A stretch of 64,000 bases of DNA from an uncultured Flavobacteriaceae bacterium (GTDB lineage Bacteria; Bacteroidota; Bacteroidia; Flavobacteriales; Flavobacteriaceae): NCBI GenBank assembly GCA_905182295.1, contig CAJJAZ010000005.1:1-64000 (forward strand), written 5' to 3'. The notes under the pieces were generated by a model. It ran no database searches and was not told where the DNA came from. It was given only the letters and a program-made list of their open reading frames with translations. Each line of letters opens with the position of its first letter. Position 1 is the first letter of the stretch. The position numbers and the translations under genes are program-made. Below are positions 1 to 64,000 of this stretch, piece by piece.

Positions 1-29
1 TTGAAAGCCATATCTGAGTGACTATAGCC

Positions 30-950
30 TTATAAAAGAGACTTATAATTTGTTAGCTGCGGCCTATTAGTCAAAGCAACAGAAATAATCTGAGCTACCC
101 TAGAGCGCTCGGGTTCCTGCAGTGGCATTCTTGGCAAACGCACATATTCAGATCCTATTTTAGTGGCTACTTCTGCCATTTTAATATTTTGTACCAATTG
201 TGGGTTAATGTCTAATTCTAATAAAGGCATAAACCATTTGTATAAATCAGTAGCCTCTTGAATGCGCCCTGCTTTAGCCAAAGCATAAATAGCCACCGTT
301 TCTGCTGGAAAAGCACAAACCAATCCTGCCACCCATCCCTGTGCGCCAAGGAGCAAACTTTCTAGTGCTAAGGTGTCTACCCCAGATAAAATGTTTAACC
401 TAGTTCCAAAAGCATTTTGAAGTCTAATCACATTGGTTGTATCTCTAGTAGATTCCTTAACGGCCTGTATTTTTGGAGATTTTAGGAGTGATTCAAACAT
501 AGGTATAGTCACTTCTATACCGTAATCTACTGGGTTATTGTATATCATAATCGGTAAGTCTGTACTGCTGGCAACTGCCTCAAAATATGCGACAGTTTCT
601 GCTGCTGTAGCTTTATACCTCATAGGAGGCAGCATCATCAGTCCTTTGGCGCCAGCTTCCTGCGCAGCATGTGCAGCAGCAATCGCATCTTTAGTGGTTT
701 GTTCTGCAATATTAATTACCACAGGTACCTGTCCTTTAACTTCTTTGACCGTATGAAGAATTAAGGTGTTTTTTTCTGCCTTACTTAGCGTACTGGCTTC
801 ACCAAGTGTGCCTCCTAGAATAATTCCATGAACTCCAGCATGGAGTTGTGCCTGTATATTTTTAGTGAATAATGATAGGTCTAACTGATCTTCCGAAGTA
901 AATTTTGTGGTTACGGCTGGCATAACCCCTTTCCATGCTATTGTATTCAT
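30..950 (-). CDS. DapA/NanA-family aldolase or lyase
   Basis: This is a class I aldolase of the dihydrodipicolinate synthase / N-acetylneuraminate lyase superfamily, 306 residues, a full TIM-barrel length. Visible family motifs are GGTLGE at residues 46-51 (phosphate/carboxylate loop), the catalytic Tyr in IMIYNNP (about Y137) and the Schiff-base Lys in AVKEST (about K165). The substrate cannot be fixed from sequence. VKESTRDTTNV resembles the hydroxyproline-pathway deaminase subgroup as well as generic DHDPS-like proteins, so a lysine-biosynthetic role should not be assumed. It is transcribed toward the left edge. An ATG at minus-strand position 11 could begin a downstream operon partner, but only four codons are visible. 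It is divergent from the M28 peptidase gene across a 200-bp gap in which I see no clear promoter match. Confidence 0.85.
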   Translation of the reverse strand: MNTIAWKGVMPAVTTKFTSEDQLDLSLFTKNIQAQLHAGVHGIILGGTLGEASTLSKAEKNTLILHTVKEVKGQVPVVINIAEQTTKDAIAAAHAAQEAGAKGLMMLPPMRYKATAAETVAYFEAVASSTDLPIMIYNNPVDYGIEVTIPMFESLLKSPKIQAVKESTRDTTNVIRLQNAFGTRLNILSGVDTLALESLLLGAQGWVAGLVCAFPAETVAIYALAKAGRIQEATDLYKWFMPLLELDINPQLVQNIKMAEVATKIGSEYVRLPRMPLQEPERSRVAQIISVALTNRPQLTNYKSLL

Positions 951-1150
951 TGTTTTGGTTGTTTAATTTGTCGCTTTGGTTGTTCCACTAAAATAAACAT
1001 AAAAAACGGCATGGCCACATGGGCCAATATTCATTTGACGCACTTCCTTTCAACTGTCCGACTAAGCCCCTTAATATTTTCTTAAAAACAGAACCGCTTA
1101 GGCTTATTTTACTATTTTAGAGGTGCTTAAATACTAATCTAATCATACGT

Positions 1151-2695
1151 ATGAAAAAATTAACCTTAATAGCCCTTGGTCTAACCATGGGGACTTTACA
1201 AGCGCAAAAGCAAGTAAAATTTAAAGTTGCAGATCCTCAGGCTTTTGCAAAAACAATTACAGAAGCGGAACTCAAAGAACATCTGTACACTTATGCCTCA
1301 GATGAATTTGAAGGAAGAGAAACTGGAGAGCCTGGACAAAAAATGGCCATTGCTTATTTAAAGGAACAGTATGTTTCTTTAGGTATTCCTGCAGCCAAGG
1401 GGGGTGATGATTATTTCCAGCCTATTGCTTTAGAGGTTAGAAAAGTTCCTACCGGACAACTTAGCATGGGAGACATTTCTATGGAAAATGGAGCAGGATT
1501 TATGGGATTCACTTCTTTTGAAGGAGATTTTGATCAAATCGTATATGCAGGTTTTGGCATTGAAGAAGGTGAGTACTCAGACTACACTGATTTAGAAGTT
1601 AACGGAAAGGTAGTTCTTGTTAAATCTGGAGAACCTAAAGATTCCAATGGCCATTTTTTGCTTTCTGGATCTGAAGAAGCCAGTAAATGGAGTAACATCT
1701 CTGAAGCCCTTTCTAAAAGAGTGGCTGTTGCCAAAGAGAAAGGTGCTGTTGCAGTATTGTTTTTTGACCAAGCCAATTTTGACCGTTACCAGAGAAGGTT
1801 TTCTTATATGAAAGAGAATGACAGCGGCAGCATGGGAATTAAGGCTATGGCCAAAGAGCTCATGCCTTCTTTCTTCTTAAACACGGACTTGGCCAATCAA
1901 ATGCTTTCAGATATTGCTACAGACCACCAACCAAGGGTATTAGACTTGCCCCTGTCTTTTGCGGTAAAAAGTGCCAATAAAGAAATACAATCAGAAAATG
2001 TGGTGGCTTTCTTAAAAGGAAGTGAATTGCCGGAAGAATATATCGTAATTTCTTCTCATTTAGACCACGTAGGGGTGAACAGCAAAGGAGAAATTCACAA
2101 CGGTGCAGACGACGACGGTTCTGGAACAGTGGCCTTGCTAGAAATTGCAGAAGCATTTAAGACTGCTGCAGATAAAGGAAAAGGACCAAAAAGATCTATC
2201 GTTTTCTTACACGTAACTGGAGAAGAAAAAGGCTTGTTAGGATCTCAGTACTACACAGATGTAGACCCTATTTTTCCATTAGCCAATACGGTAGCCAATC
2301 TAAATATTGATATGGTGGGGAGGATTGATCCAAAAAGAGAAGGCGACAGAAACTATGTTTACCTCATTGGATCAGACAAACTGAGTACCGAATTGCATGA
2401 GCTTTCTGAGGCGGTTAATGACAAATACACTAAGGTTACCTTAGACTACACCTATAATGATGAGAACGATCCAAACCGATTTTATTACAGAAGTGACCAC
2501 TACAACTTTGCTAAAAATAATATTCCAATTATATTTTATTTTAACGGTACCCATGACGATTACCATAAACCAGGAGACACTCCTGACAAAATAAACTATG
2601 ATTTATTAGAAAACAGAAGTCGTTTGGTATTTTATACGGCTTGGGAGCTGGCGAATAGAGCCAAAAGAATTACAGTAGACAAAGCGGGTAAATAA
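1151..2695 (+). CDS. secreted M28 family zinc aminopeptidase with PA domain
   Basis: This is a predicted exported metallopeptidase of family M28, 514 residues. A short signal peptide (MKKLTLIALGLTMGTLQAQ) ends near residue 19. Residues around 125-275 form the protease-associated (PA) insertion. The catalytic core follows, with HLDHVG near residue 303, the metal-binding GADDDGSG near 320 and TGEEKG near 356, where the Glu pair acts as general base and zinc ligand. A late SDHYNF/FFNGTHDDYHKPGDT segment supplies the last His ligand. Such proteins remove N-terminal amino acids from peptides in the periplasm or outside the cell. The gene stands alone and is followed by a bidirectional hairpin terminator. 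The identification as M28 is firm; the peptide specificity is unknown. Confidence 0.93.
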   Translation: MKKLTLIALGLTMGTLQAQKQVKFKVADPQAFAKTITEAELKEHLYTYASDEFEGRETGEPGQKMAIAYLKEQYVSLGIPAAKGGDDYFQPIALEVRKVPTGQLSMGDISMENGAGFMGFTSFEGDFDQIVYAGFGIEEGEYSDYTDLEVNGKVVLVKSGEPKDSNGHFLLSGSEEASKWSNISEALSKRVAVAKEKGAVAVLFFDQANFDRYQRRFSYMKENDSGSMGIKAMAKELMPSFFLNTDLANQMLSDIATDHQPRVLDLPLSFAVKSANKEIQSENVVAFLKGSELPEEYIVISSHLDHVGVNSKGEIHNGADDDGSGTVALLEIAEAFKTAADKGKGPKRSIVFLHVTGEEKGLLGSQYYTDVDPIFPLANTVANLNIDMVGRIDPKREGDRNYVYLIGSDKLSTELHELSEAVNDKYTKVTLDYTYNDENDPNRFYYRSDHYNFAKNNIPIIFYFNGTHDDYHKPGDTPDKINYDLLENRSRLVFYTAWELANRAKRITVDKAGK

Positions 2696-2730
2696 GCCCC
2701 TAATACTTAAATGAATTGTGTTTTAGCCAC

Positions 2731-2764
2731 AAAAAAAGCCTTACTTAAAAAGTAAGGCTTTAAT
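2731..2764. terminator. bidirectional intrinsic terminator
   Basis: A perfect 10-bp inverted repeat (AAGCCTTACT at 2736-2745 and AGTAAGGCTT at 2751-2760) is flanked by an A-run on the left and a short T-run on the right. It can therefore end the M28 gene on the plus strand and the tRNA-His transcript on the minus strand. Confidence 0.8.
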
Positions 2765-2768
2765 TCTG

Positions 2769-2843
2769 GGTGGAAGACCGGGTTCGAACCGGCGACTTCT
2801 GGTACCACAAACCAGCGCTCTAACCAGCTGAGCTACAACCACC
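2769..2843 (-). tRNA. tRNA-His (GTG)
   Basis: The minus strand folds as a tRNA. The anticodon arm is CTGGT-TTGTGGT-ACCAG with anticodon GTG, the T-arm has the loop TTCGAAC, and the D-arm reads GCTC...GAGC. An extra 5' G (position 2843) opposite discriminator C (2769) is the expected tRNA-His identity pair. Acceptor-stem positions 5:68 and 6:67 read T opposite T, which is odd for an otherwise sound stem. No CCA is encoded. Confidence 0.93.
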
Positions 2844-2858
2844 ATTTGTAATTGGCTG

Positions 2859-2890
2859 CAAATATAATTTATTTCCATCTAGCTATCAAA
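2859..2890 (-). promoter_or_regulatory. Bacteroidota-type promoter for tRNA-His
   Basis: On the minus strand, TTTG (2890-2887), a 20-nt spacer and TATATTTG (2866-2859) match the Bacteroidota sigma-A consensus (TTTG-N19..21-TAnnTTTG). The same TTATATTTGCAGCC string occurs upstream of tRNA-Met in this window. Confidence 0.75.
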
Positions 2891-3026
2891 ATAAATCTTA
2901 GGGTATTTGCAAAAAAAAGTACTTATTTTAAATCTTAAAGGATGCATTAAAGCAGCCAAAAGAGAGGGATTTGAATCAAGTGTTAGATGGTCAGAACGAA
3001 CCATCTAACTGTCAAATATTTAGCGG

Positions 3027-3746
3027 TTAAATTAAATGATCCAGTTGCTCCACTGCTACAGGTCTTTCTACCGTAAAACCTTCCGCTGCTGCTACACCTA
3101 TAAGCCTTCCTAAATCTTGGGCCCGGTACTTAACAGAATCTAAAAAGTTTTTGGAGCTAATGGGCGTTTGTGGGGCTTTGCTATCTGGATTAAAAAACTG
3201 AGAACCATACGCCAAAATAGCCGCTTCTTTATGTGCTAAAAAACCTGAAACGTTTACCACAAAGTCAGGGGTAATATTTTCCCATTGAATGTAATGGTAT
3301 ACTTGCTTGGGTCTCCATGCTTGTTGTGGCGCACCTTGAGCGTCTATGGTTTCAATTTTAATGAGACCACTTAAAAAACAGGCATCGCTCACCAGCGAAC
3401 TTCCCTTTCCGTGGTCTATGTGCCTGTCTCTAGTGGCATTACACAACACCACTTCTGGTCTATATTTTCTGATCATTTCAATGACCCGCAATTGACTTTC
3501 AACATTGTTTTGAAAAAAACCATCTGCCAATCCCAGATTTTCTCTAACAACGACCCCTAAAGATTTCGCTGCAGCTTTGGCTTCCGCATCTCTAATTACT
3601 GCAGTACCTCTAGTCCCCAGTTCCCCCCTAGTTAGATCTACAATACCTACTTTTTTGCCAAGACTTATTTCCTTAGCAATCGTAGCACCTGCACCTAATT
3701 CAACGTCATCTGGATGTGCCCCAAAGGCGAGTATATGTAGTTTCAT
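3027..3746 (-). CDS. bshB1: BshB1, N-acetyl-glucosaminyl malate deacetylase (bacillithiol synthesis)
   Basis: This is a PIG-L/LmbE-family zinc deacetylase of 239 residues. It carries the N-terminal zinc motif AHPDDVELG (residues 10-18) and the third zinc-ligand motif RDRHIDHGKGS near residue 105. The TRGELGTRGT segment and the overall length match BshB1, which removes the acetyl group from GlcNAc-malate, the second step of bacillithiol synthesis. The protein is cytosolic. It lies 10 bp downstream of the PLP-dependent Cys/Met enzyme on the same strand, which fits joint use in low-molecular-weight thiol and sulfur metabolism. The BshB1 name rests on family resemblance and on the frequent presence of bacillithiol in Bacteroidota. 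Confidence 0.9.
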   Translation of the reverse strand: MKLHILAFGAHPDDVELGAGATIAKEISLGKKVGIVDLTRGELGTRGTAVIRDAEAKAAAKSLGVVVRENLGLADGFFQNNVESQLRVIEMIRKYRPEVVLCNATRDRHIDHGKGSSLVSDACFLSGLIKIETIDAQGAPQQAWRPKQVYHYIQWENITPDFVVNVSGFLAHKEAAILAYGSQFFNPDSKAPQTPISSKNFLDSVKYRAQDLGRLIGVAAAEGFTVERPVAVEQLDHLI

Positions 3747-3756
3747 TTTGTTGTTT

Positions 3757-4908
3757 TTATAACAGGCTTTTAATGGCCTGATTAATGTCTAATTGTAAAG
3801 CGTGTACTTCTTCAATTCCTACAGAGAAACGAATAAGACCATCTGCTATACCTTGATTTATTCGTTCCTCAGGACTTAAAAGTGCATGAGAAGTAAGGGT
3901 TGGAGAGAGTAAAGTACTCTCAATACCTGCTAAACTCATCGAAGGCTTAATTAATTGTAAGGCTTTTTGAAAAGCACTCGCATTCAGGCCTTCTCTTAAT
4001 TCAAAAGACATCATTCCGCCAAAACCACTCATTTGTGCAGCGGCTAATTCGTGGTCTGGATGGCTTTTCAAGCCAGGATAATACACCTTAGACACCTCTG
4101 GGTGTGCTTCTAAATAAGTAGCCATCTCCATGGCATTTTCATTTTGGGCTTTCACGCGTATCCCCATGGTCTTAATACTTCTTTCGAGTAACCAAACAGT
4201 ATAATCACTTAACGAACCACCAAAGTTTTTAGCCAACCTAAATACCTGGTCAATGTGCGCCTGAGAAGCCGCTACAGCTCCAGCACAAATATCTGAGTGT
4301 CCGCCCATATATTTAGTGGCGGAGTGAATAATCACATCGATCCCAAAGTCTGCAGGATTTTGGTTTACTGGGCTGGCAAAGGTGTTGTCTATCATACTGA
4401 CAATGCCTGCCTTTTTTGCGATCTCCCCAACGGCTTTAAGATCTGTAATAGTAAGTAATGGATTAGATGGGGTTTCTATATAAATTACTTTAGTATTGTC
4501 TTGTAGGGCAGCTTCAAAATCATTCGGTGCCAATCCTTTCGTAAAGGTATAGGTAATACCAAAGCGCTCTAGCTCTTCCACGACAAAATTATAAGTGCCA
4601 CCGTAAAGTGTTTTTTGTAGTACTATATGGTCTCCTGAACTTAAAAAAGCCAACATTGCAGTACTCACTGCTGCCATACCACTTCCAAATATAAGCGATG
4701 CCTCACTGTGTTCTAAGGCAGCAATTTTTTTAGCCAATGCTACTTGGTTGGGTGTATTAAAATACCTGGGGTAGCGTTTTACTGCTACGTCTTCAAAGGC
4801 ATAAGAAGTGCTCATATATAAAGGAGAAACAGCTCCTTTGTAAATGGGGTCTTCTAATTCACCATAATGGGTGCAGAGGGTATTTATTCCTGATTTCTTA
4901 AGTTCCAT
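3757..4908 (-). CDS. PLP-dependent trans-sulfuration enzyme (cystathionine/methionine gamma-lyase type)
   Basis: This 383-residue enzyme belongs to the Cys/Met-metabolism PLP family. The PLP-binding lysine lies in HSATKYMGGHSD (about K199). The substrate and phosphate-binding Tyr/Arg region YPRYFNTPNQ sits near residue 45, and the SLAGIESTLLSPTLTSH segment is typical of cystathionine gamma-synthase, cystathionine gamma-lyase and methionine gamma-lyase. These subfamilies cannot be told apart reliably by eye. Opening with a Cys-tag (NTLCTHYGE) and ending in RFSVGIEEV is common to all of them. It is upstream of bshB1 in the same transcription unit, which is consistent with supplying or recycling cysteine for bacillithiol. 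Confidence 0.85.
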   Translation of the reverse strand: MELKKSGINTLCTHYGELEDPIYKGAVSPLYMSTSYAFEDVAVKRYPRYFNTPNQVALAKKIAALEHSEASLIFGSGMAAVSTAMLAFLSSGDHIVLQKTLYGGTYNFVVEELERFGITYTFTKGLAPNDFEAALQDNTKVIYIETPSNPLLTITDLKAVGEIAKKAGIVSMIDNTFASPVNQNPADFGIDVIIHSATKYMGGHSDICAGAVAASQAHIDQVFRLAKNFGGSLSDYTVWLLERSIKTMGIRVKAQNENAMEMATYLEAHPEVSKVYYPGLKSHPDHELAAAQMSGFGGMMSFELREGLNASAFQKALQLIKPSMSLAGIESTLLSPTLTSHALLSPEERINQGIADGLIRFSVGIEEVHALQLDINQAIKSLL

Positions 4909-4937
4909 AAGTAATATTTTGATCTTTTTAAAAGTAC

Positions 4938-7900
4938 TTATTTTTTGAATACTTTATGGTGCTTCCAATAACTAAAGCCACCGAGTAGAATGACTCCAAT
5001 AACACAGTACCAAATAAAACTTGGTGTAATTACTTGGGCTCCACTTGCATAAGAATGCAATCCTACAAGGTAAAAGTTTACCCCAAAATAAGTCATCATA
5101 ATACTGGCATAGGCTACCACACTCAAGAAATTAAAAATCCACCTATTTCTCAGTCCTGGTACCAGTCTCGTGTGAATGACAAAAGCATAGATCAAAATAG
5201 AGATTAAAGCCCAAGTTTCTTTTGGGTCCCAACCCCAGTACCTACCCCAACTTTCATTGGCCCACTGCCCTCCAAGGAAGTTTCCAATGGTGAGCATGAT
5301 CAGTCCTACCGTTATGGCCAATTCATTAATAATGGTCAGTTCCTTAAGGTTAAGGTCCATGCGTTTCTTATTCTTCTCATTGGACATAATCATTAGGATC
5401 AGAGAAACTATACCGAGTATCATACCAACGGTCAAGGGACCATAACTCCCTACAATAACCGCCACATGAATCATAAGCCAATAACTGTCTAGTACAGGAA
5501 CTAAGTTAGCTACTGCCGGATCTACCCAACTTTGGTGGGCTATCCACAATAACATAGCAGTAACAAAAGTGGTTGAAGCTAAGGTTAAATCACTCTTCCT
5601 TCCCAGCGCTATTCCCATGGCCAGTGTAGCCCAAGATACGTAAAGAATACTCTCATAAGCGTCACTCCACGGCGCGTGGCCTGAGATATACCATCTGATC
5701 ACTAAACCAGCTGTATGGGCAGCAAACAAAAGCCAAACAATTCCTTTAAAACCAAATATTCCGTAGCGCAAGAAACGCCTGTCTTTAAATATTTGAAATA
5801 CTAAGAAGAAAAACATCACCACACCTATCAGGGCATAATACTTGTAAAGCTTATTGAAAATATCCAATTGGTTGTAGAAAATTTCCGCCTGAATTTTTTC
5901 AGGAGCGGGCATAACCTCACTACCATGGTTGTTTTGATTCTGAGTAAAAGCGTCTAAAAGTTTGTCTGCAGAACTGTAATCTCCTGTAACAATGGCTTTT
6001 TCTAAACTCATGAGATAAAATGGCACTGCGTTTTTAACAAAATTTGCATACAAGCTATCGCCAATCACATGCTTTCCAGAACGAAACGCTACTGCAGAGA
6101 TCCATTTGTTATTTTCATCATTTAAAAGCGGGAATATTTTTATAATTTCTCCTCCCAAAGCCCTGTTCAATAAACCCAATCTAAGGTCTATGTCTTGAAA
6201 ATCTTTTTGAAATTTATTTGGGTTTGTTGTTGCATAGGCATCCTGAAGGAATGGCGCTAATTTATAAGCTCCAGATGCGTCAAAGAAATCTGTAGCCCTA
6301 ACCATTCTTTGCCCTGAGGGCAAGCCTAAAATATTTCTAAGGCTGTCATTTTGGCCTTTCTTATCTAATGCTATAAAAGGTGTATTGTACCACAGGGCTG
6401 GATTGAGCATCATAGAGAGCAATACTTGGTCTGGGTTCAGGCCTTCGTATTTGGTCTTAAAACTCAATTTTCTTAAAAGCTCTGAAGCAAACGTATTTAT
6501 AGGCTTCATTCTTCCTCCGTCGTCTTGGATGACCAAGGCGCCAAACTTTACTGCATGCGCTGGAGAAACTGTCGTTTTTTCTAGTGCAATTTGTATGTCA
6601 GTTAGCGGTGTGTTGCTGTGTGCATGGGAGTCTTCTGAAGCGGCATCGGCCTGTTGGGCCAAAGAGGCAGTAATACTCCCAAATAAAAACACCAAAGACA
6701 ATAATGCTTTCTTGGCCTTCACCTTTTCAATAGATCTTGCGAGGTCTTTAAATCGGGTATTTCCAAAAAATAAGATACCCATGAGTCCAATATAGAGTAA
6801 AAAATAACCAATATAGGTGATCCACGTACCCCAAAAATCGTGGCTCACAGATAGTACAGTGCCTTTTTCATCTGGGTGAAAGCTCGATTGGAAAAATCGG
6901 TAACCTCCGTGGTCTAATACATGATTCATAAAAATATCATAGTCAAAAGGGCGTTCATCTTCTACCGTTACTTTACTCATAAAAGACGCATAACCTTTTT
7001 CCGTTCCAGGGTATTTTTGGGCTATAAAGTCGTTTAATTTCACAGAAAATGGCAAATCATAGACCTTAGAACCGTATCCTAAAGTAAAGTCTAAGCCTCC
7101 GATGGTTGATTTTTGTGAAAAACTGGCCATTCCCTTAGTACCTAGGATGGTCATTTGTTTGGTTTCTCCCCCACTTGTTATTTGAACCGTTAATGCGTCT
7201 TTGGTCTCAGGGGTCTGCTCCTCTTCTGGAACAGCAACAATTCCGTTGGTCCCTTTCATGGGTAATTCAGGAATGACAAACTGCATCCCTCCCACATTAT
7301 ACAGCGACCTGAGTTGTAATTCCTGTACACTGTCTTTTAATACGGCCCCCTTAAATTGGTCTGCCATACGCATGAAGTCTCCTTCGAAAGGGGTATTAAT
7401 CGTGTAAGGGCTTACTTCTGTATTAATATTTATAGCTCCGGGTGTCTCTACATTTAATGCAAAAAGAATGTTGTGAATACTGGTCACACTTCCTGACTCC
7501 AAGAAATGATCATGTCTATTTCCGTCTCCTGCTTCTACAATCTTTAAAAAATCTGTTCCATTAGGGACTTCAATAACGCCTTCTTTAGCCCCCTGCTGAA
7601 AAGAAACAAAGGCTATGTCAAAATCTTGATCTGCAAAGTTAGAACGCCAAGGTAATGAGGTTTTCTTGGCCTCTGGAGTGAAAATAGCATGGTCTTCAAA
7701 AGTACGTCTTGCTGGCTGACCATCTTTCTCCCCATCTACCATGAGGGTCACATAAGTTTTGTCTGAATAAAAGATTTTTTCTGTTTCACCCTCTCTTATG
7801 GGCATCATCCCTTCATAACTAATATAACGCGTTACAAAGGCGCCAATAATAATAAGTACCCATGAAATATGAAGCAGTAACACGGGCCACTTTTTCCATT

Positions 7901-8117
7901 TAAACAATCCATAACGCTTAATATTTCCTGCGAAGTTTATGACAAAAAACACCATCATAGTTTCGAACCAAGTGGCATTATAAATCCATATTCTGGCTGT
8001 TTCTGTAGAGTACCAACTTTCTATAAATGTACCAAAAGCCATGGCAGTAGCGAACGCAATAAACAGTACAGACATAAGCCTGGTAGAGAAGAGTATTTTT
8101 TTTAAGGTTTCAATCAT
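4938..8117 (-). CDS. ccsA: CcsBA-type cytochrome c biogenesis protein (ResB-CcsA fusion)
   Basis: This long inner-membrane protein fuses a ResB/Ccs1-like N-terminal half (about residues 1-460, several membrane spans around a large periplasmic domain) to a CcsA-like C-terminal half (about 770-1059). The heme-handling WWD segment, NESWGRYWGWDPKETW, sits near residue 955. It delivers heme to apocytochromes c in System II biogenesis. The middle (about 490-760) is a second soluble region typical of the Bacteroidota version. I start at ATG 8117 (MIETLKKILFS) rather than the in-frame ATG 27 bp upstream, because it leads directly into the first membrane segment. The gene ends 30 bp before the PLP enzyme and probably heads that operon. 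Confidence 0.9.
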   Translation of the reverse strand: MIETLKKILFSTRLMSVLFIAFATAMAFGTFIESWYSTETARIWIYNATWFETMMVFFVINFAGNIKRYGLFKWKKWPVLLLHISWVLIIIGAFVTRYISYEGMMPIREGETEKIFYSDKTYVTLMVDGEKDGQPARRTFEDHAIFTPEAKKTSLPWRSNFADQDFDIAFVSFQQGAKEGVIEVPNGTDFLKIVEAGDGNRHDHFLESGSVTSIHNILFALNVETPGAININTEVSPYTINTPFEGDFMRMADQFKGAVLKDSVQELQLRSLYNVGGMQFVIPELPMKGTNGIVAVPEEEQTPETKDALTVQITSGGETKQMTILGTKGMASFSQKSTIGGLDFTLGYGSKVYDLPFSVKLNDFIAQKYPGTEKGYASFMSKVTVEDERPFDYDIFMNHVLDHGGYRFFQSSFHPDEKGTVLSVSHDFWGTWITYIGYFLLYIGLMGILFFGNTRFKDLARSIEKVKAKKALLSLVFLFGSITASLAQQADAASEDSHAHSNTPLTDIQIALEKTTVSPAHAVKFGALVIQDDGGRMKPINTFASELLRKLSFKTKYEGLNPDQVLLSMMLNPALWYNTPFIALDKKGQNDSLRNILGLPSGQRMVRATDFFDASGAYKLAPFLQDAYATTNPNKFQKDFQDIDLRLGLLNRALGGEIIKIFPLLNDENNKWISAVAFRSGKHVIGDSLYANFVKNAVPFYLMSLEKAIVTGDYSSADKLLDAFTQNQNNHGSEVMPAPEKIQAEIFYNQLDIFNKLYKYYALIGVVMFFFLVFQIFKDRRFLRYGIFGFKGIVWLLFAAHTAGLVIRWYISGHAPWSDAYESILYVSWATLAMGIALGRKSDLTLASTTFVTAMLLWIAHQSWVDPAVANLVPVLDSYWLMIHVAVIVGSYGPLTVGMILGIVSLILMIMSNEKNKKRMDLNLKELTIINELAITVGLIMLTIGNFLGGQWANESWGRYWGWDPKETWALISILIYAFVIHTRLVPGLRNRWIFNFLSVVAYASIMMTYFGVNFYLVGLHSYASGAQVITPSFIWYCVIGVILLGGFSYWKHHKVFKK

Positions 8118-8249
8118 GATATTGGATGCAATTTTTGTGTACAAAAGTACGGCCTTTTTCTCTTTTTACCTCGAGATTAAATGGCAAAAACAGTTTATAA
8201 AATCTATTTAAAGCCCTTATTAACCCGCTTATTTATCTTATTTTTGAGT

Positions 8250-9011
8250 ATGATTTCTATAGCTATTATTGGAACCGGAAGACTAGCACGCCAATTGTTC
8301 CATTTGTTCAACAGTTTGGAAGGGTATACCCCCAGCTTAATTCTAGGAAGAAATGAGGGGGATTTAGCGCAATTTAAAAACACCCAAACTAGTTCAGATT
8401 TCAATAAAACAATCTTAGAAGATTTGGTTTTTTTAGCCATTTCTGACAGGGCCATAGAAACAGTTTCTAATCAGATTAATGCCCCAAATGCGCTGGTCTG
8501 CCATTGTTCAGGGAGCATACCTATTTCCGCACTAAAAAAACATACTGCTACAGGGGTGTTTTATCCTTTACAAACATTTGGCTCCAATGAATTCATTGAT
8601 TTTTCAAAGGTGCCACTACTTCTGGAAGCCTCTCAAAGAGAAGGCATTGAAAAACTTAGTACGCTAGCCCAAGAGGTTAGTTCTCATGTGGATCTTTTCG
8701 ATGCTAACAAAAGAAAATCAATTCATTTGGCAGCGGTTTGGGTGAATAATTTTTCTAATTTTCTATTTTCTGAGGCGGCAGCGTACTGTAATTCTAAAGA
8801 TATAGATTTTAAATTATTAGGCCCTTTAATGAAACAAACCGTTCATAACGCCCTAGATTTAGGACCAGATATAGCCCAAACGGGACCAGCGAGACGAGGA
8901 GACACCAACACCATAAAAACCCATATAGCGTCATTGGAATCTATAAGTCAAAAAAAGATTTACCAATATATTAGCGACGCTATTCAAGATAAATACAAGC
9001 ATGAGTTATAA
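8250..9011 (+). CDS. Rossmann-like/DUF2520 domain protein
   Basis: The preferred start at 8250 gives MISIAIIGTGRLARQ, which places the GxGxxA/G nucleotide-binding loop right at the N-terminus as in the family. An upstream in-frame ATG at 8181 would add an unlike hydrophobic leader. Residues 1-120 form the Rossmann-like NAD(P) domain, and about 125-253 form the DUF2520 helical domain, with AAVWVNNFSNFLF and GPARRGD. The fold resembles pyrroline-5-carboxylate/ketopantoate reductases. The reaction is not established. The stop overlaps the start of the next gene by 11 bp, indicating translational coupling with the KdsC-like phosphatase. Confidence 0.85.
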   Translation: MISIAIIGTGRLARQLFHLFNSLEGYTPSLILGRNEGDLAQFKNTQTSSDFNKTILEDLVFLAISDRAIETVSNQINAPNALVCHCSGSIPISALKKHTATGVFYPLQTFGSNEFIDFSKVPLLLEASQREGIEKLSTLAQEVSSHVDLFDANKRKSIHLAAVWVNNFSNFLFSEAAAYCNSKDIDFKLLGPLMKQTVHNALDLGPDIAQTGPARRGDTNTIKTHIASLESISQKKIYQYISDAIQDKYKHEL

Positions 9012-9522
9012 AAAATTATTGCCAAACATTACCACTTTCGTTTTTGACATTGATGGGGTGTTTACAGATGGACAAGTACTGATCACTACCAGTGGAGAAC
9101 TACTCAGAAAAGTAAGCGTAAAGGATGGGTACGCAGTAAAAACGGCCTTAGATAAAGGTTTTAGGGTTTGCCTCATTTCTGGAGGAACCAATGAAGGGGT
9201 AAGGGACCGTTTTAAAGCGCTGGGTGTTAAAGATATATACATGGGAGCCCACCATAAAATGGAACCTTTGCATGAATATTTAGACGGTTATGGAATAGAC
9301 CCTAAGGAGGTCCTTTATATGGGAGACGACATTCCAGATATTCCACCCATGCAATTTATAGGACTTCCAACTTGCCCGCAAAATGCAGTCCCAGAGGTTA
9401 AAGCGGTCTCTGAATATATTTCTCACCACAATGGTGGAGATGGTTGTGTTAGAGATGTCATAGAGCAAGTACTTAAAGTTCAGGGAAAATGGGCGAGCAA
9501 TACAGACGCTCAAACAGACTAA
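9001..9522 (+). CDS. KdsC-type HAD phosphatase (KDO-8-phosphate phosphatase family)
   Basis: This 173-residue HAD-superfamily C0 phosphatase is of the KdsC size. Motif I is DIDGVFTDG (nucleophile Asp near residue 17), the Ser motif II is LISGG near residue 60, and motif IV is MGDDIPD near residue 109. The family dephosphorylates 3-deoxy-D-manno-octulosonate 8-phosphate for lipopolysaccharide inner-core synthesis. YrbI-like paralogues act on other nonulosonate sugars, so the exact substrate is inferred. It overlaps the DUF2520 gene and lies 31 bp before maf. Confidence 0.85.
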   Translation: MSYKKLLPNITTFVFDIDGVFTDGQVLITTSGELLRKVSVKDGYAVKTALDKGFRVCLISGGTNEGVRDRFKALGVKDIYMGAHHKMEPLHEYLDGYGIDPKEVLYMGDDIPDIPPMQFIGLPTCPQNAVPEVKAVSEYISHHNGGDGCVRDVIEQVLKVQGKWASNTDAQTD

Positions 9523-9553
9523 ACCCATATTTTTAAATAAAATCATTAAAACA

Positions 9554-10153
9554 ATGTCCCTTCAATACCCCAACCATAAAATTATTTTAGCTTCAGGATC
9601 TCCCAGAAGAAAAAAATTCTTTGTAGACATGGGGTTTACCGTAGACATTCAAGTAAGGGAAGTAGAAGAGGTTTTTCCTACTGAACTGTTTGCCCAGCAA
9701 ATACCTGCTTATTTGGCTGAATTAAAGGCCACAGCCTTTCCAGAAGAAAGCTTGGGAAATGCAGTTCTCATTACTTCTGACACCATCGTTTGGCATAACG
9801 AAAAGGCCCTTGGTAAACCGAAAGACTATGAAGAAGCTATAGCCATGTTAAGCCGTCTTTCGGCAGACACTCACTGGGTATATACGGCGGTCTGTTTTAC
9901 TTTTAAGGGTAAAAAAGTCCAATGTAGTGAAGCAACTGAAGTTACTTTTGCCGCTTTGTCTCAAAATGAAATTGAGTATTATGTAGGCCATTACAAACCC
10001 TATGATAAAGCGGGTGCCTATGGCATTCAAGAATGGTTGGGACTTGTAGGAATAACAAAAATTAATGGGAGTTACAACAATGTAGTGGGTTTGCCTACTC
10101 AAAAAGTGTACGCGACCCTTAAAACGCTTTTAGGAAGCCCCGAATATCTATAA
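9554..10153 (+). CDS. Maf family nucleotide pyrophosphatase
   Basis: This 199-residue Maf/Ham1-fold nucleoside triphosphate pyrophosphatase hydrolyses dTTP/UTP or modified nucleotides to monophosphates. Visible motifs are the N-terminal ILASGSPRRKKFF (residues 10-22), the metal-binding SDTIVWH near residue 75 with GKPKD following, and the GAYGIQEW signature near 155. It sits in the same run as DUF2520 and the KdsC-like gene. Which Maf subfamily, and thus which base specificity, cannot be assigned by eye. Confidence 0.92.
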   Translation: MSLQYPNHKIILASGSPRRKKFFVDMGFTVDIQVREVEEVFPTELFAQQIPAYLAELKATAFPEESLGNAVLITSDTIVWHNEKALGKPKDYEEAIAMLSRLSADTHWVYTAVCFTFKGKKVQCSEATEVTFAALSQNEIEYYVGHYKPYDKAGAYGIQEWLGLVGITKINGSYNNVVGLPTQKVYATLKTLLGSPEYL

Positions 10154-10249
10154 ATAATCATCCAATTACACCAACTGCATCATAACTAAAGACCAATTTG
10201 CAAATAAAATAATAGTACCCTTACGCCAAAACACTAAAAACACCAACAA

Positions 10250-10765
10250 ATGAATCCATTTATTCAGTCCCATTTACAAGAAATTTACAGTACAATCGCC
10301 CTGCTCATTGGTTTGTTGGTTTTTAAATTTATCAGCACAAAAGCGATCAAAAAAGTGGGTAAAATAAGTGATTTAAACACCTCAAGAACGAAGCTAATTG
10401 TTAAGTATAGCAGCATAGGGATTAGCAGTATTGGCCTGGTATCTCTTTTGATTATATGGGGGGTTAAATTAGAGGATTTGGGCTTAGTGCTTTCTTCTTT
10501 CTTTGCCATATTAGGGGTTGCACTATTCGCTACTTGGTCTATACTGAGTAATATTAGCGCAGGAATTATATTGTTTTTCTCCTTTCCTTTTAAAATTGGG
10601 GATAGAATTAAAATTCAGGACGACGACTTTCCGCTTGAAGCCATCATTACAGATGTAAGGGCCTTTTATGTAGAATTAAAAACAGATGAAGGCACCCTAG
10701 TCACCTATCCAAATAATTTATTCTTACAAAAAGGCGTCCTTTTATTAAAAAAGCAAGAACTTTAA
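10250..10765 (+). CDS. small MscS-family mechanosensitive channel domain protein
   Basis: At 171 residues this is much shorter than canonical MscS. Residues 10-30, 55-75 and 80-110 are hydrophobic. The last of these is the pore-lining helix followed by FPFKIGDRIKI, the start of the MscS beta domain. The protein stops at VTYPNNLFLQKGVLLLKK, so the C-terminal alpha/beta cage is missing. Small MscS-like proteins of this size are known in Bacteroidota and may still form channels. It is followed after 3 bp by the PIG-L protein gene. Confidence 0.82.
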   Translation: MNPFIQSHLQEIYSTIALLIGLLVFKFISTKAIKKVGKISDLNTSRTKLIVKYSSIGISSIGLVSLLIIWGVKLEDLGLVLSSFFAILGVALFATWSILSNISAGIILFFSFPFKIGDRIKIQDDDFPLEAIITDVRAFYVELKTDEGTLVTYPNNLFLQKGVLLLKKQEL

Positions 10766-10768
10766 AAG

Positions 10769-13297
10769 ATGAAAATGAGCATATTAAAGGCGTTTTGCGC
10801 CATATTTTTAGGTTTAATTACCCTACAAGCACAGGATTTCACCCCTAAAAGTAGTGCCGCCATACACCAATCTATTCAGCAACTTAATTTCTTAGGAAAT
10901 GTACTTTATATAGCTGCCCATCCAGATGACGAAAACACCCGGCTCATCTCTTATTTATCCAACTACAGCCATGCCACCACTTCCTATCTTTCTTTGACCA
11001 GAGGAGACGGGGGGCAAAATTTAATAGGAACCGAAATAAGGGCCCTTTTAGGCGTACTTAGAACACAAGAATTACTTGCCGCAAGAAAAATAGATGGCGG
11101 TAATCAATATTTTACCAGGGCCAATGATTTTGGTTTCTCCAAGCACCCAGACGAGACCTTAGAAATTTGGAACAAAGAAGCGGTGCTCTCAGATGTAGTG
11201 AAAGCGATTAGACAACTCAGGCCAGATATTATCATCAATAGATTTGACCATAGAACACCAGGCGCTACACACGGCCACCACACTTCTAGTGCTTTATTGA
11301 GCATGGAAGCATTTGATTTGGCAACTACAAAAGCATATCCTTCCCAGCTAAATACACTAAGTCCATGGCAACCAAAGAGAATGTTTTTCAATACCTCTTG
11401 GTGGTTTTACGGGTCTGAAGAAAGATTTAAAGCAGCGTCAAAAAATGGTTTAATCACCCTAGATGTTGGCGTTTACTACCCAAGTTTAGGTATCTCCAAC
11501 AACGAAATTGCCTCATTAGCCAGTAGCCAGCATTTGTGCCAAGGCTTTGGAAGATTAAATCAAAGGGGAGCAGAAAATGAATACCTAGAATTTTTAAAAG
11601 GGGATCCTTTAAACAATGGATCTCTTTTTGACGGAATAGATACCACATGGAATAGAATCCCTGAAGGTTCACAAATTCAAAAATTATTAAAACCCATCCA
11701 AGAAAATTTTAATTTCAATAACCCTGCAACACACCTAAAAGATTTATTGGCAGCTTACCAACTGATAAAAGAGGTTAAAGATCCTTTTTGGAAAGAACAG
11801 AAAATGACGCAAATAAAAACGATCATTGCAGATGTTTCTGGACTTCATATGGCTTTTTTAAGCCCTCAAGCATATAGCAGTCCTGGAGAGAAAATGGAAG
11901 CTGTTGTTGCATTGGTGGCCAGAAACGCAAAAGGCATAAGTGTACAGAATATAAGCCTAAAAGGCGCTATTAAACTAGACGCATTCTCTCCAAAAGAATT
12001 GGATGAAAATCAAAAATACAGCCAATCCATTTCAATGAGTTTCCCAAAGAGTAGCCCATATAGCAACCCCTATTGGCTCAATGAACCCGCCACTTTAGGA
12101 ATGTATAAAGTGACCGATCCTACGCTTGTTGGAAAAGCCGAGTCTCCAGCCGCAGTTACTATAAAACTAGGCTTAGATTTTAATGGTAGCTTAATAAACT
12201 ATGAACTTCCTTTGGTATACAGGCATGCGAAACCAGATAAAGGAGAGCTGTGGGAACTGTTTAAGATTGCGCCAAAACTCTCTTTAAAACCGGCCCAAGA
12301 GGTGGTTTTATTTCCAGATACCGAATCAAAAGAAGTGCAAATGACCCTCACCGCCAAAGCGGCCAACCAAAGCGGTCAGGTCTCTTTATCGCTCCCAAGT
12401 GATTGGACCGTAAGCCCGTTATTTCACCCTTTTAATATCAAAGAAAAAGGAGCGAGCACCCTTTTTACTTTTAGGGTAACTCCACCCACTAAAGACAGTG
12501 AAGCCCAGGGCGTGTTCAAAGCGGAAACTAAGGAGGGTAACTTTGATAAAAATATTGTAAATATTAGCTATGACCACATTCCGTCTCAAGTGGTGCTTGA
12601 AACTTCAAGCACAAAATTTGTAAGACTCAACATAGAGAAAAGAGGCAGTCACATAGGATATATTATGGGTGCAGGAGATAAAATTCCCGAAAGTCTCGAA
12701 GCAATAGGTTATGTGGTACACCTATTAAATCCAGATGATTTGGGTAGTTTAGATCTTTCTAAATACCAATCTATCATACTAGGAATTAGGGCTTTGAATG
12801 TTATAAATGGTTTAGAATTAAATAAAAACACCCTTGGAGAATATGTGAAAAATGGAGGTGTTTTAATTAGCCAATACAATACTGCGGCCAGGAATTCAGA
12901 CAACCAATTTAAACTAGCCCCCTACCCGCTTTACTTATCTAGAGATAGAGTAACCAGAGAAAACGCTCCGGTTCACTTTATAGATCCCAAACACCCCTTA
13001 TTATCCTTTCCCAATAAAATTGACGCCAAGGACTTTGAGGGATGGGTACAAGAAAGGGGACTGTATTTCCCAAATAAATGGGACAAAGCATACCGCCCTA
13101 TATTGGAAATTAAAGATGGTAATGAGGCGCCTACCCAAGGCAGTTTATTAGTAGCGCCATTTGGAAAAGGCCACTTCATATACACAGGCCTAAGTTTCTT
13201 TAGGGAATTGCCTGCTGGCGTTCCAGGTGCCTACCGATTGTTTACCAATATGATCTCCATGCCACAGAACATAGAAAAACAAGTCCTTAAAAATTAG
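10769..13297 (+). CDS. secreted PIG-L family deacetylase-like protein
   Basis: This is a predicted secreted protein of 842 residues with a signal peptide (cleavage after LQAQ near residue 22). The N-terminal PIG-L/LmbE domain shows AAHPDDENTR near residue 48, the TRGDGGQN motif near 72 and the zinc-ligand HGHHTSS near 170. The remainder (about 300-842) contains beta-rich regions and a C-terminal domain with a glutamine-amidotransferase-like look (QYNTAARNS, PFGKGHFIYTGLSFFRELPAG). It presumably deacetylates an N-acetylated sugar substrate outside the cytoplasm. It lies 3 bp after the MscS-like gene and 3 bp before the symporter, indicating a tight operon whose deacetylated product may be imported by that symporter (inference). 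Confidence 0.85.
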   Translation: MKMSILKAFCAIFLGLITLQAQDFTPKSSAAIHQSIQQLNFLGNVLYIAAHPDDENTRLISYLSNYSHATTSYLSLTRGDGGQNLIGTEIRALLGVLRTQELLAARKIDGGNQYFTRANDFGFSKHPDETLEIWNKEAVLSDVVKAIRQLRPDIIINRFDHRTPGATHGHHTSSALLSMEAFDLATTKAYPSQLNTLSPWQPKRMFFNTSWWFYGSEERFKAASKNGLITLDVGVYYPSLGISNNEIASLASSQHLCQGFGRLNQRGAENEYLEFLKGDPLNNGSLFDGIDTTWNRIPEGSQIQKLLKPIQENFNFNNPATHLKDLLAAYQLIKEVKDPFWKEQKMTQIKTIIADVSGLHMAFLSPQAYSSPGEKMEAVVALVARNAKGISVQNISLKGAIKLDAFSPKELDENQKYSQSISMSFPKSSPYSNPYWLNEPATLGMYKVTDPTLVGKAESPAAVTIKLGLDFNGSLINYELPLVYRHAKPDKGELWELFKIAPKLSLKPAQEVVLFPDTESKEVQMTLTAKAANQSGQVSLSLPSDWTVSPLFHPFNIKEKGASTLFTFRVTPPTKDSEAQGVFKAETKEGNFDKNIVNISYDHIPSQVVLETSSTKFVRLNIEKRGSHIGYIMGAGDKIPESLEAIGYVVHLLNPDDLGSLDLSKYQSIILGIRALNVINGLELNKNTLGEYVKNGGVLISQYNTAARNSDNQFKLAPYPLYLSRDRVTRENAPVHFIDPKHPLLSFPNKIDAKDFEGWVQERGLYFPNKWDKAYRPILEIKDGNEAPTQGSLLVAPFGKGHFIYTGLSFFRELPAGVPGAYRLFTNMISMPQNIEKQVLKN

Positions 13298-13299
13298 AT

Positions 13300-14997
13300 A
13301 TGAGCCTACTAGACTGGAGTATCTTAATTTTCACCCTACTATTTATAGTGGGCTATGGACTATGGAAAACCAAAGGAAGTAAAAATGTTAGGGATTATGT
13401 GCTAGGCGGAAAAGAAGCCAATTGGGCCACTGTAGGCTTATCTGTCATGGCCACTCAAGCCTCTGCCATAACTTTTCTTTCTACCCCAGGACAGGCCTAT
13501 CACGACGGAATGGGTTTTGTGCAATTCTATTTTGGATTGCCCCTCGCCATGGTAGTCATTATACTGGTGTTTATTCCATTATACGATCGGTTACAGGTGG
13601 AGACAGCCTATGAATTTTTAGAAAAACGGTTTAATGGAGAAACCAGAACGCTAACCGCCCTACTCTTTTTGGTTCAAAGGGGACTATCTGCCGGTATTAC
13701 CATATTTGCTCCCGCCATTATTCTCTCTGCCGTATTGGGTTGGCCACTCAAACTCTTGGTGGTTATTATAGGAGGCCTGGTGATTGTCTATACTGTAAGT
13801 GGTGGGACAAAAGCAGTTAATGTTACGCAAAAGCAACAAATGTTTGTGATCATGGGCGGTATGTTTGTGGCTTTTTATATGATTGTTTCTGGCCTCCCGG
13901 CCGATGTCAATTTCAGTAAAGCCCTCGCCATTGCCGAACAGTCTGGCAAATTAGACGTCCTAGATTTTAGCCTAGATCCCAACAACCGATATACTTTTTG
14001 GAGTGGCATTACGGGCGGTTTTTTCTTAGCACTCTCCTACTTTGGCACAGACCAAAGCCAGGTACAAAGATATCTTTCTGGCAAGTCTAAAAGGGAAAGC
14101 CAATTGGGCCTAGTCTTCAATGGAATCTTAAAAATTCCCATGCAATTTTTTATTCTCGGTGTTGGTGTAATGGTATTCGTATTCTTTCAGTTCAATACAA
14201 GTCCTATACATTTTAACCCAGCCGCACAAAAGGCCTTGGAAGCCCCTGGCTACATTGCCCAATACGAATCCCTAAAAACATCCCTTTCGGAGATTCAAGC
14301 AGAGCGCGCCACTTGGCAAATAAATTATTTAAATGCCTTAGAGGATAATAAAACTGCTGAAGTAAATAAGGCCAATAGTACCTTAAAAGAGCTACAATTA
14401 AAAGAAAAGGAACTCAGGATTCAAACCAAGACACTCCTTAAAGAAGCAGATCCATCAATCGCAGAAAACGACAAAGACTACGTATTCATTCACTATATAT
14501 TACACTATTTACCCAAAGGACTTATTGGACTTTTATTGGCCGTAATACTCTCTGCAGCCATGTCTTCTACCGCCTCCGAATTAAATGCCTTGGGTACTAT
14601 AACGAGTATAGATCTTTACAGGCGTTACGCTCCAGCGTCAAAGGACCAAGGACACTATTTGAAAATGACCAAATGGTTTACTTTTGGATGGGGCATTATA
14701 GCCATAGGCATTGCCAGTGTAGCCAATCTATTTGAAAACCTCATTCAATTGGTCAACATCATTGGATCTATCTTTTACGGAAATGTTTTGGGAATATTTC
14801 TGTTGGCATTTTTCTTCAAATACATCAAAGGGAAAGCCGTATTCTATGGGGCAATCATCACACAAATATTAGTTGTACTAAGCTTCTATTTGGACCTCAT
14901 GTCCTATTTGTGGCTCAATGTATTGGGTTGTGTGTTGGTTGTAGTATGCGCACATGTGCTGTCTGTTTTTTTAAAGGAAAAACAAACAGCACCTTAG
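13300..14997 (+). CDS. sodium:solute symporter (SSS family)
   Basis: This is an inner-membrane Na+/solute symporter of 565 residues with about 13 hydrophobic segments. Family features include the GGKEANWATVGLSVMATQASAITFLSTPG region near residue 40 and YFGTDQSQVQRY near 250. An extra hydrophilic insertion at about residues 310-390 (ESLKTSLSEIQAERA and ELQLKEKELRIQTK stretches) looks like a two-helix coiled coil between membrane segments. The gene follows the PIG-L gene by 2 bp, and its cargo is probably a product of that enzyme. Assignment to SSS is firm; the substrate is unknown. Confidence 0.9.
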   Translation: MSLLDWSILIFTLLFIVGYGLWKTKGSKNVRDYVLGGKEANWATVGLSVMATQASAITFLSTPGQAYHDGMGFVQFYFGLPLAMVVIILVFIPLYDRLQVETAYEFLEKRFNGETRTLTALLFLVQRGLSAGITIFAPAIILSAVLGWPLKLLVVIIGGLVIVYTVSGGTKAVNVTQKQQMFVIMGGMFVAFYMIVSGLPADVNFSKALAIAEQSGKLDVLDFSLDPNNRYTFWSGITGGFFLALSYFGTDQSQVQRYLSGKSKRESQLGLVFNGILKIPMQFFILGVGVMVFVFFQFNTSPIHFNPAAQKALEAPGYIAQYESLKTSLSEIQAERATWQINYLNALEDNKTAEVNKANSTLKELQLKEKELRIQTKTLLKEADPSIAENDKDYVFIHYILHYLPKGLIGLLLAVILSAAMSSTASELNALGTITSIDLYRRYAPASKDQGHYLKMTKWFTFGWGIIAIGIASVANLFENLIQLVNIIGSIFYGNVLGIFLLAFFFKYIKGKAVFYGAIITQILVVLSFYLDLMSYLWLNVLGCVLVVVCAHVLSVFLKEKQTAP

Positions 14998-15010
14998 CAC
15001 GCTAAATCAT

Positions 15011-15853
15011 TTATTTACGCCATTCTGACAATGAATCTGTATTCATTTTTACATAATCCATATTATTAGCTTCCCTGGCTCCAGCCAAAGAAGCTTCTGC
15101 TGCTGCAATTGCTTTTTTGACCATTCCAGCTTTAGCAAATAATAAAGACTGTTGTCTCAATTGCCAATAAGCAGGTTTTTCAATCTCTGCCATAGCAGTG
15201 TCCATATATTCCAAAGCCATTTTTACGTCTTTGTCTGCTGTTAAAAAATAGACTGCAGCAGTGAAGTAATCATTCGCAGTTGGCGCAGCATTTAAGGTCT
15301 TTTCTATAGAATTCATTACCATTTGATCGGTGGGTACGCTAAAAGGTACTGCCAATAAAGTGTTTTCCCAGTGAATTTCTAAATGGGCCCCGTTAAGGGT
15401 AATTTCATTAATATTTATAGAAAAAGAGGCCATGGTTCTTTCCGTTTGCTGAGGGCTTACTGTAGCTTTTGCCACAATTAATGAAGGATCCCAAACAGCT
15501 GGCGCACCCCAATTGTCATTTTTACGGTATAAAAATACTTCCCACTGGCTTGGAGCTGGCTTAGTAAATACGGCATATGTACCTGCCTCTAGGGAAGTCC
15601 CGCCAAATTCAAAAGCAGTATTTACGGATAATGTAGTGTTGGCATTGGCACCTGTTCTCCAAATGGCGTTATACGGAACTAAATTACCCATTACTGTTCT
15701 ACCCCTCATGGCAGGTCTTGAATATTTAAGGGTCACTTCACTTAATCCAACCGTTTGATTAAGGGTCACTGAAGGACTAGGTTGTGGTGCAACAATTTGA
15801 GAAAAGCCCTTAAGAGACGAAATCATCAATAATAAAAGGAGTGTTTTTTTCAT
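15011..15853 (-). CDS. DUF2911 domain secreted protein
   Basis: This 280-residue protein has a signal peptide (MKKTLLLLLMISSLKGFSQ). The DUF2911 domain (about residues 25-170) shows the usual KYSRPAMRGR, RTGANANTT and GTYAVFTKP motifs. A helical C-terminal part (about 190-280) looks tetratricopeptide-like. DUF2911 has no agreed biochemical function. The gene converges with the symporter gene (13-bp gap) and is divergent from the photolyase operon, sharing the 139-bp region with the inverted repeat described below. Confidence 0.88.
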   Translation of the reverse strand: MKKTLLLLLMISSLKGFSQIVAPQPSPSVTLNQTVGLSEVTLKYSRPAMRGRTVMGNLVPYNAIWRTGANANTTLSVNTAFEFGGTSLEAGTYAVFTKPAPSQWEVFLYRKNDNWGAPAVWDPSLIVAKATVSPQQTERTMASFSININEITLNGAHLEIHWENTLLAVPFSVPTDQMVMNSIEKTLNAAPTANDYFTAAVYFLTADKDVKMALEYMDTAMAEIEKPAYWQLRQQSLLFAKAGMVKKAIAAAEASLAGAREANNMDYVKMNTDSLSEWRK

Positions 15854-15925
15854 GGTGTTATACTGTTTTGCTTGATTAAAATGAATTTCAAATATAGCGA
15901 TAAGCTAAAGAAGAAATAGCTGAAA

Positions 15926-15970
15926 TGTTTAACTAAAAAAGCTTTAAGGTTAAACAAAATAGTATCTTTG
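15926..15970 (+). promoter_or_regulatory. inverted-repeat operator and promoter of the photolyase operon
   Basis: A perfect 8-bp inverted repeat, TGTTTAAC (15926-15933) and GTTAAACA (15949-15956), has a 15-nt spacer. It lies just upstream of a perfect -7 box TATCTTTG (15963-15970). No TTG is found at the usual -33 distance, as expected for a promoter that needs an activator. The distance from the -7 box to the start codon at 15993 is normal. Confidence 0.6.
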
Positions 15971-15992
15971 TAATAAAACAGATTTAAGACCT

Positions 15993-16487
15993 ATGCAACT
16001 ATACCAATTACACGCAAAACAATGTATTAAAACTGATATGCATACTGCTTGGGAATTCTTGTCAGACCCTAAAAACTTGCAAAGAATTACGCCTGAAGCC
16101 ATGGGCTTTAATATACTAGCTGGTGCAGACAGAAAAATGTTTTCTGGCCAAGTCATTCATTATACCGTAAGCCCTTTTCCAGGGATTACCACCAAATGGG
16201 TTACTGAGATAACGCATGTAGAAAATGGAAAGTACTTTGTAGACGAACAGCGGTTTGGCCCCTATGCTTTATGGCACCACAAACATTTTATTAGAGAAAT
16301 TGAGGGAGGTGTAGAAATGGAAGACATTATTGACTATAAAATTCCTTTTGGGATTTTAGGGCAAATGCTGCACCCCATTCTTGTGAAGCCTCAGTTAAAA
16401 AAGATATTTGCACATAGAGAAAAAGCACTTAAAGAATTATTTGGTCAGTTACCTAACCCAACAACCCTAAGTTTAAAAAAAATATAA
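15993..16487 (+). CDS. SRPBCC family ligand-binding protein
   Basis: This 164-residue START/Bet v1-like protein resembles the group annotated as cell-division-inhibitor-like SRPBCC proteins. Visible features are the N-terminal AWEFLSDPKNLQRITPEAMGF, the central WVTEITHVE and FVDEQRFGPYALWHH strands, and IDYKIPFG. It probably binds a hydrophobic ligand; nothing catalytic is evident. It is the first gene of a four-gene unit with an SDR and two photolyase-family proteins. This arrangement suggests a light- or stress-induced set. The next gene begins 2 bp after the stop. Confidence 0.85.
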   Translation: MQLYQLHAKQCIKTDMHTAWEFLSDPKNLQRITPEAMGFNILAGADRKMFSGQVIHYTVSPFPGITTKWVTEITHVENGKYFVDEQRFGPYALWHHKHFIREIEGGVEMEDIIDYKIPFGILGQMLHPILVKPQLKKIFAHREKALKELFGQLPNPTTLSLKKI

Positions 16488-16489
16488 TT

Positions 16490-17179
16490 ATGAAAAATAT
16501 TGTCATCATTGGAGGCTCTCATGGAATTGGTCTTGAAACAGTAAAAATACTGTCTCAAGACCACCAGGTACATTTATTCTCAAGAACTGTTCCCGAAGTT
16601 TCATTGCCTCATGTAAACCACAGCGTATTTGATGTACTTACAGACGCCTTCCCTATTGATCAAATCAATACACCCATAGATGGATTTGTGTACTGTCCAG
16701 GTTCTATTAACTTAAAGCCACTTAAAATGCTTTCTAACGAAGCTTTTAGAGCAGACATGGAAATAAATTTCTTTGCTATGTTACCTATTGTTCAGGCCAT
16801 TATGCCAAAAATGAATGAAGGAAGTAGTATGGTCTTTTACAGTACTGTAGCAGTGGCTATGGGTATGCCATTTCACGCCAGTATAGCTGCAGCAAAAGGT
16901 GCTGTTGAAGGTTTTGTAAAGTCTATTGCTGCTGAAAATGCACCCAAACTTAGGGTGAATTGTATTGCGCCATCATTAACCAATACTCCATTGGCTGGAC
17001 GCTTACTAAATAACGACAAAAAAAGAGAGATAATGGATGCAAGGCACCCATTAAAAAGAGTGGGCACTGCCGGTGATATTGCAGAAATGACTACGTTTTT
17101 ACTTTCAGACAAAAGCAGCTGGATGAGTGGACAAATCATTGGATTAGATGGTGGAATGGGAAGTTTAAACGTACATTAG
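16490..17179 (+). CDS. SDR family NAD(P)-dependent oxidoreductase
   Basis: This is a classical-type short-chain dehydrogenase of 229 residues. The coenzyme motif is GGSHGIG (residues 8-14). The catalytic Tyr-x-x-x-Lys position is altered: where YxxxK is expected, the sequence after the STVAVAMGMPFH segment reads HASIAAAKGAVEGF, so the Tyr is replaced by His while the Lys is kept. C-terminal GQIIGLDGGMG is typical. The substrate is unknown. It is second in the photolyase operon and could act on a small molecule linked to light stress, but this is inference only. Confidence 0.85.
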   Translation: MKNIVIIGGSHGIGLETVKILSQDHQVHLFSRTVPEVSLPHVNHSVFDVLTDAFPIDQINTPIDGFVYCPGSINLKPLKMLSNEAFRADMEINFFAMLPIVQAIMPKMNEGSSMVFYSTVAVAMGMPFHASIAAAKGAVEGFVKSIAAENAPKLRVNCIAPSLTNTPLAGRLLNNDKKREIMDARHPLKRVGTAGDIAEMTTFLLSDKSSWMSGQIIGLDGGMGSLNVH

Positions 17180-17218
17180 AAGGTTAAAAAAAATAATTTT
17201 AGCTCAAGCAACATATTT

Positions 17219-18535
17219 ATGAAGGAAGAAATTGTCATTTTTTGGTTTAGAAGGGATTTGAGGTACAATGACAATACTGGATTATCTAAGGCCCTTTTAA
17301 GTAGAAAAAAGGTATTGCCCATTTTTATCTTTGATACGGAAATCTTAGATATGCTCCCTAATAACGATCCTAGGCTTCAATTTATTCTTAACCAACTACA
17401 ACAAATAGACCTGCACTTTAAAACACAGTTTCAATCTGGGGTGCAATCCTACCACAACAGACCATTAGAAGTATTTAAATCTCTAATAGAAACATCCAAC
17501 AATTTTAAAGTGTGTGGGGTGTACACCAATGAAGACTATGAACCCTATGCAACACAAAGAGACTTAGAGATTAAAACTTATTTGGCTTTGAAATCAGTAG
17601 ATTTTCACTCCTTTAAAGATCAGGTTGTTTTTGAAAAAGACCAGGTCACCAAAGAAGACGGCAAACCTTATGTAGTCTACACCCCATACAAAAACAAATG
17701 GTTGGGTATTTTTGACCAACAATACCCCAACGGATTTCAAGCCCTTGATATGCCTTTTGAAAACCTTTACAAAATGAATACTAGTCTTCATGATATGAAA
17801 GCCCTAGGTTTTTCTAAAGCAGAAATTGAAGTGCCTCAATATTCGGTTACTGCAGCGCTCATAGAAGCATATGAGGCAAAAAGGAATTTCCCGAGCATAG
17901 AAAATGGCACCTCTAAATTGGGGCCACACCTTAGGTTTGGGACGGTATCCGTTAGGGCCCTTGTTCAAAAAGCCAAAGGACAAAAAAACCAAGTATTCTT
18001 GAGTGAACTTATTTGGAGGGAGTTCTTTATGCAAATATTATGGTATTTTCCTCATACCCCTACAAAGGCATTTAAACCTGCCTATGATCGCATTGAATGG
18101 AGAAATAATACCACGGAATTTGAGCGCTGGAAAAATGGCACAACAGGCTATCCTCTGGTAGACGCTGGAATGAGAGAACTCAATGCAACTGGAACCATGC
18201 ACAACAGGGTTCGCATGCTTGTGGCTAGCTTTCTTTGCAAACACCTATTGATTGATTGGAGGTGGGGTGAAGCTTATTTTGCAGAAAAATTATTAGATTT
18301 TGAATTGGCCAGTAATGTTGGAAACTGGCAATGGGCTGCTGGTTCTGGAGTAGACGCTGCCCCCTATTTTAGAATATTTAACCCCACCACCCAAATAGAT
18401 AAATTTGACAAACAGCATATTTACCTTAAAAAATGGGTGTCAGATTTAGAGGAACGTACCTATCCTAGCCCTATGGTAGACCATAAAATGGCCAGAAAAA
18501 GATGCCTGGATACTTATAAAAAAGCTTTGGCTTAA
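17219..18535 (+). CDS. phrB: deoxyribodipyrimidine photolyase (CPD class I type)
   Basis: This 438-residue photolyase/cryptochrome has an N-terminal antenna-binding alpha/beta domain ([17 protein letters not shown] at residues 6-22) and a C-terminal FAD domain. The Trp electron-transfer triad is complete by alignment with E. coli PhrB: W in [13 protein letters not shown] in LIDWRWGE and W in [10 protein letters not shown]. The Asn beside the flavin N5 (SNVGNW) and the [11 protein letters not shown] segment are also present. It should repair cyclobutane pyrimidine dimers using blue light. The second photolyase-like gene starts 2 bp after the stop. Confidence 0.93.
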
Positions 18536-18537
18536 AA

Positions 18538-20013
18538 ATGGTTGTAGTTTGGTTTAAAAGAGATTTAAGACTAGAAGACCACGAACCATTAACTAAAGCT
18601 TTGGCTAGTGGAGAAAAGGTGCTACTGCTCTATTCGTTTGAAAGCTTTTGGACTCAGGACCCACATTACAGCTACTTACATATAGATTTTATTCAAGAAG
18701 GATTAAAAGCAATACAATTAAAGCTAAGGGAATACGACACCAAAATATTAATCCTTTCCGATTATATTCCTGAAATACTTCAAAAAATTCATTCCCAAGA
18801 ACCTATTACATCTATATATTCACATATGGAAGCGGGAATGGATATTACTTACACAAGGGATAAAGCGGTAAAAATATGGTGTACTAAAAATAGTGTTCAT
18901 TGGCATGAATTTGCCCAAAATGGTCTATGGAGGGCGCTAAAGAACCGTCAAAAATGGCGGGAGCACTGGATCAGCCAAATGAAAGCACCTATTCACACCC
19001 CTAGCTTCCTTCCAAGTACCTATTTCACTTCAAAAGAAATAGATGGATTAAGTGCCGCGCTAAAACTAGTTCCTTTGGATTTAAACATTCATCACAAAAC
19101 AGGCATTCAAATTGGCGGAAGTTTAAATGGATGGAAATACTTACATAGTTTTATCACGAAACGAATTAGTGGGTACCAAAAGTATTATTCTAAACCATTA
19201 GAATCTAGACTTCATAGTGGTCGAATTTCTCCCTATCTGGCTTGGGGAATGCTCTCTACCAAACAAGTACTTCAATATGTTACTCAAAATCAAAAAAAAG
19301 TGAGTAACAAACGAAACGTCAATGGCTTTTTATCTCGATTGAGCTGGCAAGCCCATTTTATTCAGAAATTTGAAATGGAGCCTAGTATTGAGTTTGACGC
19401 TGTAAACAAAGGGTACGCAACGCTTAACAAGACGGTAATTCCCGCCTATCAATTAGCTTGGCGACAAGGACAAACAGGAGTGCCTATGGTAGACGCCGCC
19501 ATGAGATGTCTGGTTCAAACGGGTTTTGTTAATTTTAGACTAAGGGCCATGCTGGCTTCTTTCTTCACCCATTTACTCTGGCAACCCTGGCAAGACTGCT
19601 CGCCGCATTTAGCACAACACTTTTTAGATTTTGAACCAGGGATTCATTTTCCCCAACTTCAAATGCAAGCGGGTGAAACGGGGATAAATACCATTAGAAT
19701 ATACAACCCAGTTAAAAATGGATTGGACCACGACCCAAAGGGAATTTTTATTAAGAAATGGGTGCCAGAATTGGCTTTAATACCGGAAGCTTATGTGCAC
19801 GAACCTTGGAAAATGCCTCCATTAGAAGCCGCTTTTTTAAATTTCACATTGGGTAGCGATTATCCAGCACCCATCGTAAATCTTGAAAAGAGCAGAAAAA
19901 ATGCTGCAGACCAGTTGTGGGGATTAAGAAAAACTAATCTGGTTAAATTAGAAGGGAAAAGAATTTTAGGCACACATGTAGTCCCTAAAAAACCCTGTAA
20001 AAAAACAAGCTAA
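18538..20013 (+). CDS. divergent photolyase/cryptochrome-like flavoprotein
   Basis: This 491-residue protein has the same two-domain layout as its neighbour. The antenna domain begins [17 protein letters not shown] (residues 2-18), and the FAD domain holds [14 protein letters not shown] near residue 268 and [15 protein letters not shown] near 310. The region that in true photolyases reads [22 protein letters not shown] here reads [23 protein letters not shown]. The flavin-proximal Trp of the triad and the flavin N5 Asn are therefore both absent. The distal Trp positions (AWRQGQ, PWQDCS) remain. It is probably a photoreceptor-like or non-canonical repair protein rather than a second CPD photolyase. 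Confidence 0.85.
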
Positions 20014-20078
20014 GCCAGATTTTTTCCATAGGGTATTTTTTGTACCTTACCTTATTAAGAAATAACAACCAAACACCC

Positions 20079-21503
20079 ATGAAAAAAATTTTTATCCTAG
20101 GCCTTTTAGCCTTAACCACACAAGCGCTTTTTGCGCAAAAAATGACTTCTCATAAGAAGGCTATTATAGCCTCTGTAGAAAAACACGAACAAGCATTAAT
20201 TGCCGTGAGTGATTCTATTTGGGCATTGGCAGAAACTGCATTTCAAGAAGACCAATCTGCTGAAATTCTGGCATCTTATGCAGAAAAAAATGGGTTTAAT
20301 GTCACTAGAGGAGTCGCTGGAATTCCCACAGCATTTACAGCCACTTATGGATCTGGAAGTCCCGTAATTAGCGTTTTAGGTGAATTTGACGCATTACCAG
20401 GGATTTCTCAAAAAGCGCAGCCAGAAAAAGAAGCATTGAATCAGGGGGCAGCAGGACACGGATGTGGACACAATTTATTTGGTGCGGGTAGTCTTGGAGC
20501 AGCCATTGCTGTTAAGGAATTGATCGAGGCAGGGAAAATAAAAGGTACCGTAAAATTTTTAGGAACGCCTTCTGAAGAAAAATTCTTTGGAAAAATATGG
20601 ATGGTTCAAGCAGGTCTTTGGGACGACGTAGACGTGAATATAAGCTGGCACCCTTCTGCAGACACCAAAGCAGATGTACAGAGCTCTTTAGCACTGATTG
20701 ATTTTAAGGTAGAGTTTTATGGACAAGCGGCACATGCTTCCGCAGATCCATGGAATGGACGTTCCGCTTCAGATGCACTGGAATTATACACTTCAGGAAT
20801 TAACTACTACAGAGAACATATTAAACCTACAGTAAGAATTCATTACCACATACAAGATGGGGGTCAGGTTGTTAATGTAGTGCCAGACTATTCAAGATTA
20901 TGGGTGAGGGTGAGAGACTCTAAAAGATCTGGAATGAAACCAGTATACGAGCGGGTTCAAGCCATGGCAGAAGGGGCTGCAATTTTAGCCAATGTAGACT
21001 ATAAAATATCTCTCATTTCAGGAATTTACGAAACGCTGGTCAATAGAACTGGCGGTGCTATAATGCAGCAGAACATAGAATTATTAGGACCTTTAACTTA
21101 TACTGAGGCAGAAAATGACTTTGGTAAAAAAATACAAGCAGCTACAGGAAAACCTCAAGTAGGTATGGATAGCGCTATTAGACCTTTGGAAGAAACCAGA
21201 GAAAATTCAGGAGGCGGCTCTACCGATGTTGGAGATGTAAGTTGGAATGTTCCAAATATTAATTTAGGGGTAACTGTAGCACCTAAAGACACTCCTTGGC
21301 ATTCCTGGGCGGTAGTTGCCTGTGGCGGAATGAGTATTGGACACAAAGGTATGATTCACGCTGCCAAAGCAATGGGAATGACTATGGTAGATTTATTTAA
21401 CAACCCAAAACTAGTTTCTAAGGTAAAAGCGGAATACAAAGAGCGCAAAGGAGATGAAGTTTACGAACCTATGATAGATGGTCCTGCACCAATAAATCAG
21501 TAA
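20079..21503 (+). CDS. secreted M20 family amidohydrolase (AbgB-like)
   Basis: The start at 20079 (MKKIFILGLLALTTQALFAQ) gives a clean signal peptide; an in-frame ATG 39 bp upstream adds an unlikely extension. The remaining roughly 450 residues match the M20D amidohydrolase family, close to p-aminobenzoyl-glutamate hydrolase subunit B. Metal-site motifs are GEFDALPG near residue 106, GHGCGHNLFG near 135, TPSEEKFFG near 175 and the late SWNVPN and HSWAVVACGG segments. It hydrolyses an amide bond of an extracytoplasmic metabolite; the substrate is unproven. The gene lies between the photolyase operon and the YhhN gene, which begins 7 bp later. Confidence 0.88.
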   Translation: MKKIFILGLLALTTQALFAQKMTSHKKAIIASVEKHEQALIAVSDSIWALAETAFQEDQSAEILASYAEKNGFNVTRGVAGIPTAFTATYGSGSPVISVLGEFDALPGISQKAQPEKEALNQGAAGHGCGHNLFGAGSLGAAIAVKELIEAGKIKGTVKFLGTPSEEKFFGKIWMVQAGLWDDVDVNISWHPSADTKADVQSSLALIDFKVEFYGQAAHASADPWNGRSASDALELYTSGINYYREHIKPTVRIHYHIQDGGQVVNVVPDYSRLWVRVRDSKRSGMKPVYERVQAMAEGAAILANVDYKISLISGIYETLVNRTGGAIMQQNIELLGPLTYTEAENDFGKKIQAATGKPQVGMDSAIRPLEETRENSGGGSTDVGDVSWNVPNINLGVTVAPKDTPWHSWAVVACGGMSIGHKGMIHAAKAMGMTMVDLFNNPKLVSKVKAEYKERKGDEVYEPMIDGPAPINQ

Positions 21504-21510
21504 AAAAAAT

Positions 21511-22188
21511 ATGAGATTATCTAAAAAAGACCTCCAATTCTTTATATGTTTTGGAGGTTTACTTTTACTAGACGCTAGCTTGAGTCATTTTAACGTAAGT
21601 AGTTACAGATATGCTACAAAGCCTCTAATCATGATTAGCTTATTGGCTTATTTTATCTCAAAAAAGTCTCTTATATCTAAAAAGTTATACCTCTGGGGTG
21701 TCTTTGCCATAATAGCTGCTTTAGCTGGAGACATCTTTTTAATGTTTCAGGAGTACAACGGACTTTTTTTTATAGCAGGACTGGGTGCATTCTTGTTCGC
21801 ACATATTGGATACACGGTAATTTTTTTAACACAAAAAGGGAGAAAAAAACACCTCTTCCAATTCATATTATTGGCTAACTACGCTTTGATTATGGGGTAT
21901 CTAATACTGCCCAAAGCTGGGGACTTGAAAATACCAGTCTTAGTGTATATTATTGCTATTTCTGCTATGGCATATACGGCACAAATCAGAAAAGGAAGCG
22001 TTAGTAAAGCTTCTTATATTACTGGGCTTATTGGGGCTAGATTGTTTTTGGCATCGGACAGCTTGCTGGCCCTATCCATGTTTTTGGACGCCTTCCCTAA
22101 AGTAGATTTCCTGATCATGTTAAGCTATGGAATGGCCCAGGCCAGTATGGTATATAGTTTGGTAAATAGTGGTAAAATTACACCCTAA
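21511..22188 (+). CDS. lysoplasmalogenase (YhhN/TMEM86 family)
   Basis: This 225-residue integral membrane protein has eight hydrophobic segments. It carries the YhhN-family acidic motifs GDIFLMF near residue 73, the GARLFLASDSLLAL near 170 and YGMAQASMVYSL near the C-terminus. Family members hydrolyse the vinyl-ether bond of lysoplasmalogens. Whether this organism makes plasmalogens is not shown here, so the molecular role is taken from the family. Its stop overlaps the 3' end of murA on the opposite strand by 11 bp. Confidence 0.85.
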   Translation: MRLSKKDLQFFICFGGLLLLDASLSHFNVSSYRYATKPLIMISLLAYFISKKSLISKKLYLWGVFAIIAALAGDIFLMFQEYNGLFFIAGLGAFLFAHIGYTVIFLTQKGRKKHLFQFILLANYALIMGYLILPKAGDLKIPVLVYIIAISAMAYTAQIRKGSVSKASYITGLIGARLFLASDSLLALSMFLDAFPKVDFLIMLSYGMAQASMVYSLVNSGKITP

Positions 22189-23485
22189 CTATTTGGGCTC
22201 CAATACTTCTAAGTCGCTCATCTATATGCTCATAACCCCTATCGATCTGTTCAATATTGTGAATGGTAGAAGTTCCATCTGCAGAAAGTGCTGCGATTAA
22301 AAGCGACACTCCAGCCCTAATATCTGGAGAAACCATGGTAGTTGCTTTGAGTAAAGATTTAAAATCATGTCCCATTACAGTAGCCCTATGCGGGTCGCAG
22401 AGAATAATTTTAGCCCCCATATCTATCAGTTTGTCTACAAAAAACAACCTACTCTCAAACATTTTTTGGTGTATAAGTACCTCTCCCCTTGCCTGTGTGG
22501 CAGTGACCAAAAGAATACTCAATAAGTCAGGAGTCATTCCTGGCCATGGAGCGTCTGAAATGGTCAGAATAGAACCGTCAATATAATTTTGAACAGCATA
22601 CCCATCTGTATGGGCAGGAATATAAATATCGTCTCCTCTTTGCTCCAGGCTAATGCCTAATTTTCTGAATACCGCAGGGATTTGTCCCAGCATATTCCAA
22701 TTTACGTCTTTAATGGTTAACTCACTTTGAGTGATAGCTGCCATTCCAACCCAGCTACCTATTTCAATCATATCTGGTAGCATGGTATGAGAAGCGCCTT
22801 TGAGCACTTCTACCCCTTCTATGGTCAATAAATTAGAACCAACACCACTAATTTTGGCACCCATCTTATTTAGTAAGGTGCACAATTGTTGCAAGTATGG
22901 TTCACAAGCCGCATTGTAAATAGTTGTGGTTCCTTCTGCCAGAACAGACGCCATTAAAATATTGGCGGTACCCGTAACAGAGGCCTCGTCCAACAACATA
23001 TAAGTCCCTTTTAATTGGGCCGCTTCTACACCATAGAAATGCTCTTCTTCGTTGTATCTAAATTGAGCACCTAACTTAATAAAGCCTTCAAAATGGGTGT
23101 CTAACCTTCTACGTCCAATTTTATCTCCGCCTGGTTTTGGAATATATCCTTTACCAAATCTTGCCAATAATGGCCCTACAAGCATAATAGATCCTCTTAA
23201 ACCTTTTCCGTCTTCTTTGTATTGTGGTGTTTGGAGGTAATCTAGATTAACATCGTCTGCTTTAAAGGTATAACTGCCTTTGCCTTTCTTTTGAATCTTA
23301 ACACCAAGGTCTTCTAATAAAGAAATGAGTTTATTCACATCAATAATATCTGGGATATTATGAATAGTCACTTCCTCTGCTGTGAGTAATACGGCACATA
23401 AGATTTGTAAAGCTTCGTTTTTAGCACCCTGTGGGCGAATGCTTCCTTGGAGTTTGTGTCCTCCTTCTATTTTAAAGGTACCCAT
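22178..23485 (-). CDS. murA: UDP-N-acetylglucosamine 1-carboxyvinyltransferase MurA
   Basis: MurA transfers enolpyruvate from PEP to UDP-GlcNAc, the first committed step of peptidoglycan synthesis. The 435-residue length is as expected. Motifs include GSIRPQGAKNEALQI (residues 14-28, with the conserved KN pair), LRGSIMLVGPLLARFG near 105 and the C-terminal RAGVSLLIAAL. The loop that carries the usual catalytic Cys in E. coli reads EDGKGLRGS here, preceding RGSIM, with no Cys in that loop. This matches the Asp-bearing fosfomycin-resistant variants only if an Asp aligns (E-D-G), which needs an alignment. It is 10 bp downstream of the DUF4290 gene. Confidence 0.93.
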   Translation of the reverse strand: MGTFKIEGGHKLQGSIRPQGAKNEALQILCAVLLTAEEVTIHNIPDIIDVNKLISLLEDLGVKIQKKGKGSYTFKADDVNLDYLQTPQYKEDGKGLRGSIMLVGPLLARFGKGYIPKPGGDKIGRRRLDTHFEGFIKLGAQFRYNEEEHFYGVEAAQLKGTYMLLDEASVTGTANILMASVLAEGTTTIYNAACEPYLQQLCTLLNKMGAKISGVGSNLLTIEGVEVLKGASHTMLPDMIEIGSWVGMAAITQSELTIKDVNWNMLGQIPAVFRKLGISLEQRGDDIYIPAHTDGYAVQNYIDGSILTISDAPWPGMTPDLLSILLVTATQARGEVLIHQKMFESRLFFVDKLIDMGAKIILCDPHRATVMGHDFKSLLKATTMVSPDIRAGVSLLIAALSADGTSTIHNIEQIDRGYEHIDERLRSIGAQIVRV

Positions 23486-23495
23486 TAATTAAAAT

Positions 23496-24167
23496 TTAAT
23501 AGCGTTTTTTTGACCTATTGTTGTTGTTATTGTTGTTGTTGTTGCTTCTCTGCTTTTTATTCTTATTGTTAGGAACCGTCTTAACAATTTTATTTTGCAA
23601 AAATATATCTGTATCTGTAAGCAACTCCCCTGAGGCCTCTAGGTTAATCTCCCCCTGACTTAGTTCAGTAAGGTGCTTGTAGATTAGACTGTCTTCTACA
23701 GTGTCCTTGTTCCAGTTTAAGAAACACTTTTTCATGTGATTGGCAATGGTATATTCTAATCCAGAGCGTTTGTCTCCCTTTTCCCAACTCATGGCTACAT
23801 CTATCATCCTTTTGATGTTATTTCCATAAAATCGGTATTTTGGAAAATTTTGAGGATAATCTAAGGACTCAGGCTTTTGCTGTAAAAGCTCTTTTGAAGT
23901 GATTGGGAAAGGAGAAGGCACGTCTAATTTAAAATCAGACATGATAAATAATTGGTCCCATAGCTTGTGATTAAAATCTGGCACATCTCTTAAATGAGGT
24001 TGCAAATTACCCATCACGCTAATAATAGCGTTGGCTACCTTAATGCGTTCTTCTCTGTCTTCAATGGTGATTGCATGGTCTACCATTTTCTGGAAATGTC
24101 TTCCATACTCAGGTATAATAAGCTTTTCACGCTCCGTGTTGTATTCTAAATTGTAAACTAATTCCAA
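23496..24167 (-). CDS. DUF4290 protein with asparagine-rich tail
   Basis: This 223-residue protein is of the Bacteroidota-restricted DUF4290 family. It opens with LEYNTEREKLIIPEYGRH, followed by MVDHAITIEDREER and RDVPDFNHKLWDQL. Function is unknown; the protein is soluble and helical. The last 25 residues are KNKKQRS, a run of nine Asn, then RSKKRY. The Asn run comes from a GTT/ATT-rich trinucleotide tract on the plus strand (about 23519-23544) and may vary in length. It directly precedes murA, an association seen in other flavobacteria, so a cell-envelope link is possible. Confidence 0.88.
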   Translation of the reverse strand: MELVYNLEYNTEREKLIIPEYGRHFQKMVDHAITIEDREERIKVANAIISVMGNLQPHLRDVPDFNHKLWDQLFIMSDFKLDVPSPFPITSKELLQQKPESLDYPQNFPKYRFYGNNIKRMIDVAMSWEKGDKRSGLEYTIANHMKKCFLNWNKDTVEDSLIYKHLTELSQGEINLEASGELLTDTDIFLQNKIVKTVPNNKNKKQRSNNNNNNNNNRSKKRY

Positions 24168-24314
24168 ATTGTAAAGTATTAAGGGAAAGAATATAAAGCC
24201 AATGCTTTAAAGATTGCAAAATACTAAAAAAATAGAAAGTCTCCTATGCGTCAGAAGGAATATTTGGTTTTGAGATTGATTGGCTAAAAAAAGTTACGCT
24301 AAATAGCGGTCATA

Positions 24315-24623
24315 TTAAAGAGAAATTACCCCCTCAATGGTTGCTACAGCTCTATAATTAGCAATTACAGCTTCTGGATTTTTAATCACTAAAGAGACGG
24401 ATACACTTGTGAACGCACCCTTTGATGAAGTTCTAGAAGAAATCTTTGCGGACTGGTTTTTGAAAACGGCTATAATAGCAGCCACCTTTTCTTCTGATGA
24501 AGGCACAATGAACTTATACAGATAGGGTGCTGGCCATTGGGTATTTAAAGCGAGATTGTCTTCTAATCTCTTATAAAATTCTGTGGTCTTTTTGTCTTCC
24601 AAATCAAAAACTATTTTAGGCAA
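24315..24623 (-). CDS. DUF493 (YbeD-like) family protein
   Basis: This 102-residue protein is the right size for the DUF493/YbeD ferredoxin-like fold. Its typical elements are YKRLEDNLALNTQWPAPYLYKFIVP at residues 17-41, then KISSRTSSKGAFTSVSVSLVI. YbeD-like proteins are thought to be small regulatory ACT-like domains without known ligand. It is divergent from the ATPase gene across 80 bp. Confidence 0.85.
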   Translation of the reverse strand: MPKIVFDLEDKKTTEFYKRLEDNLALNTQWPAPYLYKFIVPSSEEKVAAIIAVFKNQSAKISSRTSSKGAFTSVSVSLVIKNPEAVIANYRAVATIEGVISL

Positions 24624-24703
24624 ATATAGGTCTAAAACTTAGGTTTTTTAGCCATTTAAGTGTGTTTTATGTAACTTGCATCCCTAAATTATAAGACCTG
24701 TTT

Positions 24704-25234
24704 ATGGCTAAAAAGATTGTGTTTGCTGGTGGACCAGCGACTGGAAAAACAACATTGATCCAAACTTTGGAACTTAGGGGATATGCATGTGCTCAAGAAG
24801 TTTCCAGGCAAGTTACCTTAGAAGCACGTGAAAATGGCATTACACAGCTCTTTGTATCAGACCCACTATTATTTAGCGAAAAGCTATTAGAAGGTCGTGT
24901 AAACCAGTATAAGGAAGCACATAAAAACGACGCTTCACTGGTTTTTTTAGACAGAGGAATTCCAGAAGTATTGGCCTACTTAGACAGGGGAAATACCCCC
25001 TATCCAAATCATTTTACAAAGGCCTGTGAAGACAACCAATACGACCGTGTCTTTATATTTCCCCCTTGGGAAAAAATATATACCTCAGACAATGAGCGGT
25101 ACGAAGACTATCAGGAAGCTTTAAAAATTTATCCCTTTTTAAAAGCAGCCTATGACCGATTTGGATACGAAAGCATTATCTTACCTAAGGACACCGTAGA
25201 AAATAGAATTTCTTTTGTGTTAGAAAATATATAG
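24704..25234 (+). CDS. AAA family ATPase (NadR/TTD14-like P-loop protein)
   Basis: This 176-residue single-domain P-loop protein has Walker A GGPATGKTT (residues 9-17) and a DRGIPEVLAYL Walker-B-like segment near residue 86. ERYEDYQEALKIYPFLKAAYDRFGY near the end is characteristic of the AAA_28 family. It probably acts as a small-molecule kinase or NTPase. Its stop is 2 bp before recQ, so the two are co-transcribed. Confidence 0.82.
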   Translation: MAKKIVFAGGPATGKTTLIQTLELRGYACAQEVSRQVTLEARENGITQLFVSDPLLFSEKLLEGRVNQYKEAHKNDASLVFLDRGIPEVLAYLDRGNTPYPNHFTKACEDNQYDRVFIFPPWEKIYTSDNERYEDYQEALKIYPFLKAAYDRFGYESIILPKDTVENRISFVLENI

Positions 25235-25236
25235 CT

Positions 25237-27129
25237 ATGGCTAAAGACCCCCTTGAGATTCTAAAAAAATTCTGGGGCTACGACACTTTCAAGCGCAATC
25301 AATTAGAGATTATTAAAGATGTTTTAGCTGGATCAGATGTACTGGCACTTCTTCCAACAGGTGGAGGTAAATCTTTGTGTTTTCAAGTTCCCGCATTGGC
25401 TATGGAAGGAATATGTGTGGTTATCTCTCCACTCATAGCGCTTATTCAAGACCAAGTCACTAGACTTTCCAATCAAGGAATAAAAGCCATAGGTCTCACT
25501 GCTGGAATTTCAAGAGATAGACTCATTGAGTTATTAGACAATTGTGATTATGGCGGTGTCAAATTTCTTTATATGTCTCCAGAAAGGTTACAACAACCGA
25601 TGGTATTAGAAAGGCTTTCTAGAATGAAGATATCTCTTATTGCAGTAGATGAGGCGCACTGTATCTCTAGTTGGGGACATGACTTTAGACCTGCTTATCT
25701 TAAATGCACTTCATTAAGAGCCATTACAGACGCCCCTATGATTGCACTCACAGCCACTGCTACAGGAAAAGTACAACAAGATATTGTAGAAAATTTGTCG
25801 TTAAAAGGGGTGCGCATGCACAAAGCGTCTTTCTCAAGACACAATATATCCTATCATGTCACTCAAGTAGAAGACAAGCTGTATTACCTTAAAGAAATTT
25901 GTCACAAAGCCCCTCAAAGTGTCATAGTGTATGTCAATAGTAGAAGAATGGTCGCTTCTCTGTCTAACGAATTAAAAAAAGAAGGTTTAAGCGTGGCTAT
26001 ATATCATGGGGGGCTTTCTAAAATTGAAAGGGAAGCAGCCCTAAACAATTGGCTCAAAGACCATGCTAAAATAATGATAGCCACCAATGCGTTTGGAATG
26101 GGTATAGACAAAGGCAATGTAAGTGACGTAGTTCATTTTCAAATTCCTGAGAGCCTAGAAAATTACTACCAAGAATCCGGAAGGGCAGGTAGAGACGGGA
26201 ATCCTGCAAATGCATTAATTCTTTGGGCTACGCCCGACGTCACACAGCTTAAAAACCAATTCATAGACCCAATGGCTGCCCTAAGAGAAGTGCAGTTGGT
26301 GTACCGTAAATTAAATGCCTTTTTACGAATACCCTATGGAGAAGGAAACGACCAAACCTATCAATTTTCTTTTAATGACTTTGTATCCCATTACGAATTA
26401 AAGACCCTTAAAACGTATAATGCTTTAAAAACCCTAGATCAATTTGGTATTATTCGATTGGAGGAAAACTTTGACAAAAGGACTACATTAAAATATAAGT
26501 GTTCAAAAGAGCAGTTATACGATTATATGGATTCAAATGAGAAGATGAAGCCAATTATCTTGAATCTTTCTCGAACCTATGGCGGGCTTTTTGAATTTGA
26601 AACAAAAATAGACCTCCATCTCTTGGCTAAAAAAATAGCTAAAAACACCTCTGATATTCAGACAGACTTAGCGCAATTACACAAAGACCAACTCATTACA
26701 CTAGATGTTTACACTACAGATCTTAAAGTAGTTTACCTATTGCCTAGGGAAGATGAAAGAACCATAGCGCCCTTCGCCAAGCGTATTGAAAACATTTATG
26801 AAGAAAGAATTAAAAAGGTAAATGCCATGATATCTTATGTGACGCAAACGGAGCGTTGTAGGAATAAAATACTACTGGCTTACTTTGATGAAAAATCAAC
26901 GGACTGTGGCATATGTGATTTCTGTAGTCAAAAAAATATTCCACAAGACCTGGCTTTAAATGATCTAAGTCATGCCCTATTATCACTTTTAGTTGAGAAT
27001 AATTATACTTCAAGACAATTAGTAAGTACTTTAGATAAACCCAAAGAATTGGTTTTAAATTGCATTCAGTACCTTTTAAAAGAAGGACGCATTGGAATAA
27101 ATAGTCAAAATGAATATGTTAAAAAATAA
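25237..27129 (+). CDS. recQ: RecQ family ATP-dependent DNA helicase
   Basis: This 630-residue SF2 3'-5' DNA helicase has Walker A LPTGGGKSLCFQ near residue 40, the DEAH box VDEAHCISSWGHDFRP near 137 and SYYQESGRAGRDG (motif VI) near 305, here written NYYQESGRAGRDG. The zinc-binding RQC region shows CRNKILLAYFDEKSTDCGICDFC near residue 545, with its Cys ligands in place. It unwinds branched DNA in recombination and repair. The C-terminus is short after the winged-helix region, so an HRDC domain seems absent. It overlaps or abuts fmt. Confidence 0.93.
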   Translation: MAKDPLEILKKFWGYDTFKRNQLEIIKDVLAGSDVLALLPTGGGKSLCFQVPALAMEGICVVISPLIALIQDQVTRLSNQGIKAIGLTAGISRDRLIELLDNCDYGGVKFLYMSPERLQQPMVLERLSRMKISLIAVDEAHCISSWGHDFRPAYLKCTSLRAITDAPMIALTATATGKVQQDIVENLSLKGVRMHKASFSRHNISYHVTQVEDKLYYLKEICHKAPQSVIVYVNSRRMVASLSNELKKEGLSVAIYHGGLSKIEREAALNNWLKDHAKIMIATNAFGMGIDKGNVSDVVHFQIPESLENYYQESGRAGRDGNPANALILWATPDVTQLKNQFIDPMAALREVQLVYRKLNAFLRIPYGEGNDQTYQFSFNDFVSHYELKTLKTYNALKTLDQFGIIRLEENFDKRTTLKYKCSKEQLYDYMDSNEKMKPIILNLSRTYGGLFEFETKIDLHLLAKKIAKNTSDIQTDLAQLHKDQLITLDVYTTDLKVVYLLPREDERTIAPFAKRIENIYEERIKKVNAMISYVTQTERCRNKILLAYFDEKSTDCGICDFCSQKNIPQDLALNDLSHALLSLLVENNYTSRQLVSTLDKPKELVLNCIQYLLKEGRIGINSQNEYVKK

Positions 27130-27130
27130 T

Positions 27131-28069
27131 ATGCCCATCGTTTTTATGGGAACGCCCGGATTTGCAGCATATATTTTAGATGCACTCGTAGAGAACGGAC
27201 AAAATATAGCTGGCGTAGTTACCGTAGCAGACAAACCCGCAGGAAGGGGAAAAAAATTACATGAATCTGAGGTAAAAAAAACTGCTATAAAGCACCAATT
27301 AACTGTTTTACAACCCACCAATTTAAAAGATCCTGAATTCATTGAGGCCCTAAAAGCACTAAATGCGTCTGTATTTGTTGTAGTTGCTTTTAGAATGCTT
27401 CCCGAATTGGTGTGGAAAATACCTTCCAAAGGTACTTTTAACCTCCATGCTTCACTCCTGCCCCAGTACCGGGGTGCTGCACCTATTAATTGGGCCATTA
27501 TAAATGGGGAAAAGACTACAGGGGTAACTACCTTCTTTATTGATGAAAAAATAGATACTGGGGCTGTAATTGACCAAATGGCTGTTTCCATTGCAGAAAG
27601 TGATACTGCAGGAAGTTTACATGATAAACTGATGGTACTCGGAGCTAATTTAGTTCAAAAGACCCTTTTAGATATTGAAAAGGGCACTGTAAACCCTAAA
27701 AATCAAACTAAGGATAGCGCTTTAAAAGAAGCACCAAAAATTTTTAAAGAGGACTGCAGGATAGATTGGACCAAAGACGGAAAATTCATTGAAAATTTCA
27801 TCAGAGGAATGAGTCCATATCCAACTGCTTGGACCCATTTAAACCAAGACAATGAAAGGGTTATTTTAAAAGTTTTTGAGGCTACATTTATAAAAACGAG
27901 TCATGACAACGAAATAGGTTCAATAATAAAATCCAAAAAAGAATTGAAAATTGCGGTAATGGACGGATTTATTGCGCTTCTAAAAATTCAGCTCCCTGGT
28001 AAAAGAGCTATGCATGTTTTTGAAGTGCTCAATGGGCTACAATTGAAAGAAAATGCCTACACACTCTAA
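27131..28069 (+). CDS. fmt: methionyl-tRNA formyltransferase
   Basis: Fmt formylates initiator Met-tRNA using 10-formyltetrahydrofolate. The start at 27131 (MPIVFMGTPGFAAY) is preferred because it matches the usual N-terminus and lies one base after the recQ stop. An in-frame ATG at 27110 would overlap recQ by 20 bp. The hydrolase/transferase core motifs are HASLLPQYRGAAPINWAI near residue 107 and GVTTFFIDEKIDTG near 130. The C-terminal domain (about 205-312) is present, with IRGMSPYPTAWT. Confidence 0.94.
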   Translation: MPIVFMGTPGFAAYILDALVENGQNIAGVVTVADKPAGRGKKLHESEVKKTAIKHQLTVLQPTNLKDPEFIEALKALNASVFVVVAFRMLPELVWKIPSKGTFNLHASLLPQYRGAAPINWAIINGEKTTGVTTFFIDEKIDTGAVIDQMAVSIAESDTAGSLHDKLMVLGANLVQKTLLDIEKGTVNPKNQTKDSALKEAPKIFKEDCRIDWTKDGKFIENFIRGMSPYPTAWTHLNQDNERVILKVFEATFIKTSHDNEIGSIIKSKKELKIAVMDGFIALLKIQLPGKRAMHVFEVLNGLQLKENAYTL

Positions 28070-28173
28070 GGGCTTATTCCTACTGACTTGCGAGAAAACA
28101 GCTATAAAGCACCTGGCTTTATAAACAAAACGCTAAAGTTATTAACAAAAAGTGCGATTTCATGCGGGAACAC

Positions 28174-28203
28174 TTGTGTTTATACATTATCCGTATAAAT
28201 TTG
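28174..28203 (+). promoter_or_regulatory. sigma-A promoter of the HU gene
   Basis: TTG (28174-28176), a 19-nt spacer and TAAATTTG (28196-28203) match the Bacteroidota promoter consensus. The box lies 42 bp before the HU start codon, leaving room for a short AT-rich leader. Confidence 0.7.
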
Positions 28204-28245
28204 TTATAGTAATAAGTTATAAACATAACATTAAAATTAATTATC

Positions 28246-28518
28246 ATGAACAAAACAGAATTAATCGACGCAATGGCAGCAGATGCTGGTATTACAAAAG
28301 CAGCTGCAAAAAAAGCATTAGAGTCTTTCTTAGGAAATGTAGAAGGATCTCTTAAAAAAGGCGGAAGAGTTTCTTTAGTAGGATTCGGATCATGGTCTGT
28401 ATCTAGAAGAAATGCAAGAGATGGTAGAAACCCACAAACTGGTGCTACAATCAAAATCGCTGCTAAAAACGTAGTAAAATTCAAAGCTGGAGCTGAATTA
28501 TCTAAGTCTGTAAACTAA
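28246..28518 (+). CDS. HU-family DNA-binding protein
   Basis: This 90-residue nucleoid protein is a full-length HU monomer. It has the N-terminal helical dimerisation part (MNKTELIDAMAADAGITKAAAKKAL), the GGRVSLVGFGSWSVSRRNARDGRNPQTG DNA-binding arm at about residues 43-70, with the Pro at its tip, and the closing VVKFKAGAELSKSVN. It binds DNA non-specifically and bends it. The gene stands alone with a strong promoter and a perfect palindromic terminator, which suits a highly expressed product. Whether it is the main HU or a paralogue cannot be told. Confidence 0.95.
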   Translation: MNKTELIDAMAADAGITKAAAKKALESFLGNVEGSLKKGGRVSLVGFGSWSVSRRNARDGRNPQTGATIKIAAKNVVKFKAGAELSKSVN

Positions 28519-28541
28519 GATATATCTTCAAAAGAAATTTT

Positions 28542-28569
28542 AAAGCACCTCAATTGAGGTGCTTTTTTT
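28542..28569 (+). terminator. intrinsic terminator of the HU gene
   Basis: A perfect palindrome (28542-28565, arms AAAGCACCTCAA and TTGAGGTGCTTT) runs directly into a T-run, 24 bp after the HU stop. Confidence 0.85.
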
Positions 28570-28614
28570 ATGTCCATTTTTTCAGAATCATTAAATATTT
28601 AACTATATTTAATA

Positions 28615-29175
28615 ATGTCAGATACGCTTGTTAAAAAAGGACATGTTTTGTTAGCTGAACCCACACTCACTGGAGATGTGTCATTTAGTAGGGCCGTAAT
28701 TTTAATTGCAGCGCACAATCCTAAGGGTTCTGTTGGGTTCATACTCAACAAACCATTGTCATACACTTTAGACGAACTTATAGAAGACATACACTTTCCT
28801 TTTCCTGTGTTTAATGGAGGACCTGTGGATCAAGACAATATATACTTCATTCATACTGCTCCGGAAGTAGTTCCTGGAAGCATTGAAATTACTGATGGAA
28901 TATACTGGGGAGGAGACTTTGCCGTCCTCTTAAATGCCTTAAAACAAAACCTTATATTTGAAAATCAAATAAAATTCTTCTTAGGTTATACCGGTTGGTC
29001 TCAAAAACAATTGGATGGGGAAATTAAATCTAATTCTTGGATTACAGTAGAGGACCTAGATATAAAGACCCTTGTAAAAAAACAGAACCATTCACTCTGG
29101 AAAGACAGCATAAAAGCCTTAGGAGGAAAATACCTCATTTGGTCTAATACACCTGAAAACCCAAGTCTTAATTAG
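28615..29175 (+). CDS. YqgE/AlgH family protein
   Basis: This 186-residue protein has the full YqgE fold. Its features are GHVLLAEPTLTGDVSFSRAVILIAAHNPKGSVGFILNKPL at residues 8-47, FNGGPVDQDNIYFIHT near 68, GIYWGGDF near 97 and the FLGYTGWSQKQLDGEI signature near 123. The biochemical role of YqgE is unknown; the family has been linked to transcriptional control of alginate and to processing functions in other phyla. It converges with the aminotransferase-fold gene with a 3-bp gap. Confidence 0.9.
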   Translation: MSDTLVKKGHVLLAEPTLTGDVSFSRAVILIAAHNPKGSVGFILNKPLSYTLDELIEDIHFPFPVFNGGPVDQDNIYFIHTAPEVVPGSIEITDGIYWGGDFAVLLNALKQNLIFENQIKFFLGYTGWSQKQLDGEIKSNSWITVEDLDIKTLVKKQNHSLWKDSIKALGGKYLIWSNTPENPSLN

Positions 29176-29178
29176 CAA

Positions 29179-30012
29179 CTAAGGCTGAATACTTTGTTGG
29201 AATTTTAAAGCAATAGCCTGAATGAATTCGAACTGGTCATACACTTTCTTTCTGTACTTGCTAACAGATATAAAACCTTTAGAAGGATTAAATATAAATA
29301 AGGCATCTGCTTTTTGAAGCGAAAATGGGGAAATAACTACCTCAGATATTTCCTGCTCACTATCCTTACTTAAAAGCGACAGAATTTCTTTTCTAAAAAC
29401 ACTGTTTTGGGTTCCTCCATCTATTGGGGAGGTTTGGATCTGTCCATTAGAAACTACAAAAAGAGGGCCTAAATGAGTACCTATAACTTCTTTTTTCTCA
29501 TTGAGTAAAAAACAGCTTTGGAAATCATTTTCATCAGAAAATACACCTGCCAAACGTTCCACTAATTTATCATTGGTAGGAAGGGTACTCAATAAAGAAT
29601 CCGCAATATAAAAATCTTTATAAAGTCCTATTTCAAAGAAAGTGTCTGACACTTGGCTTAAGTTCAAGTTTTCCAAAGGCCTAAAAGAGATGTGATAATG
29701 GGTTTGTGCTATATTATCTTCACTTGGATATGCTTGAAATACGGCTATCGCATTGTTCTTTAAGTGAGTTGTTTTGGAAAGTGCGTCTTTCATAATTTCC
29801 TCCAGAAAATCTGGTGTGAAAGACATAGGAATATGAATACGCAACATACGCATACTGGCCATTATTTTTAAATAATGTGGTTCCCAAAATAAGACTGCGC
29901 CATTCTCTATCCTTATTTCCTCTAAAACAGCGTGTCCAAAAGATAGTGCGGTATTATCTACACCAATAAAAAATTCTTGATCTGAATATAATTTTCCGTT
30001 AAAAACAACCAT
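29179..30012 (-). CDS. class IV aminotransferase-fold protein, probably lacking the PLP lysine
   Basis: This 277-residue protein aligns over its full length with PabC/IlvE-type fold IV enzymes: FNGKLYSDQEFFIGVDNTALSFGHAVLEEIRIENG at the N-terminus and FLLNEKKEVIGTHLGPLFVVSNGQIQTSPIDGGTQNSVFRKEI toward the C-terminus. By alignment with E. coli PabC, the PLP lysine (KHLNRL) falls at STLPTN, so it appears to be Ser or Thr. The usual TE(G/C)SxxN phosphate loop reads IGTHLGP. It may be a non-PLP or otherwise altered enzyme. It is upstream of, and on the opposite strand to, yqgE, and it shares its strand with the START-like gene. Confidence 0.78.
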   Translation of the reverse strand: MVVFNGKLYSDQEFFIGVDNTALSFGHAVLEEIRIENGAVLFWEPHYLKIMASMRMLRIHIPMSFTPDFLEEIMKDALSKTTHLKNNAIAVFQAYPSEDNIAQTHYHISFRPLENLNLSQVSDTFFEIGLYKDFYIADSLLSTLPTNDKLVERLAGVFSDENDFQSCFLLNEKKEVIGTHLGPLFVVSNGQIQTSPIDGGTQNSVFRKEILSLLSKDSEQEISEVVISPFSLQKADALFIFNPSKGFISVSKYRKKVYDQFEFIQAIALKFQQSIQP

Positions 30013-30042
30013 AAAAAAAGCCTTGATGAATCAAGGCCCAAA
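30013..30042 (-). terminator. intrinsic terminator of the START-like gene
   Basis: On the minus strand a GC-rich hairpin (GGCCTTGAT and ATCAAGGC arms, about 30019-30038) is followed by seven T residues. It lies between the START-like gene and the aminotransferase-fold gene and should end the former. Confidence 0.75.
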
Positions 30043-30067
30043 GATATTATTTTATAAAGAAATAGCC

Positions 30068-30451
30068 CTAAGAAGAACCAAGTACTTGCTTTAAACTTGA
30101 AACTTGATTTTCCCAAAGCATTTTAGATTCTTCTACTTCATCTTCTTCTGCAAAATCTGTAATAAACAGGGAAACATCAGACGTAATTTCATCTACAATA
30201 ATTCTCATTTCAAAGAAACTGTCGTCCTCAGATTCCATCCAAATAAATTTCACAAACTCATCTGACTTTCTTTTGATTAATTTCGCTTCCTCTTCCGACT
30301 CGTCCCATATAAAGGTGAACATCTCTCCTCTTAAGTTTACATTGTCTGCAAACCATTCTGACAATCCAGAAGGCGTAGCAATGTATTGAAACAACATCTG
30401 CGGGGAAGATTGAATCACAAATTCTATTTCGTATTTAACTTTATCACTCAT
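30068..30451 (-). CDS. START-like (SRPBCC/AHSA1) domain protein
   Basis: This 127-residue acidic protein has the helix-grip fold of SRPBCC proteins: YEIEFVIQSSPQMLFQYIATPSGLSEWFADNV at residues 7-38, then FTFIWDESEEEAKLIKRK and FFEMRIIVDEITSDVSLFITDFAEEDE. This Bacteroidota-specific START-like group has no known ligand or reaction. It is the last gene before tRNA-Met and its own terminator lies 25 bp downstream. Confidence 0.85.
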   Translation of the reverse strand: MSDKVKYEIEFVIQSSPQMLFQYIATPSGLSEWFADNVNLRGEMFTFIWDESEEEAKLIKRKSDEFVKFIWMESEDDSFFEMRIIVDEITSDVSLFITDFAEEDEVEESKMLWENQVSSLKQVLGSS

Positions 30452-30536
30452 TTTAGAATTCTAATTTTTATTTTGACAATATATATATTTATGTATTATA
30501 AAAAAACTATTGTATTGTAATATTTTGCTAAGTTTT

Positions 30537-30569
30537 TTTGGAGGGGCAATAAATTAAACTTTATATTTG
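30537..30569 (+). promoter_or_regulatory. promoter of tRNA-Met
   Basis: TTTG (30537-30540, at the end of a T-run), a 21-nt spacer and TATATTTG (30562-30569) form a near-ideal Bacteroidota promoter 15 bp before the tRNA. Confidence 0.8.
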
Positions 30570-30584
30570 CAGCCTTCTAAACAC

Positions 30585-30658
30585 GGCGAGGTAGCTCAGT
30601 TGGTTAGAGCGTCGGATTCATAACCCGGAGGTCGCGGGATCGTGCCCCGCTCTCGCTA
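30585..30658 (+). tRNA. tRNA-Met (CAT), elongator-like, atypical T-loop
   Basis: The sequence folds as a tRNA: acceptor GGCGAGG/TCTCGCT, D-arm GCTC...GAGC, anticodon loop TTCATAA (anticodon CAT) and T-stem GCGGG/CCCGC. It lacks the three G:C pairs of initiator anticodon stems, so it is an elongator Met tRNA, or tRNA-Ile2 if the C is lysidinylated. The T-loop is ATCGTGC instead of the near-universal TTCRANY: positions 54 and 58 are A and T rather than T and A. The A31-C39 pair and the G1-T72 pair are also weak. No CCA is encoded. Confidence 0.88.
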
Positions 30659-30659
30659 C

Positions 30660-30690
30660 AAAAAACCCTAGTTAAAACTAGGGTTTTTTT
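30660..30690 (+). terminator. intrinsic terminator after tRNA-Met
   Basis: A hairpin with AACCCTAGT and ACTAGGGTT arms is followed by a run of T residues, starting right after the tRNA. Confidence 0.85.
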
Positions 30691-30746
30691 ATGCTTGAAA
30701 TTAACAGATAAGGCTTAAACAATGAATCACTTGTTCTGTCATTTCT

Positions 30747-30754
30747 TATATTTG
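30747..30754 (+). promoter_or_regulatory. -7 box of the cNMP/CBS/DUF294 gene
   Basis: TATATTTG matches TAnnTTTG 18 bp before the start codon. The only TTG upstream (30731-30733) is at a short 13-nt spacing, so the -33 element is weak. Confidence 0.55.
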
Positions 30755-30771
30755 CAGGGCAATCATTTCCT

Positions 30772-32688
30772 ATGAAAAATACCATTAGTCACAGAGTAGC
30801 AGACTTTCTAAAGGGCTTTCCACCATTTAATATGTTATCTATTGAAGTTTTAGAAGATATTGCTATGGAAATAAACATACAATATCTGGATAAAGAGGGG
30901 CTGGTATTCAAAGAAGGAGACACGCCTCATACTGATTTTTATGTGGTGCATAAAGGCGCTGTTGCATTGCGTAAAGCACCCCAAAATGAAATGGTAGACC
31001 TTTGTGATGAAGGAGATATTTTTGGATTAAGACCATTAATGGCTCAAGAGAATTACAAAATGGAAGCCAAAGCCCATGAGGAAACCATTTTATATTGTAT
31101 TCCCATTGAAGTCTTTAAGCCCTATGCCTTAAAGAACAAATCAATTGGAAATTTCTTATTGGAGAGTTTCGCTTCAAATACTAGAAATCCATATGCAAAA
31201 AACCATAGGGGAAAACTATACGGGGAGACTAGTTCAGAAGAAACTGAGGCAGTAGTTCCATTGTTTGACGTCCAACTAGTCCGATTGTCTAAAAATATCA
31301 TCAGTTGTGAAACAAGTACACCTATAACTGTATTGGCTAGTGCTATGAAGGTAAATAAGATTGGTGCTATACTCGTTTTAAAAGACAAACTACCCATTGG
31401 TATTATCACTGATAAAGACTTGAGGAATAAAATTGGTACTGGAGAAATTCCAATCAGTGGAACTGCATTAGAAATAATGAGTAGTCCTGTAATTACCTAT
31501 CCCGAAGAACTTACAGTAACCCAAGCCCAAATGGGCATGATGGCCTCTGGAGTAAGTCATTTGTGTATTACCAAAGATGGAACACCTCATACCAAAGCGG
31601 TAGGTATTGTTTCTAAACACGACATCATGCTCTCCGTTGGAAATAACCCCTCCGTTTTAATCAAAGCCATTCAAAGGGCTTCTAAAACCAAAGAGGTGAA
31701 AAGAATTCGTTTGAGTATTATGAAATTACTGAGGGGGTATTTACAACAAGGTATTCCAATGACCATTACTTCAAAAATAATTTCTGAATTAAACAATGCT
31801 TGTACCAGACAAATTATTACACTGAATTTAAAAAAAATGGAGACCCCTCCACCCTGCTCTTTTGTATGGCTGGCTATAGGTAGTCAGGGAAGAAATGAAC
31901 AATTGCTTCAAACAGATCAAGACAATGCTATTATTTTTGAAAAAGAAAGTACTGGTGAAGGGGAACCCCATAAAGAATACTTCCTAGAATTGGCCAAAAA
32001 AATCAATAAAGGGATTATGAAAATTGGCTACGAATACTGTCCTGCAGACATGATGGCCTCTAATCCAAAATGGTGTTTAGACCTTAAGAGTTGGAAGAAA
32101 AATGTAAGCTATTGGATTAGTAATCCTGGCAAAAACGAAGTACTGCTGTCTTCTATATTTTTTGATTTCAATGCTGTGTATGGCAATACCAAACTTTCTG
32201 ATGAATTGTCAGACGTTATTTTTGACACCCTTAAGAAATTTCCGGTTTTCACAACTCATTTGGCTAGTGGTGCTCTTCAAAGTCCTCCTCCATCTGGATT
32301 TTTTAGAAAATTTTTAGTGGAACATGACGGTGCTAATAAAGACAATTTTGATCTTAAGAGAAGAACCCTTATGCCACTTACAGATGCTGCTAGAGTATTG
32401 GTTTTATCTCATTTTGTCAAAGGAATTAATAATACAGCAGCGCGCTTTGAAAAGTTAGCTACACTAGAGCCTAATAATAAAGACTTATACCTCTCTTGCT
32501 CTTATGCGACCAAAGCATTGCTTAAGTTTAGAACCAAACAAGGTATTCTTCATCACGACTCTGGTCGCTATTTAGATTTAAATAGCCTGAGCAAAGAAGA
32601 ACGCGTAAAATTAAAAAGGACTTTTAAAACCATTAAAGAAATTCAAGAACTGATTAATATTAGATTTAAAGTATCCCAATTATTGTGA
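30772..32688 (+). CDS. cNMP-binding / CBS-pair / DUF294 nucleotidyltransferase regulator
   Basis: This 638-residue multidomain signalling protein has a cyclic-nucleotide-binding domain (about residues 20-125), a pair of CBS domains (about 170-300) and a GlnD-like DUF294 nucleotidyltransferase (motif IGSQGRNEQLLQTDQDNA near residue 370). A C-terminal DUF294_C helical domain (about 480-635) completes it. The design suggests adenine-nucleotide sensing coupled to nucleotide transfer onto a partner. It is coupled to the exonuclease gene by a 4-bp overlap and is convergent with acs-actP-DUF4212. This gene neighbourhood recurs in other bacteria, suggesting a link to acetate metabolism. Confidence 0.88.
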   Translation: MKNTISHRVADFLKGFPPFNMLSIEVLEDIAMEINIQYLDKEGLVFKEGDTPHTDFYVVHKGAVALRKAPQNEMVDLCDEGDIFGLRPLMAQENYKMEAKAHEETILYCIPIEVFKPYALKNKSIGNFLLESFASNTRNPYAKNHRGKLYGETSSEETEAVVPLFDVQLVRLSKNIISCETSTPITVLASAMKVNKIGAILVLKDKLPIGIITDKDLRNKIGTGEIPISGTALEIMSSPVITYPEELTVTQAQMGMMASGVSHLCITKDGTPHTKAVGIVSKHDIMLSVGNNPSVLIKAIQRASKTKEVKRIRLSIMKLLRGYLQQGIPMTITSKIISELNNACTRQIITLNLKKMETPPPCSFVWLAIGSQGRNEQLLQTDQDNAIIFEKESTGEGEPHKEYFLELAKKINKGIMKIGYEYCPADMMASNPKWCLDLKSWKKNVSYWISNPGKNEVLLSSIFFDFNAVYGNTKLSDELSDVIFDTLKKFPVFTTHLASGALQSPPPSGFFRKFLVEHDGANKDNFDLKRRTLMPLTDAARVLVLSHFVKGINNTAARFEKLATLEPNNKDLYLSCSYATKALLKFRTKQGILHHDSGRYLDLNSLSKEERVKLKRTFKTIKEIQELINIRFKVSQLL

Positions 32689-33362
32689 TCTTCCCTTTTT
32701 TTAAAAATACACGAACCAAATCGCCCATAATTCTTCCCGAATTTTGGACGAATTACGCTGCACTATTTCTTAAAGATGAGGCTGTAGATAGTCAAAGTAA
32801 ATTTATTGTTATAGATACTGAAACTACTGGTTTTGACTATGAAAAGGACAGAATACTGTGTATTGGAGCTGTCTTATTGGAAAAAAGTCAAATCGCGGTA
32901 AAAGATAGTTTTGAAATGTATTTAATCCAAGATCACTATAATAGTGACAGTACGCCCATACATGGTATTTTAAAAAAAGAAAAGAAAGAAAAGATTGCAG
33001 AAATTGACGCATTAAAAAGCTTTTTAACTTATTTAGGCAATGCTCCTATTATAGCGCATCATACCATGTTTGACGTTAATATGATCAATAAAGCACTGCA
33101 TAGACAGGGGCTGCCTTCGTTAAAAAATAAATTTTTAGATACCATAGTATTATATAAGAAAAGTCTAATGAGAAGCCCGCTGATTGAGAAAAAAGACCAT
33201 TATAGCTTAGACGAATTGGCAGACAAGTTCAATATTTCAAAAAAAGACAGGCATACCGCTTTAGGAGATGCCTATATCACTGCCCTATTGTTTCTTAAGA
33301 TTATAAAAAAACTAAAAGAAAAAACAGGACAGTTGAAATTTAAAAGGCTTTTCATTGATTAA
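32685..33362 (+). CDS. DnaQ-like 3'-5' exonuclease
   Basis: This 225-residue DEDDh exonuclease domain protein starts with GTG at 32685, overlapping the previous stop (GTGA). Motif ExoI is VIDTETTGFDYE near residue 43, ExoII is IIAHHTMFDVNMINKAL near 123 and ExoIII is DRHTALGDAYIT near 188, with the His of the DEDDh type. It is related to the DNA polymerase III epsilon subunit but is not dnaQ itself, since it sits with the CBS/DUF294 regulator. Its role in that pair is unknown. Confidence 0.88.
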   Translation: MIFPFFKNTRTKSPIILPEFWTNYAALFLKDEAVDSQSKFIVIDTETTGFDYEKDRILCIGAVLLEKSQIAVKDSFEMYLIQDHYNSDSTPIHGILKKEKKEKIAEIDALKSFLTYLGNAPIIAHHTMFDVNMINKALHRQGLPSLKNKFLDTIVLYKKSLMRSPLIEKKDHYSLDELADKFNISKKDRHTALGDAYITALLFLKIIKKLKEKTGQLKFKRLFID

Positions 33363-33401
33363 ATCAATTGTTTGAAAAATAATGCTTTTATAAACTTTTG
33401 A

Positions 33402-35309
33402 TTAAAGGGCTTCCTTCATTATTTCTGCTACAACCTCAGGATTCAATAAAGTAGAAGTGTCGCCCAAATTGGAAGTGTCTTTGGAGGCTATTTTTCTGAG
33501 TATTCTTCTCATAATCTTACCGCTCCTGGTTTTAGGAAGACCAGACACAAACTGAATCCTATCTAACTTAGCAATAGGTCCTATATGCTCAGTAATCACC
33601 TGATTAATCTCTTTTCGTAAATTATCTCGGTCTCTGCCCTCTCCTGATTCCTTCAATATAACGTAACCGTAGAGCGCATTTCCTTTAATGTCATGAGGAA
33701 AACCTACAATAGCAGATTCTGCTACAGCTGGGTGTTCATTAATACTATCTTCTATGGGTGCCGTTCCTAAATTATGTCCCGAAACAATAATTACGTCGTC
33801 TACCCTTCCTGTAATTCTATAATAGCCAACTTCATCTCTTAGGGCTCCGTCACCTGTGAAATACATGCCTTTAAAAGCAGAGAAATAAGTGTCCTTATAC
33901 CGCTGATGGTCTCCCCAAATTGTCCTTGCAATAGAGGGCCAAGGAAATTTAATACAAAGCCTACCGTCTACTTGGTTGCCTTTTATTTCTGCTCCATTCT
34001 CATCCATGAGCGCTGGTTGAATTCCCGGCATAGGTAAGGTTGCATAAGTAGGAATGGTAGGGGTCACAAAAGGAATGGGAGAAATTAAAATACCTCCTGT
34101 TTCCGTTTGCCACCAAGTGTCTACAATAGGACACTTTTTCTTACCTATATGGTCATTGTACCAATGCCATGCCTCTTCATTTATAGGCTCTCCAACAGTT
34201 CCTAGTATCCTTAAAGAAGACAAATCATGAGAAGTGACATAATCTAAACTTTCTTTCGCCAGCGCTCTAATTGCTGTGGGAGCGGTATATAATTGCGTGA
34301 TTTTATGTTTGTCTATAATATCCCAAAATCTGGAATAATCTGGATAAGAAGGGACCCCTTCGAACATCACCGTAGTGGCTCCGTTGGCAAGTGGTCCATA
34401 AACAATATAAGAATGCCCAGTAATCCATCCAATGTCTGCCGTACACCAGAACACGTCATTTTCCTTTTGTTGAAACACATTTTTAAAAGTATATGCGGAA
34501 TATACCATATAACCTGCTGTGGTATGCATCATTCCTTTAGGTTTGCCAGTGGACCCTGATGTATACAAAATAAATAGTGGGTCTTCTGAGTCCATTACTT
34601 CTGGCACACAATCTCCATAGGCGTCATCTAACAGTGGCTGTAACCAGTGGTCTCTGCCTTCCTCCATATGAATAACTGCGTGGGTTCTTTTGGCTACTAA
34701 AACAGAAGAAACACCGGGGCAATCTTCTAAAGCCTCGTCTACAATTCCTTTCAGGTCAATAGATTTTGCCCCTCTAAAAGAGCCATCAGAGGTAATGAGC
34801 ATTTTTGCCCCACAATCATTAATCCTAGTAGAAAGCGCTGTAGCAGAAAAACCAGCAAAAACAACAGAATGAATAGCACCAATTCGAGCGCAAGCCAATA
34901 CGGCTAATGCCAATTCAGGTATCATGGGCAAATAAATACATACCCTATCCCCTTTACTTATACCTTGGTCTTTTAACACATTCGCAAACTTTGAAACACG
35001 CTCGTGTAATTGTCTATACGTAATGTGTATGGCAGGTTCCTTTGGATCATTTGGCTCAAATAAAATAGCTGTTTTATCTCCTCTAGTATATAAGTGCCTG
35101 TCAATACAATTTTCTGTAATATTCAGTTGGCCACCTTTAAACCAAGAGACTTCTGCTTTATCAAAGTCCCAATCCAATACCTTATCCCATTTTTTACGCC
35201 ACATAAAATGCTCTTCTGCCACTTCGCTCCAAAAGAGCTCTGGATCTCTGACAGATTTTCTATAGACACTGAAGTATTCTTCTAAGTGTTTAATGTGATA
35301 ATTACTCAT
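33402..35309 (-). CDS. acs: acetyl-CoA synthetase
   Basis: This 635-residue AMP-forming acetate-CoA ligase is full length. The P-loop is YTSGSTGKPKGMMHT near residue 258, and the WWQTETGG adenylation motif lies near 403. The regulatory acetylation lysine sits in LPKTRSGKIMRRILRK near 595. It activates acetate to acetyl-CoA in the cytosol. Upstream on the same strand are the acetate symporter and its small DUF4212 partner, forming an acetate uptake and activation operon. Confidence 0.95.
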   Translation of the reverse strand: MSNYHIKHLEEYFSVYRKSVRDPELFWSEVAEEHFMWRKKWDKVLDWDFDKAEVSWFKGGQLNITENCIDRHLYTRGDKTAILFEPNDPKEPAIHITYRQLHERVSKFANVLKDQGISKGDRVCIYLPMIPELALAVLACARIGAIHSVVFAGFSATALSTRINDCGAKMLITSDGSFRGAKSIDLKGIVDEALEDCPGVSSVLVAKRTHAVIHMEEGRDHWLQPLLDDAYGDCVPEVMDSEDPLFILYTSGSTGKPKGMMHTTAGYMVYSAYTFKNVFQQKENDVFWCTADIGWITGHSYIVYGPLANGATTVMFEGVPSYPDYSRFWDIIDKHKITQLYTAPTAIRALAKESLDYVTSHDLSSLRILGTVGEPINEEAWHWYNDHIGKKKCPIVDTWWQTETGGILISPIPFVTPTIPTYATLPMPGIQPALMDENGAEIKGNQVDGRLCIKFPWPSIARTIWGDHQRYKDTYFSAFKGMYFTGDGALRDEVGYYRITGRVDDVIIVSGHNLGTAPIEDSINEHPAVAESAIVGFPHDIKGNALYGYVILKESGEGRDRDNLRKEINQVITEHIGPIAKLDRIQFVSGLPKTRSGKIMRRILRKIASKDTSNLGDTSTLLNPEVVAEIMKEAL

Positions 35310-35350
35310 GATTGTTGGTTATTTTTAATGGCTGTTTGGTTGTTATTATT

Positions 35351-37054
35351 TTAATGACTTACTGAAGGGGTACTCACTCCACTAGGTATTCTTATGTTTT
35401 CTACAATTTCTTGAACCTCTTGTGGAGGTGCAGCGGTGAAACGGCATACTGTTAGAGATACCATAAAGTTCACTACCATGGCTACTGATCCAAATCCTTC
35501 AGGAGATATTCCGAACCACCATTCAGAAGCAGGTGGGGTTTCTCCCAACCAACCTAATTTAAATTTAGCCATATAAAATAACATGAGTGAAATACCCACA
35601 ATCATTCCAGAAATAGCCCCTTCTTTATTCATTCTCTTGTAGAAAATTCCCAATATAATTGCAGGAAAAAGAGAGGCCGCAGCCAATCCAAAGGCTAAGG
35701 CCACTACAGCTGCCACAAATCCTGGTGGATTAACTCCAAAATATCCCGCAACGCAAACCGCCACCACCGCAGACAATCTAGCTGCAAGAAGTTCCCCTTT
35801 GTCAGAGATGGTTGGCATGAAAATCTTTTTGATTAAATCATGAGACACAGAAGCTGAAATAACTAGCAATAATCCTGCTGCAGTAGATAATGCTGCCGCT
35901 AAACAACCTGCAGCTACAAGAGCAATAACCCAAGCAGGTAAGTTGGCAATTTCAGGATTGGCCAATACCATAATATCTGGATCTACTTCTAATTCATTGA
36001 TTTGAGCATCTGCCACATATTGTACCTTACCGTCACTGTTTTTATCATCAAATGTGAGTAATCCTGTTTTTTCCCAGTTTTTAAACCATTCCGGCATACC
36101 ATCATAAGGCTTGTCGCTTACTGTTTCAATTAAATTTACTCTAGCAAATACAGCTACCGCAGGGGCAGTAGTATATAAAATAGCGATTAACAACAAGGCC
36201 AATCCAGCAGATTTCCTAGCATCTTTTACTTTTTTAACGGTAAAGAATCTTACAATTACATGGGGTAAGCCTGCCGTACCTACCATTAAGGCAAGTGTAA
36301 TGGCAAAAATATCTATCCTATCTTTAGACCCTTCCGTATATTCGTTAAAACCAAGTTCCGTTGAAAGGCCATTTAATTTTTCTAATAAATACACCCCAGA
36401 ACCATCATTTAACGTGTCCCCCATACCTAATTGCGGGATTGGGTTTCCTGTCATTTGAATCGAGATAAAAATAGCGGGTACCATAAAAGCAAAAATAAGT
36501 ACACAATACTGGGCTACTTGTGTATATGTAATACCCTTCATTCCTCCTAATACAGCATAGAACAACACAATGATCATTCCTATAATTACTCCGGTATTAA
36601 TGTCTACTTCTAAGAATCTAGAGAACACTACACCTACCCCACGCATCTGTCCAGCTACATAGGTAAACGAAACAAGTAAAGCACATACCACGGCTACAAT
36701 TCTAGCAGTATTTGAATAATACCTGTCACCAATAAAATCTGGCACTGTGAATTTTCCGAATTTTCTTAAATAGGGCGCCAAAAGTAATGCCAAAAGCACA
36801 TAGCCACCAGTCCAACCCATGAGGTACACAGAACCGTCATAGCCTGTAAAAGAAATAATTCCTGCCATGGATATAAAAGAAGCGGCAGACATCCAATCCG
36901 CAGCGGTAGCCATTCCGTTAGCCAAGGGAGAAACCCCACCTCCTGCTACGTAAAAATCTTTGGTTGAACCAGCTCTAGACCAAATAGCTATCCCAATGTA
37001 AAGGGCAAAAGTGATGCCTACTATAATATAAGTCCAAACTTGAACACTCATCAT
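35351..37054 (-). CDS. actP: sodium:solute symporter, acetate permease (ActP-like)
   Basis: This is an SSS-family symporter of 567 residues with about 13 membrane segments. Recognisable parts are FYVAGGGVSPLANGMATAADWMSAASFIS near residue 35 and GGYVLLALLLAPYLRKFGKFTVPDFIGDRYYS near 85. Placement between acs and a DUF4212 gene supports acetate (or other short monocarboxylate) as substrate. Two adjacent ATGs at the N-terminus leave the start uncertain by one codon. Confidence 0.9.
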   Translation of the reverse strand: MMSVQVWTYIIVGITFALYIGIAIWSRAGSTKDFYVAGGGVSPLANGMATAADWMSAASFISMAGIISFTGYDGSVYLMGWTGGYVLLALLLAPYLRKFGKFTVPDFIGDRYYSNTARIVAVVCALLVSFTYVAGQMRGVGVVFSRFLEVDINTGVIIGMIIVLFYAVLGGMKGITYTQVAQYCVLIFAFMVPAIFISIQMTGNPIPQLGMGDTLNDGSGVYLLEKLNGLSTELGFNEYTEGSKDRIDIFAITLALMVGTAGLPHVIVRFFTVKKVKDARKSAGLALLLIAILYTTAPAVAVFARVNLIETVSDKPYDGMPEWFKNWEKTGLLTFDDKNSDGKVQYVADAQINELEVDPDIMVLANPEIANLPAWVIALVAAGCLAAALSTAAGLLLVISASVSHDLIKKIFMPTISDKGELLAARLSAVVAVCVAGYFGVNPPGFVAAVVALAFGLAAASLFPAIILGIFYKRMNKEGAISGMIVGISLMLFYMAKFKLGWLGETPPASEWWFGISPEGFGSVAMVVNFMVSLTVCRFTAAPPQEVQEIVENIRIPSGVSTPSVSH

Positions 37055-37079
37055 TTAAAAGAATTTAATGCGATGTTTA

Positions 37080-37337
37080 CTAATCTTCAAATCCGAATCG
37101 CTTGTCTAGCCTATTCATTAAAAAGACATATGTAAATATTAAAATAACAAAAATGTAAATTGAACCCTGTTGTGCAAACCAAAAACCTAAAGGGAAGCCA
37201 CTAATCTTAAAATTATTGAGTTCCTCTACAAAGAACACTCCCAGGCCAAATGAACACGTAAACCATATGAATAAAAGGATTGACAAATACTTTAAGTTTA
37301 TTTTCCAGTATTTTTGAGCAGAAATATTTTGATCCAT
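37080..37337 (-). CDS. DUF4212 small membrane subunit
   Basis: This 85-residue protein has two membrane segments (about residues 15-35 and 55-75) separated by FFVEELNNFKISGFPLGFWFAQQGS, the core signature of DUF4212. Family members are encoded next to SSS acetate symporters and are thought to be an accessory subunit. It is first in the DUF4212-actP-acs operon. Confidence 0.9.
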   Translation of the reverse strand: MDQNISAQKYWKINLKYLSILLFIWFTCSFGLGVFFVEELNNFKISGFPLGFWFAQQGSIYIFVILIFTYVFLMNRLDKRFGFED

Positions 37338-37361
37338 GATAAATAAAATAATGAATTAAAT

Positions 37362-37392
37362 ATATAAAAAAATCCCCATAAAATGGGGATTC
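37362..37392 (-). terminator. intrinsic terminator of purC
   Basis: On the minus strand a hairpin (ATCCCCAT and ATGGGGAT arms, 37372-37390) is followed by a T-rich run, 20 bp after the purC stop. Confidence 0.8.
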
Positions 37393-37412
37393 ATAATTTG
37401 AAGTGTAAAGTA

Positions 37413-38363
37413 TTATACTTTTAAGAAATTGAGCACATGGCCTTCTATTCTAGATTGAATATTATCTAAAGGGGCCTTCACAAAAGTTTCCCCTGTAATA
37501 TTCTCATACAACTCTATATATCTTTCAGATACTGTCTCTATATATTCATCAGACATTTCAGGAAGCGTCTGTCCTTCCAAGCCCTGAAAATTATGACTAA
37601 TGAGCCACTGCCTCACAAACTCTTTTGAGAGCTGTTTTTGCGCTTCTCCGGCAGCTTGTCTTTCTTCATACCCGTATGCATAAAAATATCGCGAAGAGTC
37701 TGGGGTGTGAATCTCGTCAATCAAAACAATTTCCCCAGAAGCTGTTTTTCCAAACTCATACTTACTGTCTACTAAAATTAACCCCCGCTGTGCGGCTAAG
37801 GCTGTACCCCTTTCAAAAAGTGCATAAGTGTATTTTTCCAACACTTCATAATCTTCTTTAGCCACAATCCCTCTGGTGAGAATATCTTCTCTAGAAATAT
37901 CTTCATCGTGGTCTCCCATTTCTGCCTTTGTAGCAGGCGTGATGATTGGAGCAGGAAAAGCATCATTTTCTTTAAGTCCCTCTGGCATAGAAACACCGCA
38001 TAGGATTCTTTTCCCAGCTTTGTATTCTCTCGCCGCATGACCAGACATATAACCTCTAATCACCATTTCCACTTTAAAAGGCTCACAAGCATGACCTACT
38101 GCTACGTTTGGATCTGGGGTAGCCGTAAGCCAATTGGGTACAATATCTTTTGTAGCCTCCATCATCTTGGTGGCAATCTGATTGAGAATTTGTCCTTTAT
38201 AAGGAATTCCTTTTGGCATAACAACGTCAAATGCAGAAAGTCTGTCTGTCGCTATCATCACTAGCAAATCATTTTCTAAAGCGTATACCTCTCTTACCTT
38301 TCCTTTGTAAACACTTTTTTGTCCTGGAAAATTAAAATTGGTATCTGTAATGGTATGGGTCAT
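37413..38363 (-). CDS. purC: phosphoribosylaminoimidazole-succinocarboxamide synthase
   Basis: PurC (SAICAR synthetase) ligates aspartate to CAIR in purine synthesis. The start at 38363 ([16 protein letters not shown]) is preferred, as it avoids overlap with the upstream phoH stop at 38368; an in-frame ATG 39 bp upstream does overlap. Motifs are [29 protein letters not shown] near residue 21, the signature [16 protein letters not shown] (here [17 protein letters not shown]) near 97, and [12 protein letters not shown] near 195 with [13 protein letters not shown]. The length of 316 residues is as in long-form PurC proteins. Confidence 0.94.
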
Positions 38364-38367
38364 TCTA

Positions 38368-39321
38368 TTAATTTTGGTGTTCGATGGTTTTATAGGCTTC
38401 AATTACTTTTTTAACCAATTTATGTCTAATGACGTCTTTGTCGTCTAAATAGACAATGGAAACCCCCTCAATATTTTGAAGGATTAACAAGGCTTCCTTT
38501 AATCCCGAAGTAATCCTTCTAGGCAAATCTATTTGACCTGGATCTCCAGTAACCATAAACTTTGCGCTTTTTCCCATTCTGGTGAGGAACATTTTCATTT
38601 GTGCATGGGTGGTATTCTGGGCTTCGTCTAAAATTACAAAAGCATGGTCCAAAGTCCTACCCCTCATAAAAGCAAGAGGAGCAATCTGTATGGTGCCATT
38701 TTCAATGTACAAGGCCAGTTTCTCTGGGCTAATCATATCTCTCAGGGCGTCGTATAAAGGCTGCATATAGGGATCTAATTTTTCTTTTAAATCTCCTGGC
38801 AAAAACCCTAAATTTTCTCCTGCCTCAACTGCAGGTCTAGTCAATATTATTCTTTTAACTTGCTTTTCTTTCAAAGCTTTTACCGCCATAGCGACACCTG
38901 TATACGTCTTGCCAGTTCCTGCTGGACCAATGGCAAATACCATATCATTTTTAGCCATGGCGTTCACTACCTTTCTCTGGTTGGGCGTTTGGGCTTTAAT
39001 TAACCTTCCTGAAACGCCATGAAGAATTACATCTCCAACACTTTGCAGCACCTCTAGTTCGTCTGGAGAAGTATCACTCAACAAAGCAGCCGCCGCAGCA
39101 GGATCAATTTTATTGTATTTGGCAAAATGTGCGGTGAGTTTGTCAAATTTTTGTTCAAAATCATTGAGCTCTGACTCACTGCCGTAAGCCTTAATTTTAC
39201 TGCCCCTGGCAATGATTTTAAGTTTTGGAAAATGCTCTTTTAAAAGACCGACTGTTTCATTGTTTTGCCCAAAAAAATCCCTTGGGCTTACATCTGTAAT
39301 TTCAATTATGATTTCGTTCAA
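38368..39321 (-). CDS. PhoH family P-loop ATPase
   Basis: This 317-residue PhoH-like protein has an N-terminal KH-like region (residues 1-100) and a RecA-like ATPase. Walker A is [13 protein letters not shown] near residue 133, [26 protein letters not shown] near 163, and Walker [12 protein letters not shown] near 229. PhoH proteins are linked to RNA metabolism (YbeZ with YbeY). It is 5 bp from purC and divergent from the SAM hydrolase gene across a region with a perfect inverted repeat. Confidence 0.9.
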
Positions 39322-39372
39322 ATGAAAAGTTTTACTTAGGTTCTACAATCTATCTTTTAATGCCCGTAAAAT

Positions 39373-39391
39373 TGTGTAATTTTGTTACACA
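39373..39391. promoter_or_regulatory. inverted repeat between phoH and the SAM hydrolase gene, with overlapping -7 box
   Basis: A perfect inverted repeat, TGTGTAA (39373-39379), TTTTG, TTACACA (39385-39391), lies in the 121-bp divergent region. The sequence TAATTTTG (39377-39384), a match to TAnnTTTG for the plus-strand gene, sits inside the palindrome, so a bound dimer would block it. Confidence 0.5.
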
Positions 39392-39442
39392 AACTTACGC
39401 AAAAAAACAGTTTGTTATCTTATAAAAATATTAACAGCGTGT

Positions 39443-40273
39443 ATGGCTATCATTACTTTAACTACAGATTTTGGAACAAAAGATCACTTTGTTTCCGCCA
39501 TTAAAGGAGCCATTCACTGCGAACTTGACAACCCAATTATTGTTGACATCTCTCATGAAATTAGCCCATTCAATATTCAGGAATGTGCTTACGTCCTGAA
39601 AAACGCCTACACCCATTTTCCAAAGGGGAGCATTCATATTGTTGGGGTAGATGCGGAGAAAACACCAGAAAACCCACATATTGTGGTCTTTGTAGACGGC
39701 CATTATTTTATCTCTGCCAATACTGGCGTAGTCCATTTAATCTGCACCAGTATAAAACCAGATAAAGTAGTGAGTATTAAATTGCCTCACTCAGAAGAAA
39801 CAGCCTTCCCAACCCTAGATGTTTTTGTCAAAGTGGCCTGCCATATTGTTAGGGGAGGTACCTTAGACGTTATTGGAAAACCATTTAATCATTTAAAAGA
39901 GTTAATTGATTTTAAACCTAAGGTAGACGCAGACGAAAAGAGCATCCGCGGTAGCGTCATTTACATTGACAATTACGGAAATGTGGTGACCAATATTAGC
40001 CAGCAATTGTTCCAGGAATACCAAAAAGGAAGGAGTTTTAAGATAAGGGCCAGACACGCTAGTATCACTAATATCCATGAAAGATATTCGGACATTATTC
40101 GTTTTGACTTAGAAAAAGAAAAGCGAAAAGGAGATGGAGAATTATTGGCAATTTTCAATAAAGCAGGTTATATAGAAATTGCCATCTATAAAAGCAATCT
40201 TCAAACAAGCGGTGGCGCTTCCAGTCTTTTAGGCTTGGATTACTTAGACAGTATTAGTCTAGAATTTGACTAA
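39443..40273 (+). CDS. SAM hydroxide adenosyltransferase (DUF62 family)
   Basis: This 276-residue protein belongs to the S-adenosyl-L-methionine hydrolase / halogenase (DUF62) superfamily. It opens IITLTTDFGTKDHFVSAIKGAI (residues 3-24), with DISHEISPFNIQECAYVL near 37 and the C-terminal domain YIDNYGNVVTNIS near 175. Family enzymes cleave SAM to adenosine and methionine using water. The fluorinase/chlorinase branch carries a halide-pocket insertion; I see no sign of it, so hydrolase is the better guess. Confidence 0.87.
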   Translation: MAIITLTTDFGTKDHFVSAIKGAIHCELDNPIIVDISHEISPFNIQECAYVLKNAYTHFPKGSIHIVGVDAEKTPENPHIVVFVDGHYFISANTGVVHLICTSIKPDKVVSIKLPHSEETAFPTLDVFVKVACHIVRGGTLDVIGKPFNHLKELIDFKPKVDADEKSIRGSVIYIDNYGNVVTNISQQLFQEYQKGRSFKIRARHASITNIHERYSDIIRFDLEKEKRKGDGELLAIFNKAGYIEIAIYKSNLQTSGGASSLLGLDYLDSISLEFD

Positions 40274-40459
40274 ATATTTTTAGGGCCTTTCAGTTATAAA
40301 CAATTTTTAAAACGTCCACAAATGCACTTAAAATTCACTAAATCATATCGCTACATTTGAATCACTTATATTTAAAGGAGTTATGTTGTTTATTTTCTGC
40401 ATTAAAAAATCGTATCCTAAAAAAATAGCGACTTGAATGGGTGTTTTTCTGTTAATAAG

Positions 40460-40495
40460 TTTGTTTCTCAAAAAAGTACAATTAAAATATCTTTG
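40460..40495 (+). promoter_or_regulatory. likely dnaN promoter
   Basis: TTTG (40460-40463) and TATCTTTG (40488-40495), spaced by 24 nt, lie 61 bp before dnaN. The spacer is a little longer than usual. The remainder of the 282-bp gap (40274-40555) shows no gene I can support. Confidence 0.5.
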
Positions 40496-40555
40496 TAAGT
40501 AGTGGTTTTGTAACACTTTTCGTTCAATCACATTAAATTCATAAAATTAATATTC

Positions 40556-41674
40556 ATGAAGTTTATAGTTTCAAGTGCTTACTTACTCAAACAACTCCAA
40601 GTATTAGGAGGCGTCATAAACAACAGTAACACACTACCCATATTAGACAATTTCTTGTTCCATTTAGAGGGCAATTCACTCACGGTGTCTGCCTCTGATT
40701 TAGAAACGACCATGCACGCTGTTTTAGAAGTAGAATCTTCTGACAATGGCAGTATAGCTATTCCAGCAAGATTATTGCTAGATACTTTAAAAACATTCCC
40801 TGAGCAGCCGTTGACTTTTGTAAAAGAAGACAACAATACAGTTGAGATAAGCGCCAATAACGGAAAATACGCACTAGCTTATGCAGACGGAAGTGAGTTC
40901 CCTAATCCAGTGAGCTTGTCTAATCCAAGTAAAACAACCATACTTGGAGATATTTTAGCTACCGCTATTTCAAAGACTATTTTTGCTGCTGGTAATGATG
41001 ATTTGAGACCTGTAATGAGTGGGGTGTTTTTTCAATTCAATACGGAGAGCCTTACTTTTGTCGCTACCGACGCACACAAATTGGTTAAATACCAAAGAAC
41101 AGATGTACAAGCTTCACAGACCGCAGAATTTATCATGCCTAAGAAACCGCTTAACCTTTTAAAAGGAATATTAGCTGGTTCTGAGTCAGAAGTAACGATA
41201 GAGTACAATGACAGTAATGCGAAATTCAGTTTTGATCAGACAGAATTAGTTTGTAGGCTCATTGACGGTAAGTATCCAAACTACGAAGCGGTTATTCCTA
41301 AGGAAAATCCAAATGTGCTCAACCTTAACAGAAACTTATTTTTAAGTTCTGTGAGAAGGATTGCTATTTTCTCCAATAAAACAACGCATCAGCTTAAATT
41401 AAAAGTAGCCGGCGCTGAATTAAATATATCTGCAGAAGATTTGGATTACAGCAACAAAGCAGAGGAGCGTTTAAGCTGTAGCTACCAAGGAGATGACCTA
41501 CAAATAGGTTTCAATTCAAGGTTCCTTACTGAAATGTTGAATAATTTAAATTCAGATGAAATTACACTCTCTATGAGTTTACCTAACAGAGCCGGGATTT
41601 TGACCCCATCTGATAGTTTAGATCCAGGAGAACACGTTACCATGCTGGTTATGCCAGTCATGCTTAATAACTAA
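40556..41674 (+). CDS. dnaN: DNA polymerase III subunit beta (sliding clamp)
   Basis: This 372-residue clamp monomer has three repeated processivity folds. It opens FIVSSAYLLKQLQVLGGVINNSNTLPILDNFLFH (residues 3-36). It has the central DDLRPVMSGVFFQF, FVATDAHKLVKY near 170, and the closing MLVMPVMLNN, equivalent to the VVMPMR end that lines the partner-binding pocket. It tethers polymerases to DNA. In this genome it is not next to dnaA, which is usual in Bacteroidota. Confidence 0.96.
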   Translation: MKFIVSSAYLLKQLQVLGGVINNSNTLPILDNFLFHLEGNSLTVSASDLETTMHAVLEVESSDNGSIAIPARLLLDTLKTFPEQPLTFVKEDNNTVEISANNGKYALAYADGSEFPNPVSLSNPSKTTILGDILATAISKTIFAAGNDDLRPVMSGVFFQFNTESLTFVATDAHKLVKYQRTDVQASQTAEFIMPKKPLNLLKGILAGSESEVTIEYNDSNAKFSFDQTELVCRLIDGKYPNYEAVIPKENPNVLNLNRNLFLSSVRRIAIFSNKTTHQLKLKVAGAELNISAEDLDYSNKAEERLSCSYQGDDLQIGFNSRFLTEMLNNLNSDEITLSMSLPNRAGILTPSDSLDPGEHVTMLVMPVMLNN

Positions 41675-41697
41675 GCCTACATAGTTCCTTGTTTGAA

Positions 41698-41728
41698 AAA
41701 AACGGCCGCTTTAATAGCGGCCGTTTTT
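41698..41728. terminator. bidirectional terminator between dnaN and the DUF4870 gene
   Basis: A strong hairpin with 13-bp arms (AAAAACGGCCGCT and AGCGGCCGTTTTT) and a TTAAT loop lies between the convergent genes and has A/T runs on both sides. Confidence 0.9.
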
Positions 41729-41731
41729 ATT

Positions 41732-42070
41732 TTACTTCAGAAATTTAAAGAAAGGATAAGAGATGGGTTCCCCATTACTCACTCTAATCGCATTTAAAAT
41801 AGGGTAAACAAGTCCTAAAATACCAATGCCTATTAGGCCTAAAATCCCTAATCCCAATAAGAAAATAGCAGGAATACAAATAAGCGCTAAAAGGAAAAGT
41901 GATATTTGAAAATTAACAATAGCCTTTCCATGCTCGTCCATTCCTATGACACGCTCTTTTTGAGTCAGCCATAAAACTACTGGCACTATTAAACCACCAA
42001 AACCAGTGACTAAATCTAATAATTGACTCAAATGAGTGACTATTAACAAGTTTTTGTCTGCTCTCATCAT
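41732..42070 (-). CDS. DUF4870 (Tic20-like) membrane protein
   Basis: This 112-residue protein has three membrane segments: residues 12-35, 47-70 and 72-95. The features WLTQKERVIGMDEHGKAIVNFQISL match DUF4870. Function is unknown. It converges with dnaN through the bidirectional terminator. Confidence 0.85.
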   Translation of the reverse strand: MMRADKNLLIVTHLSQLLDLVTGFGGLIVPVVLWLTQKERVIGMDEHGKAIVNFQISLFLLALICIPAIFLLGLGILGLIGIGILGLVYPILNAIRVSNGEPISYPFFKFLK

Positions 42071-42173
42071 AATTGTGTAAATTGGTTAGACTTCTAAAAT
42101 ACGAAAAAAGGAACTTACAAAAGGGATTAAATTAATCTAAGCCCACTCCCATTTTTTTAGCTAATTTTGCGGC

Positions 42174-43571
42174 ATGTCTCATGAAAAAAATATTATTGCC
42201 ATAGCCACACCTGCAGGTGCTGGTGCTGTTTCAATCATAAGGGTCTCTGGATCTGACGCATGGTCTCTTGTAGCGGCGCAATTCAAATCTGTCAGAGATA
42301 AAGACCTCCTGAAGCAAAAAAGCCACAGCATACATTTGGGCCATATCACAGACGGAGACAAGGTGATTGATCAAGTGCTGGTCTCCCTATTTAAGGGACC
42401 TAATTCATATACAGGAGAAAATGTTGTAGAGATTAACTGTCATGGCTCCTCCTACATACAGCAAGAAATTTTACAACTTTTTCTTAGAAAAGGATGCAAA
42501 ATGGCAGAAGGGGGTGAATTCACTCTCAGGGCATTTTTAAATGGCAAATTAGACCTCAGCCAAGCAGAAGCAGTGGCAGATCTAATAGCCTCTGACAATG
42601 CTGCCGCCCACCAAATTGCCATGCAGCAAATGCGCGGTGGGTTTAGCTCAGAAATAAAAGCCCTTAGACAAGAATTATTGAACTTTGCCTCGCTCATTGA
42701 GTTAGAGTTAGATTTTGCAGAAGAAGACGTAGCCTTTGCAGACAGAGAAGCCTTTAGAAAACTCTTAGAAAAAATCGCTAAAGTCCTCAGGCAACTCATA
42801 GACTCCTTTGCCCTTGGTAATGTCATTAAAAATGGGATTCCAGTAGCGATTGTAGGCGCCCCAAATGCAGGGAAATCTACCCTTCTCAATGCGCTATTAA
42901 ATGAAGAACGCGCCATAGTTTCCGACATTGCAGGGACTACTAGAGACACTATAGAAGATGAAATTTCTATTGGAGGCATTGGTTTTAGATTCATAGATAC
43001 CGCTGGGATCAGGGACACCCAAGACCAGATAGAACAATTGGGAATTGCCAAAACTTTTGAAAAAATTGAGCAGGCACAATTGGTGGTATACATGATTGAC
43101 TTAAAAAAGTGTCACGATGATTTGGCCGTTATCACGGCCGATGCCGCTGCCCTTCAAAAGCTCAAAGAAACCTATCCTAAAAAACCATTGCTGGTCCTTG
43201 GAAATAAAGCTGACCTTATCTCAGAAACCGCTCTGGCAAAAATTAAAGAGACCATCACCGACCTCTCCCCGCTTTCTGCCAAAGAAAAAGAAGGCATTGA
43301 ATCACTCAAAGAGGCTTTCCTAAACGTAGTACATACAGGGGCACTTCACAATAACGACACTATAGTGAGTAATTCCAGGCACTACGACGCCCTTTTAAGG
43401 GCTCAGGAAGAAATAGGTAAGGTTCAAGATGGATTGGCCGCAGGCCTCTCCTCTGACCTTATGGCTATAGACATTCGCCAAGCGCTGTATCACTTTGGTG
43501 AAATAACCGGAGAAATTAGCTCAGACGAATTGCTTGGAAACATATTTGCTAACTTCTGTATTGGAAAATAG
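42174..43571 (+). CDS. mnmE: tRNA modification GTPase MnmE, 3' end used as an integration site
   Basis: MnmE, with MnmG, installs the 5-carboxymethylaminomethyl group on wobble uridine 34 of tRNAs. The 465 residues comprise an N-terminal folate-binding domain (about 1-120), a helical domain and an inserted G domain: P-loop GAPNAGKSTLLNALL near residue 228, DTAGIRDT near 275 and NKAD near 345. The C-terminal FCIGK carries the zinc/tRNA-modification Cys. The final coding bases 43551-43571 are the left att copy of the island that follows. The gene is intact, so insertion restored a functional C-terminus. Confidence 0.96.
   Translation: MSHEKNIIAIATPAGAGAVSIIRVSGSDAWSLVAAQFKSVRDKDLLKQKSHSIHLGHITDGDKVIDQVLVSLFKGPNSYTGENVVEINCHGSSYIQQEILQLFLRKGCKMAEGGEFTLRAFLNGKLDLSQAEAVADLIASDNAAAHQIAMQQMRGGFSSEIKALRQELLNFASLIELELDFAEEDVAFADREAFRKLLEKIAKVLRQLIDSFALGNVIKNGIPVAIVGAPNAGKSTLLNALLNEERAIVSDIAGTTRDTIEDEISIGGIGFRFIDTAGIRDTQDQIEQLGIAKTFEKIEQAQLVVYMIDLKKCHDDLAVITADAAALQKLKETYPKKPLLVLGNKADLISETALAKIKETITDLSPLSAKEKEGIESLKEAFLNVVHTGALHNNDTIVSNSRHYDALLRAQEEIGKVQDGLAAGLSSDLMAIDIRQALYHFGEITGEISSDELLGNIFANFCIGK
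43551..43571 (+). repeat. att site 1 (attL) within the end of mnmE
   Basis: The sequence AACTTCTGTATTGG followed by AAAATAG encodes the mnmE ending F-C-I-G-K-stop. It recurs at 48530 and 62328. It marks the left border of the compound island. Confidence 0.85.
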
Positions 43572-43670
43572 TGTCCTTTTAGTTTCATTTACTATTCTTT
43601 TATAATTACTATATATGCTGAATATATTAAACATTCTTTTGTGTTTGATTATATATTCTTTTGTATATTT

Positions 43671-43729
43671 ATGTCTACAATATGTATACATAGATTAAAA
43701 TATAGATTTTGTATACATAAAATGTCTAC
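43671..43729 (+). repeat. candidate integrase arm sites, left end
   Basis: ATGTCTAC occurs at 43671-43678 and 43722-43729, the second overlapping the integrase start codon. Between them are two palindromes TGTATACA at 43683-43690 and 43710-43717. The layout suggests both integrase binding and self-repression of the int promoter. Confidence 0.5.
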
Positions 43730-44858
43730 AGCTATGGCAGGAGTAAAACTAAGAATACAGAAAAGAGATAATAATAAAGGGCATTACTACTTGGAATACT
43801 ACTTAGGTAGTAAGATGATTAATGGTAAGCAGGTAACACAAAGAAAAAGAGAGGGACTTAGCTTGGATATTTATCTTAAGCCTAAGAATAATATAGAAAG
43901 AGACCACAACAAGAAGAATAAGAATTTTGCAGAGGCCATATACAGAGAAAGAGAGTATGACTTTATGACCTCAACACACAATCTCCCAAACAAGAATAAG
44001 GGTAATAAGAATTTTACAGACTACTTCCTAGAGTTTGTTAAAAAGAAAAACCTATCCGATAAAGGTCTTAAGGCTTACACCCTAACTCTAAATTACTTAA
44101 TCAAATATAAGGGCAAGGGATTGACTATAAAGGATATTGACTATGCTTACTGTAGAGACTTTTTGAGTTATCTTTTAAACAGTTCAAAGACAAATGGTGA
44201 AAAGCTATCTACTAGTAGTATAGTTGCCTATTTCAACAAGCTAAGATTAATTATAAAAGAATTAAATAAAGAAGGGTTAATACCTGTAGACTATTGCAAG
44301 GACATAAAAAGCCCAAAACTTGATACTAAGCCAAGAGTATGGTTAACCCAAGATGAGATTACCCTCTTAGTAAATACTCCCTACCACTTAAGAAACATAA
44401 AAGAGCTATTTCTATTTATGTGCTTTACAAGTATTAGACATAGTGATGTGATAAAGTTGAAATGGAAGAATGTTGTGAAAGAAGGAGACAATGATTTCAT
44501 TAAATTTCAACAACAAAAGACAGGTGAATACCTAATAACTCCATTAACAGAGGATGCTAAAAAAATGATGGGAGAAAGGAAAGGAGATGAGGATTTAATA
44601 TTTGAGGGAGCTAAGTATAGTGCTAACAATAATGAGCATTTAAAGAAGTGGGCTTATTTATCAGGAATTAAAAAGAAGCTAACTTTTCATACAGGTAGAC
44701 ACACATTTGCTACTAATCTATACATACAGACCAAAGATGCTAAAGCTACAAGTAAATGGCTTGGGCACACAAGTGCTAAATCTACTGAAGTATATATACA
44801 TTTAGCAGAACAAACATTATTTGAAAAGGCTAAGGAATTAAAACAAATCATAGATTAA
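43722..44858 (+). CDS. tyrosine recombinase / site-specific integrase
   Basis: This is a phage-type integrase of about 378 residues from ATG 43722 (MSTAMAGVKLRIQKRD); an in-frame ATG at 43641 adds an unlike hydrophobic leader, and ATG 43734 is also possible. An N-terminal Arm-type region and a SAM-like core-binding domain (about 100-200) precede the catalytic domain. The active-site residues are all present: Arg in TSIRHSD, Lys in QQQKTGEY, HxxR in HTGRHTFA, His in WLGHTSAK and the nucleophile Tyr in VYIHL. It is noticeably A+T-richer and simpler in codon use than mnmE. It presumably catalyses insertion at the mnmE 3' end. Confidence 0.93.
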   Translation: MSTAMAGVKLRIQKRDNNKGHYYLEYYLGSKMINGKQVTQRKREGLSLDIYLKPKNNIERDHNKKNKNFAEAIYREREYDFMTSTHNLPNKNKGNKNFTDYFLEFVKKKNLSDKGLKAYTLTLNYLIKYKGKGLTIKDIDYAYCRDFLSYLLNSSKTNGEKLSTSSIVAYFNKLRLIIKELNKEGLIPVDYCKDIKSPKLDTKPRVWLTQDEITLLVNTPYHLRNIKELFLFMCFTSIRHSDVIKLKWKNVVKEGDNDFIKFQQQKTGEYLITPLTEDAKKMMGERKGDEDLIFEGAKYSANNNEHLKKWAYLSGIKKKLTFHTGRHTFATNLYIQTKDAKATSKWLGHTSAKSTEVYIHLAEQTLFEKAKELKQIID

Positions 44859-44926
44859 TGGAGTATTTAGAATTTTATGAATATCAAAAAGAAAATTCTG
44901 AAAATGGAACAGATGATGACTGGTAA
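44858..44926 (+). CDS. possible 22-residue peptide coupled to the integrase
   Basis: The integrase stop and this start share an A (TAATG). The reading frame encodes MEYLEFYEYQKENSENGTDD followed by DW, an acidic peptide with several Tyr/Phe. It ends 25 bp before a terminator. TAATG coupling and the terminator placement favour translation. It is too short to judge by composition and matches nothing I recognise. It could be a directionality or regulatory peptide, or chance. Confidence 0.3.
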   Translation: MEYLEFYEYQKENSENGTDDDW

Positions 44927-44951
44927 ATAATTACACAAATTACACACATAT

Positions 44952-44980
44952 AGCCACCTTCAAAAGGGTGGCTTTTTTTG
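44952..44980 (+). terminator. intrinsic terminator of the integrase unit
   Basis: GCCACCTT, a CAA loop and AAGGGTGGC (one bulged base) are followed by TTTTTTTG. A related sequence (AAAAGGGTGG then a T-run and GATTAA) recurs near the right end of element A at about 48377. Confidence 0.75.
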
Positions 44981-45100
44981 ATTAACTTGTTGAGATCGAT
45001 GTTTTTTCAAAAGCTTTTCTTGTTCCATTACGACTAATAAATTATATTTGAGAAAACTCAATGCAACTGCGTATTGATGATGAACAAAAAGCATTAGATA

Positions 45101-45907
45101 ATGAGAAGAACATTTTTATACTTCAACAGAGCAAATCAATTAAAGTTTTGTGCTAGTTTAATTTTTATATTTTTTTGTATTTCAGCTGCATCAGCTCAAG
45201 TTGGTATTGGGACGGAAATTCCACATTCATCTTCATTGCTTGAATTAAGTTCAACTACAAAAGGCTTCCTAGTTCCTAGGATGGAAGAAGCTCAAAAAAA
45301 TGCAATCTCAAGTCCTGCTCAAGGCTTATTAATTTTTCAGACAAATGGAACTGTGGGGTTTTACTCCTATGATGGAACCAATTGGCTTCATTTAATTGAT
45401 GGTTCATCTATTGAAACAAGTGGAACAATTACTGCTGGAGCTATTACAATCCCAAACACTGACGGTTCAGCTAATCAAGTGCTAAAGACTGATGGTTCTG
45501 GTACACTTTCTTGGACAACACCTAGCCCTAGTATTTTGTATCAAAAGACACATTCTGATGTTATACTCACGGGTACTGCTACAGAGACAATAACACTTTC
45601 CTTACCAGCTGGTTCCTACATAGTTACGTATACTGGAAAGGCGTATAAATCTTCAGGTGGTGCGGAATATGTCGCGTCTCGAATAGCAACTACAATTCCA
45701 GGAAGTAATTTAGGTGGAGGTGATGCTATTATGATCGATTCAGGAGTGAATGATGGTCGTGCCTATGTAGTTCACCAACTTGGTATAACTCTTGCGTCTG
45801 CAGGAAGCGTAAGCGTCTATGCAAATACAGTTTATGGATCTTCGGATACAATGCTAACTGGCGCTAGGTTAACAGCGCTTACAGTTGGAGCTGTTATTAA
45901 CCAATAG
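45101..45907 (+). CDS. secreted VGIGT-type surface/fibre-like protein
   Basis: This 268-residue protein has a signal peptide ending at SAASA-Q (near residue 32). The mature N-terminus QVGIGTEIPHSSSLLELSSTTKGFLVPRM is the recurrent head found on many secreted Bacteroidota proteins and tail-fibre-like proteins. A linker with TDGSANQVLKTDGSGTLSWTTP follows, and the C-terminal region (about 148-268) looks like a beta-sandwich, C1q/TNF-like fold: TETITLSLPAGSYIVTYTG. Such proteins are surface-exposed and of unknown binding specificity. The adhesin gene starts 11 bp after its stop, so the two are co-transcribed. Confidence 0.75.
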   Translation: MRRTFLYFNRANQLKFCASLIFIFFCISAASAQVGIGTEIPHSSSLLELSSTTKGFLVPRMEEAQKNAISSPAQGLLIFQTNGTVGFYSYDGTNWLHLIDGSSIETSGTITAGAITIPNTDGSANQVLKTDGSGTLSWTTPSPSILYQKTHSDVILTGTATETITLSLPAGSYIVTYTGKAYKSSGGAEYVASRIATTIPGSNLGGGDAIMIDSGVNDGRAYVVHQLGITLASAGSVSVYANTVYGSSDTMLTGARLTALTVGAVINQ

Positions 45908-45917
45908 GATTATTATA

Positions 45918-48272
45918 ATGTTTAATAAATATTTATTTTATTTTATTTTACTATCCTTTACAGTTGTTAAAGGACAGTCAATTTTTATGGGATCAAATGT
46001 TAGTGAGAAAATGACTATAAAAGGGAATTCATATCTCTATTATGATGGATTAACTCTTACCCCAAGCTCTGATTTTCATCTTTCCAATACGAAGCTATCA
46101 AAATCAGGTTCAACAAGTAACACAATAAGTAGTTCTATTAACAGGTCATACCTTTTTAATACAACAACCGCTAGTTTTACAGGAAGTTTAAAAATAACAT
46201 ATCAAGACAGCGAGTTAAATGGAGAGACCGAAAACAGTTTAGGGTTAGTTTTGTTTTTAGGAAGTACCTGGGACAACCAAACAACAACTAGTAGCGATAC
46301 GAGTTCCAATTTTATAGTAGCTAGCGTTAACGGTAAAGCATTAAACGAAATCACTTTATCAAACTATGTAAATAATTCAAATAGCACTCCTACCAATATT
46401 TCTTTATCATCCAGTTCCGTTAACGAAAACGTTTCAATAGGATCAACCGTTGGTTCATTATCTACCACAGATACTGATAGTGGAGACACACATACCTATA
46501 GTTTAGTGTCAGGTACTGGAGATACAGACAATGCAAGTTTTACAATTAGCGGTGCCAATCTATTAACCAATACGGCTTTAGACTATGAGACTAAAAATAG
46601 TTACTCTATTCTAGTTCAAACTTCGGACAATACTGCAACCTATACTAAGACCTTCACCATAACAGTAAATGATGTAGACGAAGATTCCGACGGTGATGGA
46701 ATCACCAACAATCTAGACAATTGTCCATCAACAGCCAACGCAGATCAAGCAGACACAGACGGTGATGGCATTGGAGATGTATGTGACAATGCCCCAACAG
46801 TAGCTAATGCCAATCAATTAGATACCGATGGAGATGGTGTAGGTGATGTTTCAGATACTGATGACGACGGAGATGGTGTCCTAGATACTCAAGATGCTTT
46901 TCCTCTTGATGCCACAGAAAGTGCAGATACAGATGGAGACGGCGTTGGAGATAATGCAGACACCGATTTAGATAATGACGGTGTATTAGATACTGTAGAC
47001 AATTGTCTTTACACGCCTAATGCAGATCAATTAGACACAGACGCAGACGGCATAGGAAATGTATGTGACTCAGACGACGATGGGGATGGGTTTTCAGATG
47101 AAGTAGAGGTAACTTGTGGCTCAGACCCACTCTTGGCTTCTAGCCTACCGGCCGATACTGATTCAGATGGTATTGCCAATTGTATAGATACAGATGATGA
47201 TAATGATGGTTATTTAGATACAGATGAGATTACTTGCGGCTCTGACCCTTTAGATGCAACATCTAAACCACTAGATACTGATTCAGATGGTATTGCCAAT
47301 TGTATAGATACAGACGACGACAACGACAGCTATTTAGATGTAAACGATGCCTTTCCTCTTGATGCTACAGAGTGGTTAGATACAGATGCAGACGGCACAG
47401 GAAACAATATAGATACGGATGACGACGGGGATGGTCAATTAGACACAGATGAGATAGCCTGTGACTCAGATCCTTTATTAGCTTCTTCTATGTCCTTAGA
47501 CAGCGATGGAGATACTATTCCAGACTGCGTAGACACAGATGATGATAATGATGGAGTGTTAGATACGGCAGATGCCTTTCCACTAGATTCAGCAGAATGG
47601 ACAGACACAGACACAGACGGCATAGGAAACAATGCAGACACGGATGACGACAATGATGGTCAATCGGATTACAATGAACTCGTGTGTGGCTCTGACCCAT
47701 TAGATCAATATTCAAAATCTTCAGATATAGACTCAGACAGTATTCCAGACTGCGTAGACGAGGACAAAGATGGTGATGGATATTTAAACGACAATGATGC
47801 TTTTCCAGATGACGGATCTGAGTGGATAGACACCGATGGAGATGGCCTTGGAGACAACTTTGAAGTAGATGACGACAATGATGGTTATTTAGATACCAAC
47901 GACGCTTTTCCATTAGATCCAAATGAATGGTCAGATGCAGACAGTGACGGCATTGGAGACAACGCAGATCCAGATGACAACAACGATGGCTTTGAGGATG
48001 ATAAAGTGTTTACCTCTGGGGTACTTACTCCAGGAACTGGTGGATTAGAATCTACTTGGAAGATTATAAACATAGCCCAGTATCCTACTAACAGGGTGTC
48101 TGTATATGATAAGAATGGGAACGTTGTGTTCTCTACAGCTAACTATAAGAACAATTGGCGAGGAACATTTAAAGGTAGTTCTAATCTACTTCCTGCAGGA
48201 TCTTATTATTATGTGATAGATTTAAACAACGGTCAAGATCAGATTAAAGGCTGGTTATACCTTACTTACTAA
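45918..48272 (+). CDS. T9SS type B adhesin with cadherin-like domain and thrombospondin-3 repeats
   Basis: This is a secreted protein of about 784 residues. The start at 45918 (MFNKYLFYFILLSFTVVKGQ) gives a signal peptide; an ATG 33 bp upstream is less apt. Residues about 20-165 are a Ser/Thr-rich N-terminal region. About 165-260 form a cadherin/CHU-type domain (ENVSIGSTVGSLSTTD...TFTITVNDVDE). About 260-690 hold tandem calcium-binding thrombospondin type 3 repeats (DTDGDGVGDNADTD pattern). The last 85 residues (WKIINIAQYPTNRVSVYDKNG ... GSYYYVIDL) are a gliding-motility-associated / type IX sorting domain. It should be exported across the outer membrane by the T9SS and stay on the cell surface or be released. 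Confidence 0.9.
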   Translation: MFNKYLFYFILLSFTVVKGQSIFMGSNVSEKMTIKGNSYLYYDGLTLTPSSDFHLSNTKLSKSGSTSNTISSSINRSYLFNTTTASFTGSLKITYQDSELNGETENSLGLVLFLGSTWDNQTTTSSDTSSNFIVASVNGKALNEITLSNYVNNSNSTPTNISLSSSSVNENVSIGSTVGSLSTTDTDSGDTHTYSLVSGTGDTDNASFTISGANLLTNTALDYETKNSYSILVQTSDNTATYTKTFTITVNDVDEDSDGDGITNNLDNCPSTANADQADTDGDGIGDVCDNAPTVANANQLDTDGDGVGDVSDTDDDGDGVLDTQDAFPLDATESADTDGDGVGDNADTDLDNDGVLDTVDNCLYTPNADQLDTDADGIGNVCDSDDDGDGFSDEVEVTCGSDPLLASSLPADTDSDGIANCIDTDDDNDGYLDTDEITCGSDPLDATSKPLDTDSDGIANCIDTDDDNDSYLDVNDAFPLDATEWLDTDADGTGNNIDTDDDGDGQLDTDEIACDSDPLLASSMSLDSDGDTIPDCVDTDDDNDGVLDTADAFPLDSAEWTDTDTDGIGNNADTDDDNDGQSDYNELVCGSDPLDQYSKSSDIDSDSIPDCVDEDKDGDGYLNDNDAFPDDGSEWIDTDGDGLGDNFEVDDDNDGYLDTNDAFPLDPNEWSDADSDGIGDNADPDDNNDGFEDDKVFTSGVLTPGTGGLESTWKIINIAQYPTNRVSVYDKNGNVVFSTANYKNNWRGTFKGSSNLLPAGSYYYVIDLNNGQDQIKGWLYLTY
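46671..47998 (+). repeat. tandem Asp-rich thrombospondin-3 coding repeats
   Basis: The DNA consists of repeated units of roughly 60-120 bp encoding DxDxDGxxDxxD. Nearly identical blocks include 47158-47220 and 47278-47340 (encoding TDSDGIANCIDTDDDND). Unit number is prone to change by recombination. Confidence 0.8.
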
Positions 48273-48359
48273 ACCATAAACATATCTTCTTCAGTAAGTT
48301 CTGAGATTTTTCTTTTCCCATTTTAATCCTGAGATCTATATATAACCCCCAACCCCACA

Positions 48360-48395
48360 CCTCAAGCACCCCTTCCAAAAGGGTGGTTTTTTTGA
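48360..48395 (+). terminator. terminator after the adhesin gene
   Basis: An imperfect CACCCCTT / AAGGGTGG hairpin with one bulge is followed by seven T residues, about 90 bp after the adhesin stop. Its right arm and T-run closely resemble the integrase terminator at 44952. Confidence 0.6.
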
Positions 48396-48452
48396 TTAAT
48401 CAATTTAAATCAATCTAAAATAGTAGAAAAAAGATGAGGTTTTAGTCTAGGT

Positions 48453-48471
48453 ATGTCTACTATATGTCTAC
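48453..48471 (+). repeat. candidate integrase arm sites, right end
   Basis: Two copies of ATGTCTAC (48453-48460 and 48464-48471), in the same orientation as the pair near the left end, lie about 60 bp inside the right att copy. Confidence 0.5.
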
Positions 48472-48529
48472 AGGATTAAATAAAAAGACATAAATACCAA
48501 TAAAATCAATACCTTGTGGAAAGTATAAC

Positions 48530-48550
48530 AACTTCTGTATTGGAAAGTAA
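48530..48550 (+). repeat. att site 2 (junction of elements A and B)
   Basis: AACTTCTGTATTGG then AAAGTAA is identical to attL over 17 bases and still encodes F-C-I-G-K-stop with synonymous AAG and TAA. No gene reads into it, so the coding match is a relic of the mnmE end. Confidence 0.85.
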
Positions 48551-48763
48551 AGCGTTATAGCTTACTGCTTTTTTTGGTTTTCATAAAACCATAGAAAAAA
48601 TAGAGGGTTAAAATAGCATAACATACTAATGCACTTATACTTAAAAATTAAAATATATGGTATTGGTGTGTGCCCAAAAACACTGGTTGGGTCAGATAAG
48701 CCGTCATGGTGCTTTATTGATGAAATCATAATTAATTATATACTCTTAAAACTTAACATAAAA

Positions 48764-50338
48764 ATGAATTATATAAATATTTTAAAAAAAACAATCTTTG
48801 TTTTAGGAGGTTTATTGACTGTAATTAGTTGTACGTCAACGAAATCAAAAAAAGAAGCTCAAAGACCCAACATTCTTTTTATAATGTCAGATGACCATAC
48901 TTCTCAAGCCTGGGGTATTTATGGTGGTACATTAAAAGATTATGTACAGACGCCTAACATTTCAAAATTAGCAAACGAAGGAATGGTATTGAACAATTCA
49001 TTCTGTACAAATTCAATCTGTGTACCAAGTAGAGCAACAATCCTTACTGGTCAATACAGTAATAGAAATGGTATTTATACCCTTGCTGATGCTTTACAGC
49101 CAGATAGCCTTAACATTGCTAAAGTTATAACTAAAGCAGGATATCAAACAGCTATTATTGGTAAATGGCATTTAAAAAAGGAACCTGCTGGATTTGACTA
49201 TTACAATATTTTAGAGGGGCAAGGAAGATATTGGGACCCTATTTTAAGAACTGCTGAAAATTTTCATAAAAATAAAGAAAATTGGGATGTTCATAAAGGA
49301 TTTTCTACGGATATTATTACTGATCTATCCATAGACTGGATTGAAAAAAGAGACAAAAAGAAGCCTTTTATGTTGATGACACATTTTAAAGCAACTCACG
49401 AGCCTTTTGATTTTCCAGAAAGATACAATGATCTTTATAAAAATATTGAAATCCCTGAACCAGCATCTCTTTTAGATTTTGGCGCTGAAACTACAGGTAG
49501 AAGTTTTGTTGGGCAAAAATTAGAGAATTTGAGTTTGAGATGGGAAACTGCATCCGCAGATCCAGAGGCTTGGTGGTGTGATTATCCCGAATTACCATTT
49601 TCAACTCAAGGATTGGATTCTATTAACGCTCGTAAAAAAGCGTATCAGAAATTAGTTAAAGATTTTATGCGTTCAGGAGCTGCAATTGACGATAATATTG
49701 GGAAATTATTAGACTATCTTGAAGCAGCAGGAATAGCAGAAAATACAGTGGTTATTTATACAGCTGATCAAGGATATTTCTTAGGAGAGCATGGTTTCTT
49801 CGATAAAAGAATGATCTACGAGGAGTCTTTACGCATGCCATTTGTAATTAGATATCCCAAGGAAATCAAAGGAGGACAACGCATTGATGATATTATTTTA
49901 AATATTGATTTTCCTTCCTTAATGGCCGATTATGCTGGCATTGAAGATCCAGAATCATTTCAGGGAAGAAGTTTTAGAGAAAATTTAAAAGGCAATACGC
50001 CATCAGATTGGAGAGAAACAGCCTATTTTAGATACTGGGAACATTCAGGTGATAGACCTGGTCATTTTGGGATTAGAAACAAACGCTACAAGTTGGCATT
50101 CTTTTATGGACAAAAAGTAGCTGATATTTATGGTTCGAAAGAAGTAACCTCGCCTGCTTGGGAATTTTATGATCTGCAAAAAGATCCTCAAGAACTTCAT
50201 AATGCCTATAACGATACTGAGCATGCTTCAATTGTTAAAGAGATGAAAATCGAACTGCAAAAGCAACGTAAAATAGCTGGAGATACAGATAATCAGCGCC
50301 CTAAAATGCAGGAAATATTTAAAAATTACTGGAATTAA
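48764..50338 (+). CDS. lipoprotein sulfatase (S1 type)
   Basis: This is a formylglycine-dependent sulfatase of about 524 residues. I start at ATG 48764 (MNYINILKKTIFVLGG), which gives a lipoprotein signal with lipobox TVISC; the in-frame ATG at 48629 adds an unlike 45-residue leader. Metal-site MSDDHT lies near residue 44. The modification motif CVPSR, in SICVPSRATILTGQYS, has Cys near 87, and GKWHLKK, TADQGYFLGEHGFFDK and a DUF4976-like C-terminus (FYDLQKDPQELHNAY) follow. It removes sulfate esters from a carbohydrate at the cell surface or periplasm. It converges with the isomerase gene and is the only plus-strand gene of element B. No maturase is in the window. Confidence 0.92.
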   Translation: MNYINILKKTIFVLGGLLTVISCTSTKSKKEAQRPNILFIMSDDHTSQAWGIYGGTLKDYVQTPNISKLANEGMVLNNSFCTNSICVPSRATILTGQYSNRNGIYTLADALQPDSLNIAKVITKAGYQTAIIGKWHLKKEPAGFDYYNILEGQGRYWDPILRTAENFHKNKENWDVHKGFSTDIITDLSIDWIEKRDKKKPFMLMTHFKATHEPFDFPERYNDLYKNIEIPEPASLLDFGAETTGRSFVGQKLENLSLRWETASADPEAWWCDYPELPFSTQGLDSINARKKAYQKLVKDFMRSGAAIDDNIGKLLDYLEAAGIAENTVVIYTADQGYFLGEHGFFDKRMIYEESLRMPFVIRYPKEIKGGQRIDDIILNIDFPSLMADYAGIEDPESFQGRSFRENLKGNTPSDWRETAYFRYWEHSGDRPGHFGIRNKRYKLAFFYGQKVADIYGSKEVTSPAWEFYDLQKDPQELHNAYNDTEHASIVKEMKIELQKQRKIAGDTDNQRPKMQEIFKNYWN

Positions 50339-50646
50339 ACTTGCTCAAACAGCCAATTCTCTTGATGATAATCTTATTTCCTGGACACATTAGCCGAAGG
50401 ATATTATTTACTTAAGCAGTACCAAAAGCACTTGAAACAAGTGATATCGCAATAAATAAAGATGAATTAGTTAAAGATAAAATACAAGATCATTACTTTA
50501 CAAGGGCAAAAATACATTTAGCTTTAGAAAATATCAATTAAATTAGCGAAAATACTCTCTTAAATTTTAACCCAAAAAGTTCAATTTTTTTTGACGACAT
50601 ACAAACTATAAATTTACTTTTCTTTTATAGGCATTTTAAATAAAAG
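50339..50646. other. 308-bp gap with a possible gene remnant
   Basis: Between the convergent sulfatase and isomerase genes there is no intact gene. A stop-free plus-strand stretch (50416-50541) encodes AVPKALETSDIAINKDELVK and continues to HLALENIN-stop. It resembles the end of a helical-repeat (TPR-like) protein and may be a fragment. I see no terminator hairpin. Confidence 0.35.
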
Positions 50647-51345
50647 TCACTCAACTATAAGACAGTCTACATTATTATGAAGCCAAAGGAAAGTGGCGGG
50701 ATATTGTGACATAATTTTTTCTAACATAAGCATGGAAATGGCGGTTGACTTTCCTGTTCCTGAGATTAATAAAACAATTCTCTTTGCCAATAGAATATCT
50801 TTTATACCTAGTGTCAATCCATAGGATGGTTTTTCATCCAAGGAATTCATCATATCATGCTTTTTAGATTCTTCAGAAAGCTTTGCGACATGGCAGTTAG
50901 GTGTTAAAAAAGTTGAGGGCTCGTTAAAGCCAATATGACCATTCTTTCCTAAACCTAAAACACATACATCTATTGGTTTTAAATTAATAATATTAAGTAT
51001 TCTTTGACATTCAAATGCTGGATTTTCAGTAATAGAATTAAAGCCTTCATACCGTTCTTTAGATATTTTTAGGGGTAATATGAGGTGCTTTTTTAAGTAG
51101 TGCTCGCAGGAATTTTCGTGATTTAGTGGAATTCCTCCCCATTCATCTAATTTTAATACCTCAAGTTTATTAAACAGGCTAGGGGTTTTATTAAATTTCT
51201 CTACTAGTGCATGATAAGTTCCTGTAGGAGAGTTTCCTGTGGCAGCACAAAGGTGAAGGTCCTTTTTATGGTCTAACTCCTCCAATATTATATCAGCGGC
51301 CCTTTCACTCATTTGTTGGTAGCAATCAAATCTTTCTATTCTCAT
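50647..51345 (-). CDS. galactosamine/glucosamine-6-phosphate isomerase family protein
   Basis: This is a NagB/AgaI-fold enzyme of about 232 residues. The start at 51345 (MRIERFDCYQQMSE) overlaps the preceding stop as TAATG; an ATG 9 bp further upstream also exists. Motifs are LDEWGGIPLNHENSCEHYL near residue 67 and LGLGKNGHIGFNEPSTF near 125. The Asn in NGHIGFNEP, and the short length, resemble galactosamine-6-phosphate isomerase (AgaI/GalN6P type) more than NagB, which is longer and has GxDGHIAFNEP. It would deaminate an amino-sugar phosphate to a ketose phosphate. It is the last gene of the operon starting at the DUF1080 or MFS gene. Confidence 0.8.
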   Translation of the reverse strand: MRIERFDCYQQMSERAADIILEELDHKKDLHLCAATGNSPTGTYHALVEKFNKTPSLFNKLEVLKLDEWGGIPLNHENSCEHYLKKHLILPLKISKERYEGFNSITENPAFECQRILNIINLKPIDVCVLGLGKNGHIGFNEPSTFLTPNCHVAKLSEESKKHDMMNSLDEKPSYGLTLGIKDILLAKRIVLLISGTGKSTAISMLMLEKIMSQYPATFLWLHNNVDCLIVE

Positions 51346-51893
51346 TAGGCCCATGAAGTTTCTCCATTATAAGCAATGCAACCCTCGTATCTTCCTGGAA
51401 CTGGATTGTAACGAAGGGCTTTTGTAACGCCAGGCTCTGAGGTAAAATATCCCCAAATAGTTAATTGTTTTATCATGGTAAAAAAGTGTAGGGTGTTAGA
51501 TTTTTTACTTTCTCTTGCCTCTATATCAAACTTAGTTAGTAATTCAATTTTTTGATCAGCGATTAGTGACTTAAAATCCATTCCAAAACTTGCATTAGCA
51601 GCCTGGTTTATAGTTGCTAAGCCTTTTGTGAAAATAGCTGTTTCTTCTGGGCTATAACAATCATTCACCATTACTTGTATAAAGGATCCTATATGAGCTG
51701 CCTTTGCTCCTGGAGATTCATCTGAAGCAGGTAAAATTATTTCACTTATTTCATCTAACAAAGACACCTCTTTATTGGTGATCAAGTGGAGCGTTTCTTT
51801 TTTAGAAGAACAACCTGCTAAAAATACTTGAGAGCCTATTACAGTCCCTCCAAATATTGTTGCCGTTAGTTTTAATGCTTGTCTTCTTTCCAT
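51345..51893 (-). CDS. gluconate 2-dehydrogenase subunit 3 family protein
   Basis: This 182-residue protein has an N-terminal export signal MERRQALKLTATIFGGTVIG with a lipobox-like FLAGC at about residue 28. The domain shows LLDEISEIILPASDESPGAKAAHIGSFIQVMVNDCYSP and IKQLTIWGYFTSEPGV, both marks of the family. It is the small partner of membrane GMC-type sugar dehydrogenases and helps export or anchor the flavoprotein subunit. The GMC gene lies two genes upstream. It overlaps the Gfo/Idh gene by 22 bp and the isomerase start by 1 bp. Confidence 0.87.
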   Translation of the reverse strand: MERRQALKLTATIFGGTVIGSQVFLAGCSSKKETLHLITNKEVSLLDEISEIILPASDESPGAKAAHIGSFIQVMVNDCYSPEETAIFTKGLATINQAANASFGMDFKSLIADQKIELLTKFDIEARESKKSNTLHFFTMIKQLTIWGYFTSEPGVTKALRYNPVPGRYEGCIAYNGETSWA

Positions 51894-52960
51894 AATTTAT
51901 AAGGCTTGTCTACATTTGTTTTAAAAGGAAGTGTTACTTTTTTTCCGCTACCTGCAGACGCATAAGCTGCAAAAATAACTTCTAAAACTGCTTTACCATC
52001 TTCTCCAGTAACCAGTGGTTCTTTGTCATTTTTGACACAATCTACAAAATGCTCAAATTCTTGGGGAAATCCATAGTTCCAGCTTTCCTCAAACATAGTA
52101 AAACTCCAGCCAATAGTATTGCCGGCTTTTTCCACTGCATAATCTACTCCCTTTTGACTGTAAGTTTGAATAGAGTTTCCTTGTAGTAAATCTGCATAAG
52201 CCACGCCCTGTGAACCGTGTATTTCTGCTCTGTCATCCATTCCGCCTAGTTTGGTCCAGCTTTCCTCCATAATTGCAGTTACACCATCTTCAAATTCTAG
52301 TATAACAATAGCATTGTCGTCTCCTTTTGTTTTATGGGCGTGAACACTAGTGGTCATATGAGCGTAAACAGATTTTATAGCCACACCTGGGTGAAGCCAA
52401 CGAAAGAATTGTACCGCATGGCAACCCATATCCATAGTAACACCTCCACCGGAGCGCTCCACATCCCAAAAGTGATCTGCATGAGGTCCATCGTGTTTTT
52501 CAGACTGCTTAAAAAGTACTGGCTTGCCTAAAACGCCTTTATCTAATAAGCCCTTCAAACGCACATATTTTGGAGAAAAGCACAGTTCTTCCGCATACAT
52601 AAGCTTTACTTTGGCTTTTTTACAAGCCGATATCATTAGATCTGCTTCTTGTAAATTCATACAAAACGGTTTTTCAACCACTATATGTTTGCCCGCTTTG
52701 GCAATCTTTAAGGTTATTTCACAATGAAGGTAGTTCGGTGCTCCAATAACCACCATATCTATCTCTGGCATGGCTAACATAAGTTCTAAATTTGTAAAAT
52801 AATGTGAGATATTAAATTTTTTCGCAAAATCCTTAGCATGACCTTTTGTTGGAGACATCACTGCTAAAACTTCACAGTCAGCTACCCTGCTTAAGGCATC
52901 GGCATGAATGCTAGAAATAAACTGAGATCCAATTAATCCAACTCCTACTTTCTTTTCCAT
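51872..52960 (-). CDS. Gfo/Idh/MocA family oxidoreductase
   Basis: This 362-residue NAD(P)-dependent sugar dehydrogenase has an N-terminal Rossmann domain starting VGVGLIGSQFISSIHADAL (residues 4-22), the EKPFCMNLQEAD motif near 96 (conserved Lys of EKP) and the C-terminal beta domain with SGGGVTMDMGCHAVQFFRWL near 171, holding the catalytic-site His/Asp. These enzymes oxidise or reduce sugars at C1, C3 or other carbons, or act with redox cycling on glycosides. It sits between the GMC oxidoreductase and its subunit 3, in one tight operon. Confidence 0.9.
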   Translation of the reverse strand: MEKKVGVGLIGSQFISSIHADALSRVADCEVLAVMSPTKGHAKDFAKKFNISHYFTNLELMLAMPEIDMVVIGAPNYLHCEITLKIAKAGKHIVVEKPFCMNLQEADLMISACKKAKVKLMYAEELCFSPKYVRLKGLLDKGVLGKPVLFKQSEKHDGPHADHFWDVERSGGGVTMDMGCHAVQFFRWLHPGVAIKSVYAHMTTSVHAHKTKGDDNAIVILEFEDGVTAIMEESWTKLGGMDDRAEIHGSQGVAYADLLQGNSIQTYSQKGVDYAVEKAGNTIGWSFTMFEESWNYGFPQEFEHFVDCVKNDKEPLVTGEDGKAVLEVIFAAYASAGSGKKVTLPFKTNVDKPYKLWKEDKH

Positions 52961-52978
52961 CTTTAAAATAATAAATTG

Positions 52979-54670
52979 TTATAAAACACCCTTTTTAAAT
53001 TGTTCCGCAGCATAAGTTGCTGCTCTTGCGGTAAGTGACATATATAAAATAGAAGGGCTTTGGTTTCCTGTACTAGTCATACAAGCGCCATCTGTGACAA
53101 ATACATTTTTACAAGTGTGTAGTTGATTAAACTCATTTAAAAGTGATGTGTTAGGATCTTTGCCCATTCTCACTCCTCCCATTTCATGTATGTCTAATCC
53201 TGGTGCTTGATTACTGTCATACGAATAAAGATCCTTACATCCCATTTTTAAAAGCATTTTACGGCTTTCTACAATAAAATCTTTTACCATTTTTTCGTCA
53301 TTATCATCATAACCAACATCTGTCACCAATAATGGAATACCCCAATCATCTTTTTTATCCGGACTTAAATAGACTCTATTAGAAGCTTTTGGAATGGTTT
53401 CTCCTTGCATATACATGTATATTCGCCAACTTCCTGGCTTACTTAATGCATGCTTAAAATCTGCACCTAATTGTGGTGAATCATTTGGCACTTCTTCAGT
53501 TCTATTCCGATATGCTCCTGTAAAAATGGTGTATCCTCCTACAAAATCTGTGTCTTGCTCTTCTAAGTTTCTATAATTAGCTATTATAGATTCAGTTGGG
53601 TTTTTTCCATAAAAATATTTGTCTTTAAAGCCTTCTATTTCACCCCCTGCGCCAGCCCTGTAGTTATGAAAACTAATGTACCTACCTAATAGGTCTTGAT
53701 CATTGCCCAATCCATTAGGAAAACGTTTAGATTTTGAATTTAGTAATATGAGGTTTGAGTTAAGTGCAGATGCGTTTACAAATATTATTCTAGCCTTGTA
53801 AATAATTTCTTGTTTGGTATTGGTGTCTATTATTTTTACCCCAGATGCTTTACCTGTAGGTTCGTCGTACAGAATAGAATGAACTACAGAAAAGGGCCTA
53901 ACAGTAAGATTGCCTGTTTTTTTAGCCCATGGTAATGTGGAAGTATTAGAACTGAAATAACCCCCAAACGGGCAACCACGCATACATAAATTTCTACATT
54001 GGCATTTACCTCTGCCTTGTTCTAAATGAATTTCTTTAGGTTCGCTAAGGTGAGCCCACCTACCCTGAACCATATATCTTCCGGGGAAATTTTCTAAGAG
54101 GGTTTCTTTCATATGCTGCTCAACACAGTTAAACTCATATGCTGGTAAAAATTCTCCATCGGGCATAGCTGCTATTCCATCTGTATTTCCACATACTCCA
54201 ATGAATTTTTCTACATATGAATACCATGGCGCTATATCTTTGTATGCTATTGGCCATTCAATACCATAACCATATTTTTTGGGAGCTTTAAACTCATAAT
54301 CACTCCATCGTTGGCATGCCCTCCCCCATATTAAAGACTTTCCGCCTACCTGATAGCCTCTGATCCAATCAAAAGGTCGTTTTTGAATATAGGGATGGTC
54401 TTTGTCTTTGATAAAAAAATGTGCAGTGTCTTCTGCAAAGCCTGCTGCTTTTGTTATTAACGGGTTTTCTTCATGAAAATCTCTTGGCATACGGCCCCTA
54501 TAATCAAAATCCCAAGGATTTTTAGTCATTGTAGGATAATCCTTAATATGTTTTACATCTCTACCGCGTTCTAATACGAGCGTTTTTAACCCTTGGTCAC
54601 AAAGCTCTTTGGCGGCCCAACCTCCAGATATGCCTGAACCAATCACAATAGCATCAAAGCTGTTTTCCAT
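52979..54670 (-). CDS. GMC family oxidoreductase (sugar dehydrogenase large subunit)
   Basis: This 563-residue FAD flavoprotein has the dinucleotide motif VIGSGISGGWAAKELCDQGLKTLVLERG (about 10-37), reading as GxGxxG-x-E, and the C-terminal MGGVRMGKDPNTS and STGNQSPSILYMSLTARAATY. There is a Cys-rich CQCRNLCMRGCPFGGYFSS near residue 223, unusual for oxidases but usual in the gluconate/glucoside dehydrogenase branch. With the subunit 3 protein it should form a periplasmic or membrane dehydrogenase that oxidises a sugar hydroxyl, possibly C3. It starts 4 bp after the DUF1080 stop. Confidence 0.9.
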   Translation of the reverse strand: MENSFDAIVIGSGISGGWAAKELCDQGLKTLVLERGRDVKHIKDYPTMTKNPWDFDYRGRMPRDFHEENPLITKAAGFAEDTAHFFIKDKDHPYIQKRPFDWIRGYQVGGKSLIWGRACQRWSDYEFKAPKKYGYGIEWPIAYKDIAPWYSYVEKFIGVCGNTDGIAAMPDGEFLPAYEFNCVEQHMKETLLENFPGRYMVQGRWAHLSEPKEIHLEQGRGKCQCRNLCMRGCPFGGYFSSNTSTLPWAKKTGNLTVRPFSVVHSILYDEPTGKASGVKIIDTNTKQEIIYKARIIFVNASALNSNLILLNSKSKRFPNGLGNDQDLLGRYISFHNYRAGAGGEIEGFKDKYFYGKNPTESIIANYRNLEEQDTDFVGGYTIFTGAYRNRTEEVPNDSPQLGADFKHALSKPGSWRIYMYMQGETIPKASNRVYLSPDKKDDWGIPLLVTDVGYDDNDEKMVKDFIVESRKMLLKMGCKDLYSYDSNQAPGLDIHEMGGVRMGKDPNTSLLNEFNQLHTCKNVFVTDGACMTSTGNQSPSILYMSLTARAATYAAEQFKKGVL

Positions 54671-54673
54671 ATT

Positions 54674-55294
54674 TTACAATGCTTTTAAACTTACCTCTTT
54701 AAAGTAAATTACGTCATTCTCACCATGATTCTGAAGTCCAATGTAGCCAAAATCTGGCCTTGGCCCACGGTTAGGCTCATAGTCTAATTTTTTTTCTGGA
54801 ACGACATCTCCTTCCATGAAGTCTGTCACTAGCACCCCATTAACATGCACTGTAGTTTGCTTGCCATTCAGGGTAATAAGCATCTCATTCCAAACATTTG
54901 GCTTTCCTGGATTGGCTTTTGCTTTAGTAAAAGAGTATAGTACCCCTGTGCTGTGGTATGAATCTTCTCGGTCATCTATTTGTACCTCATAACCAGTATT
55001 AACAGGTGCCCAGGCCTCTCTAGGTACCTCTGGAATACGAATAAACACCCCTGCATTATTTTTATTAGCACCTTTATATAGAATTCTAATTTGAACATTT
55101 CCTAACTTTTTAGGGGTATAAAATAAGAGACCCATGCCTGATTTACTCTTCAACATTCCATTTTCAATTTCAAAAGATCCATCTCCTACATGTTCCCAAT
55201 TACTAAAATCTTGACCATTAAAAATAGGTGCCCACTCTTGTGCTGAAGCTTTAAAAAAGAAAACTATTAAAATAATTGAATAAAATACTTTCAT
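54674..55294 (-). CDS. secreted DUF1080 (3-keto-disaccharide hydrolase family) protein
   Basis: This 206-residue protein has a signal peptide (MKVFYSIILIVFFFKASAQ). The concanavalin-like DUF1080 domain includes FNGQDFSNWEHVGDGSFEIENGMLKS at about 26-51, the RILYKGANKNNAGVFIRIP strand and GYIGLQNHGENDVIYFKEVSLK at the end. PF06439 includes enzymes that cleave 3-keto-glycosides. Placement directly before a GMC oxidoreductase gene fits a pathway in which the sugar is first oxidised at C3 and then split. This coupling is inferred. Confidence 0.86.
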   Translation of the reverse strand: MKVFYSIILIVFFFKASAQEWAPIFNGQDFSNWEHVGDGSFEIENGMLKSKSGMGLLFYTPKKLGNVQIRILYKGANKNNAGVFIRIPEVPREAWAPVNTGYEVQIDDREDSYHSTGVLYSFTKAKANPGKPNVWNEMLITLNGKQTTVHVNGVLVTDFMEGDVVPEKKLDYEPNRGPRPDFGYIGLQNHGENDVIYFKEVSLKAL

Positions 55295-55433
55295 GGTTCT
55301 TATTTTGAAGATTATTGATGTTTAATTCCTAAAAGATAATAAATTAAAGAATGATTTTTTGAATATGACATTTAAAAATAGAAATATTTAAGAACACCCT
55401 ATTTACTATGATTGTGACGGGCTTTTTTAATAT

Positions 55434-55948
55434 TTATATCTCCTGTAGTTTGATAGTACTTGTAAAGATCTTGGGCAACATATGTTTATTATAACCATAC
55501 CTATCTAAAAGCAAATTACCTCCTTGTTGCTCTTGAAGCTCCAACATAAGCGAGATGCGCTCATCCAACTCATCCTTATGTTTTTTGGATTTGGGCGCGT
55601 CATAGAGTTCCACCAAGTTTAATACGGATAAATCAAACGTCTTCCCCTTAAATCATGTTCGTCACATCTAAAGCCCTATGGTTTCTTGTAATATAGCAAG
55701 AAGCAATCCATTTAATACTTTCTTGGTCTGGTTTCCAATTAGCCAACTGACACCTGGCAGACCAACTCTTTACCGCTGGAGTCAAACAAACGCACTTTAC
55801 TAATTTCGTGCTGTTCGCATTTAGGAAATGGAATTCCAAGGGTAATAGGTGCCCCAGGAATGTTCTCTGTTACACCAACTTATAAACTTTTATATGGAGA
55901 TGGTTTTGAGCAAGATAAAACAAGACTTACAAAAAATAACTTTTTCAT
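55434..55948 (-). pseudogene. broken lipoprotein gene, PcRGLX/YetA-like N-terminal part
   Basis: An ATG at 55948 begins a lipoprotein signal peptide (MKKLFFVSLVLSCSKPSPYK, lipobox LVLSC), which then hits a stop. In another frame the sequence continues VGVTENIPGAPITLGIPFPK and CEQHEISKVRLFDSSGKELV. It then shifts frame again to QLANWKPDQESIKWIASCYI. These three pieces together match the N-terminal RIFT-barrel of PcRGLX/YetA-like (exo-rhamnogalacturonan-lyase-like) proteins. After further stops a 60-codon stretch (55616-55434) of unclear identity follows. At least two frameshifts and a large internal loss make it non-functional. Confidence 0.7.
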
Positions 55949-55964
55949 ATGGATTTTGTTAAAA

Positions 55965-57212
55965 TTAAAATGAGATGGTTTTATTAGTCACTAAGGGCTT
56001 TGCCCAAAACCCTATAGAGCATATAAATGCCAATGGAATTAATAAGAAAAACATGCTATATCTAATCCCCATTGTTTCTCCTAGTGCCCCTATAACAAGC
56101 GGTACTATGGCTCCTCCTGCAATACCGCTACACAATATTCCAGACAAAGATCCGTGATGTTCTCTTACAGAATTAAGGCCCAAGGAAAAAATAATAGAAT
56201 ACATTACAGAGATAGAAAATCCTACTAATGGGAAAAAAATAAGTGCCATTTGGGCAGAACCCAAAAGGGCTAAACTTAAAAATAAAATGGTAAAAGAGGT
56301 GCTGAAAATCAATAGTTTCCGACTGTCCATTATTTTTAACAACAACAATCCTAGGACACAACCTATAGTGAGCATGGCCCAAAAATAGGAAACTGTAGTG
56401 GCTCCTTCATTTTGAGGAGATAAATCGTGATAGTTTAAAAGAAACTTAGAAATCCAATTCCCCACACCTTGCTCTGTTCCTATGTAGCAAAAAATACCTA
56501 GAAAATAAAGTAATGTATATTTGTTTTTTAACAAACTCAAGTAAGAAGCCTTAGATCCAGAACGTTCCTCTTCTGTCCTTTGAAGCTTGGGGTACTTAGA
56601 AAAGTAAATGTAAAATAAAAATACAAAGGATAAAGCGCCAAAAGTAATATATAAAGATACCCATGGTAGTTCTTCAGGAACTAAGGAACGAAAAAACATA
56701 GATATGGGCGCGTTGTCAAATTGGTCGTTTACTAAGTACTTGTAAAGAAAAGGACTTAAAAAAGAGGCCACTCCAAAAACCAATTGAGCCAATACAGAGT
56801 TAAAAGCAAAGTGCTCTTTACCCCCAGCTACCCTGAGCAATGGATTAATAATTACTTGCAACACTGCCATACAACAACCTAAAACAAACAAGGTAATAGA
56901 AAAGGTAATATAGGAAGGAGAAAAAGCAAATAGGAAAGAAGAAAAAGACATAATAGCAAAAGAAATACCTAATAATGTTTTTATACCGTATTTCTCAGAT
57001 AAAAATCCAGCAGGAATAGACATAATGCCGTAGGCTATAAAAAAAGAAAATGCCAGTAAGCCAGTAAGGGTTAAACTTAAGTCAAAACTATTTTGAACGT
57101 CTACTAAAATGGAGTTTAAAATATTAGTGATAAAAGAAATTATAAAAAATACTAACATCACCAATATAATGGCGTTGTAATTCACGCCAGTGGCTCTTCC
57201 TGTTGGATTCAT
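55965..57212 (-). CDS. MFS transporter (FucP/NagP-like sugar permease)
   Basis: This 415-residue inner-membrane protein has 12 hydrophobic segments. Motifs include GLLAFSFFIAYGIMSIPAGFLSEKYGIK near 41-68 and SGILCSGIAGGAIVPLVIGALGE near 354. This resembles the sugar:proton symporters of the FucP/NagP group, which in Bacteroidota often serve sugar loci. It is likely to import the product of the surface enzymes. Upstream of it is the 48-bp repeat shared with the sialate-O-acetylesterase-type gene, so it may head its operon, with the broken lipoprotein gene and the DUF1080 gene behind it. Confidence 0.87.
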   Translation of the reverse strand: MNPTGRATGVNYNAIILVMLVFFIISFITNILNSILVDVQNSFDLSLTLTGLLAFSFFIAYGIMSIPAGFLSEKYGIKTLLGISFAIMSFSSFLFAFSPSYITFSITLFVLGCCMAVLQVIINPLLRVAGGKEHFAFNSVLAQLVFGVASFLSPFLYKYLVNDQFDNAPISMFFRSLVPEELPWVSLYITFGALSFVFLFYIYFSKYPKLQRTEEERSGSKASYLSLLKNKYTLLYFLGIFCYIGTEQGVGNWISKFLLNYHDLSPQNEGATTVSYFWAMLTIGCVLGLLLLKIMDSRKLLIFSTSFTILFLSLALLGSAQMALIFFPLVGFSISVMYSIIFSLGLNSVREHHGSLSGILCSGIAGGAIVPLVIGALGETMGIRYSMFFLLIPLAFICSIGFWAKPLVTNKTISF

Positions 57213-57343
57213 TTGTTGGCTTTTAAAGGGTGGAATTTACAATTACTTAATCATGGGAAACATGGTTAAAATTTCCACATCTGTTAGTTGTTTATAATCA
57301 CTAATATACTTATTTAGATTACAAACTAATAATCTTAATATAA

Positions 57344-57391
57344 CCCCTCTACTTAAATCAAGTGATGCACTGAAACTTTTTGGGTTTTTAT
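57344..57391. repeat. 48-bp repeat, copy 1, upstream of the MFS gene
   Basis: This copy is 45/48 identical to 62137-62184, same orientation. It contains the dyad AGTG-ATG-CACT and lies about 132 bp before the minus-strand MFS start, a distance similar to that of copy 2 from its gene. It is probably an operator or leader element. Confidence 0.7.
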
Positions 57392-57495
57392 ATAGGCATG
57401 AAGAAGAGAGTTATTTTATGACTCACAATACAATAATCGTGCAAATTTGTATGCTTAAAACAAAAAACCCTTAAAAATCAGATAATTAAAAAAGG

Positions 57496-58464
57496 TTAAA
57501 AACGCAAGCCTTTTAAAAAATCATGGGCTGATTGAATGTTTTCATATGGATTTGGTGCTAAATCATGTTCAACAAAATAGTGTTCTACTCCCGTATTATA
57601 AGCAACTTCTAAAATTTCATTGAGTGGTATTTGACCAGATCCGGCAGGAACTAATAAAGGAAAGAGTTCCATCCATTCTGTAGAAGTGGAACCCTTACCT
57701 TTAAAATAGGTAATGGTTTTCATGTCCTTAATATGCAACATCTTATAACGACCTTGGTGCTTGTTTAGTAATTCTATAGGATCTGCTTTTCCTGCAACTG
57801 TCCAAAAGAGGTCCATTTCAAAAAAAACCTTGTCTTTATCTGTTTCATCGAGAATAATGTTCATTGGGATAATCCCATTGTCTTCAGGTATGAGTCCATA
57901 ACCATGATTGTGATAGGCAAACTTGATTCCTTCTTCATTCGCCTGTCTTCCAATCTCATTAAATCGCTTTGCCATTAAATGGTACGCATCTAAATCTAAT
58001 CGCTCTGTATCTGGGATTGAAGGAAGTACCACATAATTGGCTCCTAGTGATCGAGCTGCCTTCCCAAGTGAGGCCATATCGGATTCTAAAGTGTACAAAT
58101 CAGTGTGCATTGAGGGGACACTAATTCCATATTGATTAGTTAAAGCCTTAAATTCTTCAACTGATTTACCGTAAAAACCACTAGCGCTAAACCCCAAATA
58201 TTCACTTATCGCAGCCCATGAAGCCTTAGTTTTTTCATGTGTAAAATGGTAAGGACCATAGGTTTCAAATTCTCTAATACCCATTTCAGCCATTTTTTTA
58301 ATAGTTCCCTCTAAATCATTTTTCATAATTTTTGGAATAGAAAAAAGACCTAGTCCAATTTTGTTGATTTTTCTCTTTGCTATTGAACTTGAAGCTAAAG
58401 AAGGGGTAAATCCAATTCCTGCACTAATTATTATTGAAGATTTTACAAAGTCTTTACGTTTCAT
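57496..58464 (-). CDS. secreted TIM-barrel sugar isomerase/epimerase
   Basis: This 322-residue xylose-isomerase-like TIM barrel has an N-terminal export signal (MKRKDFVKSSIIISAGIGF; Lys-rather-than-Arg, so perhaps a Tat-like variant). Core elements are MGIREFETYGPYHF, FAYHNHGYGLIP near residue 178 and FEMDLFWTVAGKADP near 212, with HIKDMK near 240 and FVEHDLAPNPYENI near the end, giving the usual metal ligands Glu/Asp/His. Family members in this kind of cluster act on 3-keto-sugars or epimerise sugars. It is last in the second operon. Confidence 0.85.
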   Translation of the reverse strand: MKRKDFVKSSIIISAGIGFTPSLASSSIAKRKINKIGLGLFSIPKIMKNDLEGTIKKMAEMGIREFETYGPYHFTHEKTKASWAAISEYLGFSASGFYGKSVEEFKALTNQYGISVPSMHTDLYTLESDMASLGKAARSLGANYVVLPSIPDTERLDLDAYHLMAKRFNEIGRQANEEGIKFAYHNHGYGLIPEDNGIIPMNIILDETDKDKVFFEMDLFWTVAGKADPIELLNKHQGRYKMLHIKDMKTITYFKGKGSTSTEWMELFPLLVPAGSGQIPLNEILEVAYNTGVEHYFVEHDLAPNPYENIQSAHDFLKGLRF

Positions 58465-58476
58465 TTTTTAGGTTTT

Positions 58477-59484
58477 TTATTTGCTTAACCAATTCTGGGT
58501 TCTCAATTCCGAGTTTTCCTTAATATCTTTCCAGAATAAATTTACATCTCCTATGTGATAATTTTTCTTCAACACCATAAAGAATCTCAAAGGAAAACGA
58601 GGTAAACTTGTCCATACGAGCCCATCTATAATTTTAATTTTCAACGCCTTATCATAAATAACGCCATTTGAAAATAGAAATCCCTTATGGTCATTAAAAT
58701 CTGTAGTTAATGTAGTATCCCAAGTAACAGGATTGGAGGTTACAGATCCATTATACTTGTCTTTCTTCTTGGGGTAATACCCTTTTTTAAAAGTATTCCA
58801 ACAGAGGTATCCACCCGTTTCAGATGGCGATGCCATTGGCTTTAAATTATCATAAATCTGAGGAAGAACATCCATCCCTACCAAATAAGCAGCTACTAAT
58901 TGTTCTTGAAGGAGGGTGCCGTCAAAAAAATCCTTGAGTAAACGCTTGGTGTGAGTGGTTCCTTGACTATGGCTCGCAATAATAATAGGCCTACCTTGAT
59001 TGTAATGAGTCAAATAATATTCAAAAGCGGCTTTAACATCTGAGTAAGCTACCGTAAAAGCTTCTTTACCTCCTTGATTGTAATAATCATAAGATCTAAT
59101 GTGTGCCTGACGGTAATAGGGTACAAATAAACGGCCCGATGAAGCCCAAGCTGAAGCTTGGTAATGAACCGCTCTATTAATGACCATCTCTCTTTGAACC
59201 TCATCTTCAATGGGAGCATTCCAACGAGTATCTTTAGGGTCTTGAATTAATGTGGGATACACATAAAAAACATCTGCCTGAAGTACTGAAAGATCTTTAG
59301 GAGCATAAGGCTCTAAGACTGCGGGGTATTTTCCAGGTAAAACAGCCCAATGATTTTCGTTATCATACCTAGGTGGATTAGGAATCTGTGCAGCAGTGAA
59401 ATTAATTGTCTCATACCCAGATTTACAACTACTAAACAAAATTAACACAAGGATAATATATAGATATTTAAAGACTGCTTTCAT
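58477..59484 (-). CDS. lipoprotein DUF3089 (alpha/beta-hydrolase-like) protein
   Basis: This 335-residue lipoprotein (LFSSC lipobox near residue 20) has DUF3089 motifs: DVFYVYPTLIQDPKDTRWNAP near residue 70, the nucleophile elbow ASHSQGTTH near 167 and TGGYLCWNTF near 223. It is predicted to be an esterase or lipase-like enzyme with a Ser nucleophile. Its role here is likely to remove acyl groups from the glycan, but no substrate is known. It ends 12 bp before the isomerase gene. Confidence 0.82.
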   Translation of the reverse strand: MKAVFKYLYIILVLILFSSCKSGYETINFTAAQIPNPPRYDNENHWAVLPGKYPAVLEPYAPKDLSVLQADVFYVYPTLIQDPKDTRWNAPIEDEVQREMVINRAVHYQASAWASSGRLFVPYYRQAHIRSYDYYNQGGKEAFTVAYSDVKAAFEYYLTHYNQGRPIIIASHSQGTTHTKRLLKDFFDGTLLQEQLVAAYLVGMDVLPQIYDNLKPMASPSETGGYLCWNTFKKGYYPKKKDKYNGSVTSNPVTWDTTLTTDFNDHKGFLFSNGVIYDKALKIKIIDGLVWTSLPRFPLRFFMVLKKNYHIGDVNLFWKDIKENSELRTQNWLSK

Positions 59485-59686
59485 GATTTAAAAGTACATA
59501 TTATATATACAATCTTACATTATAAAGCCCAAATCCCTAGCTTAATCAGAGAATGGTTAGATATCACGACCAATCCCAATCATTTACTTCAATAAATTTA
59601 AAAATATAATAGTAAGGGAAAGCTATTCCTGCTATACACAAAATGGCAAATACTTTTTCCCAGATTAATTTTTTTTTTTAATAAAC

Positions 59687-60514
59687 CTATTCTTTATTTT
59701 TTTGAGAATCAAAGTAATCGCTAAAAAACAAAAGCTGATATTTTATTGAGTTTGCCCAATAATCCCAAGTATGGTTACCTGGACGTTCAATATAATCATG
59801 GGGTATGTTTCTTTCAACAAGTTTCTCATGTAATCTTTTATTTGCGTCATAAAAAAAGTCATTTATGCCACAATCGAATATGAGTTTCAAATCATTTCCT
59901 TTAATTTTATAAACTAAATTAATAACGGTATTTTCTTCCCAAAACGCTTTGTGGTCAGAATAGCTTCCCAATCTTTTGGGTAAATCCCATCCATTAGGAA
60001 ATGGACGAATATCAAGACCTCCACTCATACTTCCTGCTGCACCCCATATATCTGGATGCTTAAAGGCTAGATAAAAGGCTCCGTGCCCACCCATACTTAG
60101 ACCTGTTATGGCTCTTGCTGTTTTTTTAGGGATTGTGTGGTATTTCTCATCAATAGCATCAACGAGTTCTTTTGAAACATATGTTTCATATTTAATTTGG
60201 TTGTCAATAGGGCTATCAAAATACCAACTGGTGGAGCCACCATCAGGGCAGACAATTAAAATATCATAATCATTAGCATATTTTTGAAGACTAGGTACAT
60301 TAGATGTCCAACTTGTGTAATCTCCACCAGCACCATGAAGTAAATACAAAACAGGGTAGTTGTTGTTCTTTAAAGAATAATTAGCAGGTTTAATAATAAT
60401 GTTAGAAATAACTTTATTCATGGATTTACTTGCAACCACAACCGTGTCTATACTAGATCCTAAAACAAAAAATGAGTTTAAGAAAACAGTCAAAAGAATA
60501 ATTAATTTTTTCAT
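59687..60514 (-). CDS. secreted esterase-D-like alpha/beta hydrolase
   Basis: This 275-residue protein has a signal peptide (MKKLIILLTVFLNSFFVLGS). Fold motifs are YPVLYLLHGAGGDYTSWTS near 53-71, the nucleophile GLSMGGHGAFYLA near 147 and CGINDFFYDANKRLHE near 220, with the catalytic His in PGNHTWDYW near 251. It matches the Esterase D/Fes-type S-formylglutathione-hydrolase-like family, which in sugar clusters acts as an acetyl- or feruloyl-esterase. It starts 15 bp after the sialate-O-acetylesterase-type gene. Confidence 0.88.
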   Translation of the reverse strand: MKKLIILLTVFLNSFFVLGSSIDTVVVASKSMNKVISNIIIKPANYSLKNNNYPVLYLLHGAGGDYTSWTSNVPSLQKYANDYDILIVCPDGGSTSWYFDSPIDNQIKYETYVSKELVDAIDEKYHTIPKKTARAITGLSMGGHGAFYLAFKHPDIWGAAGSMSGGLDIRPFPNGWDLPKRLGSYSDHKAFWEENTVINLVYKIKGNDLKLIFDCGINDFFYDANKRLHEKLVERNIPHDYIERPGNHTWDYWANSIKYQLLFFSDYFDSQKNKE

Positions 60515-60529
60515 TTATGTTTTTTAGAA

Positions 60530-62008
60530 TTAATTTGTATCAAAAGAAGATGCCGGTAATCCTTCACTATTAAATAAAGTAGCACTAAAATAGTTCTTCC
60601 AAGCATATCGTACACGCTGAGGATTTTTTACTTTAGAAGACTCTACACGAATATAGTCTCCAACTATAGTAGCATTTGCTTTAAAAAATATTCCGTTCGC
60701 TGCTGCTATCTCGAAACCTTCAAGATGATTTTTTTTAACTAATCCATCTCCAATATATTCAAAACTTAAGTCTATATATTTTGGGAAAAGTTTTTTGTTC
60801 TTAAATAAAGGACCAGTAGCTACCCTGTCGCTGAAATTATAGTTGTTTACAAGAGCTAAACGAGCTAGTCTGTGACCAACATCTTGCTTATTTGCTGGAT
60901 GAATATCTCTTTCTTCTCCAATATCCATTGTTATTGCCATTCCTGTGTTTTTAACATAAAGTGTTTTACGTTGAGCTTCTCTTAAAGCTTGGGAAAGACT
61001 CATTGAATCGTATTTATAAGGTGCTATTTGAACAAAATGAAAAGGAAGGTCTGCATTCCATTTATCCCTCCAATCAGAAATCATACCTGAAAAAAGAGTT
61101 TGATAATCCTGAAAATTAGATACATTACTTTCGCCTTGATACCACAAAACTCCTTTTATTCGAAAAGGAATCAATGGTTTAATCATAGTCTCAAAGAGAA
61201 TACTATATTGATTGGGGTTATTTTCCACTTTACCACGTTTCACATTCTCTCTTATGGTGGAGTCGTTTTGGGTGAGTAAATTCTCCTCAAAGTCTCCAGG
61301 AAGCTTTGCTGCTTTTATTTCTAAAGCTTCTTTGGAAGATGGTGTCATCTGAGCTAGTTTTTCAAGACTTGTCCATGCTTCTACACGTGTACCCCCCCAT
61401 GCACTTACAATTATTCCCACTGGGACGTTCAATTCTAGTCGAATTTTTTGTGCGAAAAAATAACCAACAGCACTAAAGTTTTTTACGCTTTCTGAGTTAA
61501 CTTTTTCCCAATAACCTCCCTTTAATTCATTGTTATTTAAATTTAAAGGAGATTTAAAAAAACGAATGTCTGAATAATTAGCATTTAAGATTTCATCTCT
61601 TTGGTTATCAATTCTTGCAGCCATTGGCCACTCCATGTTGGATTGGCCTGAAGCCAGCCAAACTTCTCCCAATAATACATCCTTAAAACTAATTATTTGG
61701 CCCTTACTAATTAAGTTGATGTTTTTTGGGAAACCATCATGTGAGGGGGTTTTTAAAACAACCTCCCAATCACCATTAGTATCAACTTGTGTTTCAACAA
61801 TTTGATCCCAACTAGCCTCAACACGAACTAATTCACCTGGATAACCCTTTCCCCAAACCGGAACAGTACTTTCTTGTTGTAATACCATATTATCTCCAAA
61901 AATTTTAGCCACACTAAAACCTTCTAATTTGCTTTCATTATTACAGGAGCATAACATAATTCCAAAAATTAGAAATAATGGTATGTGCTTAATTTTAAAA
62001 TCTTTCAT
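60530..62008 (-). CDS. lipoprotein sialate O-acetylesterase-type (SGNH) enzyme
   Basis: This 492-residue lipoprotein (LCSC lipobox near residue 22) has the SGNH-hydrolase block I motif LASGQSNMEWPM near residue 125 and VLWYQGESNVSNF near 290. It belongs to the SIAE family, which removes O-acetyl groups from sialic acids or other sugars, and here probably from an acetylated amino sugar or glycan. It heads the four-gene minus-strand operon with the esterase, DUF3089 and isomerase genes. The second 48-bp repeat lies 129 bp upstream. Confidence 0.85.
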   Translation of the reverse strand: MKDFKIKHIPLFLIFGIMLCSCNNESKLEGFSVAKIFGDNMVLQQESTVPVWGKGYPGELVRVEASWDQIVETQVDTNGDWEVVLKTPSHDGFPKNINLISKGQIISFKDVLLGEVWLASGQSNMEWPMAARIDNQRDEILNANYSDIRFFKSPLNLNNNELKGGYWEKVNSESVKNFSAVGYFFAQKIRLELNVPVGIIVSAWGGTRVEAWTSLEKLAQMTPSSKEALEIKAAKLPGDFEENLLTQNDSTIRENVKRGKVENNPNQYSILFETMIKPLIPFRIKGVLWYQGESNVSNFQDYQTLFSGMISDWRDKWNADLPFHFVQIAPYKYDSMSLSQALREAQRKTLYVKNTGMAITMDIGEERDIHPANKQDVGHRLARLALVNNYNFSDRVATGPLFKNKKLFPKYIDLSFEYIGDGLVKKNHLEGFEIAAANGIFFKANATIVGDYIRVESSKVKNPQRVRYAWKNYFSATLFNSEGLPASSFDTN

Positions 62009-62136
62009 GAATCGTGTTTATTGCTATGATTTACAATATAATAAATTAAAAACAGATTAGTTATACTAGTAACAATTGGGTTATATATAGATATCAGAAC
62101 CAACCTCAAAAAAGAAAACCGTTTCTATTAAACCCA

Positions 62137-62184
62137 CCCCTTTATTTAAATCAAGTGATGCACTGAAACTTTTTGAGTTTTTAT
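62137..62184. repeat. 48-bp repeat, copy 2, upstream of the SIAE-type gene
   Basis: This is the same sequence as 57344-57391 with three differences, both on the plus strand. Copies 1 and 2 flank the 4.8-kb SIAE-esterase-DUF3089-isomerase module as direct repeats. They can be read either as shared regulatory sites or as recombination remnants. Confidence 0.7.
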
Positions 62185-62327
62185 TTGAATACGTTGTTTA
62201 ACTAATTTTAGTTAGCAATATGTCCTAGAAAAAAGGTTTTAGTTTCTCTTGATAGGACAAAAACAACACTAGCGTAGTACTATATTGATACGAATAAACC
62301 TTAAGTGTTTGATAATCAACATGTAAT

Positions 62328-62348
62328 AACTTCTGTATTGGCAAGTAA
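62328..62348 (+). repeat. att site 3 (right border of the island)
   Basis: AACTTCTGTATTGG then CAAGTAA encodes F-C-I-G-K-stop with GGC AAG TAA. The preceding codons do not resemble mnmE, so only the last few codons persist. It probably holds the original chromosomal mnmE end displaced by insertion. Confidence 0.82.
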
Positions 62349-62525
62349 AGTATCTTTAAGTTGATTTACTTTCATTAATAGTATCTTTATTTGTGGGTAT
62401 TTGTCTTTTAATTGTAACTAAAAAACTATTTTCCCCAATATAATACATACCATACAATAAGCTTATGTTATTGAAATAGGTGTTATAATTTCAATTAAAT
62501 TTAAAAAAAAACAATTTTTTACAAT

Positions 62526-63458
62526 ATGAAAGAAAATCCTTTAACTATGGAAATGCTATTGCACCAACTCGTAGGGCTTAACATTATCCAAGTTGCGGCA
62601 ATTCCAATGATTTTACTTGTTTTGTTAGAGTGGGTCCTCACAATTGTCAAAAAAAAAGACTATTATGATGGATTAGACACACTATCAGCCACCTGCATAG
62701 GCCTTGTCAATATCAGTATTTCTGCTGTATTAAAACTAGGGATTTATGGAATCATCCTATTTTTCTATAACCTAGTTCCATGGAGCATTCCAAGAGTCTG
62801 GTGGGCATATATACTATGTATAGTTGCTATAGATTTTTGTCGTTACTGGTCGCATAGATTAACACATGTCAATCGTTTTTGGTGGGCAACCCATGTAACA
62901 CATCACAATTCCGAAAAATACAACTGGTCTGTTTCCTTTAGGTTGGGTTGGACGCAACATATCAAAATTATCTTTTTTATCCCGGTAGTATTAATGGGGT
63001 TTGACCCTGTACTTTTTTTTATATGTCATCAAATAGAAGTGCTCTATCAATTTTGGATTCATACAGAATATATAAAAAAATTACCTGCACCCATCGAATA
63101 CATATTCGTGACACCCTCTCACCACAGAGTACATCATTCCATAAACAAGCAATATATCGATAAGAATTTTGGGTCTACTTTTATCATTTGGGACCGCTTA
63201 TTTGGTACCTTTCAATCGGAAGAAGAGAAAACCGTTTACGGCATTACAACACCTGTTAATTCCTATAATCCCATTACTTTAAATTTTCATGAATGGAAAG
63301 ATATCTGCTCAGATGTCTTAAAAAGCCGCTCTCTAAAAGAGGCACGTGCCATGATGTTCACAAGCCCATCCAAATTAGAAAAGATCAAAGCACAATTTAA
63401 TACCATACATTTAAAAGAACACGAACAATTAAATAAGTCCAATGCGGATACTTTATAG
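62526..63458 (+). CDS. sterol desaturase / fatty acid hydroxylase family protein
   Basis: This 310-residue integral membrane di-iron enzyme has three His motifs: HRLTH near residue 112, HVTHHNSEKYN near 123 and HRVHH near 200. There are four hydrophobic segments, and DFCRYWSHR precedes the first motif. Bacteroidota members hydroxylate or desaturate lipids or carotenoid-like molecules; the substrate is not shown. It lies just outside the island. Confidence 0.9.
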   Translation: MKENPLTMEMLLHQLVGLNIIQVAAIPMILLVLLEWVLTIVKKKDYYDGLDTLSATCIGLVNISISAVLKLGIYGIILFFYNLVPWSIPRVWWAYILCIVAIDFCRYWSHRLTHVNRFWWATHVTHHNSEKYNWSVSFRLGWTQHIKIIFFIPVVLMGFDPVLFFICHQIEVLYQFWIHTEYIKKLPAPIEYIFVTPSHHRVHHSINKQYIDKNFGSTFIIWDRLFGTFQSEEEKTVYGITTPVNSYNPITLNFHEWKDICSDVLKSRSLKEARAMMFTSPSKLEKIKAQFNTIHLKEHEQLNKSNADTL

Positions 63459-63543
63459 ATTAATACACTTAAAAAATGTAAAAACAGAAGAAGAATGTAT
63501 TAACCACGGTCCGTTAAATAAAATATTTAAAAACTAAGAGGAA

Positions 63544-63900
63544 CTAAACCTTAAACTCCAAAAGCCATTCAAAAGAAACGTATTCCAAGCACTTTTCATG
63601 AGACGCTTCTAATACAACCATAGGGGCCTTTCCGGCTTGGTACGCTTGTTTCCACCTAGAAACGCATAAACACCATTGATCACCTGGTTTAAGTCCAGGG
63701 AACTGATACTCAGGTCTTGGAGTTTGTAGGTCATTACCCACTGATGTTGTGTAAGATAAAAATTCAGCAGTCATAATGGCGCAAACCGTATGGGTACCAA
63801 TGTCTCTAATATCTGTATTACAACAACCATCTCTGAAAGCGCCTGTCATTGGATTGGTGCTACAAGTGTCTAAAGGAGTTCCTAATACGTTATTGGCCAT
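63544..63900 (-). CDS. DUF2237 family protein
   Basis: This protein of about 118 residues (start at 63900, MANNVLGTPLDTCS; an upstream in-frame ATG at 63927 is less likely) shows the DUF2237 signature: NVLGTPLDTCSTNPMTGAFRDGCCNT at residues 3-28, then HTVCAIMTAEFLSYTTSVGNDLQTPRPEYQFPGLKPGDQWCLC. The conserved Cys residues suggest metal or redox binding. Function is unknown. Confidence 0.9.
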   Translation of the reverse strand: MANNVLGTPLDTCSTNPMTGAFRDGCCNTDIRDIGTHTVCAIMTAEFLSYTTSVGNDLQTPRPEYQFPGLKPGDQWCLCVSRWKQAYQAGKAPMVVLEASHEKCLEYVSFEWLLEFKV

Positions 63901-63945
63901 GTTATTTTTTTTATAAAAATAAGACATATCAACCTATTATAATGA

Positions 63946-64000
63946 CTAATCTGCTATGTATCCGTGCTCCCCTTGGTCATTATCTTGAAATATAGTTCTC
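63946..64000 (-). CDS. partial gene running off the right edge
   Basis: On the minus strand, the visible end reads RTIFQDNDQGEHGYIAD-stop (stop at 63948-63946). The compact codons and the proximity to the DUF2237 gene suggest the 3' end of another gene, but 17 codons are too few to name it. Confidence 0.35.
   Translation of the reverse strand, partial: RTIFQDNDQGEHGYIAD

Follow-up and report, generated by a model that had tools for sequence, protein, structure and literature searches.

A class I-type photolyase gene in an uncultured Flavobacteriaceae bacterium is followed, two bases past its stop codon, by a second gene of the same family, and the locus raises the question of whether the product of this second gene is a broken copy, a light sensor or a repair enzyme for different damage. 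The window analysed here is the 64,000-nucleotide stretch at positions 1–64,000 of contig CAJJAZ010000005.1 (assembly GCA_905182295.1). Four genes lie tightly packed on its forward strand between 15993 and 20013, with gaps of 2, 39 and 2 bases: an SRPBCC-like protein of 164 aa (15993–16487; Polyketide_cyc, E 0.016, below cut-off), an SDR oxidoreductase of 229 aa (16490–17179; PF13561/PF00106), a class I-type photolyase paralogue of 438 aa that we call PHR (17219–18535; PF00875 and PF03441), and a photolyase-like protein of 491 aa belonging to a clade with H378 and no W382 (E. coli PHR numbering, 1dnp, is used for equivalent positions), for which we coin the name CryX (18538–20013). PHR has 2e0i, 1dnp and 1owl as relatives in the PDB, and in our alignment it retains Glu274, Trp277, Asn341, Met345, Asn378, Trp384 and all three Trps of the triad, in keeping with a preliminary description of this DNA that had called it an intact photolyase. 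The pairing of CryX with PHR, the SDR and the SRPBCC-like gene, pointed out in the same description, is real and recurs across Bacteroidota, the SRPBCC label being a sub-threshold match (E 0.016). A search of the window for a bipartite Bacteroidota promoter pattern gave 5 matches against 6.7 expected.

By its predicted structure CryX is a photolyase/cryptochrome superfamily member with the full-length fold. The N-terminal DNA_photolyase (antenna) domain PF00875 covers residues 2–132 (18541–18933; 63 bits) and the FAD-binding domain PF03441 residues 264–460 (19327–19917; 208.8 bits), both above the Pfam cut-offs and in the classical order, and no further Pfam domain was found in the protein. 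An AlphaFold2 model based on a 60-row alignment has a pLDDT of 93.1 and a pTM of 0.91, and every one of the 50 PDB entries that VIA-align shows for it is a photolyase or cryptochrome (Z 33.8–39.5, 19–25% identity). The best PDB matches by sequence are Synechocystis 1np7 (E 4.7e-37) and Arthrospira 6kii (1e-33), of CRY-DASH type. CryX nonetheless falls below the cut-off of all five NCBIfam photolyase/cryptochrome models that match it: the DASH model TIGR02765 (131.3 bits, cut-off 317), the plant cryptochrome model TIGR02766 (137 bits, cut-off 603.85; CryX has His370 where the plant proteins have Asp), PRK10674 (136 bits, cut-off 506), the 8-HDF model (116 bits, cut-off 885) and the class II/phr2 model TIGR00591 (42.9 bits, cut-off 550).

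We compared residues in an alignment of 66 CryX proteins with 16 PHR, DASH and plant cryptochrome rows. The 66 are the 60 rows of alignment A2 (the window's protein and 59 of 80 loci from a scan of genome contigs, 21 of the 80 being left out) together with L017, L020, L114–L116 and L147. In the E. coli enzyme we take Glu274, Asn341, Met345, Trp277 and Trp384 to line the CPD pocket, Asn378 to face flavin N5 and Trp382-Trp359-Trp306 to form the photoreduction relay; W277, R342 and R397 are presumably DNA contacts. Every one of the 66 CryX proteins has Arg in place of Glu274 (Arg267 in the window's protein, codon 19336–19338), Phe in place of Asn341 (Phe333), Met in place of Trp384 (Met376) and His in place of Phe280; Met345 is replaced by Ala in 63 and by Ser in 3 (Ala337; codons 333–337 occupy 19534–19548). 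Beside the flavin, Asn378 has become His in 66/66 (His370), and the position of Trp382 holds Leu (33), Ile (17), Phe (10), Val (4) or Thr (2) and never Trp (Leu374); with Met376 these residues fall in a signature stretch at residues 364–391 (19627–19710). The position of Trp306 likewise has Trp in 0/66 (Lys298), and Trp359, retained in 66/66 (Trp351, codon 19588–19590), is the sole triad Trp kept. Trp277, Arg342, Arg344, Asp372 and Tyr222 are unchanged in all 66, an acidic residue is also kept at E. coli 374, an FAD-site position, R387 (E. coli Arg397) is invariant across the 60 rows of A2, and the alignment column of Trp316 retains Trp in 64 of the 66. A fixed new set of residues has taken over most positions of the lesion pocket, of the flavin's surroundings and of the relay, whereas the FAD site and several DNA contacts have been kept.

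The missing flavin-proximal Trp and Asn, with which the preliminary description had begun, are thus confirmed, and the change goes further than it had reported: the Asn is His in every clade row checked, the distal triad Trp is gone too and the lesion pocket is also rebuilt. Altered photochemistry, as had been proposed, is a fair inference with two of three triad Trps absent in 66/66 rows. An alternative Trp chain, named beforehand as evidence to the contrary, was checked by alignment, which shows Trp at neither the proximal nor the distal site.

The same residues distinguish CryX from the known classes. Class I CPD photolyases (E. coli PhrB, A. nidulans PHR) share with it the domain order, the fold (1owl, Z 37.4; 1dnp, Z 35.5), the FAD-site residues Y222, R344 and D372, and also W277 and R342, but they are only 22–25% identical, with E274, N341, M345 and W384 reading R, F, A and M in CryX, N378 reading H, and the triad W382-W359-W306 reading L, W, K. 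CRY-DASH rows, unlike CryX, retain E274, N341, N378 and W382 and form a separate clade (100/100). For (6-4) photolyases and animal cryptochromes we assume two catalytic His at positions 341 and 345, where CryX has Phe333 and Ala337. The FeS-BCP or prokaryotic (6-4) photolyases, frequent immediate neighbours of CryX, are defined by PF04244, for which CryX gave no match at E 1e-3, and CryX has PF00875 instead. NewPHL and short photolyase-like proteins resemble CryX in having a reduced Trp chain, a dyad according to the accessible part of PMC8948257, but their domain order, with the FAD domain N-terminal, is inverted (accessible parts of PMC13274461 and PMC9426592) relative to the classical order in CryX. 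The window's protein has instead the combination R274, F341, A/S345, H378 and M384 without Trp382 that marks the CryX clade. We found no photolyase clade with these residues described in the literature searched, a search whose reach mostly excluded subscription papers.

In a maximum-likelihood tree of 51 rows, 34 rows with Arg274 and Ala345 lie on one side of a branch supported at 100/99 and 17 PHR, plant CRY and DASH rows on the other, a separation that rules out a sporadic PHR paralogue. Phe341 is common to all of the 34 except Marinobacter. Within the 34, a branch of 30 rows (100/99) unites proteins that all have His378 and never Trp382; the lineages that diverge earlier are Nostoc L169, with Asp378 and Trp382, and three proteins of haloarchaea, with Asn378 and Trp382. 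The pair Asn378/Trp382 also occurs in two more haloarchaea, and His378 with no Trp382 in three more Proteobacteria. The haloarchaeal proteins (L154, L157, L171, L180, L181) and the Nostoc protein (L169), photolyase-like proteins that go by the name 'FAD-binding domain-containing', have a CryX-like R274/F341/A345 pocket and, unlike CryX, keep Trp382 and Asn378 (Asp378 in Nostoc), and most of the haloarchaeal ones end in a PIP-like tail; their placement outside the CryX branch refers to the four of these six rows that are in the 51-row tree. Because these relatives combine the Arg/Phe/Ala pocket with a Trp382 and an Asn/Asp378 still in place, the sequences suggest, with the tree rooted on the other families, that the substrate pocket changed first and that the Asn-to-His change and the Trp losses came later, probably only once.

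Several rows depart from the general pattern or have uncertain places. The branches of Marinobacter (2.22) and Nostoc (1.8) are long and the exact places of both are unsure; a one-clade test on 29 rows without Marinobacter gave a p-AU of 0.148, and with Marinobacter the 30 rows are the single branch given above. Marinobacter L170 has M341 and V384 together with H378, Pseudorhodobacter L178 has Leu at 277 and at 384, and Trp359 has been lost within the clade, to Gly in Duffyella and to Ser in Marinobacter. L152, with Thr at 378 and Val at 382, was left out of the 51-row tree; in another tree it lies inside the clade with a branch length of 4.9. L173 is in no tree, and L177–L181 are only in a quick tree, where 16 rows of clade B group together (SH-aLRT 92, not strong) and 5 haloarchaea group separately (100).

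CryX is not a decaying gene, since its dN/dS against four congeners is 0.105, 0.073, 0.113 and 0.138, close to the 0.084–0.098 of PHR, and its residues are invariant across phyla; together these rule out a pseudogene. A fifth congener (L009), with saturated synonymous sites, yielded no dN/dS value. The occurrence of the same ORF in four congeners at 91–93% identity rules out a sequencing or frame artefact. Counting its own genome each time, CryX was found by score in 40/296 sampled Bacteroidota genomes, in 30/149 genomes at class level and in 18/60 near relatives, where it scores at least 231 bits versus at most 92 bits for other photolyases. The scan of genome contigs returned at least 583 CryX relatives, of which 80 were kept, and the titles of all 80 name Bacteroidota. 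Plasmid records at E up to 1e-30 contained 52 relatives, the bacterial ones from Vibrio, Salinivibrio, Pseudoalteromonas, Duffyella, Marinobacter, Tritonibacter, Novosphingobium, Deinococcus and Nostoc; haloarchaea are also among the 52, and at least one record, from Spirosoma, is an ordinary photolyase by its residues. The CryX clade spans Bacteroidota, Proteobacteria and Deinococcus. Ten phage records match CryX, only at 24–29%, and a partial CryX lies near the end of one IMG/VR contig, which may be host DNA. Many records of the clade are annotated 'deoxyribodipyrimidine photo-lyase'.

We examined the neighbourhoods of 80 Bacteroidota loci over up to 8 kb on each side. Many stretches were shorter, making all counts lower bounds, and neighbour clusters were named from one scanned member or, for the SDR and SRPBCC-like clusters, from the window genes. 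At these loci CryX is accompanied by an SDR in at least 55, an SRPBCC-like protein in at least 49, TIGR03643 in at least 49, FeS-BCP (PF04244) in at least 47, a flavin reductase (PF01613) in at least 37, a NAD-binding/DUF2867 protein and an ABC1-type kinase in at least 34 each, TetR in at least 33, folE in at least 27 and TspO in at least 26. CryX often lies among other photolyase-family genes in Bacteroidota: the gene directly upstream, counted at 76 loci, is FeS-BCP in 40 and a class I-type PHR in 13 (the other 4 of the 80 have Asn or Ile at position 375 and were missed by the motif pattern, their CryX ORFs being present). The window's genome, 61% complete, has a flavin reductase, a DUF2256-like ORF, a DASH-type protein and FeS-BCP adjoining one another on another contig (C4, ~118.0–121.5 kb), a stretch that is part of a CryX-type photolyase island. 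In Pseudomonas, according to the accessible part of PMC9758184, phrB shares a LitR-type region with an SDR gene, and many genes of that region are light-induced. Outside Bacteroidota, Vibrio pelagius has a PF01613 flavin reductase directly after CryX, and a chemoreceptor (MCP) gene lies directly downstream of the CryX relative in Methylobacterium and Duffyella. The flavin reductase near CryX in the Bacteroidota loci, and directly after it in V. pelagius, leads us to infer that CryX is kept reduced chemically.

Links to DNA repair come from a gene fusion and from the tails of the proteins. In all seven Deinococcus records from the plasmid search (for example WP_013622932.1), which belong to clade B and have R274, F341, A345, H378 and M384 as in CryX, CryX is joined to a complete uracil-DNA glycosylase (UDG) domain in one frame of 751–774 aa with no internal stop; this added ung-type domain is what distinguishes them from the window's protein. 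The GQDPYH and HPSP motifs are present in the UDG part, the three of the seven that were scanned all match PF03167, and the one scanned with NCBIfam is of ung type. RefSeq names these proteins uracil-DNA glycosylase and, in D. gobiensis, places the start inside CryX. Downstream of the fusion in Deinococcus sp. QL22 are genes for DNA polymerase IV (DinB) and a relative of spore photoproduct lyase. The fusion was seen in Deinococcus only, and a 711-aa frame in genome G287 was rejected as a further example, being a read-through upstream of the gene.

Tails of a kind that matches the consensus for binding the sliding clamp occur in clade B outside Deinococcus. Among nine such proteins (seven from Proteobacteria; the other two, L020 and L147, come from genomes classed as Bacteroidota), six have the strict clamp-ligand pattern in the last 25 residues and two are near-misses; examples are QLDLF at the very end in Duffyella and QLGLF in Pseudoalteromonas THAF3. 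A PIP-type QxxLxx[F/Y] tail is present in 5/6 haloarchaea. Shuffling gives an expectation per tail of at most 0.026 for the clamp pattern and at most 0.012 for the PIP pattern, figures to be read with the fact that both patterns were chosen, and the first of them made slightly wider, once the earliest tails were already known; among tails first read afterwards, 2/3 bacterial and 2/2 haloarchaeal ones match. Seven control tails (Nostoc and six PHR/DASH rows) gave no clamp and one PIP match, in a Spirosoma PHR. Neither motif was found in the 60 Bacteroidota tails, the window's included, or in the three of Salinivibrio, V. pelagius and L017. A QPxLF in 6/7 Deinococcus proteins lies just before the UDG domain, is probably the N-terminus of the UDG itself and was not counted.

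The most reasonable explanation of these data, to which we give roughly an even chance (about 0.5), is that CryX represents a conserved subfamily, undescribed in the literature searched, of light-driven DNA-repair flavoenzymes with a new lesion specificity. A repair enzyme of new specificity is the best reading because of the rebuilt pocket, the UDG fusion, the clamp-like tails and the photolyase islands. CryX would bind DNA, take up in its new pocket a flipped-out lesion that is not a plain CPD, and repair that lesion by electron transfer from excited FADH-, with His370 tuning the flavin and a cellular reductant, rather than photoreduction through the Trp triad, keeping the flavin reduced. 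In clade B and the haloarchaea the enzyme would probably be recruited by the sliding clamp, and the Deinococcus fusion would fit, as a guess, lesions that leave uracil, such as dimers with a deaminated cytosine. Some of our own observations pull against such an enzyme. The lost Glu274, Asn341, Met345 and Asn378 are residues that we take known CPD photolyases to use, and loss of repair is the other simple reading. The clamp motif is absent in Bacteroidota, the UDG fusion is confined to Deinococcus, and Trp277 is not universal, as Pseudorhodobacter has Leu. The flavin reductase was found near CryX in 37/80 loci, fewer than half, and in the window's genome it is on another contig, beside DASH and FeS-BCP; two relatives lie upstream of a chemoreceptor gene.

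This last observation, together with the loss of the CPD-pocket residues and the triad, would fit a non-catalytic blue-light receptor, a bacterial cryptochrome that signals to a partner a light-induced change in the state of the flavin near His370. Islands that contain TetR (33/80), TspO and folE would suit such a role, as would Asp378 in the Nostoc relative, the residue of the Arabidopsis CRY1 row. Loss of the triad does not by itself make a light sensor, because repair needs only FADH-: in the accessible text of the review PMC10940379 the triad is essential to recover oxidised photolyase in vitro, and FADH- is the only catalytic form. A cell equipped with a reductase could perhaps do without it. 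We consider a receptor, which comes second in likelihood, unlikely given the UDG domain in 7/7 Deinococcus records and the clamp- or PIP-like tails; the window's protein, moreover, is without a further Pfam domain, and a pocket conserved this strictly suggests a ligand or substrate. In V. cholerae, according to the accessible part of PMC5241685, blue light induces photolyase-family genes and a cry1/cry2/phr triple knockout leaves the light transcriptome unchanged, which would also speak against a receptor if the three belong to CryX; Cry1 and Cry2, both called CRY-DASH there, were rejected as members. The light-sensing role that the preliminary description had favoured is therefore disfavoured by the UDG fusion, the clamp-like tails and the photolyase-rich islands, with the two chemoreceptor neighbours on its side.

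The fusion and the tails would also suit a protein that binds UV lesions in the dark and passes them on for excision repair or to glycosylases, with no part left for light or electron transfer, and so would the retention of W277, R342 and R397 alongside the loss of N378, W382 and W306. We regard this as improbable: the FAD-site residues Y222, R344 and D372, needless for a pure binding protein, are kept in 66/66, and several enzymes that use light are encoded in the islands.

A CPD or (6-4) photolyase of the ordinary kind, altered only cosmetically, would agree with the annotation of many records as 'deoxyribodipyrimidine photo-lyase', and possibly with Phr1 of Synechococcus RS9916. As reported in the accessible part of PMC9426592, phr1 mutants show 6-fold poorer survival of UV-C and are unaffected under UV-B, and phr1 raises the UV-C (not UV-B) survival of E. 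coli phr lexA in a light-dependent manner. The primers given there encode a peptide, GLKRREG, that fits a motif in 55/66 CryX and 0/16 other rows, and an end reading QLQLEL. We are unsure whether Phr1 belongs to the clade, and give it little weight because the same source likens it to a V. cholerae cryptochrome and reports flavin-binding residues, including the N378 and N341 equivalents, as conserved in all members of its groups; if it does belong, photorepair by the clade would have been seen directly. Halobacterium Phr1, 42% identical to Phr2 in the accessible part of PMC10052015, was rejected as a member. An ordinary photolyase seems very unlikely to us when E274, N341, M345 and W384 of the pocket are changed, W277 and R342 being kept, when the two sites of the (6-4) histidines read F and A, and when the identification of Phr1 is unsure. 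We give the least credence to a flavin photoenzyme or oxidoreductase with a small-molecule substrate, for instance within the SRPBCC/SDR/flavin-reductase neighbourhood, which those neighbours, Arg267 and the Gln-rich signature might suggest, and against which stand the UDG fusion, the clamp-like tails and the ordinary photolyases beside the same neighbours in the same islands.

The repair enzyme with a new lesion specificity can be spelled out further, in a form that is speculative and, taken whole, doubtful. CryX would be a further photolyase class, lacking the Trp relay, whose flavin is tuned by His and reduced chemically. It would act on a lesion that its host's CPD, single-strand CPD and (6-4) enzymes leave unrepaired, our best guess being deaminated-cytosine (uracil) dimers or another uracil-yielding photoproduct. 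It would be handed to replication via the sliding clamp (the bacterial clamp in clade B, PCNA in the haloarchaeal relatives) and, in Deinococcus, be joined to a glycosylase that removes the uracil after photoreversal.

Whatever its role, CryX forms a large and well-conserved branch within a textbook family, and its members often bear the label 'deoxyribodipyrimidine photo-lyase' even though most of the residues that define this reaction have been replaced. The review PMC10940379, in its accessible part, describes the Trp triad as conserved throughout the family, and the departures known to us from accessible parts of the literature are class II (PMC7560933) and NewPHL (PMC8948257); the CryX clade, with one Trp of three left, departs further than either. 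The haloarchaeal and Nostoc relatives, their pocket changed and the proximal Trp still present, are natural intermediates, and the UDG fusion, with the clamp-like tails, allows a hypothesis about a specific lesion to be put to the test. CryX is probably a light-using repair protein for different damage rather than a broken copy. If it does carry out repair, the lesions that light can reverse may grow by one; if it repairs nothing, it would be a widespread bacterial cryptochrome without the Trp triad.

The genome from which the window derives carries a second photolyase island on another of its contigs (G000:C4, 117956–121513; equivalent to 8.0–11.5 kb of locus L174), in which a flavin reductase gene adjoins a DUF2256-like ORF, with genes for a DASH-type protein and an FeS-BCP, the prokaryotic (6-4) photolyase, next in the row. 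Residue alignment places a Lys at the Trp306 position of the DASH-type protein. The small, zinc-ribbon-like DUF2256-like ORF keeps company with photolyase genes: a pattern search over the loci examined returned 56 matches, and PF10013 was detected in both of the ORFs scanned (n = 2). In many loci these ORFs lie upstream of DASH or adjoin CryX.

The CryX of locus L020 (G007:C45) comes from a genome assigned by assembly to the window's genus and clusters with Tritonibacter in two trees (100/93 and 100/99); it looks like the product of assembly contamination or transfer. The Tritonibacter mobilis copy on plasmid record NZ_LR027555.1 (match H129) aligns from residue 187 onward only and is covered by a transposase annotation, and was perhaps split by insertion. 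For the relative in Halorubrum BOL3-1 (L173, 1926–3524) the plasmid annotation gives two ORFs. A partial CryX gene also lies close to the end of IMG/VR contig 3300009434_001162 (L182/L146), which is classed as viral and may be host DNA.

In the window itself, TATCTTTG (15963–15970), 22 bases 5' of the first gene of the four-gene set, resembles the Bacteroidota -7 box consensus; as a lone short match it is a candidate only.

Two relatives are followed by a gene for a methyl-accepting chemotaxis protein, one in Methylobacterium (L152, 3833–6490) and the other in Duffyella (L155, 5995–9173). The Methylobacterium protein comprises 353 aa, its match beginning at query residue 172; genes for a bacteriorhodopsin and a beta-carotene dioxygenase also lie near this CryX-like gene.
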